This document shows, in pieces, positions 1 to 64,000 of a DNA stretch of 64,000 nt. A program made the position numbers and the translations under genes. The notes beneath the pieces were generated by a model that worked only from the letters and a program-made list of their open reading frames with translations, was not told the origin of the DNA and made no database searches. The DNA lies in contig MERU01000011.1 of assembly GCA_001770725.1 (NCBI GenBank), positions 1 through 64,000 on the forward strand, written 5' to 3'. Position 1 is the first letter of the stretch; each line of letters opens with the position of its first letter. The stretch is from Burkholderiales bacterium RIFCSPHIGHO2_01_FULL_63_240. Its GTDB lineage: Bacteria > Pseudomonadota > Gammaproteobacteria > Burkholderiales > Burkholderiaceae_C.

Positions 1-8
1 ATTTGTGC

Positions 9-350
9 ATGGACATTAAAGTCAAATCTTCAATGGTCGCAGCTGCGCTGGCAGCCGTTGGCGCTTCTGCGTGTTGCGCTGGACCTCTCATCCTTTTGTC
101 GCTCGGCATTGGCGGGGCCTGGATTGGCAACCTGACCGCGCTCGAGCCCTACCGACCCATCTTCGTGGCCTTGGTCGCGGTGTTCATGGTCATGGCTTGG
201 CGACGGCTTTACCGCGAGCCGACGTGCGCTCCCGGAGATGTCTGCGCCATCCCTGAGGTGGCCGCGCGGCAACGAACCATCTTTTGGGTCGTGTTGGCAA
301 TGGTCTGCCTCATGGCGGCATCACCCTGGCTTCTTCCCTTCATCTTTTAA
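9..350 (+). CDS. merT: Mercuric ion transporter MerT
   Basis: Inner-membrane protein that accepts Hg(II) from periplasmic MerP and passes it to the cytoplasm for reduction. The protein has about 113 residues, close to the usual 116. The first helix carries the vicinal cysteine pair (ASACCAGP), followed by the family-typical GAWIGNL and LEPYRPIF stretches and a cytoplasmic loop with a second cysteine pair (PTCAPGDVCAIP). Three hydrophobic helices are visible. I chose the ATG at 9; an in-frame TTG lies two codons upstream. The gene starts at the window edge, so merR and the mer promoter, if present, lie outside. merP follows 10 bases after the stop, indicating one operon. Confidence 0.93.
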   Translation: MDIKVKSSMVAAALAAVGASACCAGPLILLSLGIGGAWIGNLTALEPYRPIFVALVAVFMVMAWRRLYREPTCAPGDVCAIPEVAARQRTIFWVVLAMVCLMAASPWLLPFIF

Positions 351-360
351 GGACACCACC

Positions 361-642
361 ATGCGTTCATATCTTTTGGCCCTCTCGATTTTCCTTTCAA
401 TCAACGCTTTCGCTGGAACGCCAAAGACAGTCACCCTCGACGTAAAGAACATGACTTGTGAGCTTTGTCCCGTGACGGTCAAGAAGGCTTTGGAGAAGAC
501 GCCTGGCGTCGCAAAAGCCCAAATCGACTTCGCGAAGAAGACCGCAACCGTCACCTTTGACCCCGATGTCGCCACCGTGGCGGCTTTGGCCCAGGCCACA
601 ACCAATGCTGGATACCCCTCCACTGCGCGGGAGGTCAAGTGA
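361..642 (+). CDS. merP: Periplasmic mercury-binding protein MerP
   Basis: Small periplasmic Hg(II) scavenger that delivers the ion to MerT. The 93-residue product has a signal peptide ending near NAFAG and one heavy-metal-associated (HMA) domain with the metal motif MTCELC, followed by PVTVKKAL and the usual beta-alpha-beta pattern. The ATG at 361 matches the signal peptide start; the longer reading frame running back into merT is out of register with any family similarity. Its stop codon overlaps the GTG start of the next small gene, so translation is probably coupled. Confidence 0.93.
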   Translation: MRSYLLALSIFLSINAFAGTPKTVTLDVKNMTCELCPVTVKKALEKTPGVAKAQIDFAKKTATVTFDPDVATVAALAQATTNAGYPSTAREVK

Positions 643-860
643 GCAACCCGATTCAAACCGCATCGACCTTGACATGTCCCGAATGCGGCCATGCCATCAA
701 GCTTGAGATGCCGACGGACGCCTGTCAGTTCTTTTACGAATGCGAAGAATGCAAGACCGTGGTGCGCCCACTGCCGGGAGACTGCTGTGTTTTTTGCAGT
801 TATGGAGATGTGAAGTGCCCGCCCATCCAAGCGCAATCGTCCTGCTGCGCTACTAGATAG
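639..860 (+). CDS. Small cysteine-rich GDCCVxC-motif protein of the mer locus
   Basis: A 73-residue protein with many cysteines: a CPECGH pair at the N-terminus, CEECKTVV in the middle, then GDCCVFCSYGDVKCPP and a final CC near the C-terminus. The GDCCVFC string is the signature of a small family often annotated as GDCCVxC domain-containing (seleno)protein and found next to merT/merP. Function is not established; thiol-based mercury handling is an inference from cysteine content and context. The GTG start at 639 overlaps the merP stop. Confidence 0.75.
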   Translation: MSNPIQTASTLTCPECGHAIKLEMPTDACQFFYECEECKTVVRPLPGDCCVFCSYGDVKCPPIQAQSSCCATR

Positions 861-861
861 T

Positions 862-1242
862 CTAGGCTCGCGCCACAGGCATGTCACTAAATTTGGTGGT
901 GTATTGAGGCGTAAGTCTTTCTTGCCTCATCGACCAGTCGCGGTGCGCACCCACGCCGACAGCGCTTCCTACATGGATGGCACCGCGTCCAAACCGATCA
1001 TTGATGGCATCCATTGCGGCCATCAATCTTCCGCGATCCCGTGTTTCAGGCGCACCGAAGTCAAACTCGCCTTGTGAGACGTTGTCCGGCATCAAGTCCA
1101 GCAGCATGACTCCTGCCTTGGAGAGTTTGAATCCCGGTTTGTAAATCTGGGTGACTCCCATTACAGCGGCCTGAACCAGATGCCTCGTGTCCGCCGTCGG
1201 ACGGCGCAGCGGTATTGATCTGATCTCGCAAAGTCGAGCCAC
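862..1242 (-). pseudogene. umuC: 3' remnant of a umuC-type DNA polymerase V gene
   Basis: Only the C-terminal third of a Y-family polymerase V subunit survives, about 115 recognisable residues. Matches to the intact umuC at 20948-22252 include PGFxLxKAGxMLLDLxPDN, the NDRFG stretch and the SMRQERLTPQYTTK tail, which corresponds to GMRQLRRTPCYTTR. The two are clearly homologous but diverged (roughly half the residues identical by eye), so this is not a recent copy. Similarity stops near 1230, about 35 bases before the left end of the IS3-family element. It is probably the 3' end of a umuC destroyed by an insertion or deletion. Confidence 0.85.
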
Positions 1243-1294
1243 TCAAAACGATAGTTTTCCGGCACATTGGCCCTAGTAGGGGCCACCGGAGGAC

Positions 1295-1576
1295 ATGATG
1301 AGGAAGAGTCGGTTTTCGGTTGAACAGATCGTTGCTGCTATCAAGCAGACGGAGATGGGGATGCCCGTGGCGGACCTGTGCCGCAAGCTGGGGGTCAGTG
1401 AACCCACGTACTACCGCTGGAAGAAGATGTACGGCAGTCTGGAGCCTGACCAGGTGCGGGAGCTCAAGCAGTTGCAGGAAGAGAACACCAGGCTCAAAAA
1501 GCTGGTGGCAGACCTCAGCTTGGACAAAGCCATCTTGCAGGACGTGGCTGCAAAAAAATGGGGCGGCCCGCGCTGA
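1295..1576 (+). CDS. IS3-family transposase OrfA
   Basis: A 93-residue helix-turn-helix protein that binds the ends of the element. It has the HTH_Tnp_1 pattern (FSVEQIVAAIKQ, then CRKLGVSEPTYYRWKK) followed by a leucine-zipper-like coiled coil (LKQLQEENTRLKKLVADL). It overlaps orfB in the -1 frame. A run of seven A residues at 1552-1558 lies in the overlap and is a plausible slippage site for making the fused OrfAB transposase, as known for IS3 elements. Confidence 0.93.
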   Translation: MMRKSRFSVEQIVAAIKQTEMGMPVADLCRKLGVSEPTYYRWKKMYGSLEPDQVRELKQLQEENTRLKKLVADLSLDKAILQDVAAKKWGGPR

Positions 1577-2397
1577 GGAAGCAGGCCCTGGCTTATGTCA
1601 TGGGCCATTACTGCATCAGTCAGCGTCGGGCCTGCAAGCTGGTCCAGATGTCGCGCAGCACTTTGTACTACCTACCCGTGCGTGACCCCAGGCCTGAGCT
1701 GCGTCGCCGAATGAAAGAGCTCGCGCAGACGAGGATTCGATACGGCTACAGACGATTGCATGTGCTGCTCAAGCGAGAAGGCTGGCAACTGGGGCGCAAG
1801 CAGTGCTACCGCATCTACCGAGAGGAAGAACTGCAGCTGCGCTCCAAGCTGCCCAAGCGTCGCAAGATGGTCGTGCAACGACGTCAAAGGTTTGCAGCCA
1901 CGCGTCCTGGTGAAGTTTGGTCAATGGATTTTGTGGCCGATCAGTTCGGCAATGGGGGTAAGTTCAGAATCTTGACGGTGGTCGATATCTTCACCCGACA
2001 AGCCCTGGCGGTCGATGCGGGCCATCGCCTCAGAGGAGAACATGTGGTGGAGATCCTCAATCGACTGGTCAGGCTGCATGGCCCGCCCAAAGTGGTCTTC
2101 GTCGATAACGGCAGCGAGTTCACAGGCCGACTGATGGACATGTGGGCCTACCACCATGGAGTTCGACTGGACTTCAGCAGGCCTGGCAAGCCGACAGACA
2201 ACAGCTTCGTCGAAACCTTCAACGGAACCTTGCGGGACGAATGCCTGAACTTGAATTGGTTCGCTTCTTTGACCGAGGCGCAGCGGCTTCTGGAGGCCTG
2301 GCGTAGGGACTACAACGAGAGTCGACCTCACAGTGCTCTCGAATACCTGACGCCGGCTGAATACGCCCGTAAGATCAAGGAGTTGGAGCCTGCCTAG
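1558..2397 (+). CDS. IS3-family transposase OrfB (DDE integrase core)
   Basis: Catalytic half of the transposase, 279 residues. An N-terminal HTH_21 region (RRRMKELAQTRIRYGYRRLHVLLKREG) is followed by an rve integrase core. The DDE triad is visible: first D in VWSMDFVAD, second D in VFVDNGSEF, and E in SFVETFNGTLRDECL. The conserved tail RRDYNESRPHSALEYLTPAEY is intact, so the enzyme may be active. The ATG at 1558 lies at the end of the A-run; in IS3 elements the product is normally made as an OrfAB fusion by -1 frameshifting. Confidence 0.94.
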   Translation: MGRPALRKQALAYVMGHYCISQRRACKLVQMSRSTLYYLPVRDPRPELRRRMKELAQTRIRYGYRRLHVLLKREGWQLGRKQCYRIYREEELQLRSKLPKRRKMVVQRRQRFAATRPGEVWSMDFVADQFGNGGKFRILTVVDIFTRQALAVDAGHRLRGEHVVEILNRLVRLHGPPKVVFVDNGSEFTGRLMDMWAYHHGVRLDFSRPGKPTDNSFVETFNGTLRDECLNLNWFASLTEAQRLLEAWRRDYNESRPHSALEYLTPAEYARKIKELEPA

Positions 2398-2411
2398 TGG
2401 CTCCTTGTCCA

Positions 2412-2769
2412 GCCTGGACTATCGTTCGGACTGGCTCGGCAAATGGGATCGGATCAGGTCTGGTGTCAGCCAGAGCTCGTGCTCCGGACAGGTCTGATTC
2501 TGGTGCAGGGCTCACGGACCCGCCATCCGCAGTGTTATCACACAGCCTCGCTGCAGAACTGTCGCTCACCAGGCATGGACAGCTTTAGGCTGAGAGCAGC
2601 CGGTTACCGCTCGTCGCCCCAATCGCGATACGAGTGCTGGCTCAGATGCCGATCAGCGGACATTCACCAAAGTTGGCGATCGACCCTCAAGAGACATCCG
2701 CTTTCGTGATCTGGTTGCCGCGAAGCTGCCTGTCGGCAAGCTACGCAGCAATGATGATTGCCAACGGCG
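2412..2769. other. Intergenic stretch without recognisable gene
   Basis: About 360 bases between the IS right end and the 3' end of the large minus-strand nuclease-like gene. Reading frames here are short and have no recognisable protein features. I see no RNA gene, strong terminator or further transposon end. Confidence 0.5.
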
Positions 2770-5700
2770 TCAGGAAGATGAGTTGTTGGCGCTGGGGCCC
2801 ATGCGTCCGTTCCTTCGGGCACGCCGTGCGGCAATTGCCTTGATCACCGGAGCGTTCACCACACCATCAGGAATGAACGGATCCTCTTCGTCGTCCAGCG
2901 CGACGATGTCATGATCATTTTCGCCGATCTGCCAGGCCGGGCGGATGTGCAAGTGGCGCTTGAGGAGTGCAAGCTTGAACTCGATCTCAGGCACGCTTTG
3001 GCTGCTGGGTGGCAGTTGCGCGGGCATCAGAAAGAAGGCGCCGAACTTCTTGAATGCCTTCAGAAAGTTCGTCAGATTCTCCGACGTTGCCGGCGTCATC
3101 CGATTGATCCGCGAGATCATGCTGAGTGTGTCGCCGGATCTAAAGTCTGTCGTGACGTGGTCAATGTTGGGCCCAACGATCACGCCATAGTGGTGGGGGT
3201 TGCTGTTGTAGATGCCGGTAACGATCGTGACGCGCAGAGCGTCCTCGGCGTCCTCTCGGCCCCATCGGTTGTGCCAGCCACTGAAGATCCTCTTGCCCGC
3301 TTCCAAGTCTCTGAACATAAGCCCCATGAACGGCGGCTGGTGGTCGTCCCACCCGTAGCAGGTACCACCCCAGCGGGCCTTGTCCCAGTTCGGGATGTCG
3401 ATGGGTGAGATCACCTTGCGCTGCGTATGCTTGCGCTGGGAGGTGTCCATCAGCGCTTCTGGGGGAGGGCCTTCACCGAGCTTGATCGGCTCCATGGGAA
3501 TGTCGCGTTTGGTGGCAGGTCGGTCGGGCCGCCAGTGCCGGTCACGCAGGCAGTCGTAGTGCTTGTCGTTGACGCCGACCAGGTCGGACAGGCGGACCTT
3601 GGCATCGCTGCCGAACAGGCTCTGTCCGATGACGACCAGGTTGCCCAGCAACGCGGCTCTCGCCAGCCCTCGCTCCTCTCCGGCGACCCTCTTCATCCAG
3701 GCTTCGACGTCACGGATGATGAACTGACGCGCTGCAATGGCCAGCGTGGCTTCGCACAGGAAGTCGGTGAACTGCGTCAGCGCTTCCTTGTCTTGGAAGT
3801 CGATGCTCTCGCCGGTGACTATCTCGGCATGAACACCTGCCACGTTGTCCAACCAGGAAAACGACGGCCCCGTACCCTGCTCCTTCGCTTTGCGCACACG
3901 GATCACCGTCCTCTCGGCGTGAGGGAGGATGTCCTCTTCATCGCTGGTCGCCATGAAAGCTTCCATGGCACCAAGCAAGGACTCGGCGACGCCGATCGAC
4001 GCGACATCGTTAGGGCAGTCGACTACGAACTCGGCCCCCAGGATGATCGATCGAACCAGCGCGCGCGGCCCCTCGTTTAGCGACGGTTCACTCGGAAGAT
4101 CTTCGCGGGCGGGCTGATCTTGCCAGCGCTCAAAGAAATCGAGCATGTCCGTCGGGCTCTTGGGCGACTCGGCGAAGCTCTCTTCATTGACACGCTTTTC
4201 ATGACCCAGCGCATACAGGACGGCCAAGCGCGGCATTTCGAGATCGAGCCGCGCGAGGGCGTCCGGCAACTGCTCGATCGCCGAAATCCGAGAGAAGGGG
4301 ACGTTCAAGAAATGGATGCTCAGCACGGCCTGCAACAGCATCCCTTCTTGCTCCGACTGGACCTCTCCGCGCCCGGTCGACGTGAGCAGCCCCTCGCAGA
4401 ACCGGGTCCAAACGATCGCCTGAAGAATCTGGGGAACTCGTCCCAGCTGCATTTCGATCCAAGTTAGACGCCTCAAGCAATGATGCGCGATGCTGGACAT
4501 TTCCCCTTCCGTCAAGAACATGCGAAAGGCTCGCTCGATCGCTACAACGAGCTTATTGCGAGCGGCCCATAGCAGCCCCGCGCTCTCGTAGGCGTAGCTG
4601 CTCTCCAGCAGCGTGAGGATCAGCTGGCGCTGATACTCTTCCTTGACGAACAACTCTTCGGCCCGCCCCAGCCACCGGATGGCTTCGTAGGGCTTTTCAT
4701 TTCGCAACTTCTGCCGCCCTCGCGACCTGAACGACTCTCCAGCCTCACCATCGCTCACACGCTGTCGTTGCACGTCCACGACTAGCTCATAGAGGCTGTC
4801 GAACTCCGGGGTATCGAACAGATCGCTCATCTCGTGGACCATCCCGGACAGCGATTCGAAAGGAAACTGGCCCAAGGGTTTTGAGGCCTCAGTGATCTCC
4901 TTCAGATCTGCCCACGCTGCCGAGAGGCCCTGCGGGCGCCCTTCGTACATCGCGTCGGTCAGGCTCACGAACGTCCTCAGCATTCTCGCGAACAAGGCGT
5001 TGTTGGGCCGGGCCTCATCGGCCTCCAGCGTCTTCAGACGAGCGACGAGCGCTCGGCGTCGGTCACCGGCGCGGCTTCGATCAGCCGCTACGAGGTTTCG
5101 ACGCTCAAGGGTTATCAGCAGCTGGTTCAGGTTGAGTAGCCGCTCTTGATCTTCCGCCTCGGCGGAACTTGTCGCATGCCGCTCGACTTCGTCGTAGTGG
5201 GTCAGGAACTCGCCGAAATCCTCAAACCACCAATGGGCGGTCCAAGCGCGCTGATAGGCGACGCGCAGCAGTTGGCTGGGAATCGCCAACTCGCGCGCAA
5301 AGCGGTCGGCCATGGCGAAGCGACCCTCGATCTCAACACGCGGCTTGTCCAGACCGCGCGCGAGTTTGGCTGCACGAACACAGTCTTCGACCAGTTGGTA
5401 CCGTGCGCCTACGTAGCGACCCGGGTCTGCAATCTGCGCATCGAGCTCCTCCAGGTTCGCTTTGCGCCGGGTGTCTTCGGGCCCGAGCCGCACGCTGTCT
5501 CGACGGGATGCAGCCTCGATCTGGAGCGCCGATATGGCGAGGTCGAGATGGCCATTTCTGTATACGCGGTCAGTGAGCCAGTTCCTGTCCATGATGTGGA
5601 CCGGGACTCCCGCTGTCTTGGTCAGCGCGTCCTCCGTACTGGCTCGCAGCTTGTCGCTGACCAGTTGGTTCGTGAAGAAATAGATTCGCTTGTAGTCGCG

Positions 5701-6123
5701 CTTCGTTGAGAGAACGCTTTCCACGTCGGCCTCTAGCTTGGGCTTCCACTTCTTCTTGGCACTGAATGCGAACGCCCAGCGCTCCGCCCCGCCCGCCGGT
5801 TCTCCGAACCACCAGCGTTCGGAGATCTCTTTCGCGACCGGATAGTTTTCCGAGTCGACCTTGCTGTCGCCGCCGCCAGTGGGGCCGGTCTGAATCCGTA
5901 GGTTCGGGCAAATCTCTTTCTCGGCAATCAGCCGGCAGAAGTGCTCGAACTGATACTCCTCCTTGCGCGCGGTCAGCGTATCAAGGTGGTGATCGAATAC
6001 CGGCCGCGCCAATACAGGCTCCGATTGGACAACTGAGTCGGAGAACAGATCAGGGTGTCGGGCCCTCATCAGGTCGCGAGGGCTGGGCGCTTGCTGCGCG
6101 GTTTCCGGTGCGGCGTTGTTCAC
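2770..6123 (-). CDS. Large nuclease-like protein with helical-repeat body, candidate defence gene
   Basis: A 1117-residue protein I cannot name. The N-terminal ~200 residues resemble an Mrr-type PD-(D/E)xK endonuclease: a helix with E60, then GPTGGGDSKVD (residues 80-90, acidic residues D86/D90), a strand ending in AFSAKKKW (K123-K125), and RDYKRIYFFTNQ. Residues ~210-750 are almost all helical and look like TPR-like repeats (for example QKLRNEKPYEAIRWLGRAEEL). The C-terminus has a distinct segment with RWGGTCYGWDD and HYGVIVGPN. No Walker A/P-loop is visible, so it is not an obvious STAND ATPase. It is monocistronic, between an IS element and an ion exchanger. Anti-phage function is an inference from architecture. 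Confidence 0.7.
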   Translation of the reverse strand: MNNAAPETAQQAPSPRDLMRARHPDLFSDSVVQSEPVLARPVFDHHLDTLTARKEEYQFEHFCRLIAEKEICPNLRIQTGPTGGGDSKVDSENYPVAKEISERWWFGEPAGGAERWAFAFSAKKKWKPKLEADVESVLSTKRDYKRIYFFTNQLVSDKLRASTEDALTKTAGVPVHIMDRNWLTDRVYRNGHLDLAISALQIEAASRRDSVRLGPEDTRRKANLEELDAQIADPGRYVGARYQLVEDCVRAAKLARGLDKPRVEIEGRFAMADRFARELAIPSQLLRVAYQRAWTAHWWFEDFGEFLTHYDEVERHATSSAEAEDQERLLNLNQLLITLERRNLVAADRSRAGDRRRALVARLKTLEADEARPNNALFARMLRTFVSLTDAMYEGRPQGLSAAWADLKEITEASKPLGQFPFESLSGMVHEMSDLFDTPEFDSLYELVVDVQRQRVSDGEAGESFRSRGRQKLRNEKPYEAIRWLGRAEELFVKEEYQRQLILTLLESSYAYESAGLLWAARNKLVVAIERAFRMFLTEGEMSSIAHHCLRRLTWIEMQLGRVPQILQAIVWTRFCEGLLTSTGRGEVQSEQEGMLLQAVLSIHFLNVPFSRISAIEQLPDALARLDLEMPRLAVLYALGHEKRVNEESFAESPKSPTDMLDFFERWQDQPAREDLPSEPSLNEGPRALVRSIILGAEFVVDCPNDVASIGVAESLLGAMEAFMATSDEEDILPHAERTVIRVRKAKEQGTGPSFSWLDNVAGVHAEIVTGESIDFQDKEALTQFTDFLCEATLAIAARQFIIRDVEAWMKRVAGEERGLARAALLGNLVVIGQSLFGSDAKVRLSDLVGVNDKHYDCLRDRHWRPDRPATKRDIPMEPIKLGEGPPPEALMDTSQRKHTQRKVISPIDIPNWDKARWGGTCYGWDDHQPPFMGLMFRDLEAGKRIFSGWHNRWGREDAEDALRVTIVTGIYNSNPHHYGVIVGPNIDHVTTDFRSGDTLSMISRINRMTPATSENLTNFLKAFKKFGAFFLMPAQLPPSSQSVPEIEFKLALLKRHLHIRPAWQIGENDHDIVALDDEEDPFIPDGVVNAPVIKAIAARRARRNGRMGPSANNSSS

Positions 6124-6549
6124 ACTGTCGTCCTAATGCTTCATGTCCATCCGGCGAAGCGGTGGGGTGTCCATTGCAGCATTGTCCATGCCGCGATGGC
6201 AGCGCGGGTGTCGACTGCTATCGAACCTCGGCGAAGCAGACGTTCATCACGGGCCGCTTCTGGCCGCGTGCGGGTGCCCCATCGGCCAACTTCCTCGCCC
6301 GAGAGCAGTCGCTTAGGGGCACGTCCTGACCGGCCGGTTTGGTACGAGCAATTCGGAAAGCTGGCGGGCTCCACCCGGCCAAGATTCGTCATTGAACGGC
6401 TTGCTGCAGATGTCCGGTTTGCTGACTATCACCCCAGAATGAGAGTCAGAGCCCGGCTACAACAGTCACAGCTCTTAGGTCCACGTCGGGACTAATGCAG
6501 ATGCGGATTGTGGATGAATGCCCCCGCCTCGACTATGCTGAGGTCAATC
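6124..6549. other. Intergenic stretch without recognisable gene
   Basis: About 425 bases upstream of both the minus-strand nuclease-like gene and the plus-strand exchanger gene, so promoters for both should lie here. I could not fix convincing -35/-10 pairs. Short reading frames show no recognisable protein features. Confidence 0.5.
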
Positions 6550-7554
6550 ATGACCAGTTCGGCACTTGTTTGGATCGAGTTCATTGCCTGCATGGCGTTG
6601 ATCGGCGTGGCAGGCTCACGCTTGATTCGCTACGGGGACGCGATCGCGGAATTGGCCGGACTGTCCCGCAGTTGGGTCGGGCTGATCCTGGTCGCCACAG
6701 TCACCTCCTTGCCCGAGCTGGTCACGGGTTTGAGCGCCGTCACCGTCGCGCAGGCCCCCGACATCGCCGTGGGCGACGCGCTGGGCAGCGCCGTGTTCAA
6801 CCTCACCATTCTGGCGTTTGTCGATGTGTTCTACCGCAAAGAGTCGGTCTACGCCATTGCCAGCCGTGGGCATGTGCTGTCAGCCAGTTTGGGCGTCATG
6901 TTGTTGACGGCCGCGGCCTTGATCCTGACGTTGAGCACGCAAAAGAGCATGCCGAGCCTGGGACACATCAGTGTGGGCAGCGTGGTGTTGATGGGCCTGT
7001 ACACCTTGGCCATGCGGCTCATCTATGTGAATGAGCAGCGTCACCATCAAGCCGCCGCCGCGACAGCGAGCAGCCTGAGCCTCAAGTCAGCCCTCATGGG
7101 CTACGCAATGGCAGCGGTGGTGATCGTCGGCAGCGGCATCTGGCTGCCGCTGCTGGGGGTGGAATTGGCGCGCATCATGGGGTGGTCCAACTCGTTCGTA
7201 GGCACCTTGTTCGTGGCCATGGCCACGTCCGTGCCTGAAGTGGCCACCACGGTGGCAGCATTGAGGATCGGCGCGGTGGACCTGGCGATCGGCAACCTGC
7301 TGGGCAGCAATCTGTTTGACGTGCTCATCCTGGCGGTCGATGATGTGGCCTACCGGGCGGGGCCGCTTTACGAGCTGGTCTCGCCGCTCCACACCGTGTC
7401 GGCCTTGACGGCGGCCACGATGAGTGGGGCGGTCGTGGTGGCCTTGGTCTTTCGACCTGCGTCGCGTGTCCTGCGTCTGGGCAGTTGGGCCAGCGTTGTG
7501 CTGCTGACGCTGTATTTGCTGAACGCGTTTGTGCAGTTCTGGCATGGCCGCTGA
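6550..7554 (+). CDS. CaCA-family sodium/calcium exchanger-like membrane protein
   Basis: Predicted inner-membrane cation/Ca2+ antiporter of about 334 residues with some ten hydrophobic segments. Both hallmark alpha-repeats are present: VGLILVATVTSLPELVTGLSA followed by GDALGSAVFNL in the first half, and VGTLFVAMATSVPEVATTV followed by GNLLGSNLFDV in the second. The inverted duplication carries the conserved acidic residues of the TSLPE/TSVPE motifs. I chose the ATG at 6550, which begins directly at the first helix; an in-frame ATG at 6508 would add 14 residues. The promoter of the next transcription unit lies across its stop codon. Confidence 0.85.
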   Translation: MTSSALVWIEFIACMALIGVAGSRLIRYGDAIAELAGLSRSWVGLILVATVTSLPELVTGLSAVTVAQAPDIAVGDALGSAVFNLTILAFVDVFYRKESVYAIASRGHVLSASLGVMLLTAAALILTLSTQKSMPSLGHISVGSVVLMGLYTLAMRLIYVNEQRHHQAAAATASSLSLKSALMGYAMAAVVIVGSGIWLPLLGVELARIMGWSNSFVGTLFVAMATSVPEVATTVAALRIGAVDLAIGNLLGSNLFDVLILAVDDVAYRAGPLYELVSPLHTVSALTAATMSGAVVVALVFRPASRVLRLGSWASVVLLTLYLLNAFVQFWHGR

Positions 7555-7580
7555 CAGGCGCAAACAGCACCGCCTATAAT
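7551..7580 (+). promoter_or_regulatory. Sigma70-type promoter of the leader ORF-sulP-usp unit
   Basis: CTGACA at 7551-7556 and a consensus TATAAT at 7575-7580, separated by 18 bases. The predicted transcription start falls about 7 bases downstream, that is at or next to the ATG at 7587 of a short upstream reading frame. Confidence 0.65.
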
Positions 7581-7586
7581 TTCTGC

Positions 7587-7682
7587 ATGCTCTTGCCCAG
7601 CCCACACGCGCAGACTGCACTGGAGTGCACCCCGGTGGGGCAACTGGCGCGCGGCTATTTCTTCTCGGTCACACCGCCCTGA
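7587..7682 (+). CDS. Short, probably leaderless, upstream ORF (31-aa leader peptide) before sulP
   Basis: A 31-codon frame starting MLLPSPHAQ and ending GYFFSVTPP followed directly by TGA. Its ATG lies at the predicted transcription start, so it would be translated without a 5' untranslated region. The aromatic run and the Pro-Pro-stop ending are features known to slow ribosomes in arrest peptides. The stop codon lies in the loop of a hairpin formed by 7674-7678 and 7686-7690, and a second hairpin follows at 7695-7713. A cis-regulatory leader for the sulfate-type transporter downstream is an inference; conservation of the C-terminus in relatives would be the key test. Confidence 0.5.
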
Positions 7683-7713
7683 GTCGGCGGGCCCGGCATG
7701 CGGGATGCATGCC
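7674..7713 (+). promoter_or_regulatory. Two hairpins at the leader ORF stop, upstream of sulP
   Basis: Hairpin one pairs CCGCC (7674-7678) with GGCGG (7686-7690), with the leader stop codon in the loop. Hairpin two pairs GGCATGC (7695-7701) with GCATGCC (7707-7713), loop GGGAT. There is no following T-run, so intrinsic termination is not obvious. A stalled or terminating ribosome at the stop would melt hairpin one. Confidence 0.45.
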
Positions 7714-7790
7714 GACGCCGAGCACCTTTCCTCTGAGTTTTCAGCCTGGCCGCATGCTGCGCCCCGGCACGTTTCCCTATTGATTCCCTT

Positions 7791-9275
7791 ATGACCATCT
7801 CATTGCGCGAGCAGTGGCTGGGCAACATCCGAGGCGACCTGCTCGCAGGTCTCGTCGTTGCCCTGGCCCTCATTCCCGAAGCCATCGCCTTTTCCATCAT
7901 CGCGGGCGTCGACCCCAAGGTGGGGCTGTACGCCTCCTTCAGCATCTCCGTCATCATCGCCATCGCCGGTGGACGACCCGGCATGATCTCGGCCGCCACC
8001 GGCGCCATGGCCCTGCTGATGGTGACCCTGGTCAAGGACCATGGTTTGCAGTACCTGCTGGCCGCCACCGTGCTCACGGGCGTCTTCCAGATCATCGCGG
8101 GCCTGTTCAAGCTGGGCAACCTGATGCGATTCGTGTCGCGTTCGGTGGTCACGGGCTTTGTCAACGCCCTGGCCATTCTGATCTTCCTGGCGCAACTGCC
8201 CGAGTTGACCAATGTGACCTGGCATGTGTACGCCATGACGGCGGCCGGTCTGGCCATCATCTATGGCTTCCCGTATCTGCCGGTGGTGGGCAAGGCCGTG
8301 CCTTCGCCCCTGGTGTGCATCGTGGTGCTGACCGGGGTGGCCATGGCCCTGGGCCTGGACATCCGCAATGTGGGCGACATGGGTGAGCTGCCTGACAGCC
8401 TGCCCATCTTTTTGCTGCCCGATGTGCCCTTGACCTTGGAAACGCTGCAGATCATTGCGCCGTACTCCCTGACCCTGGCCGTGGTGGGACTGCTGGAATC
8501 GATGATGACGGCCTCCATCGTGGACGACCTGACCGACACGACCAGCGACAAGAGCCGTGAATGCGTGGGGCAGGGCCTGGCCAACATCGGCACCGGTTTC
8601 ATCGGCGGCATGGCCGGTTGCGCCATGATCGGGCAGTCGGTCATCAACGTGAAGTCCGGTGGGCGCGGGCGTTTGTCCACCTTCATGGCGGGCATCTTCC
8701 TGCTCATCATGGTGGTGTTCCTGGGGCCGTGGGTGAGCCAGATTCCCATGGCTGCCCTGGTGGCCGTGATGATCATGGTCAGCATCGGCACCTTCAGCTG
8801 GGACTCCCTGCGCAAGCTGCGTGAGCACCCGCCCAGCTCCTCCGTGGTGATGTTGGTCACCGTGGTCGTCACCGTGTCCACCCACGATCTGGCCAAGGGC
8901 GTGTTCGCCGGCGTGCTGCTCAGTGCCGTGTTCTTTGCCAACAAGGTCGGTCGCCTGATGCAGGTGAAGTCGCAAGTCCAAGACGACGGTCAGACGCGGG
9001 TCTACACCGTCACCGGTCAGGTGTTCTTCTCGTCGGCCGATCGCTTTGTCGACAGCTTCGATTTCAAGGAGGCGGTGCGCCAGGTGCGCATCGACGTCAG
9101 CCGCGCGCATTTCTGGGACATCACGGCCGTGAGCGCTCTGGACAAGGTGGTGCTCAAGTTCCGACGCGAGGGGGCCCAGGTTGAGGTGATGGGCCTGAAT
9201 GAGGCCAGCAAGACGATGGTGGACCGCTTTGGTCTGCACGACAAAGACGGCGCCGAATTGCCCTTGGGCCACTGA
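7791..9275 (+). CDS. SulP-family inorganic anion transporter with STAS domain
   Basis: Predicted sulfate/bicarbonate-type anion transporter of the inner membrane, 494 residues. The N-terminus shows the Sulfate_transp pattern: [36 protein letters not shown], then [16 protein letters not shown], with about 11-12 hydrophobic helices to residue ~390. Residues ~400-490 form a C-terminal STAS domain ([20 protein letters not shown]... [15 protein letters not shown]). No clear Shine-Dalgarno precedes the ATG, which fits control by the leader region. A universal stress protein gene follows in the same direction. Confidence 0.92.
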
Positions 9276-9293
9276 TCAGCACAGGAGATGAAC

Positions 9294-10148
9294 ATGAAAA
9301 ACGTGATGGCTTGTGTGGATGCACAAGGGAACCCGGCGGCCGTGTGTGACGGTGCGATCTGGGCCGCGAAAGCGCTCGGCGCCTCGCTGACCTTTTTGCA
9401 TGTGCTGGACCGGCACCCCGAAAAGGCCCCTCAATCCGATTTCAGCGGACAGATCGGCCTGGGTGCGCAAGAGGGGCTGCTCAGTGAGCTGGCGGAACTG
9501 GACGCCCGCCGCAGCGTGCTGGCGCAGGAGCAGGGGCGTCAGATCCTGGAAGGCATGCGCCAGCGCGCCACGGCGGATGGGGTGAGCGAGGTGCAGATCC
9601 GCCAGAGGCACGGTGAGCTGGTGGAGTCGGTCGTCGACCTGGAGGCCGAGGTCACGCTGACGGTGATGGGGCGCCATGACCATGCCACCGTGGCGGGGCG
9701 GCACCTTGATCACCATGTGGAGCGCGTGATCCGCAGCACGGCCAAGCCGGTGCTCTCGATTCCAGGGCAGACGTTCGAGACGCCACGGAGCTTTGCGCTG
9801 GCGTTCGACGGCAGTGACACTGCGCGTCGCATGCTCGGCCAGGTGGGGCAGAGCGTCTGGCTCAAGGCGCTGGCGTGCACCCTGGTGTTCGTGGGGTCGT
9901 TGGACGCCGCCATGCAGGCAGAGCTCGATGCCGCGACCGCGCAGCTGCGAACCCAGGGCTTCACCGTTGGCATCGCCGTACTGGAGGGCAGCGTCGAGCG
10001 GGTACTGCCGCAGCATCTGTCGGCGCAAGGCCTGGGCATGCTGGTGATGGGGGCCTATGGCCATTCACGCATCCGGCAGCTGATTGTGGGCAGCAGCACC
10101 ACAGCGCTGCTGCGTACCAGCAGCGTGCCTGTGCTGGTGCTTCGGTAA
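9294..10148 (+). CDS. Tandem-domain universal stress protein
   Basis: Cytoplasmic UspA-superfamily protein of about 284 residues with two Usp domains. The first begins MKNVMACVDAQGNP; the second starts near residue 160 (ALAFDGSDTARRML) and ends with the nucleotide-binding signature MGAYGHSRIRQLIVGSSTTALL and PVLVLR. An AGGAG sequence sits 9 bases before the ATG at 9294, which I prefer over the ATG two codons upstream. It is probably co-transcribed with sulP (18-base gap); SulP-Usp pairs recur in bacteria. Its ligand and role are unknown. Confidence 0.9.
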   Translation: MKNVMACVDAQGNPAAVCDGAIWAAKALGASLTFLHVLDRHPEKAPQSDFSGQIGLGAQEGLLSELAELDARRSVLAQEQGRQILEGMRQRATADGVSEVQIRQRHGELVESVVDLEAEVTLTVMGRHDHATVAGRHLDHHVERVIRSTAKPVLSIPGQTFETPRSFALAFDGSDTARRMLGQVGQSVWLKALACTLVFVGSLDAAMQAELDAATAQLRTQGFTVGIAVLEGSVERVLPQHLSAQGLGMLVMGAYGHSRIRQLIVGSSTTALLRTSSVPVLVLR

Positions 10149-10155
10149 CCCTGCC

Positions 10156-10194
10156 AATGCTGCTGATCTGGCTTCGTACCCGGTCAGCAGCATT
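10156..10194 (+). terminator. Stem-loop after the usp gene, possible terminator
   Basis: A perfect 11-bp inverted repeat (AATGCTGCTGA at 10156-10166 and TCAGCAGCATT at 10184-10194) starts 8 bases after the usp stop. There is no T-run, so it may stabilise the mRNA 3' end or act as a weak terminator. Confidence 0.4.
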
Positions 10195-10468
10195 GTGTTC
10201 TGCGGGGCTTTACGGGCGGCTTGGTACTGCATAGAAGTCATTCATGCTGGGAGCCTGACCGTCAGCTCAGGGTCGATTGCCGGTGCCCTCGAATGTCAGC
10301 TGCGCGAGGTGCAACGTGGTGACCAAGCTGCGGCACGACCGTGCAGAGTTGACCGGCCGCTCACGCTGCAGAACTGCCTTCCAGTGGTGCCTTAAAATTG
10401 AACTTTGACAAACCAGAGCGCTGCATTCTTCGTAGCTATCGGAAGTGTTGTGCGAGTAGCATTGGGGT
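10195..10468. other. Intergenic stretch without recognisable gene
   Basis: With the preceding stem-loop this makes about 320 bases between usp and the small antitoxin-like gene. No recognisable gene or RNA was found. Confidence 0.5.
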
Positions 10469-10936
10469 ATGCCCAAAAACACTGAGCCGAAACACACATC
10501 GAGTCAGCAGCACCAGGCGTCAGATGAAGAGCAAGCTTGGCTAGACATAGCGGCGGTCGGCCGCGAGTTCGGTAGCCCTGACTATGAGTGCTTGACGGCA
10601 TTGGATCAGGCCGCATTCGCAGCCTTCCAATCGTGGGAGCAGGTGCGGGAATGGCTGGAAACACCACATCCTCAGCTCGATGGAATTCGACCTGAAGACG
10701 CTGCGCGGAACCCTGATGGACTTAGCAAAGTCATGGCCATTCTCATGATGGCTGGCAGCCATGCTAGCGACGACTTCATGCGCGAGGCTGAGAAGATGCC
10801 TGTTCAAGAGCGAGACTCTTTCAATGGGCTTGCGGAGATCCACAACCTTAAAGGCATGTTTGGTCGGCCCTCCAAGCGAGCCTCAATTGAAGATATGAAC
10901 GCCGCCATCGCACGCCGTGGTGCCAGGAAGAAGTAG
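10469..10936 (+). CDS. Hypothetical protein with antitoxin-like segments
   Basis: A 155-residue, charged, soluble protein. The middle (FQSWEQVREWLETPHPQLDGIRPEDAARNPDGLSKVMAIL) resembles the toxin-binding domain of Xre/MbcA/ParS-type antitoxins (DUF2384), in which an insertion-helix is followed by WL..p...L.G..P. The C-terminus (LKGMFGRPSKRASIEDMNAAIARRGA) resembles the toxin-binding tail of VapB/MazE-type antitoxins. No RES, PIN or other toxin gene is adjacent and no N-terminal DNA-binding domain is obvious. Both assignments are by eye and tentative; it may be an orphan or solitary antitoxin. Confidence 0.5.
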   Translation: MPKNTEPKHTSSQQHQASDEEQAWLDIAAVGREFGSPDYECLTALDQAAFAAFQSWEQVREWLETPHPQLDGIRPEDAARNPDGLSKVMAILMMAGSHASDDFMREAEKMPVQERDSFNGLAEIHNLKGMFGRPSKRASIEDMNAAIARRGARKK

Positions 10937-11328
10937 CACACAGAAAGCAAGCTGCTCGGTCGCCGAAGCAACTGCCATGTCGCTTGAAGGCTGATTGCGG
11001 ACACAACGGATCGTACCTGTCAACGTCTGCTCCAACCTGAAGCAGACATAGGACAACAAACGGAGATCTGTAACGGGAGGGGTGGTTCACTCGCCAAGCC
11101 TGCCGGGCTGGTGATACAGTTCCAGGCGTGGGGATAAGAGCGGCCTCCCCGTCCATCAAGACGCTTGGCGTCCAAGTGCAGCTTCTGACCTTGGGTTTCG
11201 CCCAGGTAGGAGTTCGTCTTGTTGATGCCATTTCCCCTCAACCGATTCAACATCGGTGAATTCAGGCCCATTGCGGCCGCCTCCGCCCTCTCTTCGCCGC
11301 GCAGCACCTCCCATGCCGAGGGGCAGCC
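10937..11328. other. Intergenic stretch without recognisable gene
   Basis: About 390 bases between the antitoxin-like gene and chrA. Competing short frames on both strands have no recognisable protein features. The chrA promoter is expected here but I could not place it. Confidence 0.45.
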
Positions 11329-12480
11329 ATGAGTACGCGCGCATATTCTCTCTGGCAAATGGTGGGCTACATGCTGCGCCTGGGCACCATCGGTTTTGGC
11401 GGTCCCGTCGCGCTGGTGGGCTACATGTACCGCGACCTGGTCGAACAACGCCGCTGGATCAGTGATGAGGACTACAAGGAGGGTATGGCCCTCGCCCAGT
11501 TGATGCCCGGCCCGATGGCCGCCCAGCTGGCGATCTACCTGGGCTACGTCCATTACCGCACCCTTGGAGCGACGCTGGTTGGCCTAGCCTTTGTCCTGCC
11601 ATCGTTCGTCATGGTCATCGCGCTGGGTTACGCCTACGTGGGCTTTGGCGGACTGCCGTGGATGCAAGCCACGTTCTATGGGGTGGGCGCTGCGGTAATC
11701 GGCATCATTGCCATCAGTGCGCAGAAGCTCACCACCAAGAGCATCGGCAAGGACAAGTTGCTGTGGGCCATCTGGATCGTGGCAGCCGCAGTCACCATCG
11801 TCACGGAGTCCGAGGTGGCGTCCTTGTTCCTGGCGGCGGGTGTGATTGCTTGGCTTTGGCGGACCAAATGGCGCCCTGGTGCCAACCTGACAGCCGTTGG
11901 CTTGGCGCCAAGCCTGCCCCTGGCCGCTTCGATGTTGGCTACCGACCTCGGCACCCTGGGCCAGATCGCACTGTTTTTTGCCAAAGCGGGCGCCTTCGTG
12001 TTTGGCTCTGGCCTGGCCATCGTGCCCTTCCTTTATGGGGGTGTCGTGCACGAGTACAAGTGGCTCACCGAAAAGCAGTTTGTTGATGCCGTGGCCGTGG
12101 CGATGATCACGCCTGGTCCCGTCGTCATCACGGTTGGGTTCATCGGCTACCTGGTCGCAGGTTTGCCAGGCGCATGCGTAGCAGCACTGGCCACGTTCCT
12201 GCCTTGCTACCTCCTGACCATCCTACCCGCTCCTTACTTCAAGAAGTACGGCAAGCTGCCTGGACTCCTGGCGTTCATTGATGGGGTCACCGCAGCCGCC
12301 GTGGGGGCTATTTCCGGTGCTGTCGTGGTGTTGGCAAAGAGGTCGTTGATCGACGGCCCCACCGTGCTGCTCGCCGTGACCGTGGCGGCGATCCTGTGGC
12401 GCTGGAAGAAGCTCCAGGAGCCCTGGATCATCCTGGCCGCAGCCACCCTGGGCTTGCTGCTCTACCCCTTGCAGCAGTGA
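11329..12480 (+). CDS. chrA: Chromate transporter ChrA
   Basis: Inner-membrane CHR-family protein that exports chromate, conferring resistance. The 383-residue length fits the long-chain (two-domain) type. The N-terminal half has the family motif LGTIGFGGPVALVGYMYRDLV and LAQLMPGPMAAQLAIYLGY. The second half repeats the pattern with FAKAGAFVFGSGLAIVPFLYGGVV and AVAMITPGPVVITVGFIGYLVAG. About ten hydrophobic segments are visible. The stop lies 3 bases from the 3' end of the convergent EamA gene. Confidence 0.93.
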   Translation: MSTRAYSLWQMVGYMLRLGTIGFGGPVALVGYMYRDLVEQRRWISDEDYKEGMALAQLMPGPMAAQLAIYLGYVHYRTLGATLVGLAFVLPSFVMVIALGYAYVGFGGLPWMQATFYGVGAAVIGIIAISAQKLTTKSIGKDKLLWAIWIVAAAVTIVTESEVASLFLAAGVIAWLWRTKWRPGANLTAVGLAPSLPLAASMLATDLGTLGQIALFFAKAGAFVFGSGLAIVPFLYGGVVHEYKWLTEKQFVDAVAVAMITPGPVVITVGFIGYLVAGLPGACVAALATFLPCYLLTILPAPYFKKYGKLPGLLAFIDGVTAAAVGAISGAVVVLAKRSLIDGPTVLLAVTVAAILWRWKKLQEPWIILAAATLGLLLYPLQQ

Positions 12481-12483
12481 GCA

Positions 12484-13545
12484 TCAGTGTTTGTGGCCGT
12501 GGTGAACGTCAGGCGCGTGTGCATGCGTGTGCCTGACGGGGTCATGGTGGTGCGCGTGGCTGTGAGGCCCCGATGGCATCGGATCATGCACATGGTCATG
12601 GTGCCCGTCGTCATGGCTGTGAGCGTGTTCGTGTGCCAGTGCTTCGTGTTGGTGTTCATGCTCGTGTGATTCAGCCAGGTGAACGATCACACCCAGCAGC
12701 ATCAAGGCGCCGCCCAGCACCAGCCCCCATCCGCCTGAGCGGTCGCCAAGCACCAGGGCCAATGTCGCGCCGATGAAGGGTGCGAAGGCGAAGACCGAGC
12801 CAGTGCGCGCGGCACCGAACTCCCGCTGAGCCAACAGGTAAAAACGCAGGCTCAAACCATAGCCGGTTGCCCCCACCATCAGCAAGCCTGCGGTGGCACC
12901 GACTCCTGGCCATGGTTCACCTGTGAGCCAGGCTAGGCAAGTGGTTGCCATGACGCCCAGTATGGCCTTGGCCAGGACCACCTGTCCGGGGTCTCTCTCA
13001 GCCAGTGCCCGAGACAAGGTGTTGTCCATGCCCCATGCAGCCGTTGCCACCATTACGGCGATCAGCCCCAACAGTTGACTGCCACCGCCTCGGCCCTGCT
13101 CCAGCACCAGGGACAGGCCACCGGCCAGCAACAGCAACACCGCGCTCCAGACGCGGCGGTCCATGGTCTCGCCGTAGAGTCGCCAGGCCAGCACCGCCGT
13201 GAACAAGGCCTCCAGGGTGAGCATCAGCGACGCGCCCGCGCCGCTGGTGCGTTGCAACCCCCAGGCCATGGCCACTGGCCCAACGACCGCGCCGAAGAAG
13301 GCCACGGCCAGCAAACGTGGCAGGTCCGTGCGGAGCACGCGTGCCTCGTGTTCTGCTGGCCGGCGCAGCAGCCAGCCGACCAGCGCGGCACCAGCGTAAA
13401 GCAAGGCAGCCGTGGTGAACGGCCCCAGGCCATGCCCCAGTTTCTGCACCAAGGGCGTGCTGACCCCAAAGAGAGCCGCTGCCAACAGGGCCAGCAAACC
13501 GCCTTTGAACGCGGGACGGTCAGAAGAGGCGTAGCCGCACATCAA
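12484..13545 (-). CDS. EamA/DMT-family transporter with histidine-rich C-terminal tail
   Basis: Ten-helix drug/metabolite-transporter superfamily protein of 353 residues with two EamA repeats (FKGGLLALLAAALFGVSTPLVQKL and the second starting near LLGLIAVMVATAAWGMDNTLSRAL). The last ~60 residues are extremely His/Asp/Glu rich (HEHEHQHEALAHEHAHSHDDGHH onward) and should bind divalent metal ions. Metal transport or sensing is inferred from this tail and from the neighbours chrA and czc. Two ATGs are adjacent at the start (13545 and 13542). It is followed at its 5' side by a periplasmic accessory gene 4 bases away, so it probably belongs to the czc transcription unit. Confidence 0.85.
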   Translation of the reverse strand: MMCGYASSDRPAFKGGLLALLAAALFGVSTPLVQKLGHGLGPFTTAALLYAGAALVGWLLRRPAEHEARVLRTDLPRLLAVAFFGAVVGPVAMAWGLQRTSGAGASLMLTLEALFTAVLAWRLYGETMDRRVWSAVLLLLAGGLSLVLEQGRGGGSQLLGLIAVMVATAAWGMDNTLSRALAERDPGQVVLAKAILGVMATTCLAWLTGEPWPGVGATAGLLMVGATGYGLSLRFYLLAQREFGAARTGSVFAFAPFIGATLALVLGDRSGGWGLVLGGALMLLGVIVHLAESHEHEHQHEALAHEHAHSHDDGHHDHVHDPMPSGPHSHAHHHDPVRHTHAHAPDVHHGHKH

Positions 13546-13549
13546 GGAC

Positions 13550-13930
13550 TCACTTCACCGTAAAGCGAACCGTCACGGTCTTGCCTTCGACGTTGTTCAG
13601 CACGGCCACCACCTTGTCCCCCTTACCCAGCTTAATGCCTGTTGCGCGCAGCGTGTTGCCGCCGACCTCTTTGACATCCACTTCGGACTTTTTCCCCCCT
13701 TGCAGGACCGTGAGCTTGCCGGTGATGCCCTTGGAGGACATCGGCTTGTCGTGGTCCACCAGGTAGAGGGTTGCGCCATCGGCCTCGGCCACCAGCTCGA
13801 AGTTCACGTCGCTGGCCACCTGCACGATGCCGCCGTGGCGCGGTTGGCCTGCGCCATGGGCCATGGCCGGGTTCAAGGTCAGGGCCCACAAGGACAGGGC
13901 AACGATCTGGATCAGTTGTTTGGCATGCAT
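13550..13930 (-). CDS. Periplasmic accessory protein of the metal efflux operon
   Basis: A 126-residue secreted protein with a signal peptide ending AMA before HGAGQPRHGG. The mature part is all-beta in appearance (IVQVASDVNFELVAEADGATLYLVDHDKPMSSKGITGKLTVL). Similar small proteins accompany czc-type operons, but I know of no defined function. It lies between the czcA-like gene and the EamA gene on the same strand. Confidence 0.7.
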   Translation of the reverse strand: MHAKQLIQIVALSLWALTLNPAMAHGAGQPRHGGIVQVASDVNFELVAEADGATLYLVDHDKPMSSKGITGKLTVLQGGKKSEVDVKEVGGNTLRATGIKLGKGDKVVAVLNNVEGKTVTVRFTVK

Positions 13931-14004
13931 GCTTCATTCTCCATTCGAAATGCGGTGCGCTTGAGGGCGGCACCGCCATGCCCTTTGGTATCAGTGGATG
14001 GCGC

Positions 14005-17000
14005 TCAGAAGGCGTCCTGAGGCTTCAACTGCCCGTCACTGTCGGTGGCTTCGGTGGCCTCGTTCAGCAACCGTTCCGTGGGTTTGCGACCCAGCCACCA
14101 GAAGAGCAAAGGGGTGAGCAAGGTGTCCAGCAGCGTAGAACTGACCAGACCACCAAAGATCACCACGGCCACCGGGTGCAGGATCTCCTTGCCCGGCGCG
14201 TCCCCCGCCAGAAGCAACGGGGTCAGCGCGAACGCAGCCACCAGGGCGGTCATCAGCACAGGGGTGAGGCGCTCCAGTGAGCCGCGCACGATCATGGCCT
14301 GGCTGAAGGTCTCGCCCTCAAACCTGCACAGGTTGATGTAGTGGCTGACCTTCAGGATGCCGTTGCGAGTGGCGATGCCTGCCAGCGTGATGAAGCCCAC
14401 CATGGCCGCGACCGACAAGCTCACGCCGGCCATCCACATCGCCACGACGCTGCCGATCAAAGCCAGCGGGATGTTGGCCATGATGACCCCTGCCAGCACC
14501 GCCGAGCGATAGCGCGAATACAGCACCAGGAACATCATCGCCAGTGACACCAGCGACAGGCCCAGGATCAACTGGGTGGCCTGCTCCTGAGCCTGGAACT
14601 GGCCTTCCAGGCTGATGAAGCTGCCCGCCGGCAAGGTCGCTTTGCCGATGACTTGCCGGATGTCGGCGATGATCTGCCCCATGTCAGAGCCATCGGTATT
14701 GGCATAGACCACGATGCGACGGCGACCGTTCTCGCGGCCAATCTGATTGGGGCCATCGGCTTCCTCGACCGTCGCGAAGCTGGACACCGACAAGCGACCG
14801 GCTGGCGTGTCGATGAGTGTGCGAGCGAGGTCCAATGGGCCGCGCTGGCCATCGGGCAGGCGAAGCACCAGTTCGTAGCGGCGTGAGCCGTCCACGATCT
14901 GCGCACCATGGGCACCGTCGGTCAAGGCTTTCAGGATGCGCACGGCTTCGCCGGGTGCCAAGCCAGTCTGCGCCAGGCGTTGCTGATCGATGCGGACCAT
15001 CACCTGCGGGATAAGCACTTGCTTCTCCACGGTCAGATCCACCAGTCCCTTCACACCAGACAGGTTCTGCCGCATCTGCTCGGCCAAACCGCGCAAGGTG
15101 TCGGTGTCGTCACCATAGATCTTGAGGGCGATTTGCGCGCGCACCCCTGAGAGCAGGTGGTCCAGCCGGTGCGAGATTGGTTGCCCGATGGCCACCTGGG
15201 CGGGCAACACCGACAACTGCGCACGGATCTGCGCCATCACGGCCTCGCGGTCCACCAGTGGGCCGTCACGTCGCAGGTCCACGTCAATCTCGGCCGAGTG
15301 CACCCCTTCGGCATGTTCGTCCAGCTCCGCACGCCCGGTACGTCGCCCCACCTGGGTCACACCGGGCACCTCGCCGATCAGCCTCTCTGCCAAAGCGCCC
15401 ATGCGGTTGGCCTCGGCCAGCGAGGTGCCTGGGTTGAACACCATGCCCAGCACCAGCGAGCCTTCGTTGAAGGCGGGCAGGAAGGCGCGCGGAAAGAATG
15501 GCACCGTGGCCGCCGCCGCAGCCACCGCCAACGCTGCCGCGCTGATCAGCAGTTTGGCCCTGGGGAAGGACCAGGCCAGCAAACGGCTGTCCCAGCGCTT
15601 GAGCCTGGCCACCAGGGGGCTGTCACCATGGCCAAGTCGCTTCATGCGAGGCAGCAACATGCTGCACAGCACGGGTGTCACAGTCATGGACACCAGCATC
15701 GACGCCAGGATGGACACGATGTAGGCGATGCCCAGCGGCGCGAACAGCCGGCCCTCAATGCCCGGCAGGGCAAACAAAGGCACGAACACAAGCACGACGA
15801 TCACCGTGGCGTAGACGATGCCTGAGCGAACCTCGACGCTGGCTTGGCGCACCACCTCCAACACTGGCCTGGGTTGAGGCAGCAGGCGGTTTTCCTTGAG
15901 CCGACGCAGGATGTTCTCCACGTCCACCACCGCGTCGTCCACCAACTCGCCAATGGCAATGGCCAGGCCGCCCAGGGTCATCACGTTGATCGACTGGTCC
16001 AGCAGGCGGAACACCAGCGCCGTCACCGCCAGCGACAGCGGGATGGCCACCAGCGAGATCAGCGTGGTGCGGACCGACAGCAGGAAGGCAAACAGCACGA
16101 TGGCCACCATGATGGCGCCGTCACGCAGCGCCTCGGTCACGTTGCCAATGGAGGCTTCGATGAAGTCGGCTTGCCGAAACAGCACCTTGGGGGCCGACAA
16201 GCCCTTGGGCATGCCCGCCCTCAGCTCCTCCAAAGCCCGCTCGACCTGTGCCGTCAGCTGCACTGTGTCTGCCGCAGGCTGCTTCTGCACGCTGACAATG
16301 ACCGCTGGTTGCCCCCTGTAGCCCGCATCACCGCGCTTGAGGCCGGGTGCAAACCGGACTTCGGCCACCTGGTTCAGCAACACCGCTCGCCCATCCTTCC
16401 AGGCCACGGCAATGCCTTGCAGGTCCTCGACCTTGTTGGTGCGCCCTAGGTGACGGATCAGGTACTCACGGCTGTTCATGTCGATGAAGCCACCGCCTGC
16501 GTTGCTGGCGAAGCCTCGTAGCGCCTGCTCGACCTGGGTCAGCGAGATGCCCAACTGAGCCATGCGTGTGGGATCAGGCTCCACGCGGAGCTGTCTCACG
16601 TCGCCGCCAATCGGGATCACCTGCGACACACCAGGGATGGCCAACAGGCGCGGTCGCAGCACGAAGTCGGCGTACTCACGAGCCTGCATGGGTGAGGCGG
16701 CGTCCTTGCTGCCTTCCAACGGCAAAGCAATGAGCATGACCTCACCCATGATGGACGAAACGGGTCCCATCACCGGCGTGATCTCGTCGGGCATTTGCGC
16801 GCGCAATTGGGCCAATCGCTCGGCCACGAGCTGGCGATTGCGGTACACGTCGGTGCCCCAATCGAACTCGGCATAGACGATGGACAAGCCCACCCCAGAG
16901 GTCGAACGCACCCGTGTGACGCCCGGCATGCCGTTGAGGGCCGTTTCGATGGGGAAGGTCACCAGTTGCTCCACCTCCTCAGGCGCCATGCCACCGGCTT

Positions 17001-17154
17001 CGGTCAGCACCGTAACCAGGGGTTTGTTTAGGTCGGGGAACACATCGACCGGCGTGCGCCAGGCCGTGATGCCGCCGTACACGAGCAACAGTGCGGCGAA
17101 GGCCAGCACGAAGAGCCGGTTGTGCAGGCTGTATCGGACGATCCAGTTGAACAT
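14005..17154 (-). CDS. czcA: CzcA/CusA-family RND heavy-metal efflux permease
   Basis: Inner-membrane proton-driven RND pump of the heavy-metal-efflux subfamily, 1049 residues as expected. It begins [20 protein letters not shown] and has the first large periplasmic loop after helix 1 ([26 protein letters not shown], typical of HME-RND). The proton-relay helix 4 motif reads [18 protein letters not shown], with paired acidic residues. It differs slightly from the DFG/DGAVV motif of classical Co/Zn/Cd pumps, so substrate cannot be fixed. The start lies 9 bases after the adaptor stop. It forms a tripartite pump with the adaptor and TolC-type genes. Confidence 0.92.
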
Positions 17155-17163
17155 GCCGGCTCC

Positions 17164-18306
17164 TCAGCGAATCTGCGCGACCAGCGCCGCGCCCTTGACC
17201 ACGACGCGGTTGTCCGCAGCCAGGCCCTGGGTCACCAGCACGGTGTGTGAGTCCAGTGGCTGAACCTGCACGGGCTGAGGCACGTAGCGCTCTGAGCCTG
17301 ATTTGATCCACACCACCGTCTCATTCGAAGGGCTGCGCACAATGGCCTCAGCCGGCAGCACGATGCCCTTGCGACGCGTCTTGAGTGCCGCCGTCACCAT
17401 GACAGGCTGCCCGACGGCCAGCATGGCACCGTCGGCTGTCAGCACCTTGAACGTCAGTGGCAGCACCCCATCGCGCAATGCCCGGGCCGCGCCGATCAAT
17501 TGCAGCTTCACACCATCCAGGCCAACCAGGTTGGCGCTGTCCAACTGGCTGCCCAACTGGACGTTCGGCGTCGAAGCTTCAACCAACATGCGGGCGGGAT
17601 CGACGACCTCGACCAGCACTTCGCGGCTTTCGACGATCTGTCCTGCCTTGAGGTCCGCACGGGCGATGACACCCGAGACCGGTGCACGCAGGGCTTCTCG
17701 TGCATCCAGGCTGGCCCCAATGCTGCGTTCGCGCTCGGCCAGCGATCTGGCTTCGATGCGGGCGGTCTCGATGTCCTTGCGGGGCACTGTGCCCTCCAGT
17801 GATTCGAGGCGCTTGACGCGCTGCTCGGCCACCTCGCGGGCTGCGCGCAACTCGGTGCGTTGAGCCTGCTGAGCAGCCTGCGCATACGGCTCGGCATGGT
17901 GACGCACCCAGGCGAGGACTTCACCTTGGCGCACGGCTTGCCCCGCAACCGGCAGCCCCTTGGGACCCGTTTCGATGCGGCCACCGTGGGCGGACTGCAC
18001 TTGTCCACTGGCATTCGGGTCGGCGATCACCCGGCCAGGGATCTGCACCGTCACCGAGGCATCGGTTTCTGGCGCGATGATGGTGCGCAGACCCATACGG
18101 CGCTGGGCCAGCTTGGGAACGTTGACGCTGCCATCGGGCAGGCGGGCCAAGCCAGCGGTGTTGGGTGCTGTGGCCTGATCCAGGTGTTCGCCATTGGGGC
18201 CGTGAGCGCCAGGCGAGGCATGGACCGAGGTCAGCCCGATGCTCAGCACCAGCGATGCAAGCAACAGCAGACCAGGCGCAGGATTCTTGAACATAATGTT
18301 TTTCAT
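17164..18306 (-). CDS. czcB: RND efflux periplasmic adaptor subunit (CzcB type)
   Basis: Membrane fusion protein linking the RND pump to the outer-membrane channel, 380 residues. A signal peptide (MKNIMFKNPAPGLLLLASLVLSIG) precedes SPGAHGPNGEHLD, then a barrel-sandwich/lipoyl domain, a coiled-coil hairpin (QAAQQAQRTELRAAREVAEQRVKRLE) and beta-barrel domains ending NRVVVKGAALVAQIR. The ATG at 18306 overlaps the stop of the upstream gene (ATGA), so I reject the longer frame. The SPGAHGPNGEHLD string is shared with the upstream neighbour. Confidence 0.9.
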   Translation of the reverse strand: MKNIMFKNPAPGLLLLASLVLSIGLTSVHASPGAHGPNGEHLDQATAPNTAGLARLPDGSVNVPKLAQRRMGLRTIIAPETDASVTVQIPGRVIADPNASGQVQSAHGGRIETGPKGLPVAGQAVRQGEVLAWVRHHAEPYAQAAQQAQRTELRAAREVAEQRVKRLESLEGTVPRKDIETARIEARSLAERERSIGASLDAREALRAPVSGVIARADLKAGQIVESREVLVEVVDPARMLVEASTPNVQLGSQLDSANLVGLDGVKLQLIGAARALRDGVLPLTFKVLTADGAMLAVGQPVMVTAALKTRRKGIVLPAEAIVRSPSNETVVWIKSGSERYVPQPVQVQPLDSHTVLVTQGLAADNRVVVKGAALVAQIR

Positions 18307-18974
18307 GCCTGGTCTCCATCGATCTTGCGGACCACGGTATCGCCCTGGCTGCGCCTGCTCCAGGCCCAGGTGAGTCCCATCAGTGCGAGGGCGATGAGGG
18401 CGCCAATGCCCCAGCGCCACCAGCTGTGGCCACCATGGGCGTGTTCGTCATCGTGCTGGTTGTCGTGTGGATCGGCATGACCATGGTCATGGCTGTTCTC
18501 GGCCTGCTCCTGGACGTGCCCCGGATTCACCCGCAGCACGCCATCCAACAGGTCGCTTTCTTCCCCATTCAGGATGGTGATGACCACGGGATGCTCACCA
18601 GGGGTGGACAGCAGCTTCAACATGGCCGGGTCATCCACGGCGTAATCGCCCAGATCCGCGTGGAACGTGGCTTTCGCCTTGAGCTGGCCTGACTCGACTT
18701 CGACTTCGGCCTTGAGCACGGGCTCATTGGTGGCGAAGCGGTCGATCAGGATGGATAGTTCACCACCGCCCAGACGGCCGACCAGCTCGAACAGCTCGGA
18801 TTTAGCCTCCAGCCGAGGAGCGGTTGAGGCGGACGCGGTGCCAGTCTGGTTGGTGTCGAGGTGCTCCCCGTTGGGGCCATGAGCCCCAGGAGAGGCCGAC
18901 ACGGCGCCGACGACCGTGCAAAGCACCAAGACCGAGAGCGGCCTGCGCAGCATTGGAAGGGAAATGGTTTTCAT
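18303..18974 (-). CDS. Periplasmic/membrane-anchored His-rich accessory protein of the czc operon
   Basis: A 223-residue protein with a signal peptide, then SPGAHGPNGEHLD (also at the mature N-terminus of the adjacent adaptor), a ~130-residue domain resembling the N-terminal part of some RND adaptors (ELFELVGRLGGGELSILIDRFATNEP), a histidine-rich segment (HDHGHADPHDNQHDDEHAHGGH), and a C-terminal helix ending in WSRRSQGD. It looks like an adaptor-derived domain split off as its own membrane-anchored subunit. It may capture metal and hand it to the pump; that is inference. Both ends overlap neighbours by 4 bases, which indicates tight coupling. Confidence 0.75.
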   Translation of the reverse strand: MKTISLPMLRRPLSVLVLCTVVGAVSASPGAHGPNGEHLDTNQTGTASASTAPRLEAKSELFELVGRLGGGELSILIDRFATNEPVLKAEVEVESGQLKAKATFHADLGDYAVDDPAMLKLLSTPGEHPVVITILNGEESDLLDGVLRVNPGHVQEQAENSHDHGHADPHDNQHDDEHAHGGHSWWRWGIGALIALALMGLTWAWSRRSQGDTVVRKIDGDQA

Positions 18975-20254
18975 GGAAGTTGTCCAAGAGCTTGATGAAG
19001 GCGTGCCTGGGCTTGTCCCAGGACGGCTTGCTGACGGGCATGTGCAGTCGATGCCTGGCCAGCGGCAGCCAGGGCACGGAGCAGTTCGGGCAGAGAGGAC
19101 TCGCCTGCCTGGAAGGACTTCTGGAGCAGTTGCGCACGTTCACGCAGCAGTGCAACGCGCTCCTGCTGGGCTTGTGCCTGAGCCTGGCTGGCCGCCAGGT
19201 GACCCTGGGCCAAGGTGAGCTCCGCCTCCAGTTGCAGACGCAGGCGTTGCTGCACTGCGAATGCTAGGTCTTGCTCGGCCATGGCCGCAGCCAGCCCAGG
19301 CAGGCTTTGGGTCTGCGTGCCAAACGGCATACGCAGAGACAGCGCCACGCTGTTCTGGCGGGGCTGTCCCAGGCCAGGACGCTCCTGACGCAGGCCGATG
19401 CCCAACTCCGGTGGTGCCCCGCGCTGAGCCTGGGCTTGTGCGAGGCGGTGGCTGGCTCGCTGGACCGCGGCCTCGGCTAACTGTGCCTCAGCGTGTTCGT
19501 CCAGCGTCGCTGCCGTCGCCTGAACTCTGACCTCATCGGTCTCAGGCGCTGCCGCCAGTCCGGTCAACAGGGTCCAGGCGCTGCGTTGGGCCACATAGGC
19601 TTGCTGAGCTTCGCGCTCCAGCACGCGTGCCGCCAGCATGTCGGCTTTGGCTGCCATGGCATCGGACGGCGCCAGGTCACCCGCCTTGACGCGTCGTTCA
19701 ACGTCCGCGCTCAGTTGATCCAGCAATTGGCGCTGCTGGGCCGCCTCTTGCCACTCGGCCTCGGAGCGCTTAAGTTGATTGGCAAGGTCGCGCACCTGTG
19801 CCGCTAGCCGCAGGCGAGCCGCCCGCTCCGCGGCGCTGGCCCATGCCGACTCGGCGTCGGCCGCATCCTTTTGCTGTTGACGTTGCCCAAGGCGCCACAG
19901 GGGCAAGGCCACGCCAACATCGGTTTCACGGGCTCCGTCTGCGGCCGTCCCTCGGCCTTCTCGCTGAGCAAGTTCCAAGGTGGGGGCACCTGCCAACCAC
20001 GCCTCCGCGACGCGCAGCTCGGCCTGAGCGTGAGTTTGCCGGCCGCGTGCTTCGACGGCATACAGTGAGCGAGTCCAAGCTGCGTCCAACGCTTGGGCCA
20101 TGGTGGGACGGACCCCTGTGGCTGCGCGAACGGCAGCGGCTGCGGAGGCAGGTGTACGGATGGAAGGGGGCTGCGCCAGCGCGGAGCAGCCCAGGGCGCC
20201 GCCTGCGATCACGCAGGCCACGCGCCATGGGGTCAGCCATGGGGGGGATTTCAT
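18971..20254 (-). CDS. czcC: TolC-family outer-membrane channel (CzcC type)
   Basis: Outer-membrane factor of the tripartite metal pump, about 427 residues. It has a signal peptide (PWRVACVIAGGALGCSALAQ) and two OEP repeats rich in Ala/Gln/Arg/Leu coiled coil (RLAAQVRDLANQLKRSEAEWQEAAQ and ELTLAQGHLAASQAQAQAQQERV). The ATG at 20254 has AGGA five bases upstream; two in-frame upstream ATGs are less well placed. Its stop overlaps the start of the next gene by 4 bases. The order czcC, accessory, czcB, czcA is a single operon. Confidence 0.88.
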   Translation of the reverse strand: MKSPPWLTPWRVACVIAGGALGCSALAQPPSIRTPASAAAAVRAATGVRPTMAQALDAAWTRSLYAVEARGRQTHAQAELRVAEAWLAGAPTLELAQREGRGTAADGARETDVGVALPLWRLGQRQQQKDAADAESAWASAAERAARLRLAAQVRDLANQLKRSEAEWQEAAQQRQLLDQLSADVERRVKAGDLAPSDAMAAKADMLAARVLEREAQQAYVAQRSAWTLLTGLAAAPETDEVRVQATAATLDEHAEAQLAEAAVQRASHRLAQAQAQRGAPPELGIGLRQERPGLGQPRQNSVALSLRMPFGTQTQSLPGLAAAMAEQDLAFAVQQRLRLQLEAELTLAQGHLAASQAQAQAQQERVALLRERAQLLQKSFQAGESSLPELLRALAAAGQASTAHARQQAVLGQAQARLHQALGQLP

Positions 20255-20363
20255 GGTCATCCTGACAGAAACATCGGGCAACCCAGCCGGCTCTCAGCCG
20301 GATCTCAGGTCACCATCGTTCAAACCAAACACGCAGGGGCGAGCCCCGCGCAAAACGGCGGTG

Positions 20364-20717
20364 TCAGGTGCGTGATTGGGGAGGTCGCTCGGGGCTGCGC
20401 AAGAACGGCAGCGGTGGAGCGGCGGCGTGAGCGACGGCCGGAGGGGCCGAACGTATGCTCAGAACCGGGAGCACGGTTTCGGTTAGCAAGCCCGGAGCGA
20501 ACAGGCATGCGTCGCTCATCGCATGCTGGGTCGATGCCGGTGACTCGTCCTGATGGAACTCCCCATCGTGGCCATCATGGTGATGGGCCGTGCTTTCGAA
20601 ATGGAGCAGGGCGTGAACCATTTCCTTGCCCTCGGTCACCAAAACGCCCAGCCCAGCATAGGCCAGCGACTGCCAGCACATGCATAGAACGAGGAGGATG
20701 GAGACCCAACGGCGCAT
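20364..20717 (-). CDS. CzcI-like small periplasmic His-rich protein
   Basis: A 117-residue secreted protein: signal peptide MRRWVSILLVLCMCWQSLAYA, a histidine-rich segment (HHHDGHDGEFHQ) and a proline-rich end with SPERPP. Small proteins of this form (CzcI family) stand first in czc operons and modulate metal-induced expression. The assignment rests on size, position upstream of czcC, signal peptide and the ERPP-type tail. No two-component or MerR/ArsR regulator gene is visible near the operon. Confidence 0.65.
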   Translation of the reverse strand: MRRWVSILLVLCMCWQSLAYAGLGVLVTEGKEMVHALLHFESTAHHHDGHDGEFHQDESPASTQHAMSDACLFAPGLLTETVLPVLSIRSAPPAVAHAAAPPLPFLRSPERPPQSRT

Positions 20718-20947
20718 GGGTGGGCAGTCTAGCAGGAGGTCTGGGCTGTGGTGTCAATTGCCATGTTCGTTGGGCGTGATCGTGGGCAATGTACCAAGAA
20801 GTGGCCAATTGCGTGCGTGTTGACCTAGTGACTGCAATGTTGCCCAAACCGTGAGTTCGGCATGTGGCCGCGACCGGCAGCAAGCGCTGCGAACTTGTCA
20901 CTCGGTTCGTGGCATTGCCCTCAACAGCCCAGGCCGAAGGCTGCCTA

Positions 20948-22252
20948 TCAAGCTCTCACCGTCGGCACCTCATTCCATCGAGTGGTGTAGCAAGGAGTAC
21001 GCCGTAATTGACGCATTCCCCAGGTGTTAGCCCCCTGGGTGAGGCCGGAGCTGCCAAGCAATACCGTTCGCTTGCCAAACCGGTCATTGACTTCGTCCAT
21101 GGCACGCATCAACTTTGAGCGGTCGCGCTGATCGTTCAATGGAGCCGCCCAGTCCAGCGCTGCCTGAACAAAGTTGTCTGGCACCAGATCCAACAACATC
21201 ATGCCAGCCTTGGCCAGCTGAAATCCGGGTTCGTAGATGCTACGCAGCCCCTTCACCGCTGCGTTAGCCAACTCCGTGGTGTCCGCGCTGGGACGTATCA
21301 ACGGCACGACCACGCTCTTGGAGAACCGTGGACCATCCCTGAATGGTGATGTCCTTGCGAACACCAGCACCTGCCCAGCCAGATGCCGTTGCTTGCGCAG
21401 CTTCTCAGCTGCCCGTGAGGTGAACTCACTGATAGCCTCCCGCAGCTCGGTCAGCCCTGTGACGGGTTGGCCGAAGCTGCGTGTGCAGGCGATCTGCTTC
21501 TTGGGTGTGGGCACGTCGGACAGTTCAATGCAGGGCTCGCCTCTCAGCTCACGCCAGGTGCGCTCCAGCACCACGCCCCAAGTGCTTCTCACCACCGAGC
21601 TGGGCAGATCAACGAAATCCTGCACGGACGTGACCCCACGCTCTTTGAGCTGCGTGCTGATCTGACGGCCGATGCCCCACACCTCGCCAACGTCGGTGGA
21701 GGACATGACGTCCCGCAATTGATCTGCTCCGAGTCTGGACAGGTCGCACACTGTGGCGAGTTCATCCGGGTAGCTGCCGGGCTTGCGCTCGGCTGTCTTG
21801 GCGATGTGGTTGGCCAGCTTTGCGAGGGTCTTGGTGTGGGCGATCCCGATGCCACAAGGGATGCCGATCCATTGGTTGATACGGGCGCGGATCTTCCAGG
21901 CTCGCTCGACCAGGTCACCCCGTACGCCATGCAAACCGATGAAGCTCTCGTCGATGCTGTAGATTTCCTGGGTGGGACCCAGCCCTGCGGCCAGGCTCAT
22001 CATGCGGTCGCTCATGTCACCGTAGAGCGTGAAGTTGGCCGACAAGGCGACAAGCCCGGCCTGCTCCTCCAGATGGCGGATCTTGAACCAGGGCTCACCC
22101 ATCTTGATGCCGAGCGCCTTGGCCTCGTTGCTGCGCGCAATCGCGCAACCATCGTTTGAAGACAGCACAATCACTGGACGGCCGTTCAAACTGGGGCGGA
22201 ACACGCGTTCACAGCTGACATAAAAGTTCGATGCGTCAATCAAGGCAAGCAT
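20948..22252 (-). CDS. umuC: DNA polymerase V catalytic subunit UmuC
   Basis: Y-family error-prone polymerase for SOS translesion synthesis, 434 residues. Catalytic motifs are present: MLALIDASNFYVSCERVF at the N-terminus, and IYSIDESF with the DE metal ligands near residue 100. An HhH region follows (GIGRQISTQLKERGV), then the little-finger domain and a DUF4113-like C-terminus with the TPCYTTRW tail. The ATG at 22252 lies 4 bases after the stop of the recombinase accessory gene. umuD is 5.5 kb away on the same strand (28186-27746), separated by three recombinases. The first 14 codons appear to be a replacement for the stub left beside umuD. Confidence 0.93.
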   Translation of the reverse strand: MLALIDASNFYVSCERVFRPSLNGRPVIVLSSNDGCAIARSNEAKALGIKMGEPWFKIRHLEEQAGLVALSANFTLYGDMSDRMMSLAAGLGPTQEIYSIDESFIGLHGVRGDLVERAWKIRARINQWIGIPCGIGIAHTKTLAKLANHIAKTAERKPGSYPDELATVCDLSRLGADQLRDVMSSTDVGEVWGIGRQISTQLKERGVTSVQDFVDLPSSVVRSTWGVVLERTWRELRGEPCIELSDVPTPKKQIACTRSFGQPVTGLTELREAISEFTSRAAEKLRKQRHLAGQVLVFARTSPFRDGPRFSKSVVVPLIRPSADTTELANAAVKGLRSIYEPGFQLAKAGMMLLDLVPDNFVQAALDWAAPLNDQRDRSKLMRAMDEVNDRFGKRTVLLGSSGLTQGANTWGMRQLRRTPCYTTRWNEVPTVRA

Positions 22253-22256
22253 GTGA

Positions 22257-22676
22257 TTACCTTGAGGCGATCGTCGGAGTCGCGAAGGACACGACCTTGC
22301 CGTTGCCTGTTTCTTCGTAAACGGCAAGCTTGCTCAAAAGGGTCAAGTTGATCGAGGCCAGCTTCGCAGCGTCAAGTCGCAAACGTTCAACTTCGGCGCG
22401 CAGTTCGCGGTTGCGTTCTCGCTCCTTTACCAAGGCTTCATGCTTCGCGTCCCGCTGCAATCGTGTGGATTTCCCAACGACACCACGGATTCTCTCGGCG
22501 ATGTCGGGGTAGGTGTTGTGGATCAGCGCAGGGGTGACCTCCGCCGCTTTGGCGACCGCAGAGATGCTGACCTTGTCGCCCGAATTTTGGAGCTGATCAA
22601 TGGCCTCTCTGAGGCGCTTTTCCGTAAGCTGGCGGCTTCTTGTAGCGGCCGATCCGTTTGGTACAGATGGACTCAT
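22257..22676 (-). CDS. TnpC-like accessory protein (DUF6262-like) of the recombinase trio
   Basis: A 139-residue protein with an N-terminal helix-turn-helix (KVSISAVAKAAEVTPALIHNTYPDIAERI) and a C-terminal coiled coil (KERERNRELRAEVERLRLDAAKLASINLTLL). This layout matches the small TnpC/DUF6262 proteins that accompany paired recombinases in Tn554-type elements. It probably binds the element ends or fixes orientation of recombination. The start overlaps the stop of the 610-residue recombinase (ATGA). Confidence 0.75.
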   Translation of the reverse strand: MSPSVPNGSAATRSRQLTEKRLREAIDQLQNSGDKVSISAVAKAAEVTPALIHNTYPDIAERIRGVVGKSTRLQRDAKHEALVKERERNRELRAEVERLRLDAAKLASINLTLLSKLAVYEETGNGKVVSFATPTIASR

Positions 22677-24487
22677 ATTTGGCTGCTTTCAATGGGTTGG
22701 ATTTCGGCGATCACACCATTCACCGCGACGCCAAAGTCTGCAATCACCTTGGCAGAAAGCGCAAGATCCCGGCGAATGCGTGCGTTGGCGACTGGCCCCA
22801 AGTCGTCGAGCTCCAGCATTTCCCGATGCTGCTCATGGATGCCTTGCCACACGCCGATGTGCTCTTCGTCGATGACCGAGTTCCTGCAATCCACGCATCG
22901 GGTGCTTTCATAGAGACCGGCGCCGCCGCAACCGGAGTCCTGCGCAATGCACCAACCATGCCCCGTCGCGCGAATGTTGATCTGCATGGCCGTGTTGGCC
23001 ACAAGCCGCTCGCGGTCAGGCACTGCGCTTGCCCTCATTTCGAGGATTTTCCGGCCGGCGCCGCCGCTCAGGCGCTGATCTGGACTGCTCCAGGTCTCCA
23101 ACAGATCCCTCTTGATGTCGAAGTACTCAGCCAGCATGTCTTCGTAAAGGGCCGGGTCCTGAGCCGGGTTCGCGGCATAGAGCTGGGACATGCTGATGCT
23201 CGAATGCTTGAACTGCCATTTGAGAAACACCAGCGCTTGGCGTCCCATCCTGGATTCCACAAAGGTTCTGGCGTAGGTGCGACGACATTGGTGGGGACTG
23301 AGTTTCCACTCCTGCCCGGCCTTGCTGGCCAGGCGCAGCATGGCCACGCGTGATGCCACACCGCTCAATGCGGTGATCTGGTTGTATTTGCCATAGATCA
23401 CCCCCAGGAAGACCCGCTGCACATCCCCTCTGGCTTGAATGAGCCGCTTGACGAAATCCCTGCGTCCTGAGGCATCGTTCATCTGGGCGATAGAAGCCTC
23501 AAGCGCGTCAATCTCGTCCTTGAGGGCGGCGCGCAGCGGTTCAGAGTAGCGTTCCAGAACTTCGACGACTTTGAGCGTCATCGGTGGCACCATGTATTCA
23601 ACACGGCCTTTTCCGGTTTTGTGCTCAACCGAGGTTACCCAGCAATATTCAACCTCGTCACGCAGCTCGCGCCGACCGGCACCCACCTCGATGCCGATCA
23701 CTTCATCATTGCGCATGCCGGATGTGATGGAGAGTAGATAGAGGCAAGCATCGCGCAAGTCGCGCATGGGCTCCGTAGATGGCCCAAGCGTGCCTGCATC
23801 GCGCTGACTAAACAAATTCTCCGCTTGGTTGAATATGCGTTCGCAATGAATAAACAACGCACTTTGCACCTCTCGCGGAATCACGGGCGTCTTGCCAACG
23901 CCCAATCCCGTGGACGATCTGACCTCATGGCCCATCAGACCACAGTAGGCCGCGAAAGGCATGTCACCCCATGGATATTGACCGGGAGGCTCATGCAAGT
24001 GATCCCGAAAGACCCACGCCAAGTCGACAATTTCAAGTCTGGATTTGATCCCGCGTGGCCGAAGTCTTTCGTCCTTGCACAGCTGACGGAAGGTCGCCAG
24101 GTGCAATGGCTTGATCTCGTTGAAGGACTTAACTCCATGCTGAGTCAACCAGCGAAGAAGCGGCCCGGCGCTCACTGCCGCAATAAAAATGGTTCTGGCA
24201 ATTGCAGCCTTGTAGCCAGGCCGCCCAAATTTGAACCACTCAAAAAGTGCGGCTTTTGTATCCTTGAGAAGTGATGGCGGCACGTCCACGGGCCAGACGA
24301 TTGTCTTCATGGACTCTGGAATGTTGGACTGCTCGAAGTAAGGGGTCAAATCCCATCTCGCATCGTCAAAACGACTGAGTACATGCTTGTGCCCATGGTC
24401 ATCGATCACCTCGCTGACCACCGTATAGGTTAGATCGGGCGGTCTGACATGGTGCGGTGCGGCGCGGATGGCCAAGTTATCCACCAT
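22673..24487 (-). CDS. Tyrosine recombinase, third of the trio
   Basis: About 604-residue site-specific recombinase. Catalytic positions can be read in the C-terminal half: Arg in TSGMRNDEVIG, Lys in SVEHKTGKGRVEY, HxxR in SPHQCRRTYARTF, His in FKHSSISMSQLY and Tyr in the same segment (LYAANP). A cysteine-containing C-terminal region follows the catalytic domain. I chose the ATG at 24487 (11-base overlap with the preceding gene); an upstream start at 24505 is possible. All catalytic residues seem intact. Confidence 0.85.
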   Translation of the reverse strand: MVDNLAIRAAPHHVRPPDLTYTVVSEVIDDHGHKHVLSRFDDARWDLTPYFEQSNIPESMKTIVWPVDVPPSLLKDTKAALFEWFKFGRPGYKAAIARTIFIAAVSAGPLLRWLTQHGVKSFNEIKPLHLATFRQLCKDERLRPRGIKSRLEIVDLAWVFRDHLHEPPGQYPWGDMPFAAYCGLMGHEVRSSTGLGVGKTPVIPREVQSALFIHCERIFNQAENLFSQRDAGTLGPSTEPMRDLRDACLYLLSITSGMRNDEVIGIEVGAGRRELRDEVEYCWVTSVEHKTGKGRVEYMVPPMTLKVVEVLERYSEPLRAALKDEIDALEASIAQMNDASGRRDFVKRLIQARGDVQRVFLGVIYGKYNQITALSGVASRVAMLRLASKAGQEWKLSPHQCRRTYARTFVESRMGRQALVFLKWQFKHSSISMSQLYAANPAQDPALYEDMLAEYFDIKRDLLETWSSPDQRLSGGAGRKILEMRASAVPDRERLVANTAMQINIRATGHGWCIAQDSGCGGAGLYESTRCVDCRNSVIDEEHIGVWQGIHEQHREMLELDDLGPVANARIRRDLALSAKVIADFGVAVNGVIAEIQPIESSQI

Positions 24488-26144
24488 GGACTCTCCCGTT
24501 CGCAAGTGTGACGGCCCTCATACGCGCAGCCCAGAATGGATGTGGCTTCGTGATGGCCAAAGACTTTGCTTCCTCCACAACAGAGCGGGCGAACTTCGCA
24601 GCGGTGAATCGATCGATCAACGCCATCAATTCACGTTTGTGGTCGCGCCAAGGCCCCATGTCAGGTCCGACCATGTAGTCAATTTCAGATTGAAGAAACA
24701 GTTGGAAACTGAACAAGCGGTGCAAGTCCTTGACGCTCCCTACCACCACATAGGTCGGACAAGTCAGGCATTCGGTAAACCGGTCGCAGTGGTCAATGCC
24801 ATTTTTTGGCGCGTTCTTTCCATCCAGGGAACTTGCGCACTTCCCCACGGGCGTGTTCTGAACGGTCTTTCTGATGGACACCGGCATGCTGGACTGCACA
24901 GCTTCTTTGCCACGAAAAATCTCCGGCAAGGCCAGCCCAACAAAGCGCGCTGCATCAACCTTCATGTCTTCGGTCAGGCTAAGGTAGTGTTGATCCGCCA
25001 CATCAGGGGAATGGCCGATGGCAGCTGCTACTGCAATCAAATCGCCATCGCTGAGCTTCCAAAGCTTGGCAGCCATGGTCTTGCGCAGGCGAGTCGGTGT
25101 TGGCGCCAATGGCTTTCCGTCGTCGCCTAGCAACCCATGCCGTAAGACAAATTTCCTGATCCCAACTCTCAAGCTGTTTTCGGACAGCGCCAACAACTCC
25201 CCATGGACTTTTCGTGATTGGGATCGATACAGCCATATCCGGTCTCGGATTTTGGGTGGAGCTTCTGCGGATAGGTGTTCCGTCCTGGCGATCACCCCTC
25301 GCAACACGGCAACGCCGTCCATGGGCACAACGGTTGTGCCCAGGTTGCCATCAGATTGACGCATAGGGTTTGCTTGTTGGCCTTTTCCACGCCGCTTGAA
25401 GGTCCGCATCACCATCATGTTGGGAATGAATGGATTTGGAGTCAGACAATCCCGCGTGGCTTCGAGCAAAGGAGTGGTGTTGATTCCTGTGCGCAACGCG
25501 ATCACCAGAAATGACACGGCCAGCGCTTCGGAGTCGGGACCTCTGAATTCATTGCGATGGATCGCGATCAAGTCCCTTTTCAAGGCTTCTGCCAAGCGAA
25601 GGATTTCCGCATTCGACAACGCCTTGGCGCTAAGGCGATTTGCCGCCTTATTGCTGAAAGCCTTGACCGGAAACAACCTCTCGGCATCAATCGGACCCAG
25701 CCCAAGATTGCAAATGGCAATTAGCATTGGCTTGACATGGGCGTAATTCGTGTGAGCGCTCGTTCTGGAGGGATACCTGCGAGTGAGCCAAGCAACAAAG
25801 CCATTTATGTGCTCCGGCCGCATGTGTTTGGGGTCGGCAGGTCCTTTCGAAGCAATCAAAAAGTCAAGCCATCTGGGCCAGCCGGAACCCGCATAGTTGA
25901 TGATTGTTTTCGGTGCAACCGTTCCAGAATCAGCAACCAATCGCAAAGCTGCAAGACCAGCCCGCACCCATGCGTCAAAGCCTCTGCCCAAATAGCCCTT
26001 GTAATCCACCCTCCTGCGGGAAGTCGCATCGACCTCCAGCTCGAACGCGGGACCGTCTGTGAACAAGGTCTCTGATTGCCCCGTTGGTGGTTGCGAGTTG
26101 CCGGAGTGAGTTGACGACACGCGGTAGGACTTTGGTTTTCTCAT
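24477..26144 (-). CDS. Tyrosine recombinase, second of the trio
   Basis: A 555-residue recombinase. The catalytic Arg lies in ALRTGINTTPLLEAT, a Lys in FKRRGKGQ, the third-box motif is TRLRKTMA (Thr in place of the usual His), then His in AIGHSPDVADQHY and the nucleophilic Tyr in HYLSL. A C-terminal segment with four cysteines (CASSLD...HCDRFTECLTCP) suggests a zinc-binding module, as in other TnpB-type recombinases. Its start overlaps the stop of the first recombinase (ATGA). Confidence 0.83.
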   Translation of the reverse strand: MRKPKSYRVSSTHSGNSQPPTGQSETLFTDGPAFELEVDATSRRRVDYKGYLGRGFDAWVRAGLAALRLVADSGTVAPKTIINYAGSGWPRWLDFLIASKGPADPKHMRPEHINGFVAWLTRRYPSRTSAHTNYAHVKPMLIAICNLGLGPIDAERLFPVKAFSNKAANRLSAKALSNAEILRLAEALKRDLIAIHRNEFRGPDSEALAVSFLVIALRTGINTTPLLEATRDCLTPNPFIPNMMVMRTFKRRGKGQQANPMRQSDGNLGTTVVPMDGVAVLRGVIARTEHLSAEAPPKIRDRIWLYRSQSRKVHGELLALSENSLRVGIRKFVLRHGLLGDDGKPLAPTPTRLRKTMAAKLWKLSDGDLIAVAAAIGHSPDVADQHYLSLTEDMKVDAARFVGLALPEIFRGKEAVQSSMPVSIRKTVQNTPVGKCASSLDGKNAPKNGIDHCDRFTECLTCPTYVVVGSVKDLHRLFSFQLFLQSEIDYMVGPDMGPWRDHKRELMALIDRFTAAKFARSVVEEAKSLAITKPHPFWAARMRAVTLANGRVHGG

Positions 26145-27292
26145 GCAGCATTCCCATCGCCAAAGATGCCATCGACAAAGTCCTCGTGTGCCAGCACAAG
26201 CTGCGCTTCCAACTGATTGATCAGGTGCAGATATTCGGCGGTGGTCTGAACGTCCGAGTGGCCCAAGCGATCGCGCACATACAGAAGAGGCTCACCCATG
26301 AATGAGGGGCTCTTACGAAGCGCGGCCAGTGTATAAGTGGCATAGGTATGGCGCAACATGTGGGCCGTGACTGGGAATCCCACTCTTTTGGAGAGCTCGC
26401 CGAACAGTCCCACGACACTGGTCCTTGCCATTTCAGATCCGTATGCCGTCAATACCAACGCGTCGGGATCACCCCCACCACGGCTTTTCCTCAGCTCACG
26501 TTCCAGATTTTTATAGGCGTTTAGTTCCTCCATCAGCCGCCATGGAAGATCCACCGAGCGAGGGCGCTCAAATTTGATCGACAAATCTTGCGGGCTCAAA
26601 TCCATGCGTATCACCTGTCCCTCAACAAGACCTTTTCGTCCTGCAGGGTCAAAAACGTATTTCGCTGGGAATGTACGCGCCTCGCATGACCGCAGACCTG
26701 ATTGCAGCATCAGCTCAAAGAGGAGTCGATGGCTTGGGTTGTGCAGGTGTTGGCGGCAAACCTGAACTTGATGATTGGTCAAGAACTTGATGGGCGAGCG
26801 GTATTCACGAAGCAATACCGATGCGCGCTCAACCGTTGCCCCGCCTGTTTTCACATGCGCAAGCATTCCGTGTTTGCCATGCGCTCGGATCTGTCGATCG
26901 GAGAAGGGCAAACTGGCGATGTATCCCCTCTGGCTCGCCCACTCATAGAAGCGAACAACCAGGGAGAGTCGTTTATTGATGGTTCTCGGCGCAAGTTTCA
27001 GTTCACCGGCAGACCAATCTCGGTAGCGACTCAGTGGCGACGCGCCAATTGGCGCATTGGTTTGATCCCACGCCAACCCATTGGCGTTCAGGAAAGCAAA
27101 GTAGTCGTAGAGGCGTCTGCCAACTGCTTCCCAGGTCAACTTGCTGCGCATCGAACCGCTCTCAAGCAATGCGTGCAAGAGAAAGTTCTGGGCTGGCTGC
27201 AATGGCATGCACTCGTCGTCAATCAGCAGAGGAAAGCCTTCTACCGGCCTGCCACCAATTTCCAGATCACGAGTCGAAAAGAGCAACTTCAT
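26141..27292 (-). CDS. Tyrosine recombinase, first of the trio
   Basis: A 383-residue recombinase, the most canonical of the three. Arg is in LQSGLRSCEARTF, HxxR in AHMLRHTYATYTLAAL, and His plus Tyr in DRLGHSDVQTTAEYLHLI. The N-terminal SAM-like region spans residues ~50-150. The ATG at 27292 overlaps the stop of the upstream small gene (ATGA), so I prefer it to the longer frame beginning at 27343. Confidence 0.88.
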   Translation of the reverse strand: MKLLFSTRDLEIGGRPVEGFPLLIDDECMPLQPAQNFLLHALLESGSMRSKLTWEAVGRRLYDYFAFLNANGLAWDQTNAPIGASPLSRYRDWSAGELKLAPRTINKRLSLVVRFYEWASQRGYIASLPFSDRQIRAHGKHGMLAHVKTGGATVERASVLLREYRSPIKFLTNHQVQVCRQHLHNPSHRLLFELMLQSGLRSCEARTFPAKYVFDPAGRKGLVEGQVIRMDLSPQDLSIKFERPRSVDLPWRLMEELNAYKNLERELRKSRGGGDPDALVLTAYGSEMARTSVVGLFGELSKRVGFPVTAHMLRHTYATYTLAALRKSPSFMGEPLLYVRDRLGHSDVQTTAEYLHLINQLEAQLVLAHEDFVDGIFGDGNAA

Positions 27293-27585
27293 CGATTGCG
27301 TTCCGCAAGCAAGCGGGCCACCTTCTTGAAGCTGATGCCACAAAGGTGCATGGCCAAATCCAGCGCACCTACGCCACCGCAGTTGGCTCGGTCATCCCAA
27401 AATTTTGGCCCGGTGCAAAGAATCTCGAGGTCGTTGCCAGCCACAGAGGCTTGCCAACGGGACGACCGCGTGTTGAGCCGTGGCACATAAGACAGATCTT
27501 CCTTCGCATAGTCAGCCAGTGCCCTCAGCACCATGGCTGCATCAAGCGACTGCCAACGGGCCAATTCAGAGTTATCAACAGGCAT
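27289..27585 (-). CDS. Small protein with primase-type (CHC2-like) domain heading the recombinase operon
   Basis: About 98 residues from the ATG at 27585. The pattern SVAGNDLEILCTGPKFWDDRANCGGVGALDLAMHLCGISFKKVARLL resembles the CHC2/zinc-finger primase fold found at the N-termini of some plasmid primases and toprim proteins (GxxFxD...GGGAIDLxMHL). The metal-binding cysteines of true CHC2 fingers are mostly missing. Role is unknown; the position as first gene of the recombinase operon suggests DNA binding linked to mobility. A longer frame starting at 27660 exists, but lacks additional recognisable sequence. Confidence 0.55.
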   Translation of the reverse strand: MPVDNSELARWQSLDAAMVLRALADYAKEDLSYVPRLNTRSSRWQASVAGNDLEILCTGPKFWDDRANCGGVGALDLAMHLCGISFKKVARLLAERNR

Positions 27586-27694
27586 CTTCCTCCCCCAGCC
27601 CCCGCATGCTACTCGTCTCAAAGAGACGATGAATCCGAAGTCAGGAAGGCAGGAATACATGACTGAATATTACTAACACTTGGATCAGGTCAGA

Positions 27695-27736
27695 TCAACT
27701 CACATAGAAGTTGTTGCCATCGACCAGCGCGAACAC
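27695..27736 (-). pseudogene. umuC: 5' stub of umuC left beside umuD
   Basis: Ten bases after the umuD stop, a GTG-started frame encodes FALVDGNNFYVS and then hits TGA. This is the conserved UmuC N-terminus. The intact umuC at 22252 encodes MLALIDASNFYVSCERVF, the same peptide with mostly different codons. The junction with foreign sequence lies directly after the AGTTG of the Ser-Cys codons. It marks the right insertion boundary of the recombinase element. Confidence 0.8.
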
Positions 27737-27745
27737 CACAGCACC

Positions 27746-28186
27746 TTAGACCGGAAAGCGCTTGATGCTGGCTGTGACGACGCCCCACACCTCCAGCGTC
27801 TGGCCCTCGCGAGGGGTGATGTCGGGATAGGTGGCATTGGCCGCGCGCAGCTTGACCCGCCCCGCGCGCTGGTACAGGTGCTTGACCGTGAATTCGCCAT
27901 CGACCACAGCGACCACCACCTGCCCGTGCCTTGGCTTGAGCGCCTTGTCGACCACGAGCATGTCCCCATCAAAAATGCCCGCGTCGCGCATGGAATCGCC
28001 ACTCACGCGCAGCAAGAAGGTGGCCTGAGGGTGCGTGACCAGCTCTTGGGTCAGGTCGATGCGCTTGACGGTGAAGTCTTCAGCCGGCGATGGAAAACCG
28101 GCCTGCACCTTGTCGCCCGCGAGCGGCAGCACCAGGCTGCACTCTGACAGGGGCACGGGTTGGTGGAAATCCAGTGTACTGTACAT
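27746..28186 (-). CDS. umuD: UmuD, SOS mutagenesis accessory peptidase
   Basis: LexA/UmuD-family serine peptidase of about 146 residues. RecA-stimulated self-cleavage activates it as a subunit of polymerase V. The cleavage site region reads VQAGFPSPAEDF (Ala-Gly in place of Cys-Gly), the catalytic Ser is in SGDSMRDAGIFDGD, and Lys in VVDGEFTVKHL. The ATG at 28186 lies inside the SOS box; a GTG about 12 codons further in is an alternative start. umuC originally followed 10 bases downstream but is now separated by the recombinase element. Confidence 0.9.
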   Translation of the reverse strand: MYSTLDFHQPVPLSECSLVLPLAGDKVQAGFPSPAEDFTVKRIDLTQELVTHPQATFLLRVSGDSMRDAGIFDGDMLVVDKALKPRHGQVVVAVVDGEFTVKHLYQRAGRVKLRAANATYPDITPREGQTLEVWGVVTASIKRFPV

Positions 28187-28194
28187 GCATACAG
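28179..28194. promoter_or_regulatory. LexA (SOS) box between umuD and SRAP gene
   Basis: CTGTACATGCATACAG, a perfect CTGT-N8-ACAG operator, in the divergent intergenic region. It overlaps the probable umuD start codon and lies 27 bases before the SRAP start, so LexA should control both genes. Confidence 0.85.
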
Positions 28195-28220
28195 TATATG
28201 TGCTCGGTACGATGTTGCAC

Positions 28221-28874
28221 ATGTGCGCCCACTACGAAGCCGTCTCGAAACCTGAACGAATGCACGACACGTTCAAGGTGGCCATGCCGACTGGCGCGGT
28301 GGCGGATGTCTGGCCGGGGTACGCAGGCATCTTCATCCGGCACCCACGGGAAGCGCGGCAGGGCGATGGCGTGGCCCCCTGGCGCGAGGCCATGGCAGGG
28401 TCGTTCGGCCTGATCCCGCACTGGGCAAAAGACCCGAGCCTGGCCAAGAAGACCTACAACGCGCGGAGTGAGACCGTGGCCAGCAAGCCGAGCTACCGGG
28501 ACGCATGGCGCTTGGGGCGGCGCTGCATCATCCCCGCTGAGGCGTTTTATGAGCCCGATTGGCGATCAGGCCGGGCGGTGCCCACGCGCATCGCGCGTGC
28601 CGATGGCAAGCCAATGGGGATTGCGGGCATCTGGACAGGCTGGCGGGCGCCCGATGGCTCCATCGTGCGCAGCATGAGCATGTTGACGGTCAATGCCGAT
28701 GAGCACCCGTTGATGAAGAACTTCCATCGGCCTGAGGATGAGAAGCGGATGGTGGTGGTGCTGGAGGAAAACGACTTTGACCGGTGGCTAGGACCATTGG
28801 AAAGCCCTGAGGACATGTTGCGATGTTTGCCCGCGGACCAGTTGCTTGCGGGGGGTGGGATTTGCCAGCTGTAA
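28221..28874 (+). CDS. SOS response-associated peptidase (SRAP, YedK/HMCES family)
   Basis: A 217-residue protein of the family that covalently shields abasic sites in single-stranded DNA through the N-terminal Cys2. It begins MCAHYEA, which puts Cys at position 2 after Met removal. Other motifs are NARSETVASKPSYRDAW, RRCIIPAEAFYEP (with the conserved Glu) and TVNADEHPLMKNFHRP. The start at 28221 is set by the catalytic cysteine; the longer frame is spurious. It is divergent from umuD and shares the SOS box. Confidence 0.93.
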   Translation: MCAHYEAVSKPERMHDTFKVAMPTGAVADVWPGYAGIFIRHPREARQGDGVAPWREAMAGSFGLIPHWAKDPSLAKKTYNARSETVASKPSYRDAWRLGRRCIIPAEAFYEPDWRSGRAVPTRIARADGKPMGIAGIWTGWRAPDGSIVRSMSMLTVNADEHPLMKNFHRPEDEKRMVVVLEENDFDRWLGPLESPEDMLRCLPADQLLAGGGICQL

Positions 28875-28987
28875 ACTGGTTCGTTTCTTCCGTCGCGGTT
28901 GGCTACCCATCCTTAGCAGACAGGCGACCGCAGCTCGCACACTGCGGCAAAGTCGCTTGAAAATGATCAACGGGGAGATGCATTCAC

Positions 28988-29443
28988 ATGGATGAGAAAA
29001 GGGTTGCTGAGCTTCGCAAGTTCATAGGTACCGTTACGGACCCAAAGATCAGTGCGTTCATTGATCTCAAGAAGCTTTACCAGTCAGGCATCTACAACCT
29101 GGCTGTACAGATGGCTACAGAGCATGCGATGAAACACGGCGACTTCAACTATCTCAACCAACTGCTGGCCCTCTTTGAAGGCAGCGTGCACGCCACCGAC
29201 CTCATTTCCTCGCTTCGGCCGAAGCTGAACTTTCTCCTCACGGAGACTAAGCCGCGCAAATTCAAAAAGGCTACGCCGGAGCAAGTAGCCAAGGCGGCGA
29301 GACAGGCCGCCTCCAAGGCAATCACAGCCAAGACGATCCCCGCCAAGCCACCCAGCAAGGTCGCAAAGACTGAGGTAAGCCAAGATTTAATGGACTCTCG
29401 GCTGATGCTGCCAGGCAGCTACGGACACGGCAAGCGACGCTGA
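28988..29443 (+). CDS. Hypothetical basic protein
   Basis: A 151-residue protein I do not recognise. The first ~90 residues look helical (VAELRKFIGTVTDPKISAFIDLKKLYQSGIYNLAVQMATEHAMKHG). The rest is Lys/Ala-rich and resembles a flexible nucleic-acid-binding tail (AARQAASKAITAKTIPAKPPSKVAK). A GGGAG ribosome-binding site lies upstream of the ATG. No partner gene is adjacent. Confidence 0.55.
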   Translation: MDEKRVAELRKFIGTVTDPKISAFIDLKKLYQSGIYNLAVQMATEHAMKHGDFNYLNQLLALFEGSVHATDLISSLRPKLNFLLTETKPRKFKKATPEQVAKAARQAASKAITAKTIPAKPPSKVAKTEVSQDLMDSRLMLPGSYGHGKRR

Positions 29444-29741
29444 CGCCTTGGGCGAGCCAACGAGCCAAACGGGCAGTATCACAACCGCTCCTGATGGAGG
29501 ATACGGCGAAGGATTGGCGGCGGAACATGTTGTCGCCTTTTTGGGAGGCCCATGTTGGGCAGGCCTCGCTGAAGTCGCAAAGCCATTCGCTTGCCCGGAT
29601 CGGACCCAGCTCAAACTCGGCAATCAGGCGCGCACGACTGACACCGACCTCCCAAAGCAGCATTCGAACGACAAGGATTTCCCGTTCTTGACTCGATCCA
29701 TGGGCCTTGAGGCGCAGCCTGTGTTTTGACCACGAGACCAT
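29444..29741 (-). pseudogene. Remnant of a winged-helix regulator (WYL/CapW-BrxR-like N-terminus)
   Basis: The minus-strand frame starting at 29741 reads REILVVRMLLWEVGVSRARLIAEFELGPIRASEWLCDF. This matches the wHTH N-terminus of WYL-type regulators of defence loci (LLWEG..nR.dL...F.is...AS.dl). After about 95 residues the frame runs into the convergent hypothetical gene and no WYL domain follows, so the gene is truncated. A perfect palindrome lies immediately before its start, as expected for autoregulation. Recognition is by eye only. Confidence 0.4.
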
Positions 29742-29770
29742 ACGGTTTTCCGTATGCTACGGAAAACCGT
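29742..29770. promoter_or_regulatory. Perfect 13-bp inverted repeat, probable operator
   Basis: ACGGTTTTCCGTA at 29742-29754 and TACGGAAAACCGT at 29758-29770 with a 3-base spacer. No T-run follows on either strand, so a terminator is unlikely. It abuts the start of the truncated regulator frame and lies downstream of the hypothetical gene at 29791-30240. Confidence 0.6.
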
Positions 29771-29790
29771 GCCACCCAGCCAGGCATCCC

Positions 29791-30240
29791 CTACGCCACC
29801 AATACCTCGCTGCTGAAATCAACCCTGGTGATCAAGCCATGCCCATAGTGCGGCTTCTGAAAGCTCACACTGATCGAGGCCAGCTTGCCCCCAACTGCGA
29901 GCGCCAACACCAGGTCAAACTCCCGCTCAGCAAGCATGACCAAGCCATCCAGCGCAGGCTTGGCTTTCAGCCAGGAGCCAATGGCGGGCACGTCACCTGA
30001 CGACGCGCAGGCGCGAGGGTCACTGCACACGGTCAACTCAAAGGCTGATACGCCGGCCACCGGATCGGTCAAGCCCCCCTTGAGCTTCAGCCCATGCATG
30101 CTGCGCCGTTCGACACCTGAGCGTTCACGGTCAGCACTGAGGTACAGGTAGCCACCCCACGACTCCACGAGCCCTACCCTGCGCAGCCATTCGTCTTTGG
30201 TGCTGCGCTTCGGCCCCTGAGGCTTTTTGGCAGGCATCAA
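29791..30240 (-). CDS. Hypothetical protein
   Basis: A 149-residue protein I do not recognise. It has a basic N-terminus (MPAKKPQGPKRSTKDEWLRRVGL) and a mixed alpha/beta body without obvious catalytic motif (GVSAFELTVCSDPRACASSGDVPAIGSWLKAKPALDGL). The start at 30240 abuts the stop of the small membrane protein gene, suggesting a two-gene unit. Confidence 0.5.
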   Translation of the reverse strand: MMPAKKPQGPKRSTKDEWLRRVGLVESWGGYLYLSADRERSGVERRSMHGLKLKGGLTDPVAGVSAFELTVCSDPRACASSGDVPAIGSWLKAKPALDGLVMLAEREFDLVLALAVGGKLASISVSFQKPHYGHGLITRVDFSSEVLVA

Positions 30241-30414
30241 TCAGTGCCTGATGCTTATCTTCCGATTCGCCAAAGCACCTTGCTCCAGCAACGCCAACTC
30301 CACCCGCGCAGTGCGCGCCCGCCTGAGTACCCGCAGGCCGTAGACGGTGCTGATCACCACCAACGTCGCAGGGACCATGGCGGCAATCCCGCCCCAAAGC
30401 AAGTAAGCAGTCAT
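30241..30414 (-). CDS. Small membrane protein
   Basis: A 57-residue frame from the ATG at 30414 with one long hydrophobic helix (YLLWGGIAAMVPATLVVISTVYGL) followed by a basic, charged cytoplasmic end. The longer frame starting at 30501 has no supporting features. It is directly upstream of the hypothetical gene at 29791-30240. Function unknown. Confidence 0.4.
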   Translation of the reverse strand: MTAYLLWGGIAAMVPATLVVISTVYGLRVLRRARTARVELALLEQGALANRKISIRH

Positions 30415-30781
30415 CAGGCCTCCGAACATGTGCAGTTGAACAAGTTCAAGTTGTACATGCCCATTGTCAAGCTGACATTGGCACATGGCAACCCAACACA
30501 TGAACGCGCCCGACAGATTGCCGACCGCCTACCCGACCAGCACCCCGACGGCGTCGGACATGCATTACTTGAAACTCAACAATGCACATCCGACATGATT
30601 GCTGTGAACACGGCATATGTCACCTTTCAATGTGTACATGCTCTGGTTCGCCCGTTCCTGCAAGACGGCAGCGCACCCGAGGCACGGCACCGTCGTGGGG
30701 TGACGGCGTTCGTCGCAGGGTGACGGAGTGTCGGCCGGGCTGGTGTCGCAGTCCGCACCTCCGACCATGTCTCCGACCGAG
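30415..30781. other. Intergenic stretch without recognisable gene
   Basis: Several overlapping short frames on both strands, none with recognisable protein features. The sequence grades into the GC-rich hairpin tract to the right. A direct repeat of CTCCGACC occurs at about 30758-30779. Confidence 0.4.
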
Positions 30782-31290
30782 GCCCGACGATGGCGAAGTC
30801 GGAGAAATCGTCGGGCAACCTGATCGGGGCAGCCGTCGGACATCACCGGGGCCTCAAGGGGCGGCTGGACGCCGCCCACGGCCCCTATCCCCGCTGGACG
30901 CGGGGCTTGCTGCCCGCCCGCTGTCCGGGGTCGCGCCTCCCCCTGCTGATGGCTGCGCCATCAGCACCCCGCTGCGCGGGGGCACCCGGCAGATCCGGCT
31001 CTCTTCGCTGTGCGGCTGCGCGCACCGGCTTCGCTCGGCCCGTTGGGCTGGGGCTGGACGCCCCACCGGCCTCCCGGGTGCCCCCGCGCCTGCGGCGAGG
31101 GGGAGGCGGGGGCTTCGCCCCCCGCTCATGCACCGGCGCTGGGGCGCCTCAAATCGCTGGGGCGATTTGTGCCTGGCGGCTCCCCCCTGCCCCTCGGCAA
31201 CCTGGCTGGGGCCAGGTGCGCCTCGGGGGCCTTCGCAGCGCCTGCTGCTTGGCCCGCCGCCTACGGCAGCGGCTAGGCAAGGCCCTTGCG
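30782..31290. repeat. GC-rich tract of clustered inverted repeats
   Basis: About 500 bases with no credible gene but many perfect hairpins. These are a 10-bp repeat at 30782-30791/30807-30816, a 10-bp stem with triloop TGC at 30944-30966, a 6-bp stem with loop TGC at 30967-30981, a GC stem with loop TTC at 31106-31125, and an 8-bp stem at 31150-31169. Three-base loops recur. Candidates are a structured RNA, an oriT or replication-region remnant, or packaging/partition DNA; I cannot choose among them. Confidence 0.55.
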
Positions 31291-31395
31291 ACACAGCGAC
31301 CCATGAATATTTTTCAGAATAATTTGCGCAACTGATTGTGGTTGCCGTATACTGCCAGCACACACGGGGGAGTCTTCAACCCAACCCTTACTGTC

Positions 31396-32016
31396 ATGCT
31401 TATCTTTCAAGACGATCAAGCCTCAGAATCCTTTGCCTCCCAGTACTCGCCAGTTCTGCGTCGGTGCGTTCAACGTGCCTGGGATGACTGGAACGAAAGC
31501 GAACAAGCTGCTCAGATGCAAACGACCAGCTTCCGGGCCCAGTTCATGAACAACCAGATCATCTACTGGGGACGGCGGGAAACCGCAGAGCTTGATGACA
31601 TCTGCATCGACAAGATACATGGCAACCTTGGCTTTGTGATTCAGAACCGAGTATTCGTCAGACCGAAATTCGCCCGACAGAGCTATCGGTCCAGCAACTT
31701 TCCGACAAAGTCAGCGATTGCCTTTCACGATCAGTCCATCGATCTGTTTGGTGGCATCGCCAGGTTGGAGTTGATCTACACATTGAACGCGTTGGCTACA
31801 TCCGTGCAAGACATCTGTCTAAGCCAGCGCGACCAGAACAAAATCAAATGGCTGCTGCCACTTCGAGACGCAACTGAAAGCTGTCAGGGCACATTGGTTC
31901 AAATGCCGACACCAGAGCGTTTGGGTACAGCAGCTGATCGCATCCTCAAGCCCCGCAAACCACTTCATGAATCCGATCAACAAGATCAGCCAAAGCGAGG
32001 AGACCGCGCCGTTTAG
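31396..32016 (+). CDS. Hypothetical protein paired with an XRE/ImmA-IrrE regulator
   Basis: About 206 residues from the ATG at 31396 (MLIFQDDQASESF). It is soluble, mixed alpha/beta, with a charged tail (RKPLHESDQQDQPKRGDRAV). I see no known motif. Its 3' end overlaps the next gene by 50 bases, so the two are probably expressed together. Such pairs often consist of an effector or toxin and a protease-regulator, but the role here is unknown. Confidence 0.55.
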   Translation: MLIFQDDQASESFASQYSPVLRRCVQRAWDDWNESEQAAQMQTTSFRAQFMNNQIIYWGRRETAELDDICIDKIHGNLGFVIQNRVFVRPKFARQSYRSSNFPTKSAIAFHDQSIDLFGGIARLELIYTLNALATSVQDICLSQRDQNKIKWLLPLRDATESCQGTLVQMPTPERLGTAADRILKPRKPLHESDQQDQPKRGDRAV

Positions 32017-33067
32017 GTCTGACCTCGTTCATCTCCGTCGGCGCATGCTTGGCATGAGTCAGTCGGAACTGGCCGCAGCTTCTGGACTGTCTCAAGCTGT
32101 CATCTCAAAAATTGAAGATGGCTTGAAAAGCCCGACCGAAGCACAACAGGCAGCGCTTGCGAAAGCATTGCGCTGCCTGTTGTCGTTCTTCTTTCAGGCT
32201 GAACGCGAGTACGGTGCGCCGATCAGCGCACATCCGATGTTCAGAAAGAAAGCTGCTGTGGGCGTCAAAGTCCTGAGCCAGTTCATTGCAGAACTGAACG
32301 TTCGCATTGCGCACCTTCGCACACTGCTGAAAACGGTTGACCTTGAGCCTGAGTTGCCACTTCCGCAGTACGACGTAGACGACTTCGAAGGCGGCGCTGA
32401 AGAGGTCGCGGCGAACGTGCGTCGGGCTTGGTACGCTCCATCAGGCCCCATCAAGTCGCTCATGGACTATGTCGAGCGTGCCGGCTGCATTGTTGTTCAC
32501 CTGGACATGGCTGACGCACAGATTGATGGAGTGAGCTACCGCATACCGGGTCTGCCACCAATCATTTTCCTCAACAGCCGAGCGCCTGGTGACCGTCAGC
32601 GCTTCAGCTTGGCACATGAGCTTGGGCATCTCGTGATGCATGCGATCCCCCACCCAGAGATGGAAGATCAAGCGAATCAGTTCGCGTCAGCGTTGCTGAT
32701 GCCCAGACATGACATCACGCCACACTTGAGAGACATTTCCCTTGAGCGAGCAGCTCAACTGAAAAGAGTGTGGCGAGTGTCGATGGCTGCATTGCTGGTG
32801 AGAGCCAAGACGACCGGAGCGATTGACCACTACAAGTCAGACTATTTGTGGCGGCAGATGTCATCCATGGGCTACAGAACCATGGAGCCGCCAGAACTGG
32901 CCATTGAACGCGAGCAATCCACCTTGTTTCCAGCGATGCTGCGCCATCTCACGGAAGAATTGGGGTATACCGAGAGCGACCTTGAGCAGGTCTTGATGCT
33001 GCATTACGCAGAGATCTCTGCGATGTACGGCCTACAAAAGCAGTCGGGGCTGAGATTGGTGAACTGA
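31967..33067 (+). CDS. XRE-family regulator with ImmA/IrrE metallopeptidase domain
   Basis: A 366-residue two-domain protein. Residues ~17-75 form a Cro/CI-type HTH (LRRRMLGMSQSELAAASGLSQAVISKIEDG). The C-terminal half is a zinc metallopeptidase of the ImmA/IrrE (DUF955) type with HExxH motif FSLAHELGHLVMH and a later NQFASALLMP segment carrying the third ligand region. Proteins of this type relieve repression by cleaving regulators after stress. It is convergent with the helicase gene of the defence operon, 31 bases away. Confidence 0.85.
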   Translation: MNPINKISQSEETAPFRSDLVHLRRRMLGMSQSELAAASGLSQAVISKIEDGLKSPTEAQQAALAKALRCLLSFFFQAEREYGAPISAHPMFRKKAAVGVKVLSQFIAELNVRIAHLRTLLKTVDLEPELPLPQYDVDDFEGGAEEVAANVRRAWYAPSGPIKSLMDYVERAGCIVVHLDMADAQIDGVSYRIPGLPPIIFLNSRAPGDRQRFSLAHELGHLVMHAIPHPEMEDQANQFASALLMPRHDITPHLRDISLERAAQLKRVWRVSMAALLVRAKTTGAIDHYKSDYLWRQMSSMGYRTMEPPELAIEREQSTLFPAMLRHLTEELGYTESDLEQVLMLHYAEISAMYGLQKQSGLRLVN

Positions 33068-33098
33068 GCAATCCATCGAGGGGGCTCAACCACCAGTG

Positions 33099-35855
33099 TC
33101 ATGCCCCCCAGGCTGCACTCATCAGCGTGGACAGATCACGGCGGGACAGAACTTCCGTGAACTCACGCCAATCTTTCTCAGGCGGCATCATCGTACCGGT
33201 GTAACGCAAATCAAACCCAGTAGCGGACTTTTGAGCATTGATGTACTCGTCCAACCGCTCACCCAAGGTCTCAATGTCTTCGATCCATTCGTCTTTGATG
33301 GTGTCAGGCAAAGACCCCATCAGGTCATACCGATTTTTCATGCGCTCAGACAAGCGCTCGTAGATCTTTTCATCCACGGTTTGCTCGAACACAAGGTTGA
33401 GCATGTCAACGGATTCACGCTTCTGCCCAAAGCGCTTGATGCGACCGATCCGCTGCTCCAGCCTCGTGGGGTTCCAAGGCAAATCGATGTTGATCAAAGT
33501 ACCGAGGGTTTGAAGGTTCAAGCCCTCGCATGCTGCATCTGTAGCCACCATGATGCGTGTTTGGTGCTCCGCCACCATGCGCTTCAGTGTCTCGCGCTCG
33601 ACGCTCACGCTGTCCCCGAGCTGATACAGGCGACTGCGCCCCGCGCCAGCGTACAGTCCAATCGCCTCCTCTGGGTATCGACCAGCAAGCGATTCAGCGA
33701 GCCATTTTGCCGTGTCGTAGTACTGGCTGAAGATGATGACGCCGAGGTCCCGCCACCTCTCCTTGTCGAGGAAGTGAACTACGGCCTCCATCTTCGGGTC
33801 AACCTCAACCTGCTCCAGGCGGTCGATGAGGCGCTGAAGCGCATCCCGCTCTTCGCCGGTCTCGGCTTTGACATCCGCTTCCGCCTCGTCATCATCCTGA
33901 TGCACGGCTTCACCCTCCAACAAACGTCGCGCGGTCGAAAGGCCTGCGTGAATGCTGGAGCAGATTCGCTGCTCCATCAGGTTCTTCATGAAGCCGCTCC
34001 CCTTGCCGCGTTTGGCCAAAGCCTTGCCGAAGGCACGAGCCTCGCCATAGGCCTGCCGAAAGTTCTCGGGTGTTCGAAGAGCCTTTCCCTCAAACAGCAT
34101 GTCAAAGGCGCGCTGGTCTGAAACCTGATCACGATCAGGATGAACATCCACACCAACAGGGGTCAACAATGGCTTGCCATCCTTGTCCCTGGCTTCTTCC
34201 AGCTGCTGACGCTTGCGCAGAACCACGTGACGCACCAAGGGGTTCTCGCGCTGGAATAACGTCGCGCCAGATATCCGGCGGTCAAGTTCTTCCTCCAAGA
34301 TCTCCCGCGTCTCCTCGGTCAAATCGTGCAGTGACCGAGTTGTTTGCCACTCGCCGTTGTTCATCTCCAGATCTTGCCGAATGGCAGAGAACAATCGGCG
34401 CGCTCTAGGCTCTGCGGTCGACTCGGTGCGTGGAAGTGGTGATCGCAATAACTCCCACGCGCGATCTGGAGACTCGACCTCCACTCGGCCTGCGAGGATG
34501 TCAAGCACCTCTTCCGGCCGGTGCCAAGGGGCGAGGTCATGGCCCAGGACAAAGCGGCCAGGGCCTTGGTGCAGAACCCCCAGCAAGTCCCACAGATCAG
34601 ATGGGTCGGTCTGAATGGGTGTCGCAGTGCCGAGCAGCACGTGGTCGGCGCGCGCGGCGATCTCGCGCATGAATGCCAACAGCTCATTCGGAGTTCCGGC
34701 ATCTTTGCCGTAACCCTGACGTGTTCTGGCCTTGTGCGCCTCATCCAGGATCACGACACCAAAACGCATCCCCAGCAAATGCTGCTTTTCAAGCGAATCG
34801 CGCATCATCAAGCCGGTGGAAACAATGCCGATGCGCAGCGGGCATCGGGCGATGTGCTCCCGTCCAGCCGGAGACAGCACACGCTCGTCCACATCAAGCC
34901 AGACCTTGCCCACGGTATCCCAGCGTGCAGTCGGGATACCGAGCTTGTCCAGCATCTCGGTCTGCCACTGTTCTGTCAGCGTGGCTGGCGCAAAAATCAC
35001 AACAGGTCGGCGCGGTCCATTGTCTTTGTCTGAAAGCAAACAGAGCGTCAACGCAGCGGTGGCGAGCGACAGCGTCTTGCCCAGGCCAACCTCATCAGCC
35101 AATAGCAAGCGCACCGTACCGTAGAGCCGCTGATGCCGAAGACACTCAGTCAGAAACCCTTGCTGCCAAGGCTGAAGCTGCTGGCCTTCGCGGTACAAAG
35201 GCGATTCGATCAGCGCCGCAGGTGCGAGATCTTCGGCATCATCGATTTCGGCGAATTCGATCTCTCTGCGATAGCCGCGCCGATGCACCTCGCGGATCAC
35301 AGCCTGAGGCAGCGGCTTCGCCGCGTTCCAGAGAAAGTCGAACTCTTCCTCGATCCACGCCACGCCCTCTGGGGATTCGTCTTCCCACAAAATCTCGTAG
35401 TGACGCTGCCATCCATTGCGAGTCTCGTTCATCGAACCGATGAAGCCGAGCTTGCGGCCATCCGCCAAGGTGATCACGCCAGCTTTGCCATGCACAAAGC
35501 CACAGATGTCATCCGGGGCGACACGCACTGCCTGACCATGTGTGGCAAGAAAGGCATCCAGCCGCCGATAGCGCTCGCGGTTCAGCAGGGCCTCGGCTTC
35601 CATGGCGCGATCATTCCAGCGGCCCAGCATCTTGCTCTCTCGCAGTTGCGCTACCTTCAGGTCATCGGGGTGGATGTCCACATTGCAGACAATCTTGACC
35701 TCAGGGATATGCTCCAGCGCCTCGCCCGCCACTTCAAACAACGAGCTGGTGAAGTAGCCGGCGATGCGCTTGTAGCTGCGCGCACCGGCCAGATGCTGCA
35801 TCAGGAAGCTGGCATCCAGCCGATGGGTACGCGAAGAGAAGCGCCGGATGCTCAT
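33099..35855 (-). CDS. PLD-nuclease/SNF2-type helicase of a DUF499-DUF1156 defence module
   Basis: A 918-residue protein. The N-terminal ~170 residues are phospholipase-D-like (RIAGYFTSSLFEVAGEAL; HKD-type segment FVHGKAGVITLADGRKLGFIGSMNET). The remainder is an SF2/SNF2 helicase with Walker A LLLADEVGLGKTLSLA, DEAH box VVILDEAHKAR, and a C-terminal helicase domain with TLINIDLPWNPTRLEQRIGRIKRFGQ. PLD-helicase fusions accompany DUF499/DUF1156 modules and are thought to act on unmodified invading DNA. It is the last gene of the minus-strand operon, 11 bases after the methylase stop. Confidence 0.88.
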   Translation of the reverse strand: MSIRRFSSRTHRLDASFLMQHLAGARSYKRIAGYFTSSLFEVAGEALEHIPEVKIVCNVDIHPDDLKVAQLRESKMLGRWNDRAMEAEALLNRERYRRLDAFLATHGQAVRVAPDDICGFVHGKAGVITLADGRKLGFIGSMNETRNGWQRHYEILWEDESPEGVAWIEEEFDFLWNAAKPLPQAVIREVHRRGYRREIEFAEIDDAEDLAPAALIESPLYREGQQLQPWQQGFLTECLRHQRLYGTVRLLLADEVGLGKTLSLATAALTLCLLSDKDNGPRRPVVIFAPATLTEQWQTEMLDKLGIPTARWDTVGKVWLDVDERVLSPAGREHIARCPLRIGIVSTGLMMRDSLEKQHLLGMRFGVVILDEAHKARTRQGYGKDAGTPNELLAFMREIAARADHVLLGTATPIQTDPSDLWDLLGVLHQGPGRFVLGHDLAPWHRPEEVLDILAGRVEVESPDRAWELLRSPLPRTESTAEPRARRLFSAIRQDLEMNNGEWQTTRSLHDLTEETREILEEELDRRISGATLFQRENPLVRHVVLRKRQQLEEARDKDGKPLLTPVGVDVHPDRDQVSDQRAFDMLFEGKALRTPENFRQAYGEARAFGKALAKRGKGSGFMKNLMEQRICSSIHAGLSTARRLLEGEAVHQDDDEAEADVKAETGEERDALQRLIDRLEQVEVDPKMEAVVHFLDKERWRDLGVIIFSQYYDTAKWLAESLAGRYPEEAIGLYAGAGRSRLYQLGDSVSVERETLKRMVAEHQTRIMVATDAACEGLNLQTLGTLINIDLPWNPTRLEQRIGRIKRFGQKRESVDMLNLVFEQTVDEKIYERLSERMKNRYDLMGSLPDTIKDEWIEDIETLGERLDEYINAQKSATGFDLRYTGTMMPPEKDWREFTEVLSRRDLSTLMSAAWGA

Positions 35856-35866
35856 GGCTCAAGACC

Positions 35867-38797
35867 TCAGTCGCCAAAGCGCAGATTCTTCAAGCGCGCG
35901 CCCAAAACCTCGGCGGCAGAGCGCACCTCAGCTTCGGGCGCTTTGCGCTCGATGAAGGCCAGCATGTCCACAAGCAGGGATCGGACCTCCAGGAAGTCAG
36001 CCATCTCGGCTCGCAGTTGCTCGACGATGACCTGTGCTTCGGTGTCCTTGAGCAGCTGCTGCAGGGCAATGATGAGCTGCCCCAACCGCGTCACGCCGAT
36101 CTCAGTGGCATCCGTCAGATCACGCGAGGCGTATTCGCTGACACGCTTTAGACGTGCGTTGTTGGGTCGCATGTCGCCCATCACGCGGGTGTAGTCCGTC
36201 ACGCGGAAGGCCTTGGCAAAGTTCTGGTAGTTGTCCAGCTTGCCCACTCCTGCGGTCTCCATGTCCATCATCCGCAGCACAAAGCGCTCGATGCCAGTGA
36301 GGCGCCCCCAGGCATCAGCGGTAAGACCCTCGGGCACCAACAGGCTTGATGCGGTTTCAGCCGCCTGCTGGACAATTTCGTCCACCACGGTCACTTCACC
36401 CCGTGCACGCGGGCGCAGGGCGAAGGTGGTGACGTCTTCGTCGCCGATGCGTGTGTAGGCGGTCAGCACCTTGAGGGCTGCCGCATAACCGGCCATCTGC
36501 AAATCGGAGTCGCCCCACACCGGCTCACCGTGGTGGGCGGCCACAGTGTCATTCAGATGCATCATGGTTTCGATCTGGCGCGCCACTTCCTGCCGAACAG
36601 CGGGCAACAGACGCTGCTTGAAACCAGTACGCTCGCCAGCCGCGCGCTTCTTGAGCATCAGAATGACAGTGCCTTGGACAAAGCTCCCCTTCTTGATAGC
36701 TGCATTGGTTTCCGTCGCGATGTACCACGCCGCCACAACTTGCAGGCCTGCGGCCCAGAAGATCCCGATTAGGTCGCCCCAGACGGCGGTGTCCTGATGG
36801 GTAAACATCACGCATTGCATGCCGTTGTCAGGCATGTGATCGGCCATTGCTTTGTAGGCGGCAGCCATGCCACGTCGAAACTCGTCGTCTGACCCCTTGA
36901 TCGCCAGTGCGCGGCGCGAATCCCACACCCAGTCATCGAAGGGTTGGGGTGGGTTCTTGCGCAACCAGGCAATGAAGTATTCGGTGATCTCGTGGTAGTT
37001 CACCGCATCCGCATAGGGTGGATCGGTGATCCAGATATCGGCGTCGTCTTCAAGTTTGGCTGCATCACGGCACTTGATCGACCGGAGAGTCTCTGGAAGC
37101 GGACTGTTGGCAAAGCCGAACGACCGGCCTGCTTCGTGGCTGAAAAAGCAACGGATGCCGTAGTTGTAGAACGTGTTCAACGCTTGGTTGTAGAAGACGT
37201 TGTTGGTCTTCTCCCAATGGTTCATCCAGTTGGCGATCCGGGAGTTCCAATCCAGCGACTTGGCATTGAAGACGTAGTCTTCCGGCATCCGGTGCTGGAA
37301 GTAGCGCGAGATCAAAAGAAGCTGCCGCGCATTGAACAAATGGTGCCAGTGTGTCCAGCCGCGTTCACGGAATAGACGGGTCGTTTCGTCTCCATGTTCG
37401 ATGGCCATATCCGGAACCAGACCTTCATCCTGCCACTGGCTCAGGTTCGCGGCGACGAGCATTTCCACGCGGCGCTCAGATTCCCAATCGGCGTCAGTCG
37501 GGGCGGCAAACCAAGTCTCCTGCCGGGACTTGGTGAGCGAGTCCTTGGCGATCCAGTGAATGGCATAGAGCCGCTCCTGAAAAATATCATCAGGGCGCGG
37601 CTTGAAATCGCTCTTCTCCCAACGGCGTAGGCGATTGCCCGTGCTGCCATCGGCATTCCGATAGTCGCCGCGCAGCGTCTTGATGGGCGTGCGATAGGTC
37701 TTTCCGTCCAGCGTATAGACCATGTCGCCGTCTTGTACCGTACCCTGATCAGCAGCCGCTGCTTCCTTGTCCGAAACGCCACTGACAATCTCGATGTTGA
37801 ATCGCTTCTTGCCGTGATCCGGCTTCAGGCGAGCGATGATGTTCCGGCCCTTGGAGATCACCCACGAGGGGGACAGAGGAACCATCCATCCCGTTTCCGG
37901 GCAACGGGCTTCTACGCAATAAAGATATGACTTGGCGCGATTGCCTTGCTTGTCGTGCTCGATGCCCAGCTTCGTGATCTCCGCATCCACCGACTTGGCA
38001 ACACGTTCCTGTGACTTCTCGATTTCTACGCGTCGCTCCGGGCTTGAACCAATGATGTTCAATGCGCCCCAAGTCAGCATGCAGGCGATGGGGTTGAGGT
38101 CGGAGGCATACACGTCGCAGCCGATGCGCGCAGCTTCAAAAGGGATGGAGCCGCCGCCGCTAAAAGTGTCGCCCACGCGGGCGCGGTGGCCGTAACGCAA
38201 GACGCCCAGCTGTTCCACCAGCTCGGGCAAGGACCGCACGCTTAAACCGAGATGAGCATAGTGACGGTTGACCTCTGCCCACACCGGAGCGAAGAGCCAG
38301 TCTTGATCCAGTTCTTCCGGGCGTTTGCTGATGCTGGCTTTTTCTTCGTAACCAGACAAGGTGGCCAGCGCCTGGCGGTACAGCACCAGCTTGTCATCAT
38401 CGGTGATGTCGCGTCGCCAGCCACGTCCGCCAAAGTAGCGCTCCGGGTCCGGAATAGGGATCATCTCCTGAAGCTTGGACACCGAGAACGCGTTGGCAGC
38501 CAGTGCCCGTCGGGCCAATCCTTCATCGTCGAAAGTCATAAGCTTTTCGAAGATGGCGAGATCGGCTTCCGCGTCGTCAGTGGGCGGTAGCAGAGTGCCA
38601 AGCACGATGGCTCGCACCAAGATCAGTGGCTTGCGACCCTTCCAGTAGGAGCCTAGCCCGGTCAGGGTTTGGCCAAGATTTGCCTTGCGTTCCTTTTGTG
38701 CCTCGAACGACACCTTCTGGGCTGGGAAAACCGTCTCGATCAGCGCGGGCGCATCTTTCAGGGCCAAGGGCGTGAGAGTGATTGTTGTTTTTTGCAT
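35867..38797 (-). CDS. Anti-phage-associated DUF1156 DNA methyltransferase
   Basis: A 976-residue adenine-specific DNA methylase-like protein. The SAM-binding motif is VGDTFSGGGSIPFEAARIGCDVYASDLNP and the catalytic motif IV is DPPY (ITDPPYADAVNYHEITEYF). An N-terminal DUF1156 domain covers the first ~70 residues. It likely marks self DNA for the module. I prefer the ATG at 38797; a TTG at 38815 overlapping the darG stop is an alternative and would give 982 residues. It lies between darG and the helicase gene. Confidence 0.88.
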   Translation of the reverse strand: MQKTTITLTPLALKDAPALIETVFPAQKVSFEAQKERKANLGQTLTGLGSYWKGRKPLILVRAIVLGTLLPPTDDAEADLAIFEKLMTFDDEGLARRALAANAFSVSKLQEMIPIPDPERYFGGRGWRRDITDDDKLVLYRQALATLSGYEEKASISKRPEELDQDWLFAPVWAEVNRHYAHLGLSVRSLPELVEQLGVLRYGHRARVGDTFSGGGSIPFEAARIGCDVYASDLNPIACMLTWGALNIIGSSPERRVEIEKSQERVAKSVDAEITKLGIEHDKQGNRAKSYLYCVEARCPETGWMVPLSPSWVISKGRNIIARLKPDHGKKRFNIEIVSGVSDKEAAAADQGTVQDGDMVYTLDGKTYRTPIKTLRGDYRNADGSTGNRLRRWEKSDFKPRPDDIFQERLYAIHWIAKDSLTKSRQETWFAAPTDADWESERRVEMLVAANLSQWQDEGLVPDMAIEHGDETTRLFRERGWTHWHHLFNARQLLLISRYFQHRMPEDYVFNAKSLDWNSRIANWMNHWEKTNNVFYNQALNTFYNYGIRCFFSHEAGRSFGFANSPLPETLRSIKCRDAAKLEDDADIWITDPPYADAVNYHEITEYFIAWLRKNPPQPFDDWVWDSRRALAIKGSDDEFRRGMAAAYKAMADHMPDNGMQCVMFTHQDTAVWGDLIGIFWAAGLQVVAAWYIATETNAAIKKGSFVQGTVILMLKKRAAGERTGFKQRLLPAVRQEVARQIETMMHLNDTVAAHHGEPVWGDSDLQMAGYAAALKVLTAYTRIGDEDVTTFALRPRARGEVTVVDEIVQQAAETASSLLVPEGLTADAWGRLTGIERFVLRMMDMETAGVGKLDNYQNFAKAFRVTDYTRVMGDMRPNNARLKRVSEYASRDLTDATEIGVTRLGQLIIALQQLLKDTEAQVIVEQLRAEMADFLEVRSLLVDMLAFIERKAPEAEVRSAAEVLGARLKNLRFGD

Positions 38798-38811
38798 TCC
38801 CTGATGAATCC

Positions 38812-39870
38812 TCAATGGGCCGAAGCCACGTCAGGTGACAGCCAGCCGTGGGAGCGCAGCCGCTCTTCGGCAATGGCAAGCTGGCGCGGGGTGAACTGCT
38901 GCTTGCGCGCGTTCCAACCATAGACCTGGCGCTCTACGCTTTCGTGCTGTGTGGCACCCTCGCGGCTCATCACCCAATGCACCGTGGCCAGGAGTTCTAG
39001 CCCGTAAGGCGACTCGAAGCCCTCGACCAGCTTGGTGACGCGCTCGAAACGGGCGCGGCTGATGTCGTGCTGATCAAGATAATCCTTGGCATCCTCCACC
39101 GCACCGGGCACCAGCGTGAGCGGCTTGTCGGGCGCGTCGCCGCCGTCGGCATAACCCGCAATCAAATGGCCTTCCACCGCCTTCAGCACATGACGAAGAT
39201 TCTCGGCGTAGGGGCCGTAGTGATGCTTGACATACTGAAGACGCAGCGGCTCACCAGCTTCCTGCATGAAGTACATCAGCTTGTGAACTTCTAACAGGGT
39301 GACGTAGGGGTCAAGCAGGCCGCCAAGATAGCGCTGCATCAGCTCCACCAAAGCGGCACGGCCTGCCGTCATTTTGGGCACCTCGCGCACGTGAGCCATC
39401 TTGTCGTTGGCCGGGGCTCCCTTGGGCTCAAACACCAGCACCCGCACGTCGGCAAGCTCTGCAAGTGCGCGCTCGATGCGTGGTCGCACCTCGTTCCAGT
39501 CCAGCCCACCCAGGCCTGCGCCCAGCGGCGGAATGGCGATGGATCGGATGCCTCTGTCGCGGATGACATTGACCAGATCGACAAGGCCCGCCTCAATGTC
39601 TTCAATGCGGCTCTTGCCTCGCCAGTGGCGCTTGGTCGGGAAGTTGATGATGAAGCGCGGCAATGTGAGCTGCCCTGTCTCAAAGACGAACATGTGGCCA
39701 GGCTGCACGACTTCGCGTTTGCAGGCGGCCTCGTAAGCCTTGAAGTTGTCGGGATAGACGTTCTTGAACTGCAAGGCAATGCCACGCCCCATCACGCCAA
39801 CGCAATTGACGGTGTTGACCAGTGCGTCGGCCTCACATTGGAGGATGTCGCCCGAGGTGTACTCAATCAT
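38812..39870 (-). CDS. darG: DarG-type macro-domain antitoxin
   Basis: A 352-residue protein that removes ADP-ribose from DNA and neutralises DarT. The N-terminal macro domain (residues ~1-155) begins MIEYTSGDILQCEADALVNTVNCVGVMGRGIALQFK and contains IPPLGAGLGGLDW, typical of the DarG/TARG1-like group. The C-terminal ~190 residues match the usual DarG partner domain (LLEVHKLMYFMQEAGEPLRLQYVKHHYGPYA), which directly binds the toxin. It starts 18 bases after the darT stop and sits inside the defence operon. Confidence 0.92.
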   Translation of the reverse strand: MIEYTSGDILQCEADALVNTVNCVGVMGRGIALQFKNVYPDNFKAYEAACKREVVQPGHMFVFETGQLTLPRFIINFPTKRHWRGKSRIEDIEAGLVDLVNVIRDRGIRSIAIPPLGAGLGGLDWNEVRPRIERALAELADVRVLVFEPKGAPANDKMAHVREVPKMTAGRAALVELMQRYLGGLLDPYVTLLEVHKLMYFMQEAGEPLRLQYVKHHYGPYAENLRHVLKAVEGHLIAGYADGGDAPDKPLTLVPGAVEDAKDYLDQHDISRARFERVTKLVEGFESPYGLELLATVHWVMSREGATQHESVERQVYGWNARKQQFTPRQLAIAEERLRSHGWLSPDVASAH

Positions 39871-39888
39871 GGCTCTGCTCCTCGTGTT

Positions 39889-40539
39889 TCAGTAGTACCA
39901 GTCTGGACGCACGTCGACCTGTGGACGATGTCCCTGGGCCGGAAGGGCATTGACGACTTGCCCGTACAGGGCCCTTGATCGAACGCCGATGCGCTCAACC
40001 AGGTGCCAGGGCAATTGATGTTCCAACAGGAACTCAGCTTGTTTACCCTCTTTCAGGCCACCACTCCAATTGTTCGCCTGCACCGCCGCCCAGTTGATTT
40101 CGCCAAGATGCGCCAAGTCACTGCGATCTTCAAAAAAATACGACCCAGCATTTGACAAGGTGAACGCCCAGCGAGCAGGTTGGGCATTGGCCCAAGCCAC
40201 CACCGCACCCAAATCCGCCTGCAAATGGATGATGGGCTCCTGCCCACCTTGATAGGCCAGCTCTGCATTGCGCCGGTGAATCAAATAGAGCATCACGGAT
40301 CGCGGACAGAAGTAGAACGGCACGCACGCTCCAACAAACAAGCCCGGATGACTTGTCAATTGCAGTTCGGTCAGTCTGCGCTGCTTGATGTGGTTCATTC
40401 CAACCATGGTCCCACCCAGCGCCTGCGCTTGGACCAATGCATCAGACAACAGCCCGCCTGCAGCCACGATAGAGGGCAGACGATCCACATGGGCGATGTG
40501 GTAGATCTTGGGTTGCTGAGGAATCGGCGCGGCGTTCAT
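39889..40539 (-). CDS. darT: DarT DNA ADP-ribosyltransferase toxin
   Basis: A 216-residue DarT-family (DUF4433) enzyme that attaches ADP-ribose to thymidine or guanosine in single-stranded DNA. Motifs seen are IYHIAHVDRLPSIVAAGGLLSD at the NAD pocket, PFYFCPRSVMLYLIHR and the catalytic glutamate in KQAEFLLEHQLPWHLVERI. The start overlaps the stop of the DUF3780 gene (ATGA), so expression is tied to the surrounding defence operon. DarTG is known as a stand-alone anti-phage toxin-antitoxin system; here it is nested between DUF3780 and DUF1156. Confidence 0.92.
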   Translation of the reverse strand: MNAAPIPQQPKIYHIAHVDRLPSIVAAGGLLSDALVQAQALGGTMVGMNHIKQRRLTELQLTSHPGLFVGACVPFYFCPRSVMLYLIHRRNAELAYQGGQEPIIHLQADLGAVVAWANAQPARWAFTLSNAGSYFFEDRSDLAHLGEINWAAVQANNWSGGLKEGKQAEFLLEHQLPWHLVERIGVRSRALYGQVVNALPAQGHRPQVDVRPDWYY

Positions 40540-41168
40540 GCTGCGTCGTCTCCGAACAGCCCCAATGATGTTTGCGCAACCTCTTGCTCTGACTTACCAC
40601 GCCGTGCACGAGGCGAAAGCAATTCACTCTGCGCAACATCGCCAAGGGCATGTTTGAGCGCCGCACGCCATCCTTTGCCTGCGTCCATCACGCCTCCGGT
40701 GCTCACGGCGGTCATGCCAAACAACCACCAGCGCTCCTCGGGCCGCAACGCAAGCCAGTTGCGCACAGCCACGGGAATCTTCTCCATCTCCATCTGCTCA
40801 ACGGCCCAGGCCAGGACACACAGCTCTTTCCCGAGAAGACGGTCTACGGGATTGTCGCCAACCTTCCATGTGCCCGGCTTGATGCCGTGTGCAGCCAACC
40901 GCGCATTGAAAGCTCGCTGGACCTCGGCGCGAATGGCCGTCCAGCGAGGGCGATCAAGCATCACACGATCGATCACTGCGTTGTCACTGCTTGCAGCTTG
41001 CAGGCCGAGGTACTCGCTGATCTGGACCTTGCCAGTGCTTGCCTTGGGGAGGATGATTTTGAAATGATGCGGATCTGAAGTTGCAGGCACGCCAAAGCCC
41101 AGCGTGTGCAAAGCTTGCTCACGCACTTTTGGCGACGATGTATTGCCTGCAGCGATGGCCATCCTCAT
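40536..41168 (-). CDS. Anti-phage-associated DUF3780 protein
   Basis: A 210-residue protein of the DUF3780 family, whose members occur with DUF499 and DUF1156 genes. Recognisable segments are TLGFGVPATSDPHHFKIILP, ERPRW-like DRPRWTAIRAEVQRAFNARL and LCVLAWAVEQ followed by RPEERWWLFGMTA. Biochemical role is unknown. Both ends overlap neighbouring genes by 4 bases (DUF499 upstream, darT downstream), typical of a single operon. Confidence 0.85.
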   Translation of the reverse strand: MRMAIAAGNTSSPKVREQALHTLGFGVPATSDPHHFKIILPKASTGKVQISEYLGLQAASSDNAVIDRVMLDRPRWTAIRAEVQRAFNARLAAHGIKPGTWKVGDNPVDRLLGKELCVLAWAVEQMEMEKIPVAVRNWLALRPEERWWLFGMTAVSTGGVMDAGKGWRAALKHALGDVAQSELLSPRARRGKSEQEVAQTSLGLFGDDAA

Positions 41169-44100
41169 TCCTCTTGGTTGACGTCGCCTGGCTTCAGTTC
41201 GATCCCGGCGAGCTTGGCAAACTCTTTCAGAGCAAAGCCCGAATCGAAAGAGATCCCATCGGCAATGGCAATGTTCAATGGTGCGTCGGGCTCCTTGAGC
41301 ACATCACGCAGGCCGTTGACTACGCCTTCGATGATGGCAGCGGTAACCTCGCGCTCCTGGAAGCGCACCGTCACGGTGTTCTCCCCTTCTCCGATCTCGA
41401 CGCGAACGCCTTTGAATCGCGTGCCGGGCTGATCTCGGAAACGGTTAATGACACTGAACACGCGGTCCGTGGTGTCGAGCGCTACCCGCTTGCTTTGAAG
41501 CTTGGCTGGCTTGCTGTCGACAATCTGCACGGTCTTGTCGCCGCTAGCAGGCACCTGAAAGTCAGCCGTCTTGTTGGCCTCTCCTGCACGGGCAAACACC
41601 AAGAGACGGCAGCTCTCTGAACCAATCTCAAACGGCGCCTCGTATCGCTTGCCGTCTTTTGGATTGGAGCCATCGAGGGTGTAGAAGATGTCAGCTTTCG
41701 GCGTTGCAGCAAGAATGACTCGTCGCTTGTCAGCGGCCGGTTCGACCTGATGGCGAATCTTGAGGTCAGCGAGCCAACGGGTGGCCGGACCGCTTTCGTA
41801 GCGCCCGGTGGGCTCCTTCACCATGAAGTAAACCGTGCCGTCGCAAGTGGCGAAGTTATCCAAGTCTTCCACCCTATTGTCCTTGTCGGACACGTCGGGC
41901 TTGTTCGACCAATAAACAATCGGGCTTTCGCCGGCGTGGCGTGGCGTGAGACTTAGCACGGTCTCGCCGGTGTCCGGTTTGACATTGATGACTGAGACAT
42001 TGACGGTGGCCTTGTCTTTGGGGAACGGCCCTTTCTCGATGTAGCCGTCTTCCCCCAGGCGCCACCGGCCTTGTTTGAGGGCTTCAGACTTGAGGGCATC
42101 CATGCCACTGGCACCAGGCATCCATGGCCAGATTGGCGAGCACTTGGCACGCGTAGCGACGTCCTTCCAAGGTGTCCGACGGTTTTCCTTGCCGGAGGGC
42201 CAAAGGTACTCCTCAGCTTGTGCAAAGCACTCGTCGAAGTTGTCCTTGTTCAGCTCGGCCACGAGCTTGTAGTCAGCTCGCGGGCTGGAAAGCAGCTTTT
42301 CAATTTGCGTTTCAGCGGACTGATCACCTTGCCCAAGCTTCAAGCCTTGGTCGATGGTGACCCCGGCCAGCACGTCACGCCCATCCACGGGATCATTGGC
42401 AGGGAAGTACAGGCGGTTGTAGGCGGCCGACAGCGCCTTGCTGAATCGATCTTCGGACTCCTCGTAGCGGTCGCGCGCCTCTTCGAACAAGGTATCACCA
42501 GATTTGAGCCGCTTGTGGATTTGCTCGATGGCGTACAGCTCTCGAAGCCGTTCTTCGACTGCGTCGGCGAGCATGCTGTCTTGACCACTCAACACCAACA
42601 AGTTGTTCTTCTCTTGTTGGTAATCGAAGAAGTTCTGCAACTCGCTAGGAGGCACCTTGCCGTCTGGTTTGATGACGATGAGCGTACGTGGGCCGCCGAG
42701 CTTGAGGTCACTCAGCTTGGGCAGAACCTGCACGTCTTGGTATGCAACCTTGTTAACCGGCGCAAGAATTCCTGAGAGTCGGTTGATCAGCGCCTGATCA
42801 ACTTTAGGCTGTGGGACCTCCTTGGCATTGCGCTCAATCTGGCGCGAGAGGTTTTCCGTTTCCTTGATGAAGAAACGCTGCTCTTCTCTGTGCAGGTACC
42901 AAGCGGACTCTCGGAGGCGCTGCAAAGCCTGGAGGAACTCATCCGGCTTACGTTGTGGTGCGGCCAGAAACTCGATCAGCTCACTCTCAGACAGACCAAT
43001 GCGTCCACCGACAGCACGCGACAGGCTGGATGAAAGCAGCAGAGTCATGAGCTGCTGAGCTGCATCACCCGCCAGTTCAACGTCAATGTGCTCTGAAATG
43101 GCATTGCCTGCGTCAGCGATGTCTCGCGTCACAGCCGGCATCAGCTTAGGGGCAATGCGTTCAATCTCGTCTTTGACCTGCTCGTCATTCAGGTTGAGAT
43201 GCTGCGTACCGACCAGGAAAACATCGTCTGCCTCACGCTCGTCCACACTCTTGAGCAGGCGAGCCGTGAACTGCATCAAACCACGAGTCTGACGAAAGCC
43301 TTCGTTCTCTTTAAACAGCGCGACAAGGTGCTTGAAGGACGGGTGGAAGGGATAAGTCTCTCTGACCTGCTCGGCAATCTGCTCAATGCTGCTGGCCACG
43401 ATGTAGCCACCGTCTTCAGCCTTCTTGATCTGCTGGGCATACTCTTCAGCGACGTCTGAGATGACACGCTCGTCAGGCAACTCGTCAATGAGTCGCTTCT
43501 TGAGGATCTCGTAGATTTCGTTGCCCGCCAGTTGCACCGGCGTGATGGTCATCGCTTGACGACGTGTTTCCTGCTGCAAGTTGGAGATCGCGTCGGCGAG
43601 TGCCTTGGTCTGTGCCTTGTAGCTACCCGACAAGTTGGCAACCACGATGGCGCAGTTGGGCAGCTCCAGCGCTGCACTCATCAGACTAGAGAGCGTGTAG
43701 ACGGCCATGTTGGCCAGCGTGCCTTGGCCGAACACCTGGGTGCTGGCGTTGTCCAGGTAGGGCGGTAACTCATCCAGAAGGATGAGTGTTGGCTGGTCGC
43801 CGATGATCTCCTTCCACTGGCGCTGATCCACAGCCTTGGGCCCATTCGCCCAGTACGGCTTGATGGCTTCAGCAGCCCCCAGTTGAGTGGCGATCTCACC
43901 CCAGATGAAGTTGTCCGGGTTGTTACGGCCGTTGAACGCAGCGATCCGAGCTTGCCCAAAGTCGACGCGCGAAGCCAGCTCCGCAGGCAGAACATCCTTG
44001 CGCAGATGCGGATGACGCGCCAGCAGGCCCAGCGCGATCATCATGTGCGTCTTACCGCCACCCATTGCTTGAGTGAGTTCAAAGACTGCCTGATCCGACT

Positions 44101-44290
44101 TCCCTGAAAGCCGCAATAGACCTTCACGGAAAAGCTGATCCATGCCGTGAGTGACGAAGTTGCGCGAGAAAAACTCGCTGCCGTCGCCCGCGTCATTGAT
44201 GAGATCTGCAAGGTTCTCGATCCCCTGACTCATCCGATAGTCACGGATGATGGGGTTGAACCGACAGGCTTGCTTAACCGTCTTGATCAT
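41165..44290 (-). CDS. Anti-phage-associated DUF499 AAA+ ATPase
   Basis: A 1041-residue ATPase. It starts MIKTVKQACRFNPIIRDYRMSQGIENLADL and has an unusual Walker A, FELTQAMGGGKTHMMIALGLL, with Walker B TLILLDELPPYL. The DUF499 domain spans roughly the first 600 residues; a beta-rich C-terminal region follows (PKADIFYTLDGSNPKDGKRYEAPF resembles a chitobiase-like beta domain). Likely the motor of the module. Its start overlaps the stop of the small RHH gene (ATGA). Confidence 0.9.
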   Translation of the reverse strand: MIKTVKQACRFNPIIRDYRMSQGIENLADLINDAGDGSEFFSRNFVTHGMDQLFREGLLRLSGKSDQAVFELTQAMGGGKTHMMIALGLLARHPHLRKDVLPAELASRVDFGQARIAAFNGRNNPDNFIWGEIATQLGAAEAIKPYWANGPKAVDQRQWKEIIGDQPTLILLDELPPYLDNASTQVFGQGTLANMAVYTLSSLMSAALELPNCAIVVANLSGSYKAQTKALADAISNLQQETRRQAMTITPVQLAGNEIYEILKKRLIDELPDERVISDVAEEYAQQIKKAEDGGYIVASSIEQIAEQVRETYPFHPSFKHLVALFKENEGFRQTRGLMQFTARLLKSVDEREADDVFLVGTQHLNLNDEQVKDEIERIAPKLMPAVTRDIADAGNAISEHIDVELAGDAAQQLMTLLLSSSLSRAVGGRIGLSESELIEFLAAPQRKPDEFLQALQRLRESAWYLHREEQRFFIKETENLSRQIERNAKEVPQPKVDQALINRLSGILAPVNKVAYQDVQVLPKLSDLKLGGPRTLIVIKPDGKVPPSELQNFFDYQQEKNNLLVLSGQDSMLADAVEERLRELYAIEQIHKRLKSGDTLFEEARDRYEESEDRFSKALSAAYNRLYFPANDPVDGRDVLAGVTIDQGLKLGQGDQSAETQIEKLLSSPRADYKLVAELNKDNFDECFAQAEEYLWPSGKENRRTPWKDVATRAKCSPIWPWMPGASGMDALKSEALKQGRWRLGEDGYIEKGPFPKDKATVNVSVINVKPDTGETVLSLTPRHAGESPIVYWSNKPDVSDKDNRVEDLDNFATCDGTVYFMVKEPTGRYESGPATRWLADLKIRHQVEPAADKRRVILAATPKADIFYTLDGSNPKDGKRYEAPFEIGSESCRLLVFARAGEANKTADFQVPASGDKTVQIVDSKPAKLQSKRVALDTTDRVFSVINRFRDQPGTRFKGVRVEIGEGENTVTVRFQEREVTAAIIEGVVNGLRDVLKEPDAPLNIAIADGISFDSGFALKEFAKLAGIELKPGDVNQEE

Positions 44291-44484
44291 GGACGCACTC
44301 CGTTGTTGTTCTTGGTCTCTTTGGAGTGCGGAATCGCAATGCCTCGCTGCTCGCAGTAGCCGCGAATCAAGACTTCAACCATGTTGGCAATCGATCGGTG
44401 TTCCTGGTCCGCCGCGATGCGAAGCGCTTCTTTCACGCCTGGGTCTATGCGAAATGTGAGCGTGGCAGTCTTTACTGTAGTCAT
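44287..44484 (-). CDS. Ribbon-helix-helix protein, probable regulator of the defence operon
   Basis: A 65-residue CopG/Arc-type protein: MTTVKTATLTFRIDPGVKEALRIAADQEHRSIANMVEVLIRGY gives the strand-helix-helix pattern. The ATG at 44484 begins the RHH strand exactly; the longer frame to 44688 is unsupported. It heads the defence operon (ATGA overlap with the DUF499 gene) and a palindromic site lies 26 bases upstream, so autoregulation of the entire operon is likely. Confidence 0.8.
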   Translation of the reverse strand: MTTVKTATLTFRIDPGVKEALRIAADQEHRSIANMVEVLIRGYCEQRGIAIPHSKETKNNNGVRP

Positions 44485-44509
44485 GGCCCCTCCTGAAACT
44501 GCCGCAAAT

Positions 44510-44528
44510 GTACTGCACCTTACAGTAC
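44510..44528. promoter_or_regulatory. Palindromic operator upstream of the RHH-defence operon
   Basis: GTACTG at 44510-44515 and CAGTAC at 44523-44528 with 7 bases between, a perfect 6-bp inverted repeat. A further TACTGTA half-site lies at the RHH start (44473-44479). Spacing and composition fit an RHH-dimer operator. Confidence 0.55.
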
Positions 44529-44684
44529 TTGGAAGACGCTGGCGGAGCTTGTTTGAGTGATCGATAAGCAAGTCAAGTCGCGCCTGAGAATGGCGATCCA
44601 AACCACCCACTGCTCCAGGACGAGCGGGGGAGCTCATGCAGCGCCTTCCGAGGATGGTCGTGATCATGACTGCTTGACGATCCA

Positions 44685-45431
44685 TCACTGACGCTTAGAG
44701 CTTTGATCGATGGCCACAAGGCCCATGATGGCATCGCGCACCCGGTCGTAGCCCCATCGGTCAAGAAGACGCGCCCTCGCAGCCCACGTAGCGAGCGGCT
44801 CGCCGCCGTAACGCGAAGCCTTGTATTGATCAAGGCTCAAACCCAGTTCCTCGGCCATCTTGGCGTCAGGCCATCCCCGCTCCGACTGCAATCGTTCAAG
44901 CAATGTCAGGAGCGCACTGGGCTTACCACCAGACGATGCCATTGGTCTTGTTGCGATCTCATCAAAAGCCGCAGCCACAGCAAGCCGCTCATCGCTTCCC
45001 TTGTCTAGCTGGGCTTGCTCTTGAAGCCTAGCCTCTGCCAACTGATCAAGAAGAGCCTTCTCGACCAAAGGAACATCCGTGCCAGCAGCAGCAAGGTCAC
45101 GGACTTTGATCGCTTGTTTGAAAAACTCCGTCGCACGCAGGCGCTCGGGTAAGCGCTGCTCGGGGAACGGGTCTACGGTCGGCGGAGCAGAGTGTCCTGC
45201 GCGCTGATCCGTGACACCCGTTGCGAGCCAGAACGCATGCTGAGGCCACTCTCTGGCAGCGAACTCAATCATGTAGACAGAGGCACGCTGGCGGTCGTAC
45301 CACATCCCTCGCCATGCATCCTCAGTCAGCTGTGACTTCGCCGCCAAGGTACGAAAGCGTCCCTTCTCAGGGACCAACGCCGTGATGAGTGAAACGAGCC
45401 TGTCCCTTAGTTGTGAGGGGTGCGTTCTCAT
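44685..45431 (-). CDS. Hypothetical protein, possible phage-repressor-like regulator
   Basis: About 248 residues from the ATG at 45431. The N-terminus (RLVSLITALVPEKGRFRTLAAKSQLTEDAWRGMWYDRQRASVYMIEFAAREWPQHAFWLATGVTD) resembles the N-terminal part of CI-like repressors of mobile elements, where a short HTH precedes FWLxTGxtD. A second helical, HTH-like region lies near the C-terminus (PDAKMAEELGLSLDQYKASRYGG). It is divergent from the integration module. Assignment is tentative. Confidence 0.5.
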   Translation of the reverse strand: MRTHPSQLRDRLVSLITALVPEKGRFRTLAAKSQLTEDAWRGMWYDRQRASVYMIEFAAREWPQHAFWLATGVTDQRAGHSAPPTVDPFPEQRLPERLRATEFFKQAIKVRDLAAAGTDVPLVEKALLDQLAEARLQEQAQLDKGSDERLAVAAAFDEIATRPMASSGGKPSALLTLLERLQSERGWPDAKMAEELGLSLDQYKASRYGGEPLATWAARARLLDRWGYDRVRDAIMGLVAIDQSSKRQ

Positions 45432-45483
45432 TGGAAGTTGGTGCGATTGACACAAGCGTGGGGTAGAGCCACCACTTTATCAG

Positions 45484-45511
45484 TTGCATTGCGCCTGTTT
45501 TTGTGTACTAT
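45484..45511 (+). promoter_or_regulatory. Putative promoter of the integration module
   Basis: TTGCAT at 45484-45489 and TACTAT at 45506-45511, 16 bases apart, ahead of the gene at 45574. The -10 region overlaps an imperfect dyad (GTGTACTATGCACAC), which could be an operator for the divergent repressor-like gene. Confidence 0.4.
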
Positions 45512-45573
45512 GCACACTGTTTTGTGGCGTTATCTGTGATTGACCGTGAGTTGCGGAACCGTCGGAGAGCACC

Positions 45574-46770
45574 ATGCTGAAGAATCAAGGACCAGTGAGA
45601 CCAACGATGTGCAAGAAAGAAAAAGACTCGCCCGCAGCACAACTGAAGAGCGGCTTCTGGGATGCACCACGGCGAGACAACCAGACGTTGGAAGACATGG
45701 TCCTCTTGCTGTGCTTGCTGACCTCTCGGGATCGCACCCCGATCGGCCTATTCCAAGTCCACTTCAGGCTTCTGGCTGCGAGGGTGAAATGGGATGAGCA
45801 CCAACTTCGATCAGTGCTCAAACGAATCGAGGCGCAGGGCGAGGTAAACGTCCTCGAAAACTGGATCTTTGTGACCACATGGTGGGATCACAACTCCCCG
45901 CCAGGGCCAGGATGGGACGCGCACATCAAAGAAATCCTGCAAGAAGCTCCGGCTGAAATCATCGATATTTGGGCGAAGGCATCGATGAAGGCCGGCATAA
46001 AGGTCAACCGCTGGCTGAACGGGAACACAGAAGAACCACCAGAGCCCCTGCCGGTCCAAAAGGATGTCACCAACTCAGATCCCACACTGGGTACTACCCC
46101 CAGTACTACCCCTCAATCCACCCTGGCTGCAGTAGACCAAACTACAAAAAGGCAACAACAATCTGAAAAACCAACAGCAACCACAACAACAACTCCCACT
46201 GCCTCTTCGGACGAAGAAGCGTTGGAGTTGTGGGATCCGCTTGAACTTTCAGCTCCAGCCGAGGACTACAGAGACCTGTTGATAGAAATTTGCAGGGCAT
46301 ACAAACTCCCATATCCGATAGCGCGTGAAATTGGGTGGGAAATGTCGCAGCGATTGATTGATTCTGCGCATGACCCTAAATCACAAATCTACTCAATTCG
46401 AGACTGGCTAAAGTCAGTTGCAGAAACTGCAGCCACTGGCAAAAAAATTCTAAGTCGAGGCTATAAGTTTCGCAACACATTGAAGAGCGAATCAAATGAA
46501 GTTGAAAATGTAGCAGAAGCCATACAAAGCAAATTCATAGAAAAAGCAAGCGAACGCCAAAAAGCGCAACTCATTGAACTCGATAGATTTATTAAGACAG
46601 CTCCCCTAGACGCAATTGACCGAGTGATCAAGAAAGTTCAATCCGATCGAAAAGTCTGCCGGTACGCTGAAAAGATTTCCACATCATTTGCCAACAAAGA
46701 AACACCAACCGGCCCAGCACGAATAGCCTTGCTCAAGGCAATGAGAGAACTGAATTTTATTGAGGTTTAA
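45574..46770 (+). CDS. Replication-initiator-like protein of an integrative element
   Basis: A 398-residue protein I cannot name. Residues ~22-115 look like the winged-helix N-terminal domain of phage replication (O-type) proteins (KSGFWDAPRRDNQTLEDMVLLLCLLTSRDRTPIGLFQ... VLENWIFVTTWWDHN). A Thr/Gln/Pro-rich linker follows (~165-210), then a Lys-rich helical C-terminus. Base composition falls to about 45-50% GC here, well below the flanks, which points to transfer. It is followed 1 base later by the DUF4224 gene. Confidence 0.5.
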   Translation: MLKNQGPVRPTMCKKEKDSPAAQLKSGFWDAPRRDNQTLEDMVLLLCLLTSRDRTPIGLFQVHFRLLAARVKWDEHQLRSVLKRIEAQGEVNVLENWIFVTTWWDHNSPPGPGWDAHIKEILQEAPAEIIDIWAKASMKAGIKVNRWLNGNTEEPPEPLPVQKDVTNSDPTLGTTPSTTPQSTLAAVDQTTKRQQQSEKPTATTTTTPTASSDEEALELWDPLELSAPAEDYRDLLIEICRAYKLPYPIAREIGWEMSQRLIDSAHDPKSQIYSIRDWLKSVAETAATGKKILSRGYKFRNTLKSESNEVENVAEAIQSKFIEKASERQKAQLIELDRFIKTAPLDAIDRVIKKVQSDRKVCRYAEKISTSFANKETPTGPARIALLKAMRELNFIEV

Positions 46771-46771
46771 T

Positions 46772-47020
46772 ATGGCCGCGCTATTTGAATTAACTATTCA
46801 ATCAGAAACGCTATCTGCCGACGAAGTTGCGTCCATAACAGGCTGCAATCGCAGAGGCGACCAGATAGAGTGGCTCACGGCAAACGGCTGGCGATTCTAT
46901 AAAAACAGAGGTGGGGACCCGATCATTGGCCGCCTTTATGCGCGAATGCAATTGGCTGGAATCAAGCCCAACACTGATATTGCGGGATCAGATCAACCCT
47001 CCTTCAATAAAATCAGGTGA
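46772..47020 (+). CDS. DUF4224-like small protein, likely excisionase/recombination accessory
   Basis: An 82-residue protein with the pattern LTIQSETLSADEVASITGCNRRGDQIEWLTANGWRFYKNRGGDPIIGRLYARMQL. DUF4224 members show L(T/S)xxEvxxiTG.kr...Q..wL..ngw.f and are encoded next to phage integrases. A role in excision control is inferred from position. The ATG at 46772 follows the previous stop directly, and the 3' end overlaps the integrase start by 4 bases if the GTG start of integrase is used. Confidence 0.75.
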   Translation: MAALFELTIQSETLSADEVASITGCNRRGDQIEWLTANGWRFYKNRGGDPIIGRLYARMQLAGIKPNTDIAGSDQPSFNKIR

Positions 47021-47025
47021 TTCAA

Positions 47026-48108
47026 ATGAGACCCAAATCCTCTGCTCGGGACCTTCCCCCACGAATGCTAAGGAGACGCAAAAAACTCAAAAGCGGATTG
47101 ATCTGGGAATCCTATTACTACAACGGCAGAAACGATGAAGGCAAGCGCATCGAAATACCGCTTGGGTCAGATTTAAATCAGGCAAAGAGAAAATGGGCTG
47201 AGCTAGAGTGCACCCCAACCCCAATCGAGACAGGCCTACTCAAACACATATTCAAAAAATACCAAGAAGAAATCATTGCAAAAAAAGCGCCGCGCACACA
47301 GATCGACAATGAATGGTGCATGAAGAACCTACGGCCCGTGTTCGAAAATACACACATTGACAGCATTACACCGCAACACATCGCGCTATACCGGGACAAA
47401 CGATCAGCGAAGGTCAGAGCAAATCGTGAAATCGCATTATTGAGTCACATTTTCAACCTGGCACGCGAGTGGGGTTTCACCAAGAAAGAAAACCCATGTC
47501 GCGGCGTGAGAAAAAATAAAGAAAAGCCACGCGACTTCTACGTCGACGAACAGGTTTGGTCAGCCGTATACAGCTCAGCCCCAACAGAGCTACAAGATGC
47601 CATGGATCTTGCTTACTTCACCGGCCAGAGACCTGCAGACGTTCTAAAAATGACGTTGACTGACGTGAAGAATGGCGCACTTGAGGTGCGACAAAACAAG
47701 ACTTCTAAATTCTTGCGGATCCTTTTAAAGAATGAAGATGGAAATAATACTGAACTTGGAAACGTGATCGACCGAATTAAAGCCAGACCGCGAAAGATCA
47801 AAAGCCTGAGCTTGATCGCCACCCCAGCAGGAACACCGCTGAACAAGCCCACTTTGCGAATCCGTTTTGACAAGGCCCGCGACGAAGCAGCCAGAAGGAT
47901 CTTGGACGAAGCAACCGACGATACACGGCGAGACGCAGAAGCCCTTGCTGCTCGAATCCGGCAGTTCCAGTTCAGGGACATCAGGCCAAAAGCAGCCAGC
48001 GACATCGCTGACCTGGCATCGGCCGCAGCGCTGCTCGGCCACACCGAGCAGGAGCTCACACGCAAGGTCTACGTTCGCAAAGGAGCCACAGTCAAGCCGA
48101 CTAGATGA
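47026..48108 (+). CDS. int: Phage-type tyrosine integrase
   Basis: Site-specific recombinase of about 360 residues. The N-terminal part has arm-type and core-binding regions (LIWESYYYNGRNDEGKRIEIPLG). Catalytic residues are Arg in TGQRPADVLKMT, Lys in RQNKTSK, Arg in FQFRDIRPKAASD (Arg-Asp in place of the usual His), His in LLGHTEQELTRKVY and the nucleophilic Tyr in VYVRKG. The ATG at 47026 or a GTG at 47017 could start it. It lies 51 bases from the 3' end of tRNA-Ser, the likely attachment site, so the element extends to the left. Confidence 0.9.
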   Translation: MRPKSSARDLPPRMLRRRKKLKSGLIWESYYYNGRNDEGKRIEIPLGSDLNQAKRKWAELECTPTPIETGLLKHIFKKYQEEIIAKKAPRTQIDNEWCMKNLRPVFENTHIDSITPQHIALYRDKRSAKVRANREIALLSHIFNLAREWGFTKKENPCRGVRKNKEKPRDFYVDEQVWSAVYSSAPTELQDAMDLAYFTGQRPADVLKMTLTDVKNGALEVRQNKTSKFLRILLKNEDGNNTELGNVIDRIKARPRKIKSLSLIATPAGTPLNKPTLRIRFDKARDEAARRILDEATDDTRRDAEALAARIRQFQFRDIRPKAASDIADLASAAALLGHTEQELTRKVYVRKGATVKPTR

Positions 48109-48159
48109 TCCTTCATGCTGTGCCAACCGAGCCTGGGCAACAGCTCGCCACACGTTGTG

Positions 48160-48249
48160 TGGCGGAGACGGTGAGATTCGAACTCACGGAACGCGCAAAC
48201 GTTCGGCGGTTTTCAAGACCGCTGCCTTAAACCACTCGGCCACGTCTCC
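48160..48249 (-). tRNA. tRNA-Ser(TGA)
   Basis: A complete class II tRNA on the minus strand, 90 nt with encoded CCA. The acceptor 5' strand is GGAGACG, followed by TGGCCGAGTGG in the D-arm, anticodon loop CTTGAAA (anticodon TGA), a long variable arm and a T-arm with GTTCGAATC. Its 3' end faces the integrase gene, consistent with use as an attachment site. Confidence 0.93.
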
Positions 48250-48267
48250 AACTACATCATTTTTCAA

Positions 48268-48303
48268 GGGGTTGCGGAGATGATGCGGAGATGCGGAGAC
48301 GCA
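48268..48303. repeat. Short TGCGGAGA repeats between tRNA and tRNA fragment
   Basis: Three copies of TGCGGAGA-like octamers within 36 bases, bounded by GTTGC and GCAAC. They resemble the GCGGAGAC 3' end of the adjacent tRNA-Ser and may be traces of repeated recombination at this site. Confidence 0.4.
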
Positions 48304-48337
48304 ACTCTTTACCAATCAACCACTTAGCCATGCTTAC

Positions 48338-48382
48338 ACCGGTTTTCAAGACCGGTGCCTTAAACCGCTCGGCCACACACCC
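48338..48382 (-). pseudogene. 5' half of a second tRNA-Ser(TGA) gene
   Basis: Minus-strand sequence gives a 5' acceptor strand (GGGTGTG), the D-arm TGGCCGAGCGGTTTAAGGC and a full anticodon arm with CTTGAAA, but then loses all tRNA similarity: no variable arm, T-arm or matching 3' acceptor strand follows. It is a truncated tRNA-Ser 5' half, about 90 bases from the intact copy. Confidence 0.75.
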
Positions 48383-48414
48383 GTTGAGCCCTGCATTGTA
48401 GTGGCAGCTTGCCT

Positions 48415-49242
48415 TCAAGCCTGACCCGGCTTTTGCGCCTGCGGGCACGCCACCTGCACGATCTCACGCCGGCCACCGTCGACCCGCACCGCGGTGAGGT
48501 GCCCACCCCACACGCAACCTGTGTCCAGGGCCAGCAGGTCAGGCCGGTCGATGAGGCCCAGCGTCGACCAGTGCCCGAACGCCACCGGGGTGCCCTGCGT
48601 GCCACGCGCCGGCACCTCGAACCAGGGCATGAAGCCCTCTGGCGCACCACCCGCGCCTTCCTTGGTCGCGAATTCCATCGTGCCGTCAGCGGTGCAAAAG
48701 CGCAGGCGCGTCAATGCGTTGACCACGCAGCGCCAGCGGCTCACACCGGTCAGGGCATCGTCCCAGCGGTCGGGCTCGTTGCCATACATCTGGGTGAGGA
48801 AATCGCCCAGGTCGGGGCTGCGCAGCATGGCTTCCACCTCGCCGGCCAGGGCCACGGTGCGCGCGGCGTCCCATTGCGGCAGCACGCCCGCGTGCACCAT
48901 CAGCCAGCCCGCGTCCCACACCGCCAGGCGCTGCTGGCGCAGCCAGTTCAGCCAGTCTTCGCGGTCAGGCGCCTGCAAGATGGCATCGAGCGTGTCGCTG
49001 CGGTGAGGCTTGCGCACCCCGTGCGCGATGGCCAGCAGGTGCAGGTCGTGGTTGCCCAGCAGGCAGGCGGCCGCCGCCCCCAAAGCCCGCAAGCGCCGCA
49101 GCACGCCCAGCGAGTCCGGGCCGCGGTTGACCAGGTCGCCCAGCACGAAGAGCCGATCGCGGGAGGGTGAGAAATCAAGGGTCTGCAGCAGCCGCTCCAG
49201 CGGATCGCAACAGCCCTGCAAGTCGCCAACAAGGTAGTCCAT
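48415..49242 (-). CDS. apaH: Symmetrical diadenosine tetraphosphatase ApaH
   Basis: Metallophosphatase that splits Ap4A into two ADP, 275 residues. Motifs are in order: VGDLQGCCDPLERLL, LGDLVNRGPDS and LLGNHDLHLLA; later VHAGVLPQWD and GHWSTLG with the C-terminal metal ligands. First gene of the housekeeping flank. Base composition rises sharply from here to the right. Confidence 0.93.
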   Translation of the reverse strand: MDYLVGDLQGCCDPLERLLQTLDFSPSRDRLFVLGDLVNRGPDSLGVLRRLRALGAAAACLLGNHDLHLLAIAHGVRKPHRSDTLDAILQAPDREDWLNWLRQQRLAVWDAGWLMVHAGVLPQWDAARTVALAGEVEAMLRSPDLGDFLTQMYGNEPDRWDDALTGVSRWRCVVNALTRLRFCTADGTMEFATKEGAGGAPEGFMPWFEVPARGTQGTPVAFGHWSTLGLIDRPDLLALDTGCVWGGHLTAVRVDGGRREIVQVACPQAQKPGQA

Positions 49243-49305
49243 GGCCTGGATTCTGCTACGCTAATCGTCCTTTCACAGGTGGCCCGGCCCTGCCCGGAGC
49301 CTTCC

Positions 49306-50598
49306 ATGGATCTTGCGCTGCTGATCTTCCTCATCCTGCTCAACGGCCTGTTCGCCATGTCCGAGATGGCCCTGGCCGCCAGTCGCAAAGCGAGGCTCCA
49401 GGTGATGGCGGAAACCGGCGACGCGGGCGCCGTGGCCGCCATCGACCTGCACGACAACCCCACGCAGTTCCTGTCCACGGTGCAGATCGGCATCACCTCC
49501 ATCGGCGTGCTCAACGGCATCGTCGGTGATGCGGCGTTCTCCAGTCCGCTGGCGCAATGGCTCATCACGCACTTCCCGATCAGCGAAGGCATCGCCGCCA
49601 TCTCGGCCACGGCCCTGGTGGTGGTCATCATCACCTTCGTGACCATCATCTTCGGTGAGTTGGTGCCCAAGCGCGTGGGGCAGATGTACCCCGAGTCCGT
49701 GGCGCGCCTGATGGCGCAGCCCATGAAGCTGATCTCCAGCCTGACCAAGCCCTTCGTGCACCTGCTGTCGGTGACCACCGAAGGCATCCTCAAGCTGCTG
49801 GGCATCAAGGACAACGGCGGGCGCAGCGTGACGGAAGAAGAAATCGCCGCCCAGCTCGAAGAGGGCCTGGACGCCGGCGTGATCGAGGCCCACGAGCACC
49901 AGATGGTGCGCAACGTGTTCCGCCTCGACGAGCGCCAGATCGGCTCGATGATGATCCCGCGCAGCGACATCGCCTGGCTCGACATCGAGGTGCCGATGGC
50001 CGAGAACATCGCCACCATCGCCGAACACGGCTACTCGCGCTACCCGGTCTGCCGTGGCGGCCTGGACGACGTGGTGGGCGTGGTCACCGCGCAGCAGCTG
50101 CTGCACCAGCTCACCCAGCAGCAGAACCACGACCTCAGCCAGAACCTGCTGCCCGCGGTGTTCGTGCCCGAGACCCTGTCGGGCATGGAACTGCTCGAGC
50201 ATTTCCGCGGCTCGGATACACAGATGGTCTTCGTGGTCGACGAGTACGGCGAGGTGCAGGGCGTCATCACCTTGCGCGACGTGCTCGAAGCCATCACCGG
50301 CGAGTTCACGCCCGCCGAGCCGAACGACGCCTGGGCCGTGCAGCGCGAAGACGGCTCCTGGCTGATCGACGGGCTCATCCCGGCACCCGAGTTGAAGGAC
50401 CGCCTCGAGATCAAGAACCTGCCCGACGAAGACCGCGGCCGCTACAACACCCTGGCCGGCCTGGTCATGCTGCTGCTCGGTCGCCTGCCCCGCGTGACCG
50501 ACGTGGTCGAGTGGCACGGCTGGCGCTTCGAGGTGGTGGACATGGACGGCAAGCGCATCGACAAGGTGCTGGCCAGCCGCATGAACGAGGACGACTGA
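49306..50598 (+). CDS. Hemolysin-type CNNM/CorC protein with CBS domains
   Basis: Inner-membrane protein of 430 residues. An N-terminal CNNM (DUF21) transmembrane domain (residues 1-~180, LALLIFLILLNGLFAMSEMALAASRKARL; FGELVPKRVGQMYPE) is followed by a CBS pair (MIPRSDIAWLDIEVPMAENI; VFVVDEYGEVQGVITLRDVLEAITGE) and a CorC/HlyC C-terminal domain. Family members take part in Mg2+/Co2+ transport. I chose the ATG at 49306, where the first membrane helix begins. Confidence 0.9.
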   Translation: MDLALLIFLILLNGLFAMSEMALAASRKARLQVMAETGDAGAVAAIDLHDNPTQFLSTVQIGITSIGVLNGIVGDAAFSSPLAQWLITHFPISEGIAAISATALVVVIITFVTIIFGELVPKRVGQMYPESVARLMAQPMKLISSLTKPFVHLLSVTTEGILKLLGIKDNGGRSVTEEEIAAQLEEGLDAGVIEAHEHQMVRNVFRLDERQIGSMMIPRSDIAWLDIEVPMAENIATIAEHGYSRYPVCRGGLDDVVGVVTAQQLLHQLTQQQNHDLSQNLLPAVFVPETLSGMELLEHFRGSDTQMVFVVDEYGEVQGVITLRDVLEAITGEFTPAEPNDAWAVQREDGSWLIDGLIPAPELKDRLEIKNLPDEDRGRYNTLAGLVMLLLGRLPRVTDVVEWHGWRFEVVDMDGKRIDKVLASRMNEDD

Positions 50599-50613
50599 GG
50601 CGTCCAGCCGAGC

Positions 50614-53202
50614 TCAGTGTTGCCAATGCCGGGTGCGCGTCGCCCGCCAGCAGCGCCCCAGCGCAGGCTGCCCCCATGGAGCCGTCATGCCCTCATGCGC
50701 TGACCGATGGTTTTGCACATCGGCCATGGCTTGGGCGCTTTCCCACACGAAGGCCCCGCAGTCGGGCGTGGTGACGACGGGGATGCCGGATTGCGCATAG
50801 CGGCCCATGACCGCCGGGCTCGGGTGTCCGTAGGCGTTGCGCTCGCCCACCTGCACCACGGCCTGGCGAGGTGCCACCGCGCGCAGCCACGCCGCCGTCG
50901 ACGAGGTGCGGCTGCCGTGGTGGGGCACCAGCATCACCGTGCTGCGCAGCGTCGACGCAGGCCAGCGGGCGAGCAGCGATCGCTCCTGCTCGGCTTCGAT
51001 GTCGGCGGTCAGCAGCAGCCGCACGGGCCCCGCTGCGCCCGAACGGGTTGCCGAGCCCGCCGCGTTCGCCATGCCTGCCTCCACCTGCAACACGCAAGAG
51101 CGCGCGTTGTCTGAGGCGTTCTCAGGCGTGGGCCCCGGGTGCAGCATCCTGAAGACCACGCCGTCCCAGGTCCACGTGAGGCCGGCCTCGCAGCCCCGGT
51201 GCGCCACAGGATGCCGCCTCAGCGGGTGGTCAGCACCGAACGGCGTCATCAGCTGGCCGACCTCGGTGCCGTTCAGCAGGCTTTGCGCGCCCCCGCTGTG
51301 GTCGGCGTCGTCATGGCTGATCACGAGGGCATCGAGCCGCCGCACGCCCAGCGACTGCAGCATCGGCGCGATCACCCGCTCGACCAGGTCGCTGCCGTCC
51401 GGGCGCAGTGGGCCGGCGTCGAACAACAGCGTGTGCGATGACGTCCGCACCAGGGTGGCACCGCCCTGCCCCACGTCCACCACCACAGCAGAGAATTGCC
51501 CCGGGGGCGGCCTGGGCAGCAGGTGCCAGGCGTCCGGCAGCCGAAAAAAGGGCAGCAGAAACGGCAAGGCCAGCACACGCCAGTGCCAGCGCCCGGGCAG
51601 GGCCAGCACGAAGGCCGCCGCGATGCCGCTGGCCGCCACCCAGGCGGGCAACGCAGGCACCGTCCACACCGCACCAGGTGCCTCGGCGCTCATGGACAGC
51701 GCCCACCAGGTGGCCTGCAGCCCCCAGGCCGCCACGTCCCAGCAAACAGGCCAGAGCACGCCGGCCAGCGCCAGCGGCGTGAACACCAGGGTGAACAGGG
51801 GCACGGCCAGCACGTTGACACCCGCCCCGACGATCGAGGCCTGCTGAAAACAAACCAGGGCCAGGGGTGCCAGGGCCACGGCCACCAGGCGCTGGGTCTG
51901 CAGCAACTCGCTCCCTGCCTCGCGCCAGCGGGACCACCAACGGCCTTGCGCCCATTCGTCGACCGCCGCTTCGGGCAACCGCACGCCCGAGGCCAGCAGC
52001 ACCCCCACGGCAACGAAAGACAACCAGAACCCCGGCTGCGGCAGCGCCCAGGGGTCGGTGAGCGCGACCAGCGCTGCGCCCGGCAACCACACCAACGGCC
52101 AGGGCCAGCGCCGCCCCACGGTGCCCAGCACGGTGACGAAGGCCATCATCCACACCGTGCGCTGTGCAGGCACGCCCCAACCTGCGGCCAAGGCGTACAG
52201 CGTCGACACCCCGAGCGCCACCCAGGCGGCCACCAGGTGGGCAGGCACCCGGCGTGTCAGCCCCGGCAGGCGAGACCAGGCGCCCCGCACCAGCCAGGCG
52301 GCCAGCACGCCCAGCAAGGCCACGTGGGTGCCGCTGATGCTCACCAGGTGCGCGGTGCCGGTGCGCTGCAGCACGACCCAGTCGGCGCGGCTGATCGCGG
52401 CCTGATCGCCCACCGACAACCCCGCGATCACCCCGGCGGCGCGGGTGTCAGGCACCCGCTCGAGGATGCGGTCGCGCACCCGCTGCCGCCAGGCGTCGAT
52501 GGCGTCCAGCCTGGCTGTCAGCCAGCCAGAGCCGGATGGCGCCACCGTGGCCGGCAGGCCCTCGGCCGACACGACCCGGCCGACGGCGCGCACGCCTCGG
52601 CCAAAACGCCCCAAGGTGCCGTCGCCCACGCCCGGGTTGACGCGCTCGTCGGGGGTGCGCAGGCGCATGGCCACGCGCCACGGCTCGCCCGGGCGCGGCG
52701 GGCCTTCAGCGGCCGGGCGGTCCCATGACAGCTGGACGCGGCCCGGCAACGGCGTGCCTGAAGGGGCCGCGGCAGGCCCCAGCCACCGCAGGATGCGGGC
52801 ATCGACACGCCAGCGCAACGCATTGCCCTGTGCGGGGGTGCGCTGCGGCAACCCCGTCCAGCGCACGTCGGCCAGCACGACCTGGTCGTCCAGGTGGTGG
52901 GGCCAGGCCTGTTCAAGCCGGTCGAGGGCGCGCCAGCCGGTCAGCCCCCAGGCCAGGCTTGCCAGGCCGGCCGCAGCCAGCACATGGCAGCCCCACTGCA
53001 GGCGCCACCCCGGGTTGCCGGAGCCCGGGTCGCCATCACCGACCCAGCCGCGCCACCACACCCGCCCCAGCGCAGCCAGCAGCAAGCCACCGGCACCCAA
53101 GGTCAGCCCCCAACCGCACCCTGCTCGCGTGGGTGCTTCCGACATGAGTTGCAGCGCCGTGCCCAGCAGCCAGGCCAGGCTGGCGCCCAGCCAGGTGTAC
53201 AC
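50614..53202 (-). CDS. comEC: ComEC/Rec2-family DNA uptake channel protein
   Basis: Inner-membrane channel for transforming single-stranded DNA, about 862 residues. The N-terminus has membrane helices and a DUF4131 region, the middle is the Competence domain (VGDQAAISRADWVVLQRTGTAHLVSISGTHVALLGVLA), and the C-terminus a metallo-beta-lactamase-like domain with VDVGQGGATLV, VISHDDADHSGG and VPHHGSRTSS. The start is uncertain: I favour the GTG at 53202, just before the first helix; the open frame continues far upstream without family similarity. Natural competence of the host is possible but not shown. Confidence 0.88.
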   Translation of the reverse strand: MYTWLGASLAWLLGTALQLMSEAPTRAGCGWGLTLGAGGLLLAALGRVWWRGWVGDGDPGSGNPGWRLQWGCHVLAAAGLASLAWGLTGWRALDRLEQAWPHHLDDQVVLADVRWTGLPQRTPAQGNALRWRVDARILRWLGPAAAPSGTPLPGRVQLSWDRPAAEGPPRPGEPWRVAMRLRTPDERVNPGVGDGTLGRFGRGVRAVGRVVSAEGLPATVAPSGSGWLTARLDAIDAWRQRVRDRILERVPDTRAAGVIAGLSVGDQAAISRADWVVLQRTGTAHLVSISGTHVALLGVLAAWLVRGAWSRLPGLTRRVPAHLVAAWVALGVSTLYALAAGWGVPAQRTVWMMAFVTVLGTVGRRWPWPLVWLPGAALVALTDPWALPQPGFWLSFVAVGVLLASGVRLPEAAVDEWAQGRWWSRWREAGSELLQTQRLVAVALAPLALVCFQQASIVGAGVNVLAVPLFTLVFTPLALAGVLWPVCWDVAAWGLQATWWALSMSAEAPGAVWTVPALPAWVAASGIAAAFVLALPGRWHWRVLALPFLLPFFRLPDAWHLLPRPPPGQFSAVVVDVGQGGATLVRTSSHTLLFDAGPLRPDGSDLVERVIAPMLQSLGVRRLDALVISHDDADHSGGAQSLLNGTEVGQLMTPFGADHPLRRHPVAHRGCEAGLTWTWDGVVFRMLHPGPTPENASDNARSCVLQVEAGMANAAGSATRSGAAGPVRLLLTADIEAEQERSLLARWPASTLRSTVMLVPHHGSRTSSTAAWLRAVAPRQAVVQVGERNAYGHPSPAVMGRYAQSGIPVVTTPDCGAFVWESAQAMADVQNHRSAHEGMTAPWGQPALGRCWRATRTRHWQH

Positions 53203-53334
53203 GCGGCTGCCCCTTCCCTGTTCGTTGTGTTTCGGCTCAGTGTAGGATCGGCCGCAGCCGGGGCGGGCACGCGCCTGCCCCCTTGAAAGACGCCCCATGA
53301 AGTGGGTGCCACCTCCTTGCCGACGCCCATTCCC

Positions 53335-53790
53335 ATGTCGATCGAACAACGCCTCCAGGCCCTGGGCATCACCCTGCCCCCCGTGGCCGTGCCCGCCGCC
53401 TCCTACCAACCCTTTGCCCGCACCGGCAACCTCGTCTTCCTCTCCGGCCACATCGCCAAGAAGGACGGACAGGTCTGGGTCGGCCAGTTGGGCAAAGACA
53501 TGGTCACGGCCCAAGGCCAGCAGGCCGCGCGCGCCGTGGCCATCGACCTGCTCGGCACCCTGGCCGTGGCCGCGGGTGGCCTGGACAAGGTCGTGCGCAT
53601 CGTCAAGGTCATGAGCCTGGTCAATTCCACGCCCGACTTCACCGAGCACCACCTGGTCACCAATGGCTGCTCCGAACTGCTGGCCGAGGTCTTCGGTGAG
53701 GCCGGTCGCCACGCCCGCAGCGCCTTTGGCGTGGCGCAGATCCCGCTGGGCTCCTGCGTCGAGATCGAGCTGATCGCCGAGGTCCGCTGA
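53335..53790 (+). CDS. RidA/YjgF-family protein
   Basis: A 151-residue member of the RidA superfamily, which hydrolyses reactive enamine/imine intermediates. It begins MSIEQRLQALGITLPPVAVPAASYQPFARTGNLVFLSGHIA and contains VRIVKVMSLVNSTPDFTEHHLVTNGCSELLAEVFGEAGRHARSAFGVAQIPLG. Its sequence fits the longer YjgF/Rid subfamily in which the strict catalytic Arg of RidA is not clearly placed, so activity is uncertain. dsbB starts 2 bases after its stop. Confidence 0.88.
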   Translation: MSIEQRLQALGITLPPVAVPAASYQPFARTGNLVFLSGHIAKKDGQVWVGQLGKDMVTAQGQQAARAVAIDLLGTLAVAAGGLDKVVRIVKVMSLVNSTPDFTEHHLVTNGCSELLAEVFGEAGRHARSAFGVAQIPLGSCVEIELIAEVR

Positions 53791-53792
53791 CC

Positions 53793-54281
53793 ATGAACCT
53801 GCGGCTGTCTTCCCGTGCGCTGCTGGCCATCGCCGGCCTGGCCTGCGCCGCTTCCGTCGGCTTGGCGCTGCTGGCCCAGCACCAGTTCAACATGCAGCCC
53901 TGTCCCTGGTGCATCCTGCAGCGCCTGATCTTCGTCGTGCTGGCCGGCCTGTGCCTGCTGGGTGCGGCCCTGCCCGCCCTGCCCCGCCGGCTGGTGGCCG
54001 CGCTGGCCTTGCCCTTCGCGGCAGGCGGCATGGCAGCCGCGCTGTGGCAGCACTTCGTGGCGGCCAAGACCTCGTCGTGCGCCATGACCCTGGCCGACCG
54101 CATCGTCATGGCCACCGGCCTGGACATGCGGTTCCCGGAGTGGTTCGAGGTGCGCGCCACCTGCGCCGATGCCGCCGTCAGCGTCTTCGGCGTGCCTTTC
54201 GAGTTCTGGGCCCTGGCCTTGTTCGCCGCCGTCGGCCTGGTGCTGGTGCTCAACGTGCTCAACCCGGCGCGCCGTGCTTGA
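53793..54281 (+). CDS. dsbB: Disulfide bond formation protein B
   Basis: Four-helix inner-membrane quinone reductase that reoxidises DsbA, 162 residues. The first periplasmic loop has the redox pair CPWC (QPCPWCILQRLIF); the second loop holds the other cysteine pair (SSCAMTL and RATCADA). Its 3' end overlaps the start of the pabB-type gene by 8 bases. Confidence 0.93.
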   Translation: MNLRLSSRALLAIAGLACAASVGLALLAQHQFNMQPCPWCILQRLIFVVLAGLCLLGAALPALPRRLVAALALPFAAGGMAAALWQHFVAAKTSSCAMTLADRIVMATGLDMRFPEWFEVRATCADAAVSVFGVPFEFWALALFAAVGLVLVLNVLNPARRA

Positions 54282-56082
54282 CCAGTTGCCCGGCGCCCCC
54301 ACGGCCCGGGTGGACTTCCCGCCCGAAGCGCCCGGGCTTGCCCGCCGCCAGCTGACGCTGCACCAGCCCTCACGCTGGCTGGTGGCCCACGACCCGACCC
54401 AGGTGCCCGGCCTGCTGGACGCCGCCCACGGCTTGGCACGCGCCGGCCACTGGCTGGTCGGCTGGGTGGCCTACGAGGCCGCGCCGGGGCTCGATGCCTG
54501 CCTGCCGGTCAAGGCCCTGCCACCCGGGCAGCCGTATGCGGTGTGGGCGGTTTTTTCGCCCGAACAAGTCGAGGCCACGGCCCGTGCTGCCGATCCGGCT
54601 CACTGGTTCGCCGACGACTGGGCCTGCGACCTCGACGAGCCCCAGGCCACCCGCCGCATCGACCGCATCCGCGAACTCATCCAGGCCGGCGAGGTCTACC
54701 AGGTCAACCTGACCAGCCGCCTGCGCAGCCCCTTCGAAGGCGGCCCCGCGGCCATCGAGCCCTTCTTCGACGCCCTGCGTCGCAGCCAGCCCGATGGCTA
54801 TGGCCTGATGCTCGACGCCCGAGCCGCCAGCCGCAGCCCGGGCATCGTGCTCAGCGTGTCTCCCGAGTTGTTCTTCGACTGGGACGGTGAGGTGATCACC
54901 ACCCGTCCCATGAAGGGCACGGCCGCGCGAGGCGCCGACCCGGTCGCCGACCAGATCGCCGCCGAGCACCTGCGCACCAGCCCCAAGGAACGCGCCGAGA
55001 ACCTGATGATCGTGGACCTGCTGCGCAACGACCTCTCGCGCATCGCCGAGGTCGGCAGCGTGAAGGTGCCCTCGCTGTTCGACCTGGAGGCCCTGCCCAC
55101 GGTCTGGCAGATGACCTCGACCATCACGGCGCGCTCGCGCCAGGGCCTGAAACTCAGCGAGGCCTTCGCGGCCCTGTTTCCCTGCGGCTCGGTGACCGGT
55201 GCGCCCAAGCGCCAGGCCATGCACCACATCGCCAAGCTGGAGGCCGGGCCGCGCGGCGTCTACTGTGGTGCCGTGGGCCTGATGAGCCCCGGCGGGCGCG
55301 TGACCTTCAACGTGCCCATCCGCACCGTGGTGCTGCACACGCCGCCGCCGCCCGCCCCCTGGACGGCGCACTGTGGCATCGGCAGCGGCATCACGCTGGA
55401 CGCCCGCGCAGATGGCGAATGGCGCGAGTGGCAGGCCAAGCGCGGCTTCCTGGAGCGCGCCAGCCGGCCATTCGAACTGCTGGAGTCGATGCGGCTGGAG
55501 GATGGCCGGCTGCTGCGCATGGAGGGTCACCTGGCCCGTTTGCGCGCCAGCGCCAGGCACTTCGGGCACCAGTTGGACGAAACCGCCGTGAGGCAGGCCC
55601 TCGCCGCTCAGGCCGAGGCGCACCCACACGGGGTCTTCAAGCTGCGGCTGCTGGTCGCCGCCGATGGCGGCGTGCATGCTGAATCGGCGCCCCTGCCACC
55701 GCCCCCCTCGCAACCGCCCCAGGTGGCGCTGGCGGCCGAGCCCATGCCGCCCACCGACGACTTCATCCGCCACAAGACCACGCGCAGGCAGGCCTATGCT
55801 CGCTTTGCACCGCCCGCAGGCTGCTTCGACACCCTGCTGTGGAACGCGTCAGGCGAGCTGACCGAGTTCACCATCGGCAACCTGGCCCTGAAGCTGGATG
55901 GCGCCTGGTGGACCCCGCCGCTGTCCTGCGGGCTGTTGCCGGGCGTGATGCGCGCAGAACTGCTGGCCCAAGGGGCCTTGCAGGAGCGCATGCTGACCCG
56001 GTCCGACCTGCAACGCGCGCAAGGCCTGGCGCTGATCAACAGCGTGCGCGGCTGGATTGACGTCACTTTGACGTCAACCTGA
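54274..56082 (+). CDS. pabB: Aminodeoxychorismate synthase component I fused to aminodeoxychorismate lyase (PabB-PabC)
   Basis: Bifunctional p-aminobenzoate synthesis enzyme for the folate pathway, 602 residues from the GTG at 54274. The N-terminal ~370 residues are chorismate-binding, with TTRPMKGTAARG, AENLMIVDLLRNDLSRIAEVGSVKVP and ALFPCGSVTGAPKRQAM. The C-terminal ~220 residues are a class IV aminotransferase-type lyase (FELLESMRLEDGRLLRMEGHLARL, TIGNLALKLDG... LLPGVMRAELL). The glutaminase partner PabA is not adjacent. The GTG overlaps dsbB; the longer upstream frame is inside dsbB and is rejected. Confidence 0.9.
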   Translation: MLDQLPGAPTARVDFPPEAPGLARRQLTLHQPSRWLVAHDPTQVPGLLDAAHGLARAGHWLVGWVAYEAAPGLDACLPVKALPPGQPYAVWAVFSPEQVEATARAADPAHWFADDWACDLDEPQATRRIDRIRELIQAGEVYQVNLTSRLRSPFEGGPAAIEPFFDALRRSQPDGYGLMLDARAASRSPGIVLSVSPELFFDWDGEVITTRPMKGTAARGADPVADQIAAEHLRTSPKERAENLMIVDLLRNDLSRIAEVGSVKVPSLFDLEALPTVWQMTSTITARSRQGLKLSEAFAALFPCGSVTGAPKRQAMHHIAKLEAGPRGVYCGAVGLMSPGGRVTFNVPIRTVVLHTPPPPAPWTAHCGIGSGITLDARADGEWREWQAKRGFLERASRPFELLESMRLEDGRLLRMEGHLARLRASARHFGHQLDETAVRQALAAQAEAHPHGVFKLRLLVAADGGVHAESAPLPPPPSQPPQVALAAEPMPPTDDFIRHKTTRRQAYARFAPPAGCFDTLLWNASGELTEFTIGNLALKLDGAWWTPPLSCGLLPGVMRAELLAQGALQERMLTRSDLQRAQGLALINSVRGWIDVTLTST

Positions 56083-56223
56083 ACGGGTTATTTCCTCAAA
56101 GTCCTTCGGGGTTTGCTGCATCCGCGGCACCTGATCAGCCGTATCTGGCCCTCAGGTCGCGGCGCTGCCAACCGGTTGCCTGCGGCCTGAATCAACCATT
56201 CACCTTGATCAGGAGATACGCAC

Positions 56224-56757
56224 ATGAAGAGCTTCCTTCGCGCCGTCGGCCTCGCATCGGCCCTCGTTGCCGCCAGCACCGCAGCCCAGGCCAGCACCAA
56301 CTTCGCCAGCTACCTGAAGTGCCGACACACCACGCTGACCGACTTCCCCGGCACCATCGTGGAAGCCGCCGTCGCCACGCCCGAGTTGAGCACCCTCGTT
56401 TCGCTGGTGAGCGCCGCCGGCCTGGTCGATGCCCTCAACGGCCCTGGCCCCCTGACCGTGTTCGCCCCCACCAACGACGCGTTCGGCAAGGTGCCTGCCC
56501 CCCTGCTGGGCCTGATCGGCGGCAGCAACGAGCTGCTGACCCAGGTGCTGACCTACCACGTCAGCGCCGGCACGGCCGATCCGCGTCGCAGCCTGATCCC
56601 CACGCAGGTCAAGACCCTGCAAGGACAGACCCTGTACGTGGGGTATGACCAGGACGGCGCCTCGGTCAACCAGTCCGTGGCCGCCTGCAAGGGCGTGAAG
56701 ACGCGCAACGGCACGGTCTGGCTCATCGACAGCGTCCTGCTGCCGCAGTTCAAGTGA
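56224..56757 (+). CDS. Secreted fasciclin (FAS1) domain protein
   Basis: A 177-residue exported protein: signal peptide MKSFLRAVGLASALVAASTAAQA, then a single FAS1 domain (TIVEAAVATPELSTLVSLVSAAGLVDALNGPGPLTVFAPTNDAFGKVP and LTQVLTYHVSAG). FAS1 proteins mediate adhesion or act in matrix. An AGGAG sits a few bases upstream of the ATG. It stands alone, with no operon partner. Confidence 0.9.
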   Translation: MKSFLRAVGLASALVAASTAAQASTNFASYLKCRHTTLTDFPGTIVEAAVATPELSTLVSLVSAAGLVDALNGPGPLTVFAPTNDAFGKVPAPLLGLIGGSNELLTQVLTYHVSAGTADPRRSLIPTQVKTLQGQTLYVGYDQDGASVNQSVAACKGVKTRNGTVWLIDSVLLPQFK

Positions 56758-56874
56758 GCTGAGCACGCCCAGCGCGGTGTGACGCGCTGACACACAAGGC
56801 CCCAGCGCTGCGAGCCTGGGGCCCCTTGCGGCAAACTCCGGTGTTTGACACCACGGCTTGGCAAGCACCTCCCC

Positions 56875-57291
56875 ATGCGCCTCCTTCACACCATGCTGCG
56901 CGTTGGCAACCTCCAGCGCTCCATCGACTTCTACACCCAGGTGCTGGGCATGCAGCTGCTGCGCACCACCGACCGCCCGGAGCAGCAGTACACGCTGGCC
57001 TTCCTGGGCTACGGTCGCAACCCCGAGCACGCCGAAATCGAGCTGACCTACAACTACGGCGTCGAGCAGTACGAACTGGGCACGGCCTACGGGCACATCG
57101 CCATCGGCGTGGACAACGTGGCCGGCATCTGCAACAGCGTGCGCGACAAGGCAGCCGCGCTGGGCGGCGCCATCACCCGCGAGCCAGGGCCGATCAAGGG
57201 CGGCACCACCGTCATCGCCTTCATCACCGACCCCGACGGCTACAAGATCGAGCTGATCGAGCGCCCGCAGGCCGCGACCGAGCTGAACTGA
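56875..57291 (+). CDS. gloA: Lactoylglutathione lyase (glyoxalase I)
   Basis: Converts the methylglyoxal-glutathione adduct to S-lactoylglutathione; 138 residues. The signature [31 protein letters not shown] is followed by [20 protein letters not shown] and [11 protein letters not shown], with the metal-binding His, Glu, His and a final Glu in YKIELIERP. The ATG at 56875 gives the family N-terminus. Convergent with aroC, whose stop lies directly next to it. Confidence 0.94.
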
Positions 57292-58392
57292 TCAGCCGCG
57301 CGAAGCAGGGATCCTGGGCGTGCCGACCTCGACGTCGCCGCACTGGGCGCGGTGGCGCAGCGCGTGGTCGATCAGCACCAGCGCCAGCATGGCCTCGGCG
57401 ATCGGCGTGGCGCGGATGCCCACACACGGGTCATGGCGACCGAAGGTCTCGACCGTGGCCGGCTGACCATGGAGGTCGATGGACTGGCGCGGCGTGCGGA
57501 TCGAGCTGGTCGGCTTGATGGCGATCGCCACGCGCAGGTCCTGCCCCGTGGAGATGCCGCCCAGCACGCCACCGGCGTGGTTGGAGGCAAAGCCATCGGG
57601 GTAGAGCTCGTCGCCGTGCACGGTGCCACGCTGCGAGACGCTCTCGAAGCCCGCGCCGATCTCGACGCCTTTGACGGCGTTGATGCCCATCATCGCGTAG
57701 GCGATGTCGGCGTCGAGCTTGTCGAACAGCGGCTCGCCCAGGCCCACGGGCATGCCCGAGGCCTCGACGATGAGCTTGGCGCCGCAGGAATCCCCGTCCT
57801 TGCGCAGCTCGTCCATGTAGGCCTCGAGCTGCTCGATCTGGCTCACGTTGGGCGCGAAGAACGGGTTGTTCGGCACGTGCTCCCAGCCCTCGAAGGCGAT
57901 GGGCACGGTGCCCAGCTGGGTCATGCAGGCGCGGATTTCGGTGCCGAACTGTTCCTTCAGCCACTTCTTGGCCACGGCTCCGGCGGCCACCATGGGCGCG
58001 GTCATGCGGGCCGAGGAGCGGCCACCACCACGCGGGTCGCGGATGCCGTACTTGTGCCAGTAGGTGTAGTCGGCGTGGCCCGGGCGGAAGGTCTGCAGGA
58101 TGTTGCCGTAGTCCTTGCTGCGCTGGTCGGTGTTGCGGATCAACAGGGCAATCGGCGCGCCGGTGGTCTTGCCCTCGTAGACGCCGGAGAGGATCTCGAC
58201 GGCGTCGGCCTCGTTGCGCTGGGTGACGTGGCGCGAGGTGCCAGGGCGGCGGCGGTCCAGGTCGGGCTGGATGTCGGCTTCGGACAGGGCCATGCCCGGG
58301 GGGCAGCCGTCGATGACGCAGCCGATGGCCGGGCCGTGCGACTCGCCGAAGTTGGTGACCGTGAACAAAAGACCGAGGGTGCTGCCAGCCAT
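57292..58392 (-). CDS. aroC: Chorismate synthase
   Basis: Last enzyme of the shikimate pathway: turns EPSP into chorismate with reduced FMN; 366 residues. N-terminus [34 protein letters not shown] holds signature 1; others are [24 protein letters not shown] and [24 protein letters not shown]. Provides the substrate used by the nearby PabB-PabC enzyme, although the two are not co-transcribed. Confidence 0.96.
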
Positions 58393-58461
58393 GACGCGGG
58401 ATCCAGATCAATCAATGACGCAAAAGCGTATTGTCCCCCATGCGGGAGGGTTCATGGCGGC

Positions 58462-58490
58462 AACAAAAAACGCCCGGGCGGCCCGGGCGT
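58462..58490 (-). terminator. Rho-independent terminator after the CBS-domain gene
   Basis: Perfect 9-bp stem (58470-58478 with 58482-58490, GC-rich, loop of 3) followed on the minus strand by a run of T residues (58465-58470). It lies 27 bases after the stop of the minus-strand CBS gene. Confidence 0.8.
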
Positions 58491-58516
58491 TGCATGCGCA
58501 TCAGCTGAAAACCGGC

Positions 58517-58987
58517 TCAGAGCAGCGCCTGGCGCTCGCCACCGGCGTTTTCTTCGACCGGCCAGTCGCGGATGTAGGCCTTGAGCATGCGATTTTCGAA
58601 GTCCTGGCCATCGACCACGGCCTTGGCCACGTCGTAGAACGAGATCACGCCCATCAGCGTGCGCTGGGTCATGACCGGCATGTAGCGCGCGTGGCGGCTG
58701 AGCATCATGCGGCGGACCTCGTCGATGTCGGTCTCGGGGGTGCAGGTCAGGGGGTGGTCGTCCATCACGGTGCGCACCACCAGCGAGCCGAAACTGCCGC
58801 CGTTGTTGACCGCACCCCGGATGACCTCGCGGAAGGTGAGCATGCCGGCCAGGTCGCCGTGGTCCATCACCACGAGGGAGCCGATGTCGTGTTCGGACAT
58901 GGTCTGGGCGGCTTCGGCCAGCGGCTGCTCGGGCTGAACGGTGAACAAGGTGCTGCCCTTGACGCGCAGGATGTCGCTGACTTTCAT
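58517..58987 (-). CDS. CBS-domain protein
   Basis: A 156-residue soluble protein made of a pair of CBS domains (MKVSDILRVKGSTLFTVQPEQPLAEAAQTMSEHDIGSLVVMD and VMDDHPLTCTPETDIDEVRRMMLSRHARYMPVM). CBS pairs bind adenosyl nucleotides and often regulate other activities. The ATG at 58987 has a purine-rich site upstream; the longer frame is not supported. A strong terminator follows. Confidence 0.9.
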   Translation of the reverse strand: MKVSDILRVKGSTLFTVQPEQPLAEAAQTMSEHDIGSLVVMDHGDLAGMLTFREVIRGAVNNGGSFGSLVVRTVMDDHPLTCTPETDIDEVRRMMLSRHARYMPVMTQRTLMGVISFYDVAKAVVDGQDFENRMLKAYIRDWPVEENAGGERQALL

Positions 58988-59138
58988 GGATGTGTCTCCT
59001 CGGTGGGGTTTCACAGTGGGTTGCACATGGTCGCGATGCCGAGTGGTGTCGGCACGCAAGGGGTGTCACCTTGATTGCGACAGACCTGCGCCAAAGTGAC
59101 CAGCGGGATGACCCTGATCCTGCCAGAAAAAGCGCGAT

Positions 59139-60380
59139 TCAGCTCATGACCTGACGCAGCGTGAGGCGTTCCAGCGCCGCCTCGCGCCAGAAACCCTGTG
59201 CCAGCAGATCCTGCTTGAGCAGCAGGCGCTCGACCAGCGGCCCCACGCGGGTGTGATCGGGGTCGCACAGCAGCACGTAACGCGCCCCCCGGTCGCCCTC
59301 GGGCTCGCTCAGCTCGGCGATCCAGTCCAGCGCCTTGAGCGCCTCCAGCAAGGGCTCGATCTGCAGCGGGTCGGTGCGCAGGTGGTGGGCCAGCCCCACC
59401 GTGGACAGGCCCTTGCGCTCGCTGTGCTGCATCACCGCCAGCGCCTTGAGGATGGCCAGCGCCAGCGAGAACTGCAGCCCCGGCGCGTCGGGCCAGCGCT
59501 TGACCTGCGACAGCAGGCTGGGCGTGTAGGCGGCCACCACCGCGCCCATGAGCACGATCAGCCAGCTCAGGTAGATCCAGATCAGGCAGATGGGCACGGC
59601 CGCGAAGGCCCCGTAGATGGTCGAATACGCCGGCACCTTGGCCAGGTAGAGCGCCAGGCCTTTTTGCGCCAGCTCCAGCCCCAGCGAGGCAAAGATCGCC
59701 CCGCCCCAGGCGTGTTCAGTGCGCACGAAGGTGTTCGGCACGTACTTGTAGAGCGCAGCGAAGCCCGCCGTCTGCAGCACGAACAGGATCGACGACAGCA
59801 GGAAGCCCACCCCGCCGGGCAACTCCCCCACCAGCCCTTTGGAGGCCGACAGCACGTAGGACGTGACCGAGAGGCTCGCGCCCAGCAGCAGTGGCCCCAG
59901 CGTCAGCGCCGCCCAATAGACCAGCACGCGCTGGGCGATCGGCCGCGCGCTGCGCACCCGCCAGATGCCGTTGAGCGTGCGGTCGATGGTCAGCATCAGG
60001 GCCATGGCCGCCACGCCCAGGCCGATCAGGCCCAGCACACCGAGCTGGCTGGCCTTGGCCGCGAACTTGGTCAAAGACAGCATCACCTGCTTGGCGATGA
60101 CATCGGGCAGGATGCCCGCGAGCACCTGCTGCTCCAGCGCCTTGCGAAAGCGCCCGAACACCGGAAAAGCGCTGAACAGCGCCAGCATGACCGTGAACAG
60201 GGGCACCAGGGCGATGGTCGTGGTGAAGGTCAGGCTGCTGGCAGTCACGCCGAGCCGGTCTTCGCGAAAGCGCAGTCGCAAGGTGTCCCAGGTCTGGCGC
60301 CAGGGCCAGGTGCGAAGGGTCTCGACAAGCAGGTGCCAGCGCTGCGATGCGCGAGCCAGGAGGGGCCTCGTTGACGTCAT
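59139..60380 (-). CDS. YihY/BrkB-family inner-membrane protein
   Basis: A 413-residue membrane protein with about six helices in the first 300 residues (RLGVTASSLTFTTTIALVPLFTVMLALFSAFPVF; WGGAIFASLGLELAQKGLALYL; FAAVPICLIWIYLSWLIVLMGAVVAAY) and a soluble C-terminal domain with winged-helix character. The family was once called ribonuclease BN by mistake; its function remains undefined. It is divergent from the DUF2069 gene. Confidence 0.9.
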   Translation of the reverse strand: MTSTRPLLARASQRWHLLVETLRTWPWRQTWDTLRLRFREDRLGVTASSLTFTTTIALVPLFTVMLALFSAFPVFGRFRKALEQQVLAGILPDVIAKQVMLSLTKFAAKASQLGVLGLIGLGVAAMALMLTIDRTLNGIWRVRSARPIAQRVLVYWAALTLGPLLLGASLSVTSYVLSASKGLVGELPGGVGFLLSSILFVLQTAGFAALYKYVPNTFVRTEHAWGGAIFASLGLELAQKGLALYLAKVPAYSTIYGAFAAVPICLIWIYLSWLIVLMGAVVAAYTPSLLSQVKRWPDAPGLQFSLALAILKALAVMQHSERKGLSTVGLAHHLRTDPLQIEPLLEALKALDWIAELSEPEGDRGARYVLLCDPDHTRVGPLVERLLLKQDLLAQGFWREAALERLTLRQVMS

Positions 60381-60459
60381 GCTGGCTATGATGCCAGCGT
60401 CTGTACACTGCCTGCCCGACCATGCGCGCCCGCGCCACGTCCCGCCGCTTCATTCCAAG

Positions 60460-60936
60460 ATGCCCCTGACGCCCCCCCTCGACGCCGACGTCGCCCTGGA
60501 CGCCCCCGTGCTGGGCCAGCACACGCCCCAGCGCCTGGCCCTGATCCAGCGCCTGCGCGCCGCCTGCGTGGCCGCGCTGGTGGCCCTCATCGCCCTGTGC
60601 GTGGCCTGGGAGCTGTGGCTGGCACCGCTGCCCGGCGGCACCGGCGCCCTGGCCTGGAAAGCCCTGCCCCTGACGCTGGCCGTCGCCGGCATGCTGCGCC
60701 ACCGGCTCTACACCTACCGCTGGATGTCGCTGCTGATCTGGCTGTACTTCACCGAAGGCGTGGTGCGCGCGGTCAGCGACCGGGGCACCTCTCAATGGCT
60801 GGCCGGCGTGGAAGTGGTGCTGAGCACCGCCTTGTTCGTGGGCTGCCTGGTGTACGTGCGCCAGCGGCTGAAGGTGCTGCCGCCCAAGGCCAAGAAGGGC
60901 TCGGCCAAGGGCATGGCCACCAAGGATCCGGCCTGA
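60460..60936 (+). CDS. DUF2069 membrane protein
   Basis: A 158-residue protein with four hydrophobic segments (ACVAALVALIALCVAWELWLAP, ALPLTLAVAGML, WMSLLIWLYFTEGVVRAVSD, VVLSTALFVGCLVYVRQRL), the YxWMSLLIxLYFxEGxVR pattern being characteristic of DUF2069. Function unknown. The ATG at 60460 keeps the charged N-terminus short; its stop overlaps the next start (TGATG). Confidence 0.88.
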   Translation: MPLTPPLDADVALDAPVLGQHTPQRLALIQRLRAACVAALVALIALCVAWELWLAPLPGGTGALAWKALPLTLAVAGMLRHRLYTYRWMSLLIWLYFTEGVVRAVSDRGTSQWLAGVEVVLSTALFVGCLVYVRQRLKVLPPKAKKGSAKGMATKDPA

Positions 60937-62408
60937 TGCCGGGCTCTCGCCACGCCGACCTGCTGCGTGCCTTGCGCGCGGCACTGGGTGACGTGGCGGT
61001 GCGCGTGCCCGATGCCGATCACCCGCTCACCGAGCACCTGCAGGATTGGCGTGGCCGCTACCACGGGCAGGCGCTGGCCGTGGTGAGCCCGGCCGACACC
61101 GCCGGTGTCGCCACCACCGTGAAACTGTGCGGCGCCCACGGCGTGAGCATCGTGCCCCAGGGCGGCAACACCAGCCTGGTGGGAGGCTCGGTGCCGGACG
61201 CCAGCGGCGAGCAGGTCGTGCTCAGCCTGCGGCGCCTGAACCAGGTGCTGTCCGTCGACGCCGACAACCTGTCGATGACAGCGCAAGCGGGCTGCACCCT
61301 GGCCGCGGTTCAGCAGGCGGCTGCCCAGGCCGGCCTGCTGTTCCCCCTCAGCCTGGCCTCGGAGGGCACTTGCACGCTCGGTGGCGTGCTGGCCACCAAT
61401 GCCGGCGGCACGCAGGTGCTGCGCTACGGCACCGCGCGCGAGCTGTGCCTGGGTCTGGAGGTGGTCACGGCGCAAGGCGAGGCCTGGACCCTGCTCAAGG
61501 GCCTGCGCAAGGACAACACCGGCTACGACCTGCGCCACCTGCTGATCGGCAGCGAAGGCACGCTGGGCATCATCACGGCGGCCAGCCTCAAGCTCCACCC
61601 GGCGCCCAGGGGCTGCGCCACCGCCTTGGTGCCCTGCGCCAACCCGGCCGCTGCGGTGGCCCTGCTGCGCGAGGCGCGACAGGTGCTCGACGCCGGCCTC
61701 ACCGCGTGCGAGCTGATGGCTCCGCTGCCGCTTTCACTGGTGCACACGCACCTGCCCGACGTGGTGAAGGCGCTGGGTGGCTTGCCCCTGCCCTCTGCGC
61801 AGACCTTGCACGCGGGCAGCCCGTGGTGGCTGCTGCTCGAAGCCGTGAGCCCCTTGTCCGACGCCGACGCGCAAGAGCGCCTGGCCGGTGTGCTGACCGA
61901 TACCAGCGCCAGCCTGTCGCAATCGCTGTCGCAGCGGGCGGCCATGTGGCGCCTGCGCGAGGCCATCCCCATGGCCGAAAAGACCGCCGGCCGCATGGTC
62001 AAGCACGACATCGGCCTGCCGACATCGCACATCCCCGATTTCATCGCGCAGGTGGAGGCCGCGCTGCGGCAACGCTGGCCTGGCTCGGCGGTGGTCTGCT
62101 TTGGCCACCTGGGAGATGGCAACCTGCACTTCAACGTTCAACCTCCGGCCGAGCAGGCGCAGGGGGCGGGTTTCGATGCCTTCGAGCGGGAGGCCAACAC
62201 GCTGGTGTTCGACGCGGTGCAGGCGCTGGGCGGCACGATCTCGGCCGAGCACGGCATCGGCGAGTTGCGCAAGCACGAACTGTCTGCGCGCCACCCCGCT
62301 GCGGCCTTGGCCGCGATGCGGGCGATCAAGCAGGCGCTGGACCCGGCAGGGGTGCTGAACCCGGGGCGGGTCTTGCCGCTGGCGGACGAGGGCACGCACC
62401 AGGCGTGA
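60936..62408 (+). CDS. FAD-linked oxidase (GlcD/D-2-hydroxyacid dehydrogenase type)
   Basis: A 490-residue flavoenzyme of the VAO/PCMH family, probably oxidising a D-2-hydroxyacid. FAD-binding segments VVPQ-like IVPQGGNTSLVGGSVPDASGEQVVLSLRRLNQVL, LASEGTCTLGGVLATNAGGTQVLRYG and HLLIGSEGTLGIIT are present. The C-terminal domain has CFGHLGDGNLHFNV and the signature SAEHGIGELRKHELSARHPAAALAAMRAIKQALDPAGVLNPGRVL. Start overlaps the DUF2069 stop. Exact substrate is unknown. Confidence 0.9.
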   Translation: MPGSRHADLLRALRAALGDVAVRVPDADHPLTEHLQDWRGRYHGQALAVVSPADTAGVATTVKLCGAHGVSIVPQGGNTSLVGGSVPDASGEQVVLSLRRLNQVLSVDADNLSMTAQAGCTLAAVQQAAAQAGLLFPLSLASEGTCTLGGVLATNAGGTQVLRYGTARELCLGLEVVTAQGEAWTLLKGLRKDNTGYDLRHLLIGSEGTLGIITAASLKLHPAPRGCATALVPCANPAAAVALLREARQVLDAGLTACELMAPLPLSLVHTHLPDVVKALGGLPLPSAQTLHAGSPWWLLLEAVSPLSDADAQERLAGVLTDTSASLSQSLSQRAAMWRLREAIPMAEKTAGRMVKHDIGLPTSHIPDFIAQVEAALRQRWPGSAVVCFGHLGDGNLHFNVQPPAEQAQGAGFDAFEREANTLVFDAVQALGGTISAEHGIGELRKHELSARHPAAALAAMRAIKQALDPAGVLNPGRVLPLADEGTHQA

Positions 62409-62462
62409 ACAGCTTGCAGGGGCTTCCAACGTTCCGGCGGTCACGTCAGGCCGCCAGCGGGC

Positions 62463-62972
62463 TCACTGCAAAGGGCCCTTGAGCGATTCCGGGATGGGCA
62501 GCGACATCACGTCGATGCCCTCTTCCTTGAGCTCGGCCACCTCTTGCTGATCGGCCTGACCTCGGACGGCGCGCTGAGGGGCATCGCCACGGTGGATGTT
62601 GCGCACCTCCTTGACGAAGCCCTCGCCCACGTCTTCGGTGTGCTGCAGCACGTGGCGAACGGCCTGGAGGTACATCGCCTGGAGGGCTTCGGCGGAGGGT
62701 GCCTCCGGCCCCTTGGCCACGTCAGCTGCGGCTGGCACACCGGGCGCCTCAGCCCCCGGCAGCGAAGCCTGCCCGACTCCACCGGCTGCTTTTTCTGCCT
62801 TCAGCGAAGCGACATTCAACCTGGTGGCCGACGGCCTGCGCACGACCTCGGTCGACGCACAAACCGGGCAGCTCACGAGCCCCCGGGCCTGTTGCGAAGC
62901 CAGGTCATCGGCCGAGGCAAACCAGCCCTCGAAAACGTGGCCGTGTTCGCAATGGAGGTCAACTACCAGCAT
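62463..62972 (-). CDS. DUF1178 family protein
   Basis: A 169-residue protein with an N-terminal zinc-ribbon-like part (MLVVDLHCEHGHVFEGWFASADDL... GLVSCPVCASTEVVRRPSATRLN) and a variable linker leading to LRHVLQHTEDVGEGF-like RHVLQHTEDVGEGFVKEVRNIHRGDAPQRAVRGQA, the DUF1178 core, and IDVMSLPIPE. Function unknown. Precedes no operon partner closely (about 50 bases to the NUDIX gene). Confidence 0.9.
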   Translation of the reverse strand: MLVVDLHCEHGHVFEGWFASADDLASQQARGLVSCPVCASTEVVRRPSATRLNVASLKAEKAAGGVGQASLPGAEAPGVPAAADVAKGPEAPSAEALQAMYLQAVRHVLQHTEDVGEGFVKEVRNIHRGDAPQRAVRGQADQQEVAELKEEGIDVMSLPIPESLKGPLQ

Positions 62973-63023
62973 GCTGATCTTTCACAGGCGCCGCCGACTC
63001 CATGAGCCCGCGCCTGTCGGGTC

Positions 63024-63605
63024 TCAGGCATCGACCCAGTTCAAGGGCCAATCGCCGCTGCGCCATTTCTGCAGCCACATCATCCCGACGATGGTTTTCA
63101 CGTCGGTCAGCTCGCCGTCGCGCATCCAGTCTTCGAGCTCCTGCTGGGTGGCCGAGAACACGTCGAGGAATTCACCTTCATCGAGGTGGCGCTCGCCTGC
63201 CTCCAGGCCTTCGGCGAACCAGACCTCGATGAACTCGTCTGCGTAGCCAATGACCGGGTGCATCACGCCAGCGCGCGCCCAGCGGGTCGCGGTGTAGCCG
63301 GTTTCTTCGAGCAACTCGCGCTGCGCGCAACGCAAGCCACCTTCTCCCGGGTCCAGCTTGCCTGCCGGGAACTCGATCATGACGCGCTTGACCGGGTGAC
63401 GGTACTGGCGCTCGAGCACCAACCGACCATCGGGCAGCACGGCCACGATCATCACGGCGCCCGGGTGCAGCACGTACTCGCGCACAGCCTGCTTGCCATC
63501 GGGCAGTCGAACCTCGTCGCGCTGCACGCGGATGAAGGAGCCCTCGTACACCCGCTGCGAATTCAACGTGTGTTCGATCAGGTGGGCGTCTGGGTCCTGG
63601 TCCAT
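63024..63605 (-). CDS. NUDIX hydrolase, ADP-ribose pyrophosphatase type
   Basis: A 193-residue NUDIX enzyme. The Nudix box reads GKLDPGEGGLRCAQRELLEETGY, fitting GX5EX7REUXEEXGU, and EFPAGKL before it plus YADEFIEVWFAEGLE after it are typical of the ADP-ribose/ADP-sugar pyrophosphatases. Adjacent to DUF2818 and nuoN in the order usual for Burkholderiales. Confidence 0.92.
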   Translation of the reverse strand: MDQDPDAHLIEHTLNSQRVYEGSFIRVQRDEVRLPDGKQAVREYVLHPGAVMIVAVLPDGRLVLERQYRHPVKRVMIEFPAGKLDPGEGGLRCAQRELLEETGYTATRWARAGVMHPVIGYADEFIEVWFAEGLEAGERHLDEGEFLDVFSATQQELEDWMRDGELTDVKTIVGMMWLQKWRSGDWPLNWVDA

Positions 63606-63626
63606 GGCATCGGGCCTCGCGTCAGG

Positions 63627-63932
63627 TCAGTGCTTGCGCAGGTAACGCCAGACGAAGCCAGGAAAGGCCAGCGTGAGGAACACGCACAGCCACACGGCCA
63701 CGAACTCCCAGCGCACCACGCTGGCGCGCCCGAGGTGGGATTCCAGCGCACGACCGAGCAGCGCAATCAGCGTGCCATAGGCCAGCAACTCCAGCACCCG
63801 CCACGCCACCGTCTTGGGCTCGCGGCGCGGCCCGAAGAGGAACAATCGCTCGTTCACAAATGGCAAATTGGCCGCGATCAACGCGGCCAGCAGCACGGTC
63901 AGGACTGCCCAGGCGGGGACCAGGCCCGTCAT
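63627..63932 (-). CDS. DUF2818 membrane protein downstream of nuoN
   Basis: A 101-residue protein with three hydrophobic helices (AWAVLTVLLAALIAANLPFVNERLFLF; VLELLAYGTLIALLGRALE; FVAVWLCVFLTLAFPGFVWRYLRK). DUF2818 genes usually follow nuoN in betaproteobacteria, which is the arrangement here. A role with respiratory complex I is inferred from position only. Confidence 0.88.
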   Translation of the reverse strand: MTGLVPAWAVLTVLLAALIAANLPFVNERLFLFGPRREPKTVAWRVLELLAYGTLIALLGRALESHLGRASVVRWEFVAVWLCVFLTLAFPGFVWRYLRKH

Positions 63933-63963
63933 GCCGGGCCCCCTTGGCGAAGTGGCCAGCCCA

Positions 63964-64000
63964 TCAGCCAGCCAGCGACTGGGTGATGGCGCGGGCGCAC
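63964..64000 (-). CDS. nuoN: C-terminal end of NADH-quinone oxidoreductase subunit N (partial)
   Basis: At the window edge the minus strand reads CARAITQSLAG then stop. This matches the usual C-terminus of NuoN (C..AI.QSL) and lies directly upstream of the DUF2818 gene. The rest of the gene is outside the window. Confidence 0.7.
   Translation of the reverse strand, partial: CARAITQSLAG

Follow-up and report, generated by a model that had tools for sequence, protein, structure and literature searches.

The stretch of DNA considered here (the window) comprises 64,000 nucleotides of contig MERU01000011.1 from Burkholderiales bacterium RIFCSPHIGHO2_01_FULL_63_240. Within it, a gene for a SulP-type anion transporter is preceded by a Na/Ca-exchanger-type gene and followed by a gene for a universal stress protein, and a short upstream open reading frame (uORF) with its own promoter lies ahead of sulP. 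The features of this region are as follows.

7551-7580, + strand: sigma-70-type promoter, CTGACA (7551-7556), 18 nt, TATAAT (7575-7580), from its consensus match (11/12)
7587-7682, + strand: uORF of 31 codons, leaderless by promoter spacing, from reading of the frame and its conservation
7644-7682, + strand: conserved C-terminal tail codons through the stop, a putative arrest motif acting with the ribosome at the stop codon, from 56 non-redundant loci
7664-7722, + strand: three-way junction, stem 7664-7669/7717-7722 with hairpins 7674-7690 and 7694-7714, from folding against shuffles
7744-7768, + strand: weak hairpin ahead of sulP, with unpaired, pyrimidine-rich sequence after it, from folding
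7791-9275, + strand: sulP, the putative target gene, encoding a STAS-domain anion transporter of the SLC26/SulP family, from domain and structure-relative searches

The coordinates and counts that the original prediction gave for promoter, frame and hairpins were correct on recomputation. The promoter, which overlaps the end of the exchanger-type gene, is the sole promoter-like site in 7440-7860 (shuffled sequences hold 0.1 on average), and the ATG of the uORF at 7587 lies 6 nt downstream of its -10 box; the frame is closed by a TGA at 7680-7682. The ATG of sulP at 7791 is the earliest start that its frame allows and, as had been claimed, it lacks a recognizable ribosome-binding site, having no Shine-Dalgarno sequence (SD). 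A 29-codon frame at 7705-7794 (+), whose TGA overlaps the sulP ATG (ATGA), offers possible translational coupling. In its own genome, a DNA search with the leader returned no second copy. Among solved structures the best relative of the SulP protein, at E 4.8e-185, is 5DA0 (annotation ‘Sulphate transporter’), presumably SLC26Dg of Deinococcus geothermalis, a fumarate transporter; 6KI1, presumably BicA, lags far behind (1e-34). Against the NCBIfam SulP model the protein scores 303.8 bits, under the cut-off of 380.45. Elsewhere in the window, positions 11129-11182 (+) match the chrB-b RNA (RF03086) with 43 bits, against a cut-off of 36.5.

The uORF belongs to a family that is present in dozens of Burkholderiales-type bacteria. 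A search of GTDB genomes with a DNA pattern encoding RG[YH]FxxVTPP-stop returned 85 stretches, 80 of which were analysed as loci; near-duplicates (e.g. L082/L087 and L139/L143) were removed in the non-redundant sets of 56-60 loci. The names of 77 of the 80 are those of groups that we take to be Betaproteobacteria, the others being L132, L139 and L145. L132 (Emcibacter) overlaps a 432-aa frame and was taken as a chance match, and L114 is doubtful. L139 (a ‘Sphingobium’ MAG) and L143 (Zoogloea oleivorans) have an identical leader, probably through MAG contamination.

The conserved tail reads P-V-x-[YF]-[RP]-G-[SA]-x-[LM]-[PA]-R-G-[YH]-F-x-[SA]-V-T-P-P-stop, with LPRGYFCSVTPP as the version seen, for example, in Polaromonas or Massilia. 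The search pattern fixed Val, Thr, Pro and Pro as amino acids and left their third bases free, and in the 56 non-redundant loci all four synonyms occur at each of these positions (Val 22/20/7/7, Thr 21/18/12/5, the two Pro 38/11/4/3 and 29/13/11/3). Positions outside the pattern are also kept: L or M at -12 in 56/56 loci, P or A at -11 in 55/56, G at -15 in 49/56, R or P at -16 in 53/56 and Y or F at -17 in 47/56. The N-terminal half of the peptide (its first ~10 residues) varies freely. Two genomes of the same genus, whose SulP proteins are 85% identical, carry the uORF at the same place with the peptides MLLPCQSALLTLECSPVGALALGHFRAVAPP and MLLPCQTALLTLECSPVSRLALGHFRAVAPP and with differing stop codons. 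The C-terminus of the uORF is selected as protein while synonymous change is free, which is the outcome that the original prediction had proposed to look for among relatives and which speaks in its favour. Termination specific to RF2 was rejected as an explanation, since the 80 loci end in TGA (36), TAA (27) and TAG (17).

The selection bias of such a pattern is lessened by a search that starts from SulP and makes no use of the uORF, which was then sought within 450 nt upstream by a matching rule that favoured Pro-Pro but did not require it. This found the uORF upstream of 16 of 44 orthologues at ≥66% identity (14 of 42 without L003 and L005, the first sightings of the family) and of none of eight at 57-61%; the set of 44 does not include the partial matches G425 and G304 (72-75% identity), and the eight are a minor part of the matches at 57-61%. 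All 16 uORFs found in this way end in Pro-Pro-stop, as do the 56 pattern loci, where the pattern sets it, and the tails now include variants beyond the reach of the DNA pattern (GFFRGVSPP, GFFCNVTPP, GYFCTLTPP, GHFHSVSPP and GHFRAVAPP). The remaining 28 of the 44 orthologues have no such uORF within 450 nt, so the uORF is not essential for the SulP transporter. Its presence follows the SulP tree: across 103 tips (some species twice), 67 of them with the uORF, presence changes 7 times, against a shuffled mean of 29.9 and minimum of 23. Two close SulP orthologues, L004 and L204, have no intact tail; by eye, L204, whose SulP is close to the Polaromonas group, has a degenerate uORF that has kept SVTPP-stop and lost RGYF.

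With an HMM of three peptides and E values up to 10, matches were mostly due to chance, the tail being found in 13 of 20 places inspected and absent in 7; one of these seven (L076) ends in RGHFRAV-stop. With an HMM of 41 peptides, at least 4 of 399 genomes of the order gave matches, and at least 17 of 299 genomes of the family did so at E ≤0.01, at least 14 of these reaching the C-terminus; the counts are lower bounds, at most 20-27 candidates having been scored per genome. Among the matches listed for peptide strings and topics in open-licence PMC papers, judged on title and start of the abstract, no earlier description of the uORF was found.

The promoter arrangement of the window recurs among its relatives. 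In 40 of 59 non-redundant loci a start codon (ATG in 33, GTG in 7) stands 31 (31 loci), 30 (8) or 29 (1) codons before the stop and is preceded by a TANNNT box that ends 6 nt (31) or 7 nt (9) upstream, while any other gap from 0 to 14 nt occurs in at most 2 loci. The box is TACAAT, TAGAAT or TAAAAT in 36 of the 40; a conserved -35 element was not detected in these loci by consensus score (2.55 vs 2.63 in the control), although that of the window is a good one. The claim that the frame is leaderless is borne out in so far as the -10 box is placed for a start at the ATG both in the window (6 nt) and in these relatives (6-7 nt), and from promoter spacing the uORF is, as far as this can be read, leaderless by design. 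A second group (Massilia, Noviherbaspirillum, Denitromonas and others), whose frames run to 44-51 codons, makes up most of the 19 remaining loci. By eye, the -35 element reads TTGAC in most members of this group, and CAAAAT, CACAAT or similar stands 6-9 nt before the ATG, which suggests that this group, too, is about leaderless; L107, L110 and L139 fit this layout poorly by eye. In promoters of longer uORFs (L103, L125, L133, L146, L154 and others), a palindrome-like TTGCANTGCAAAAT-like sequence or TTGTGCAATGCACAAT recurs at the -10 box by eye and is possibly an operator.

A fixed length combined with an unconstrained N-terminus is what one would expect if the tail of the chain is read within the ribosome tunnel. 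So short a chain would not protrude far from the exit, and this speaks against sensing of a pulling force as in MifM or SecM.

The uORF goes with sulP. A SulP gene is the next gene in 71 of the 80 loci (those of L112, L118 and L153 were missed by a regular expression and recognized on inspection), at a distance of 91-187 nt in the 68 loci measured, a few of whose start assignments are doubtful. The nine others are L093, L127, L140, L152, L161, L101, L115, L130 and L132, some of which have an identifiable gene of another kind in this place. Specifically, a Bax1-I gene follows in L093, assigned by Pfam, and in L127, assigned by 45% identity to that of L093 over 111 aa (Pfam had no match for a 104-aa piece of L127). 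An AT3 acyltransferase follows the same tail in three genomes (G333/L140, G249/L223 and G148/L227, the contig of L227 beginning inside the uORF). A Polaromonas locus, L152, has an MBOAT gene, and L161 shares its upstream gene with L152, its DNA ending too early for the downstream gene to be scored. By eye, L101 has a 66-aa membrane-like frame and L115 transposase-like frames, and the DNA of L130 does not extend downstream of the uORF. At G333:C49:22774 a uORF tail also stands before a 137-aa frame that looks membrane-like by eye and has no Pfam match.

SulP, AT3, MBOAT and Bax1-I are all multi-pass inner-membrane families. As the same tail stands before acyltransferase and Bax1-I genes, a signal common to these targets is likelier than sulfate alone; these targets, together with 5DA0, presumably a fumarate transporter, as closest solved relative, speak against a purely sulfate-specific reading. 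It is possible, if short of probable, that the family is a portable cassette, i.e. a leaderless uORF with a putative arrest tail and a promoter of its own, ~31 (or 44-51) codons in length, placed before unrelated inner-membrane envelope genes that would share one translation-borne signal, such as leaderless 70S initiation, termination or the state of the membrane.

The RNA structure of the leader was compared with shuffled sequences. Both hairpins of the original prediction are present in the window: the TGA of the uORF sits in the 7-nt loop of the hairpin CCGCC/GGCGG at 7674-7690, and a second hairpin of 8 bp follows at 7694-7714. Together with their enclosing stem they form the three-way junction of 7664-7722 (-30.9 kcal/mol, z -1.96), which 5 of 200 shuffles equal, and the entire leader folds slightly better than its shuffles (z -1.14; 27/200). 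The stop codon in a hairpin loop was rejected as a conserved device, however, since it is found in 20 of 60 loci against 23.1 expected from shuffles, so that this part of the earlier claim does not carry over from the window to the family. The hairpin at 7744-7768 is no better than shuffles in the window (z -0.03), and a hairpin near this position recurs in loci whose sulP has no SD. Intrinsic termination before sulP was likewise rejected: the single terminator call falls inside the upstream gene and none in the window leader, and the hairpins before sulP are, by eye, not followed by a consistent run of T.

More specific pairing was found between the end of the uORF and the start of sulP. In an alignment of 11 Oxalobacteraceae leaders, RNAalifold, unprompted, paired bases +5 to +11 past the uORF stop with the SD of sulP. 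The alignment holds 11 of the group's 12 loci, in rows that are related to each other; L136, L112, L137 and L153 were left out, and the best SD partner lies at +33 in L136 and at +108 in L137. In this helix 90.8% of the cells are paired, against 49-65% in slid controls, and its covariation score is reached by 10 of 500 shuffles. Three pairs are changed on both sides (including U-A to C-G, in three rows), a number that 16 of 500 shuffles reach and that the structure slid by -1 also has, and the number of pair types is not above that of shuffles (454/500). These values suggest an SD-masking helix at the end of the uORF in the Oxalobacteraceae, with moderate covariation. Since the bases after the stop pair with the SD, a ribosome held at Pro-Pro-stop would unmask the SD of sulP. 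In the group of Comamonas, Paracidovorax, Rhodoferax and Alcaligenes, the Thr-Pro-Pro codons themselves (A[CT]C[AC]CCGCCC-like) face an SD of the form GGCGGT or GGCGGGGT in five of six leaders (not in L119). Judging from their positions, both partners of the SD would be covered by a ribosome whose A site is occupied by the stop codon.

Across all 23 loci of the SD type, the best partner of the SD begins between -12 and +6 of the stop in 7 (2.3 expected), at -13 in 3, at -58 to -56 inside the uORF in 6 and elsewhere in 7; with only 7 of 23 near the stop, this is support for unmasking rather than proof. Complementarity to the region of the sulP start (-25 to +3) peaks 0 to +20 past the stop (mean z -0.53, se 0.15, n=59), and is weak there when taken against -45 to -10 (mean z -0.18). 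A second peak, at -40 to -20 of the stop (mean z -0.49; -0.70 against -45 to -10), is left unexplained by the unmasking model; in Polaromonas it is seen as pairing of the RG codons with the hairpin before the sulP start. The sulP starts of L086, L088 and L142 are wrong or doubtful in the scans for SD, hairpins and complementarity, L142 being absent from the last of these.

An SD is lacking before sulP in 43 of 60 non-redundant leaders, including that of the window (42 when the start of L086 is corrected to an earlier ATG, which has an SD). Therefore, SD unmasking cannot be the general output, and a single mechanism of this kind for all loci was rejected. With the starts of L088 and L142 corrected for the profile of composition and pairing, the 43 SD-less leaders are on average rich in pyrimidines and little paired from -56 to -38 before sulP (Y 0.71-0.76, G 0.12-0.16), are paired from about -33 to -12 and have a gap rich in T. 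In these leaders the sulP start may depend on S1-aided initiation or on Rho control, both being possible.

Taken as a whole, the uORF is real, conserved, in all likelihood translated, and regulatory by position. We consider it probable that it is a regulatory leader peptide that controls sulP through nascent-peptide arrest, in the form of slow termination. Judging from promoter spacing, transcription would start at the AUG of the uORF, so that 70S ribosomes would initiate right at the 5′ end of the transcript. The tail ...[LM][PA]RG[YH]FxSVTPP would then slow or arrest the ribosome once the stop codon has entered the A site, as its residue pattern and the Pro-stop arrest peptides tested by others lead one to expect. 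A ribosome footprint extends ~10 nt beyond the end of the uORF, so a parked ribosome would cover that end together with ~10 nt beyond it and keep this RNA from pairing with the region of the sulP start, allowing sulP to be translated; with quick termination, the RNA would refold and sulP would stay low. The partner in this pairing would lie just after the stop in the Oxalobacteraceae and, as judged by sequence, in the Thr-Pro-Pro codons themselves in the Comamonas/Paracidovorax/Alcaligenes group. Candidate modulators of the arrest include (i) a small molecule, (ii) release-factor or EF-P capacity, (iii) the mode of initiation and (iv) the state of the membrane. Both the arrest and its direction (arrest leading to more SulP) are what we infer from this arrangement. 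The translation-sensing attenuator originally proposed thus keeps its protein-conserved C-terminus, its leaderless promoter and its association with sulP, while a working role of the hairpin at the stop is not supported.

The ribosome on the uORF could instead decide Rho termination between the uORF and sulP, as in CruR, rather than access to the sulP start. The pyrimidine-rich, G-poor stretch at -56 to -38 of the 43 SD-less leaders is a possible Rho loading site, in excerpts of the respective papers Bordetella CruR blocks Rho by a C-terminal RAPP stall (PMC9426467), and occlusion of the ribosome-binding site is coupled to Rho in toiL (PMC12121999). With 91-187 nt between uORF and sulP, however, this stretch is much too distant to be reached by a ribosome that stands at the uORF stop, and Rho control would leave the SD pairing of the Oxalobacteraceae unneeded. 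These points make this explanation rather unlikely, if one to be kept in mind. The same stretch, moreover, could be used by ribosomal protein S1.

Two further explanations place the function elsewhere than in the ribosome on the uORF. That the C-terminal 20 residues are kept as protein across many species would also be expected of a functional small protein acting in trans, its place before sulP reflecting operon structure only; but conservation extends to the total length and not to the N-terminal half, the conserved tail ends precisely at the stop with Pro-Pro, and the uORF keeps its 91-187 nt from the target in 68 loci and stands before unrelated membrane-protein genes as well, which makes such a product improbable. 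Still less probable, and to be given very little weight, is an RNA aptamer (riboswitch) as the sensor with an accidental or secondary open frame. It would be in keeping with the sul1 RNA (of the Rfam type cis-regulatory, riboswitch) at 3 of 20 uORF-less SulP loci scanned, yet the window leader reaches no Rfam cut-off, that of sul1 (RF03058) included, third codon positions vary freely while the amino acids stay, and the leader past the stop differs between groups by eye. Arrest of the ribosome at the tail of the uORF remains our preferred reading.

Some of the orthologous SulP genes without the uORF carry other leaders. The sul1 RNA lies directly before SulP in L007 (1346-1401), L183 (3065-3118) and L215 (3071-3124). 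Seven uORF-less loci (L171, L192, L195, L178, L212, L213 and L177) share CGGAGT...CC[CT]-[GT]TG-TA[AG] about 200-215 nt before sulP, which reads as an SD-like GGAG ahead of a start codon with a stop immediately after it, i.e. a candidate start-stop element; L180, L181 and L009 have ATG-TAG or ATG-TAA at a similar spot, and L176 is also similar. Eight of these loci (L171, L178, L177, L213, L212, L176, L180 and L181) were scanned without an Rfam match for the element. One SulP clade thus has several layouts of cis-control: this uORF, the sul1 RNA and the candidate start-stop element.

Most known arrest peptides act in protein export, antibiotic resistance or amino-acid metabolism. The present family from Betaproteobacteria, with its putative arrest, is leaderless, fixed in length and free in its N-terminus, and the genes behind it include those of anion transporters and envelope acyltransferases. 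Because leaderless frames take a different route of initiation, the device may sense the state of both initiation and termination, and the 31-codon uORF makes sensing by a C-terminal Pro-Pro-stop tail directly testable.

Several known systems resemble the uORF in part. TnaC is a short leader that ends in Pro-stop, with a Trp and an Asp conserved ahead of this Pro. It shares the Pro-stop end with the uORF, which has Pro-Pro-stop; unlike TnaC, the uORF has neither Trp nor Asp as the leading residue at any of its last 31 positions, uses all three stop codons and is leaderless. In TnaC the ribosome stalls on tryptophan (PMC8429421). The sul1 RNA (RF03058) resembles the uORF as a cis-regulatory element directly before orthologous SulP genes, and differs in being an RNA element found on loci that lack the uORF; no match to sul1 occurs in the window.

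Other uORFs whose last residue is Pro, namely NSP-stop and NAP-stop of secA/secDF, are known to arrest the ribosome while the stop codon occupies the A site (excerpt of PMC10987492). As described there, these Pro-stop uORFs have in common with the present one a short frame, a conserved C-terminal motif containing Pro and a patchy distribution. In contrast to them, the present uORF carries the tail LPRGYFxSVTPP-stop, with putative arrest, in ~31 leaderless codons before SulP or acyltransferase genes, not sec or yidC. Of the motifs listed in that excerpt, RAPP, RGPP, RAGP, HAPP and QAPP are absent near the C-terminus of the family, which reads R-G-Y-F-x-S-V-T-P-P, and no equal to this tail was found among tested arrest tails in the literature searched.

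CruR, the copper-responsive system of Bordetella, is likewise from Burkholderiales, with a C-terminal Pro-Pro motif and a place before a transporter gene, whereas it has 145 residues and predicted export, contains a CXXC motif and carries RAPP close to its C-terminus, with no resemblance by eye (excerpt of PMC9426467). Finally, in the toiL leader of E. coli topAI, stalling on the uORF alters pairing around the ribosome-binding site of the next gene (excerpt of PMC12121999), and this stall-dependent RNA pairing is what the model proposed here has in common with it; antibiotics stall ribosomes at several positions in toiL, whereas the present uORF has one conserved tail at its stop.
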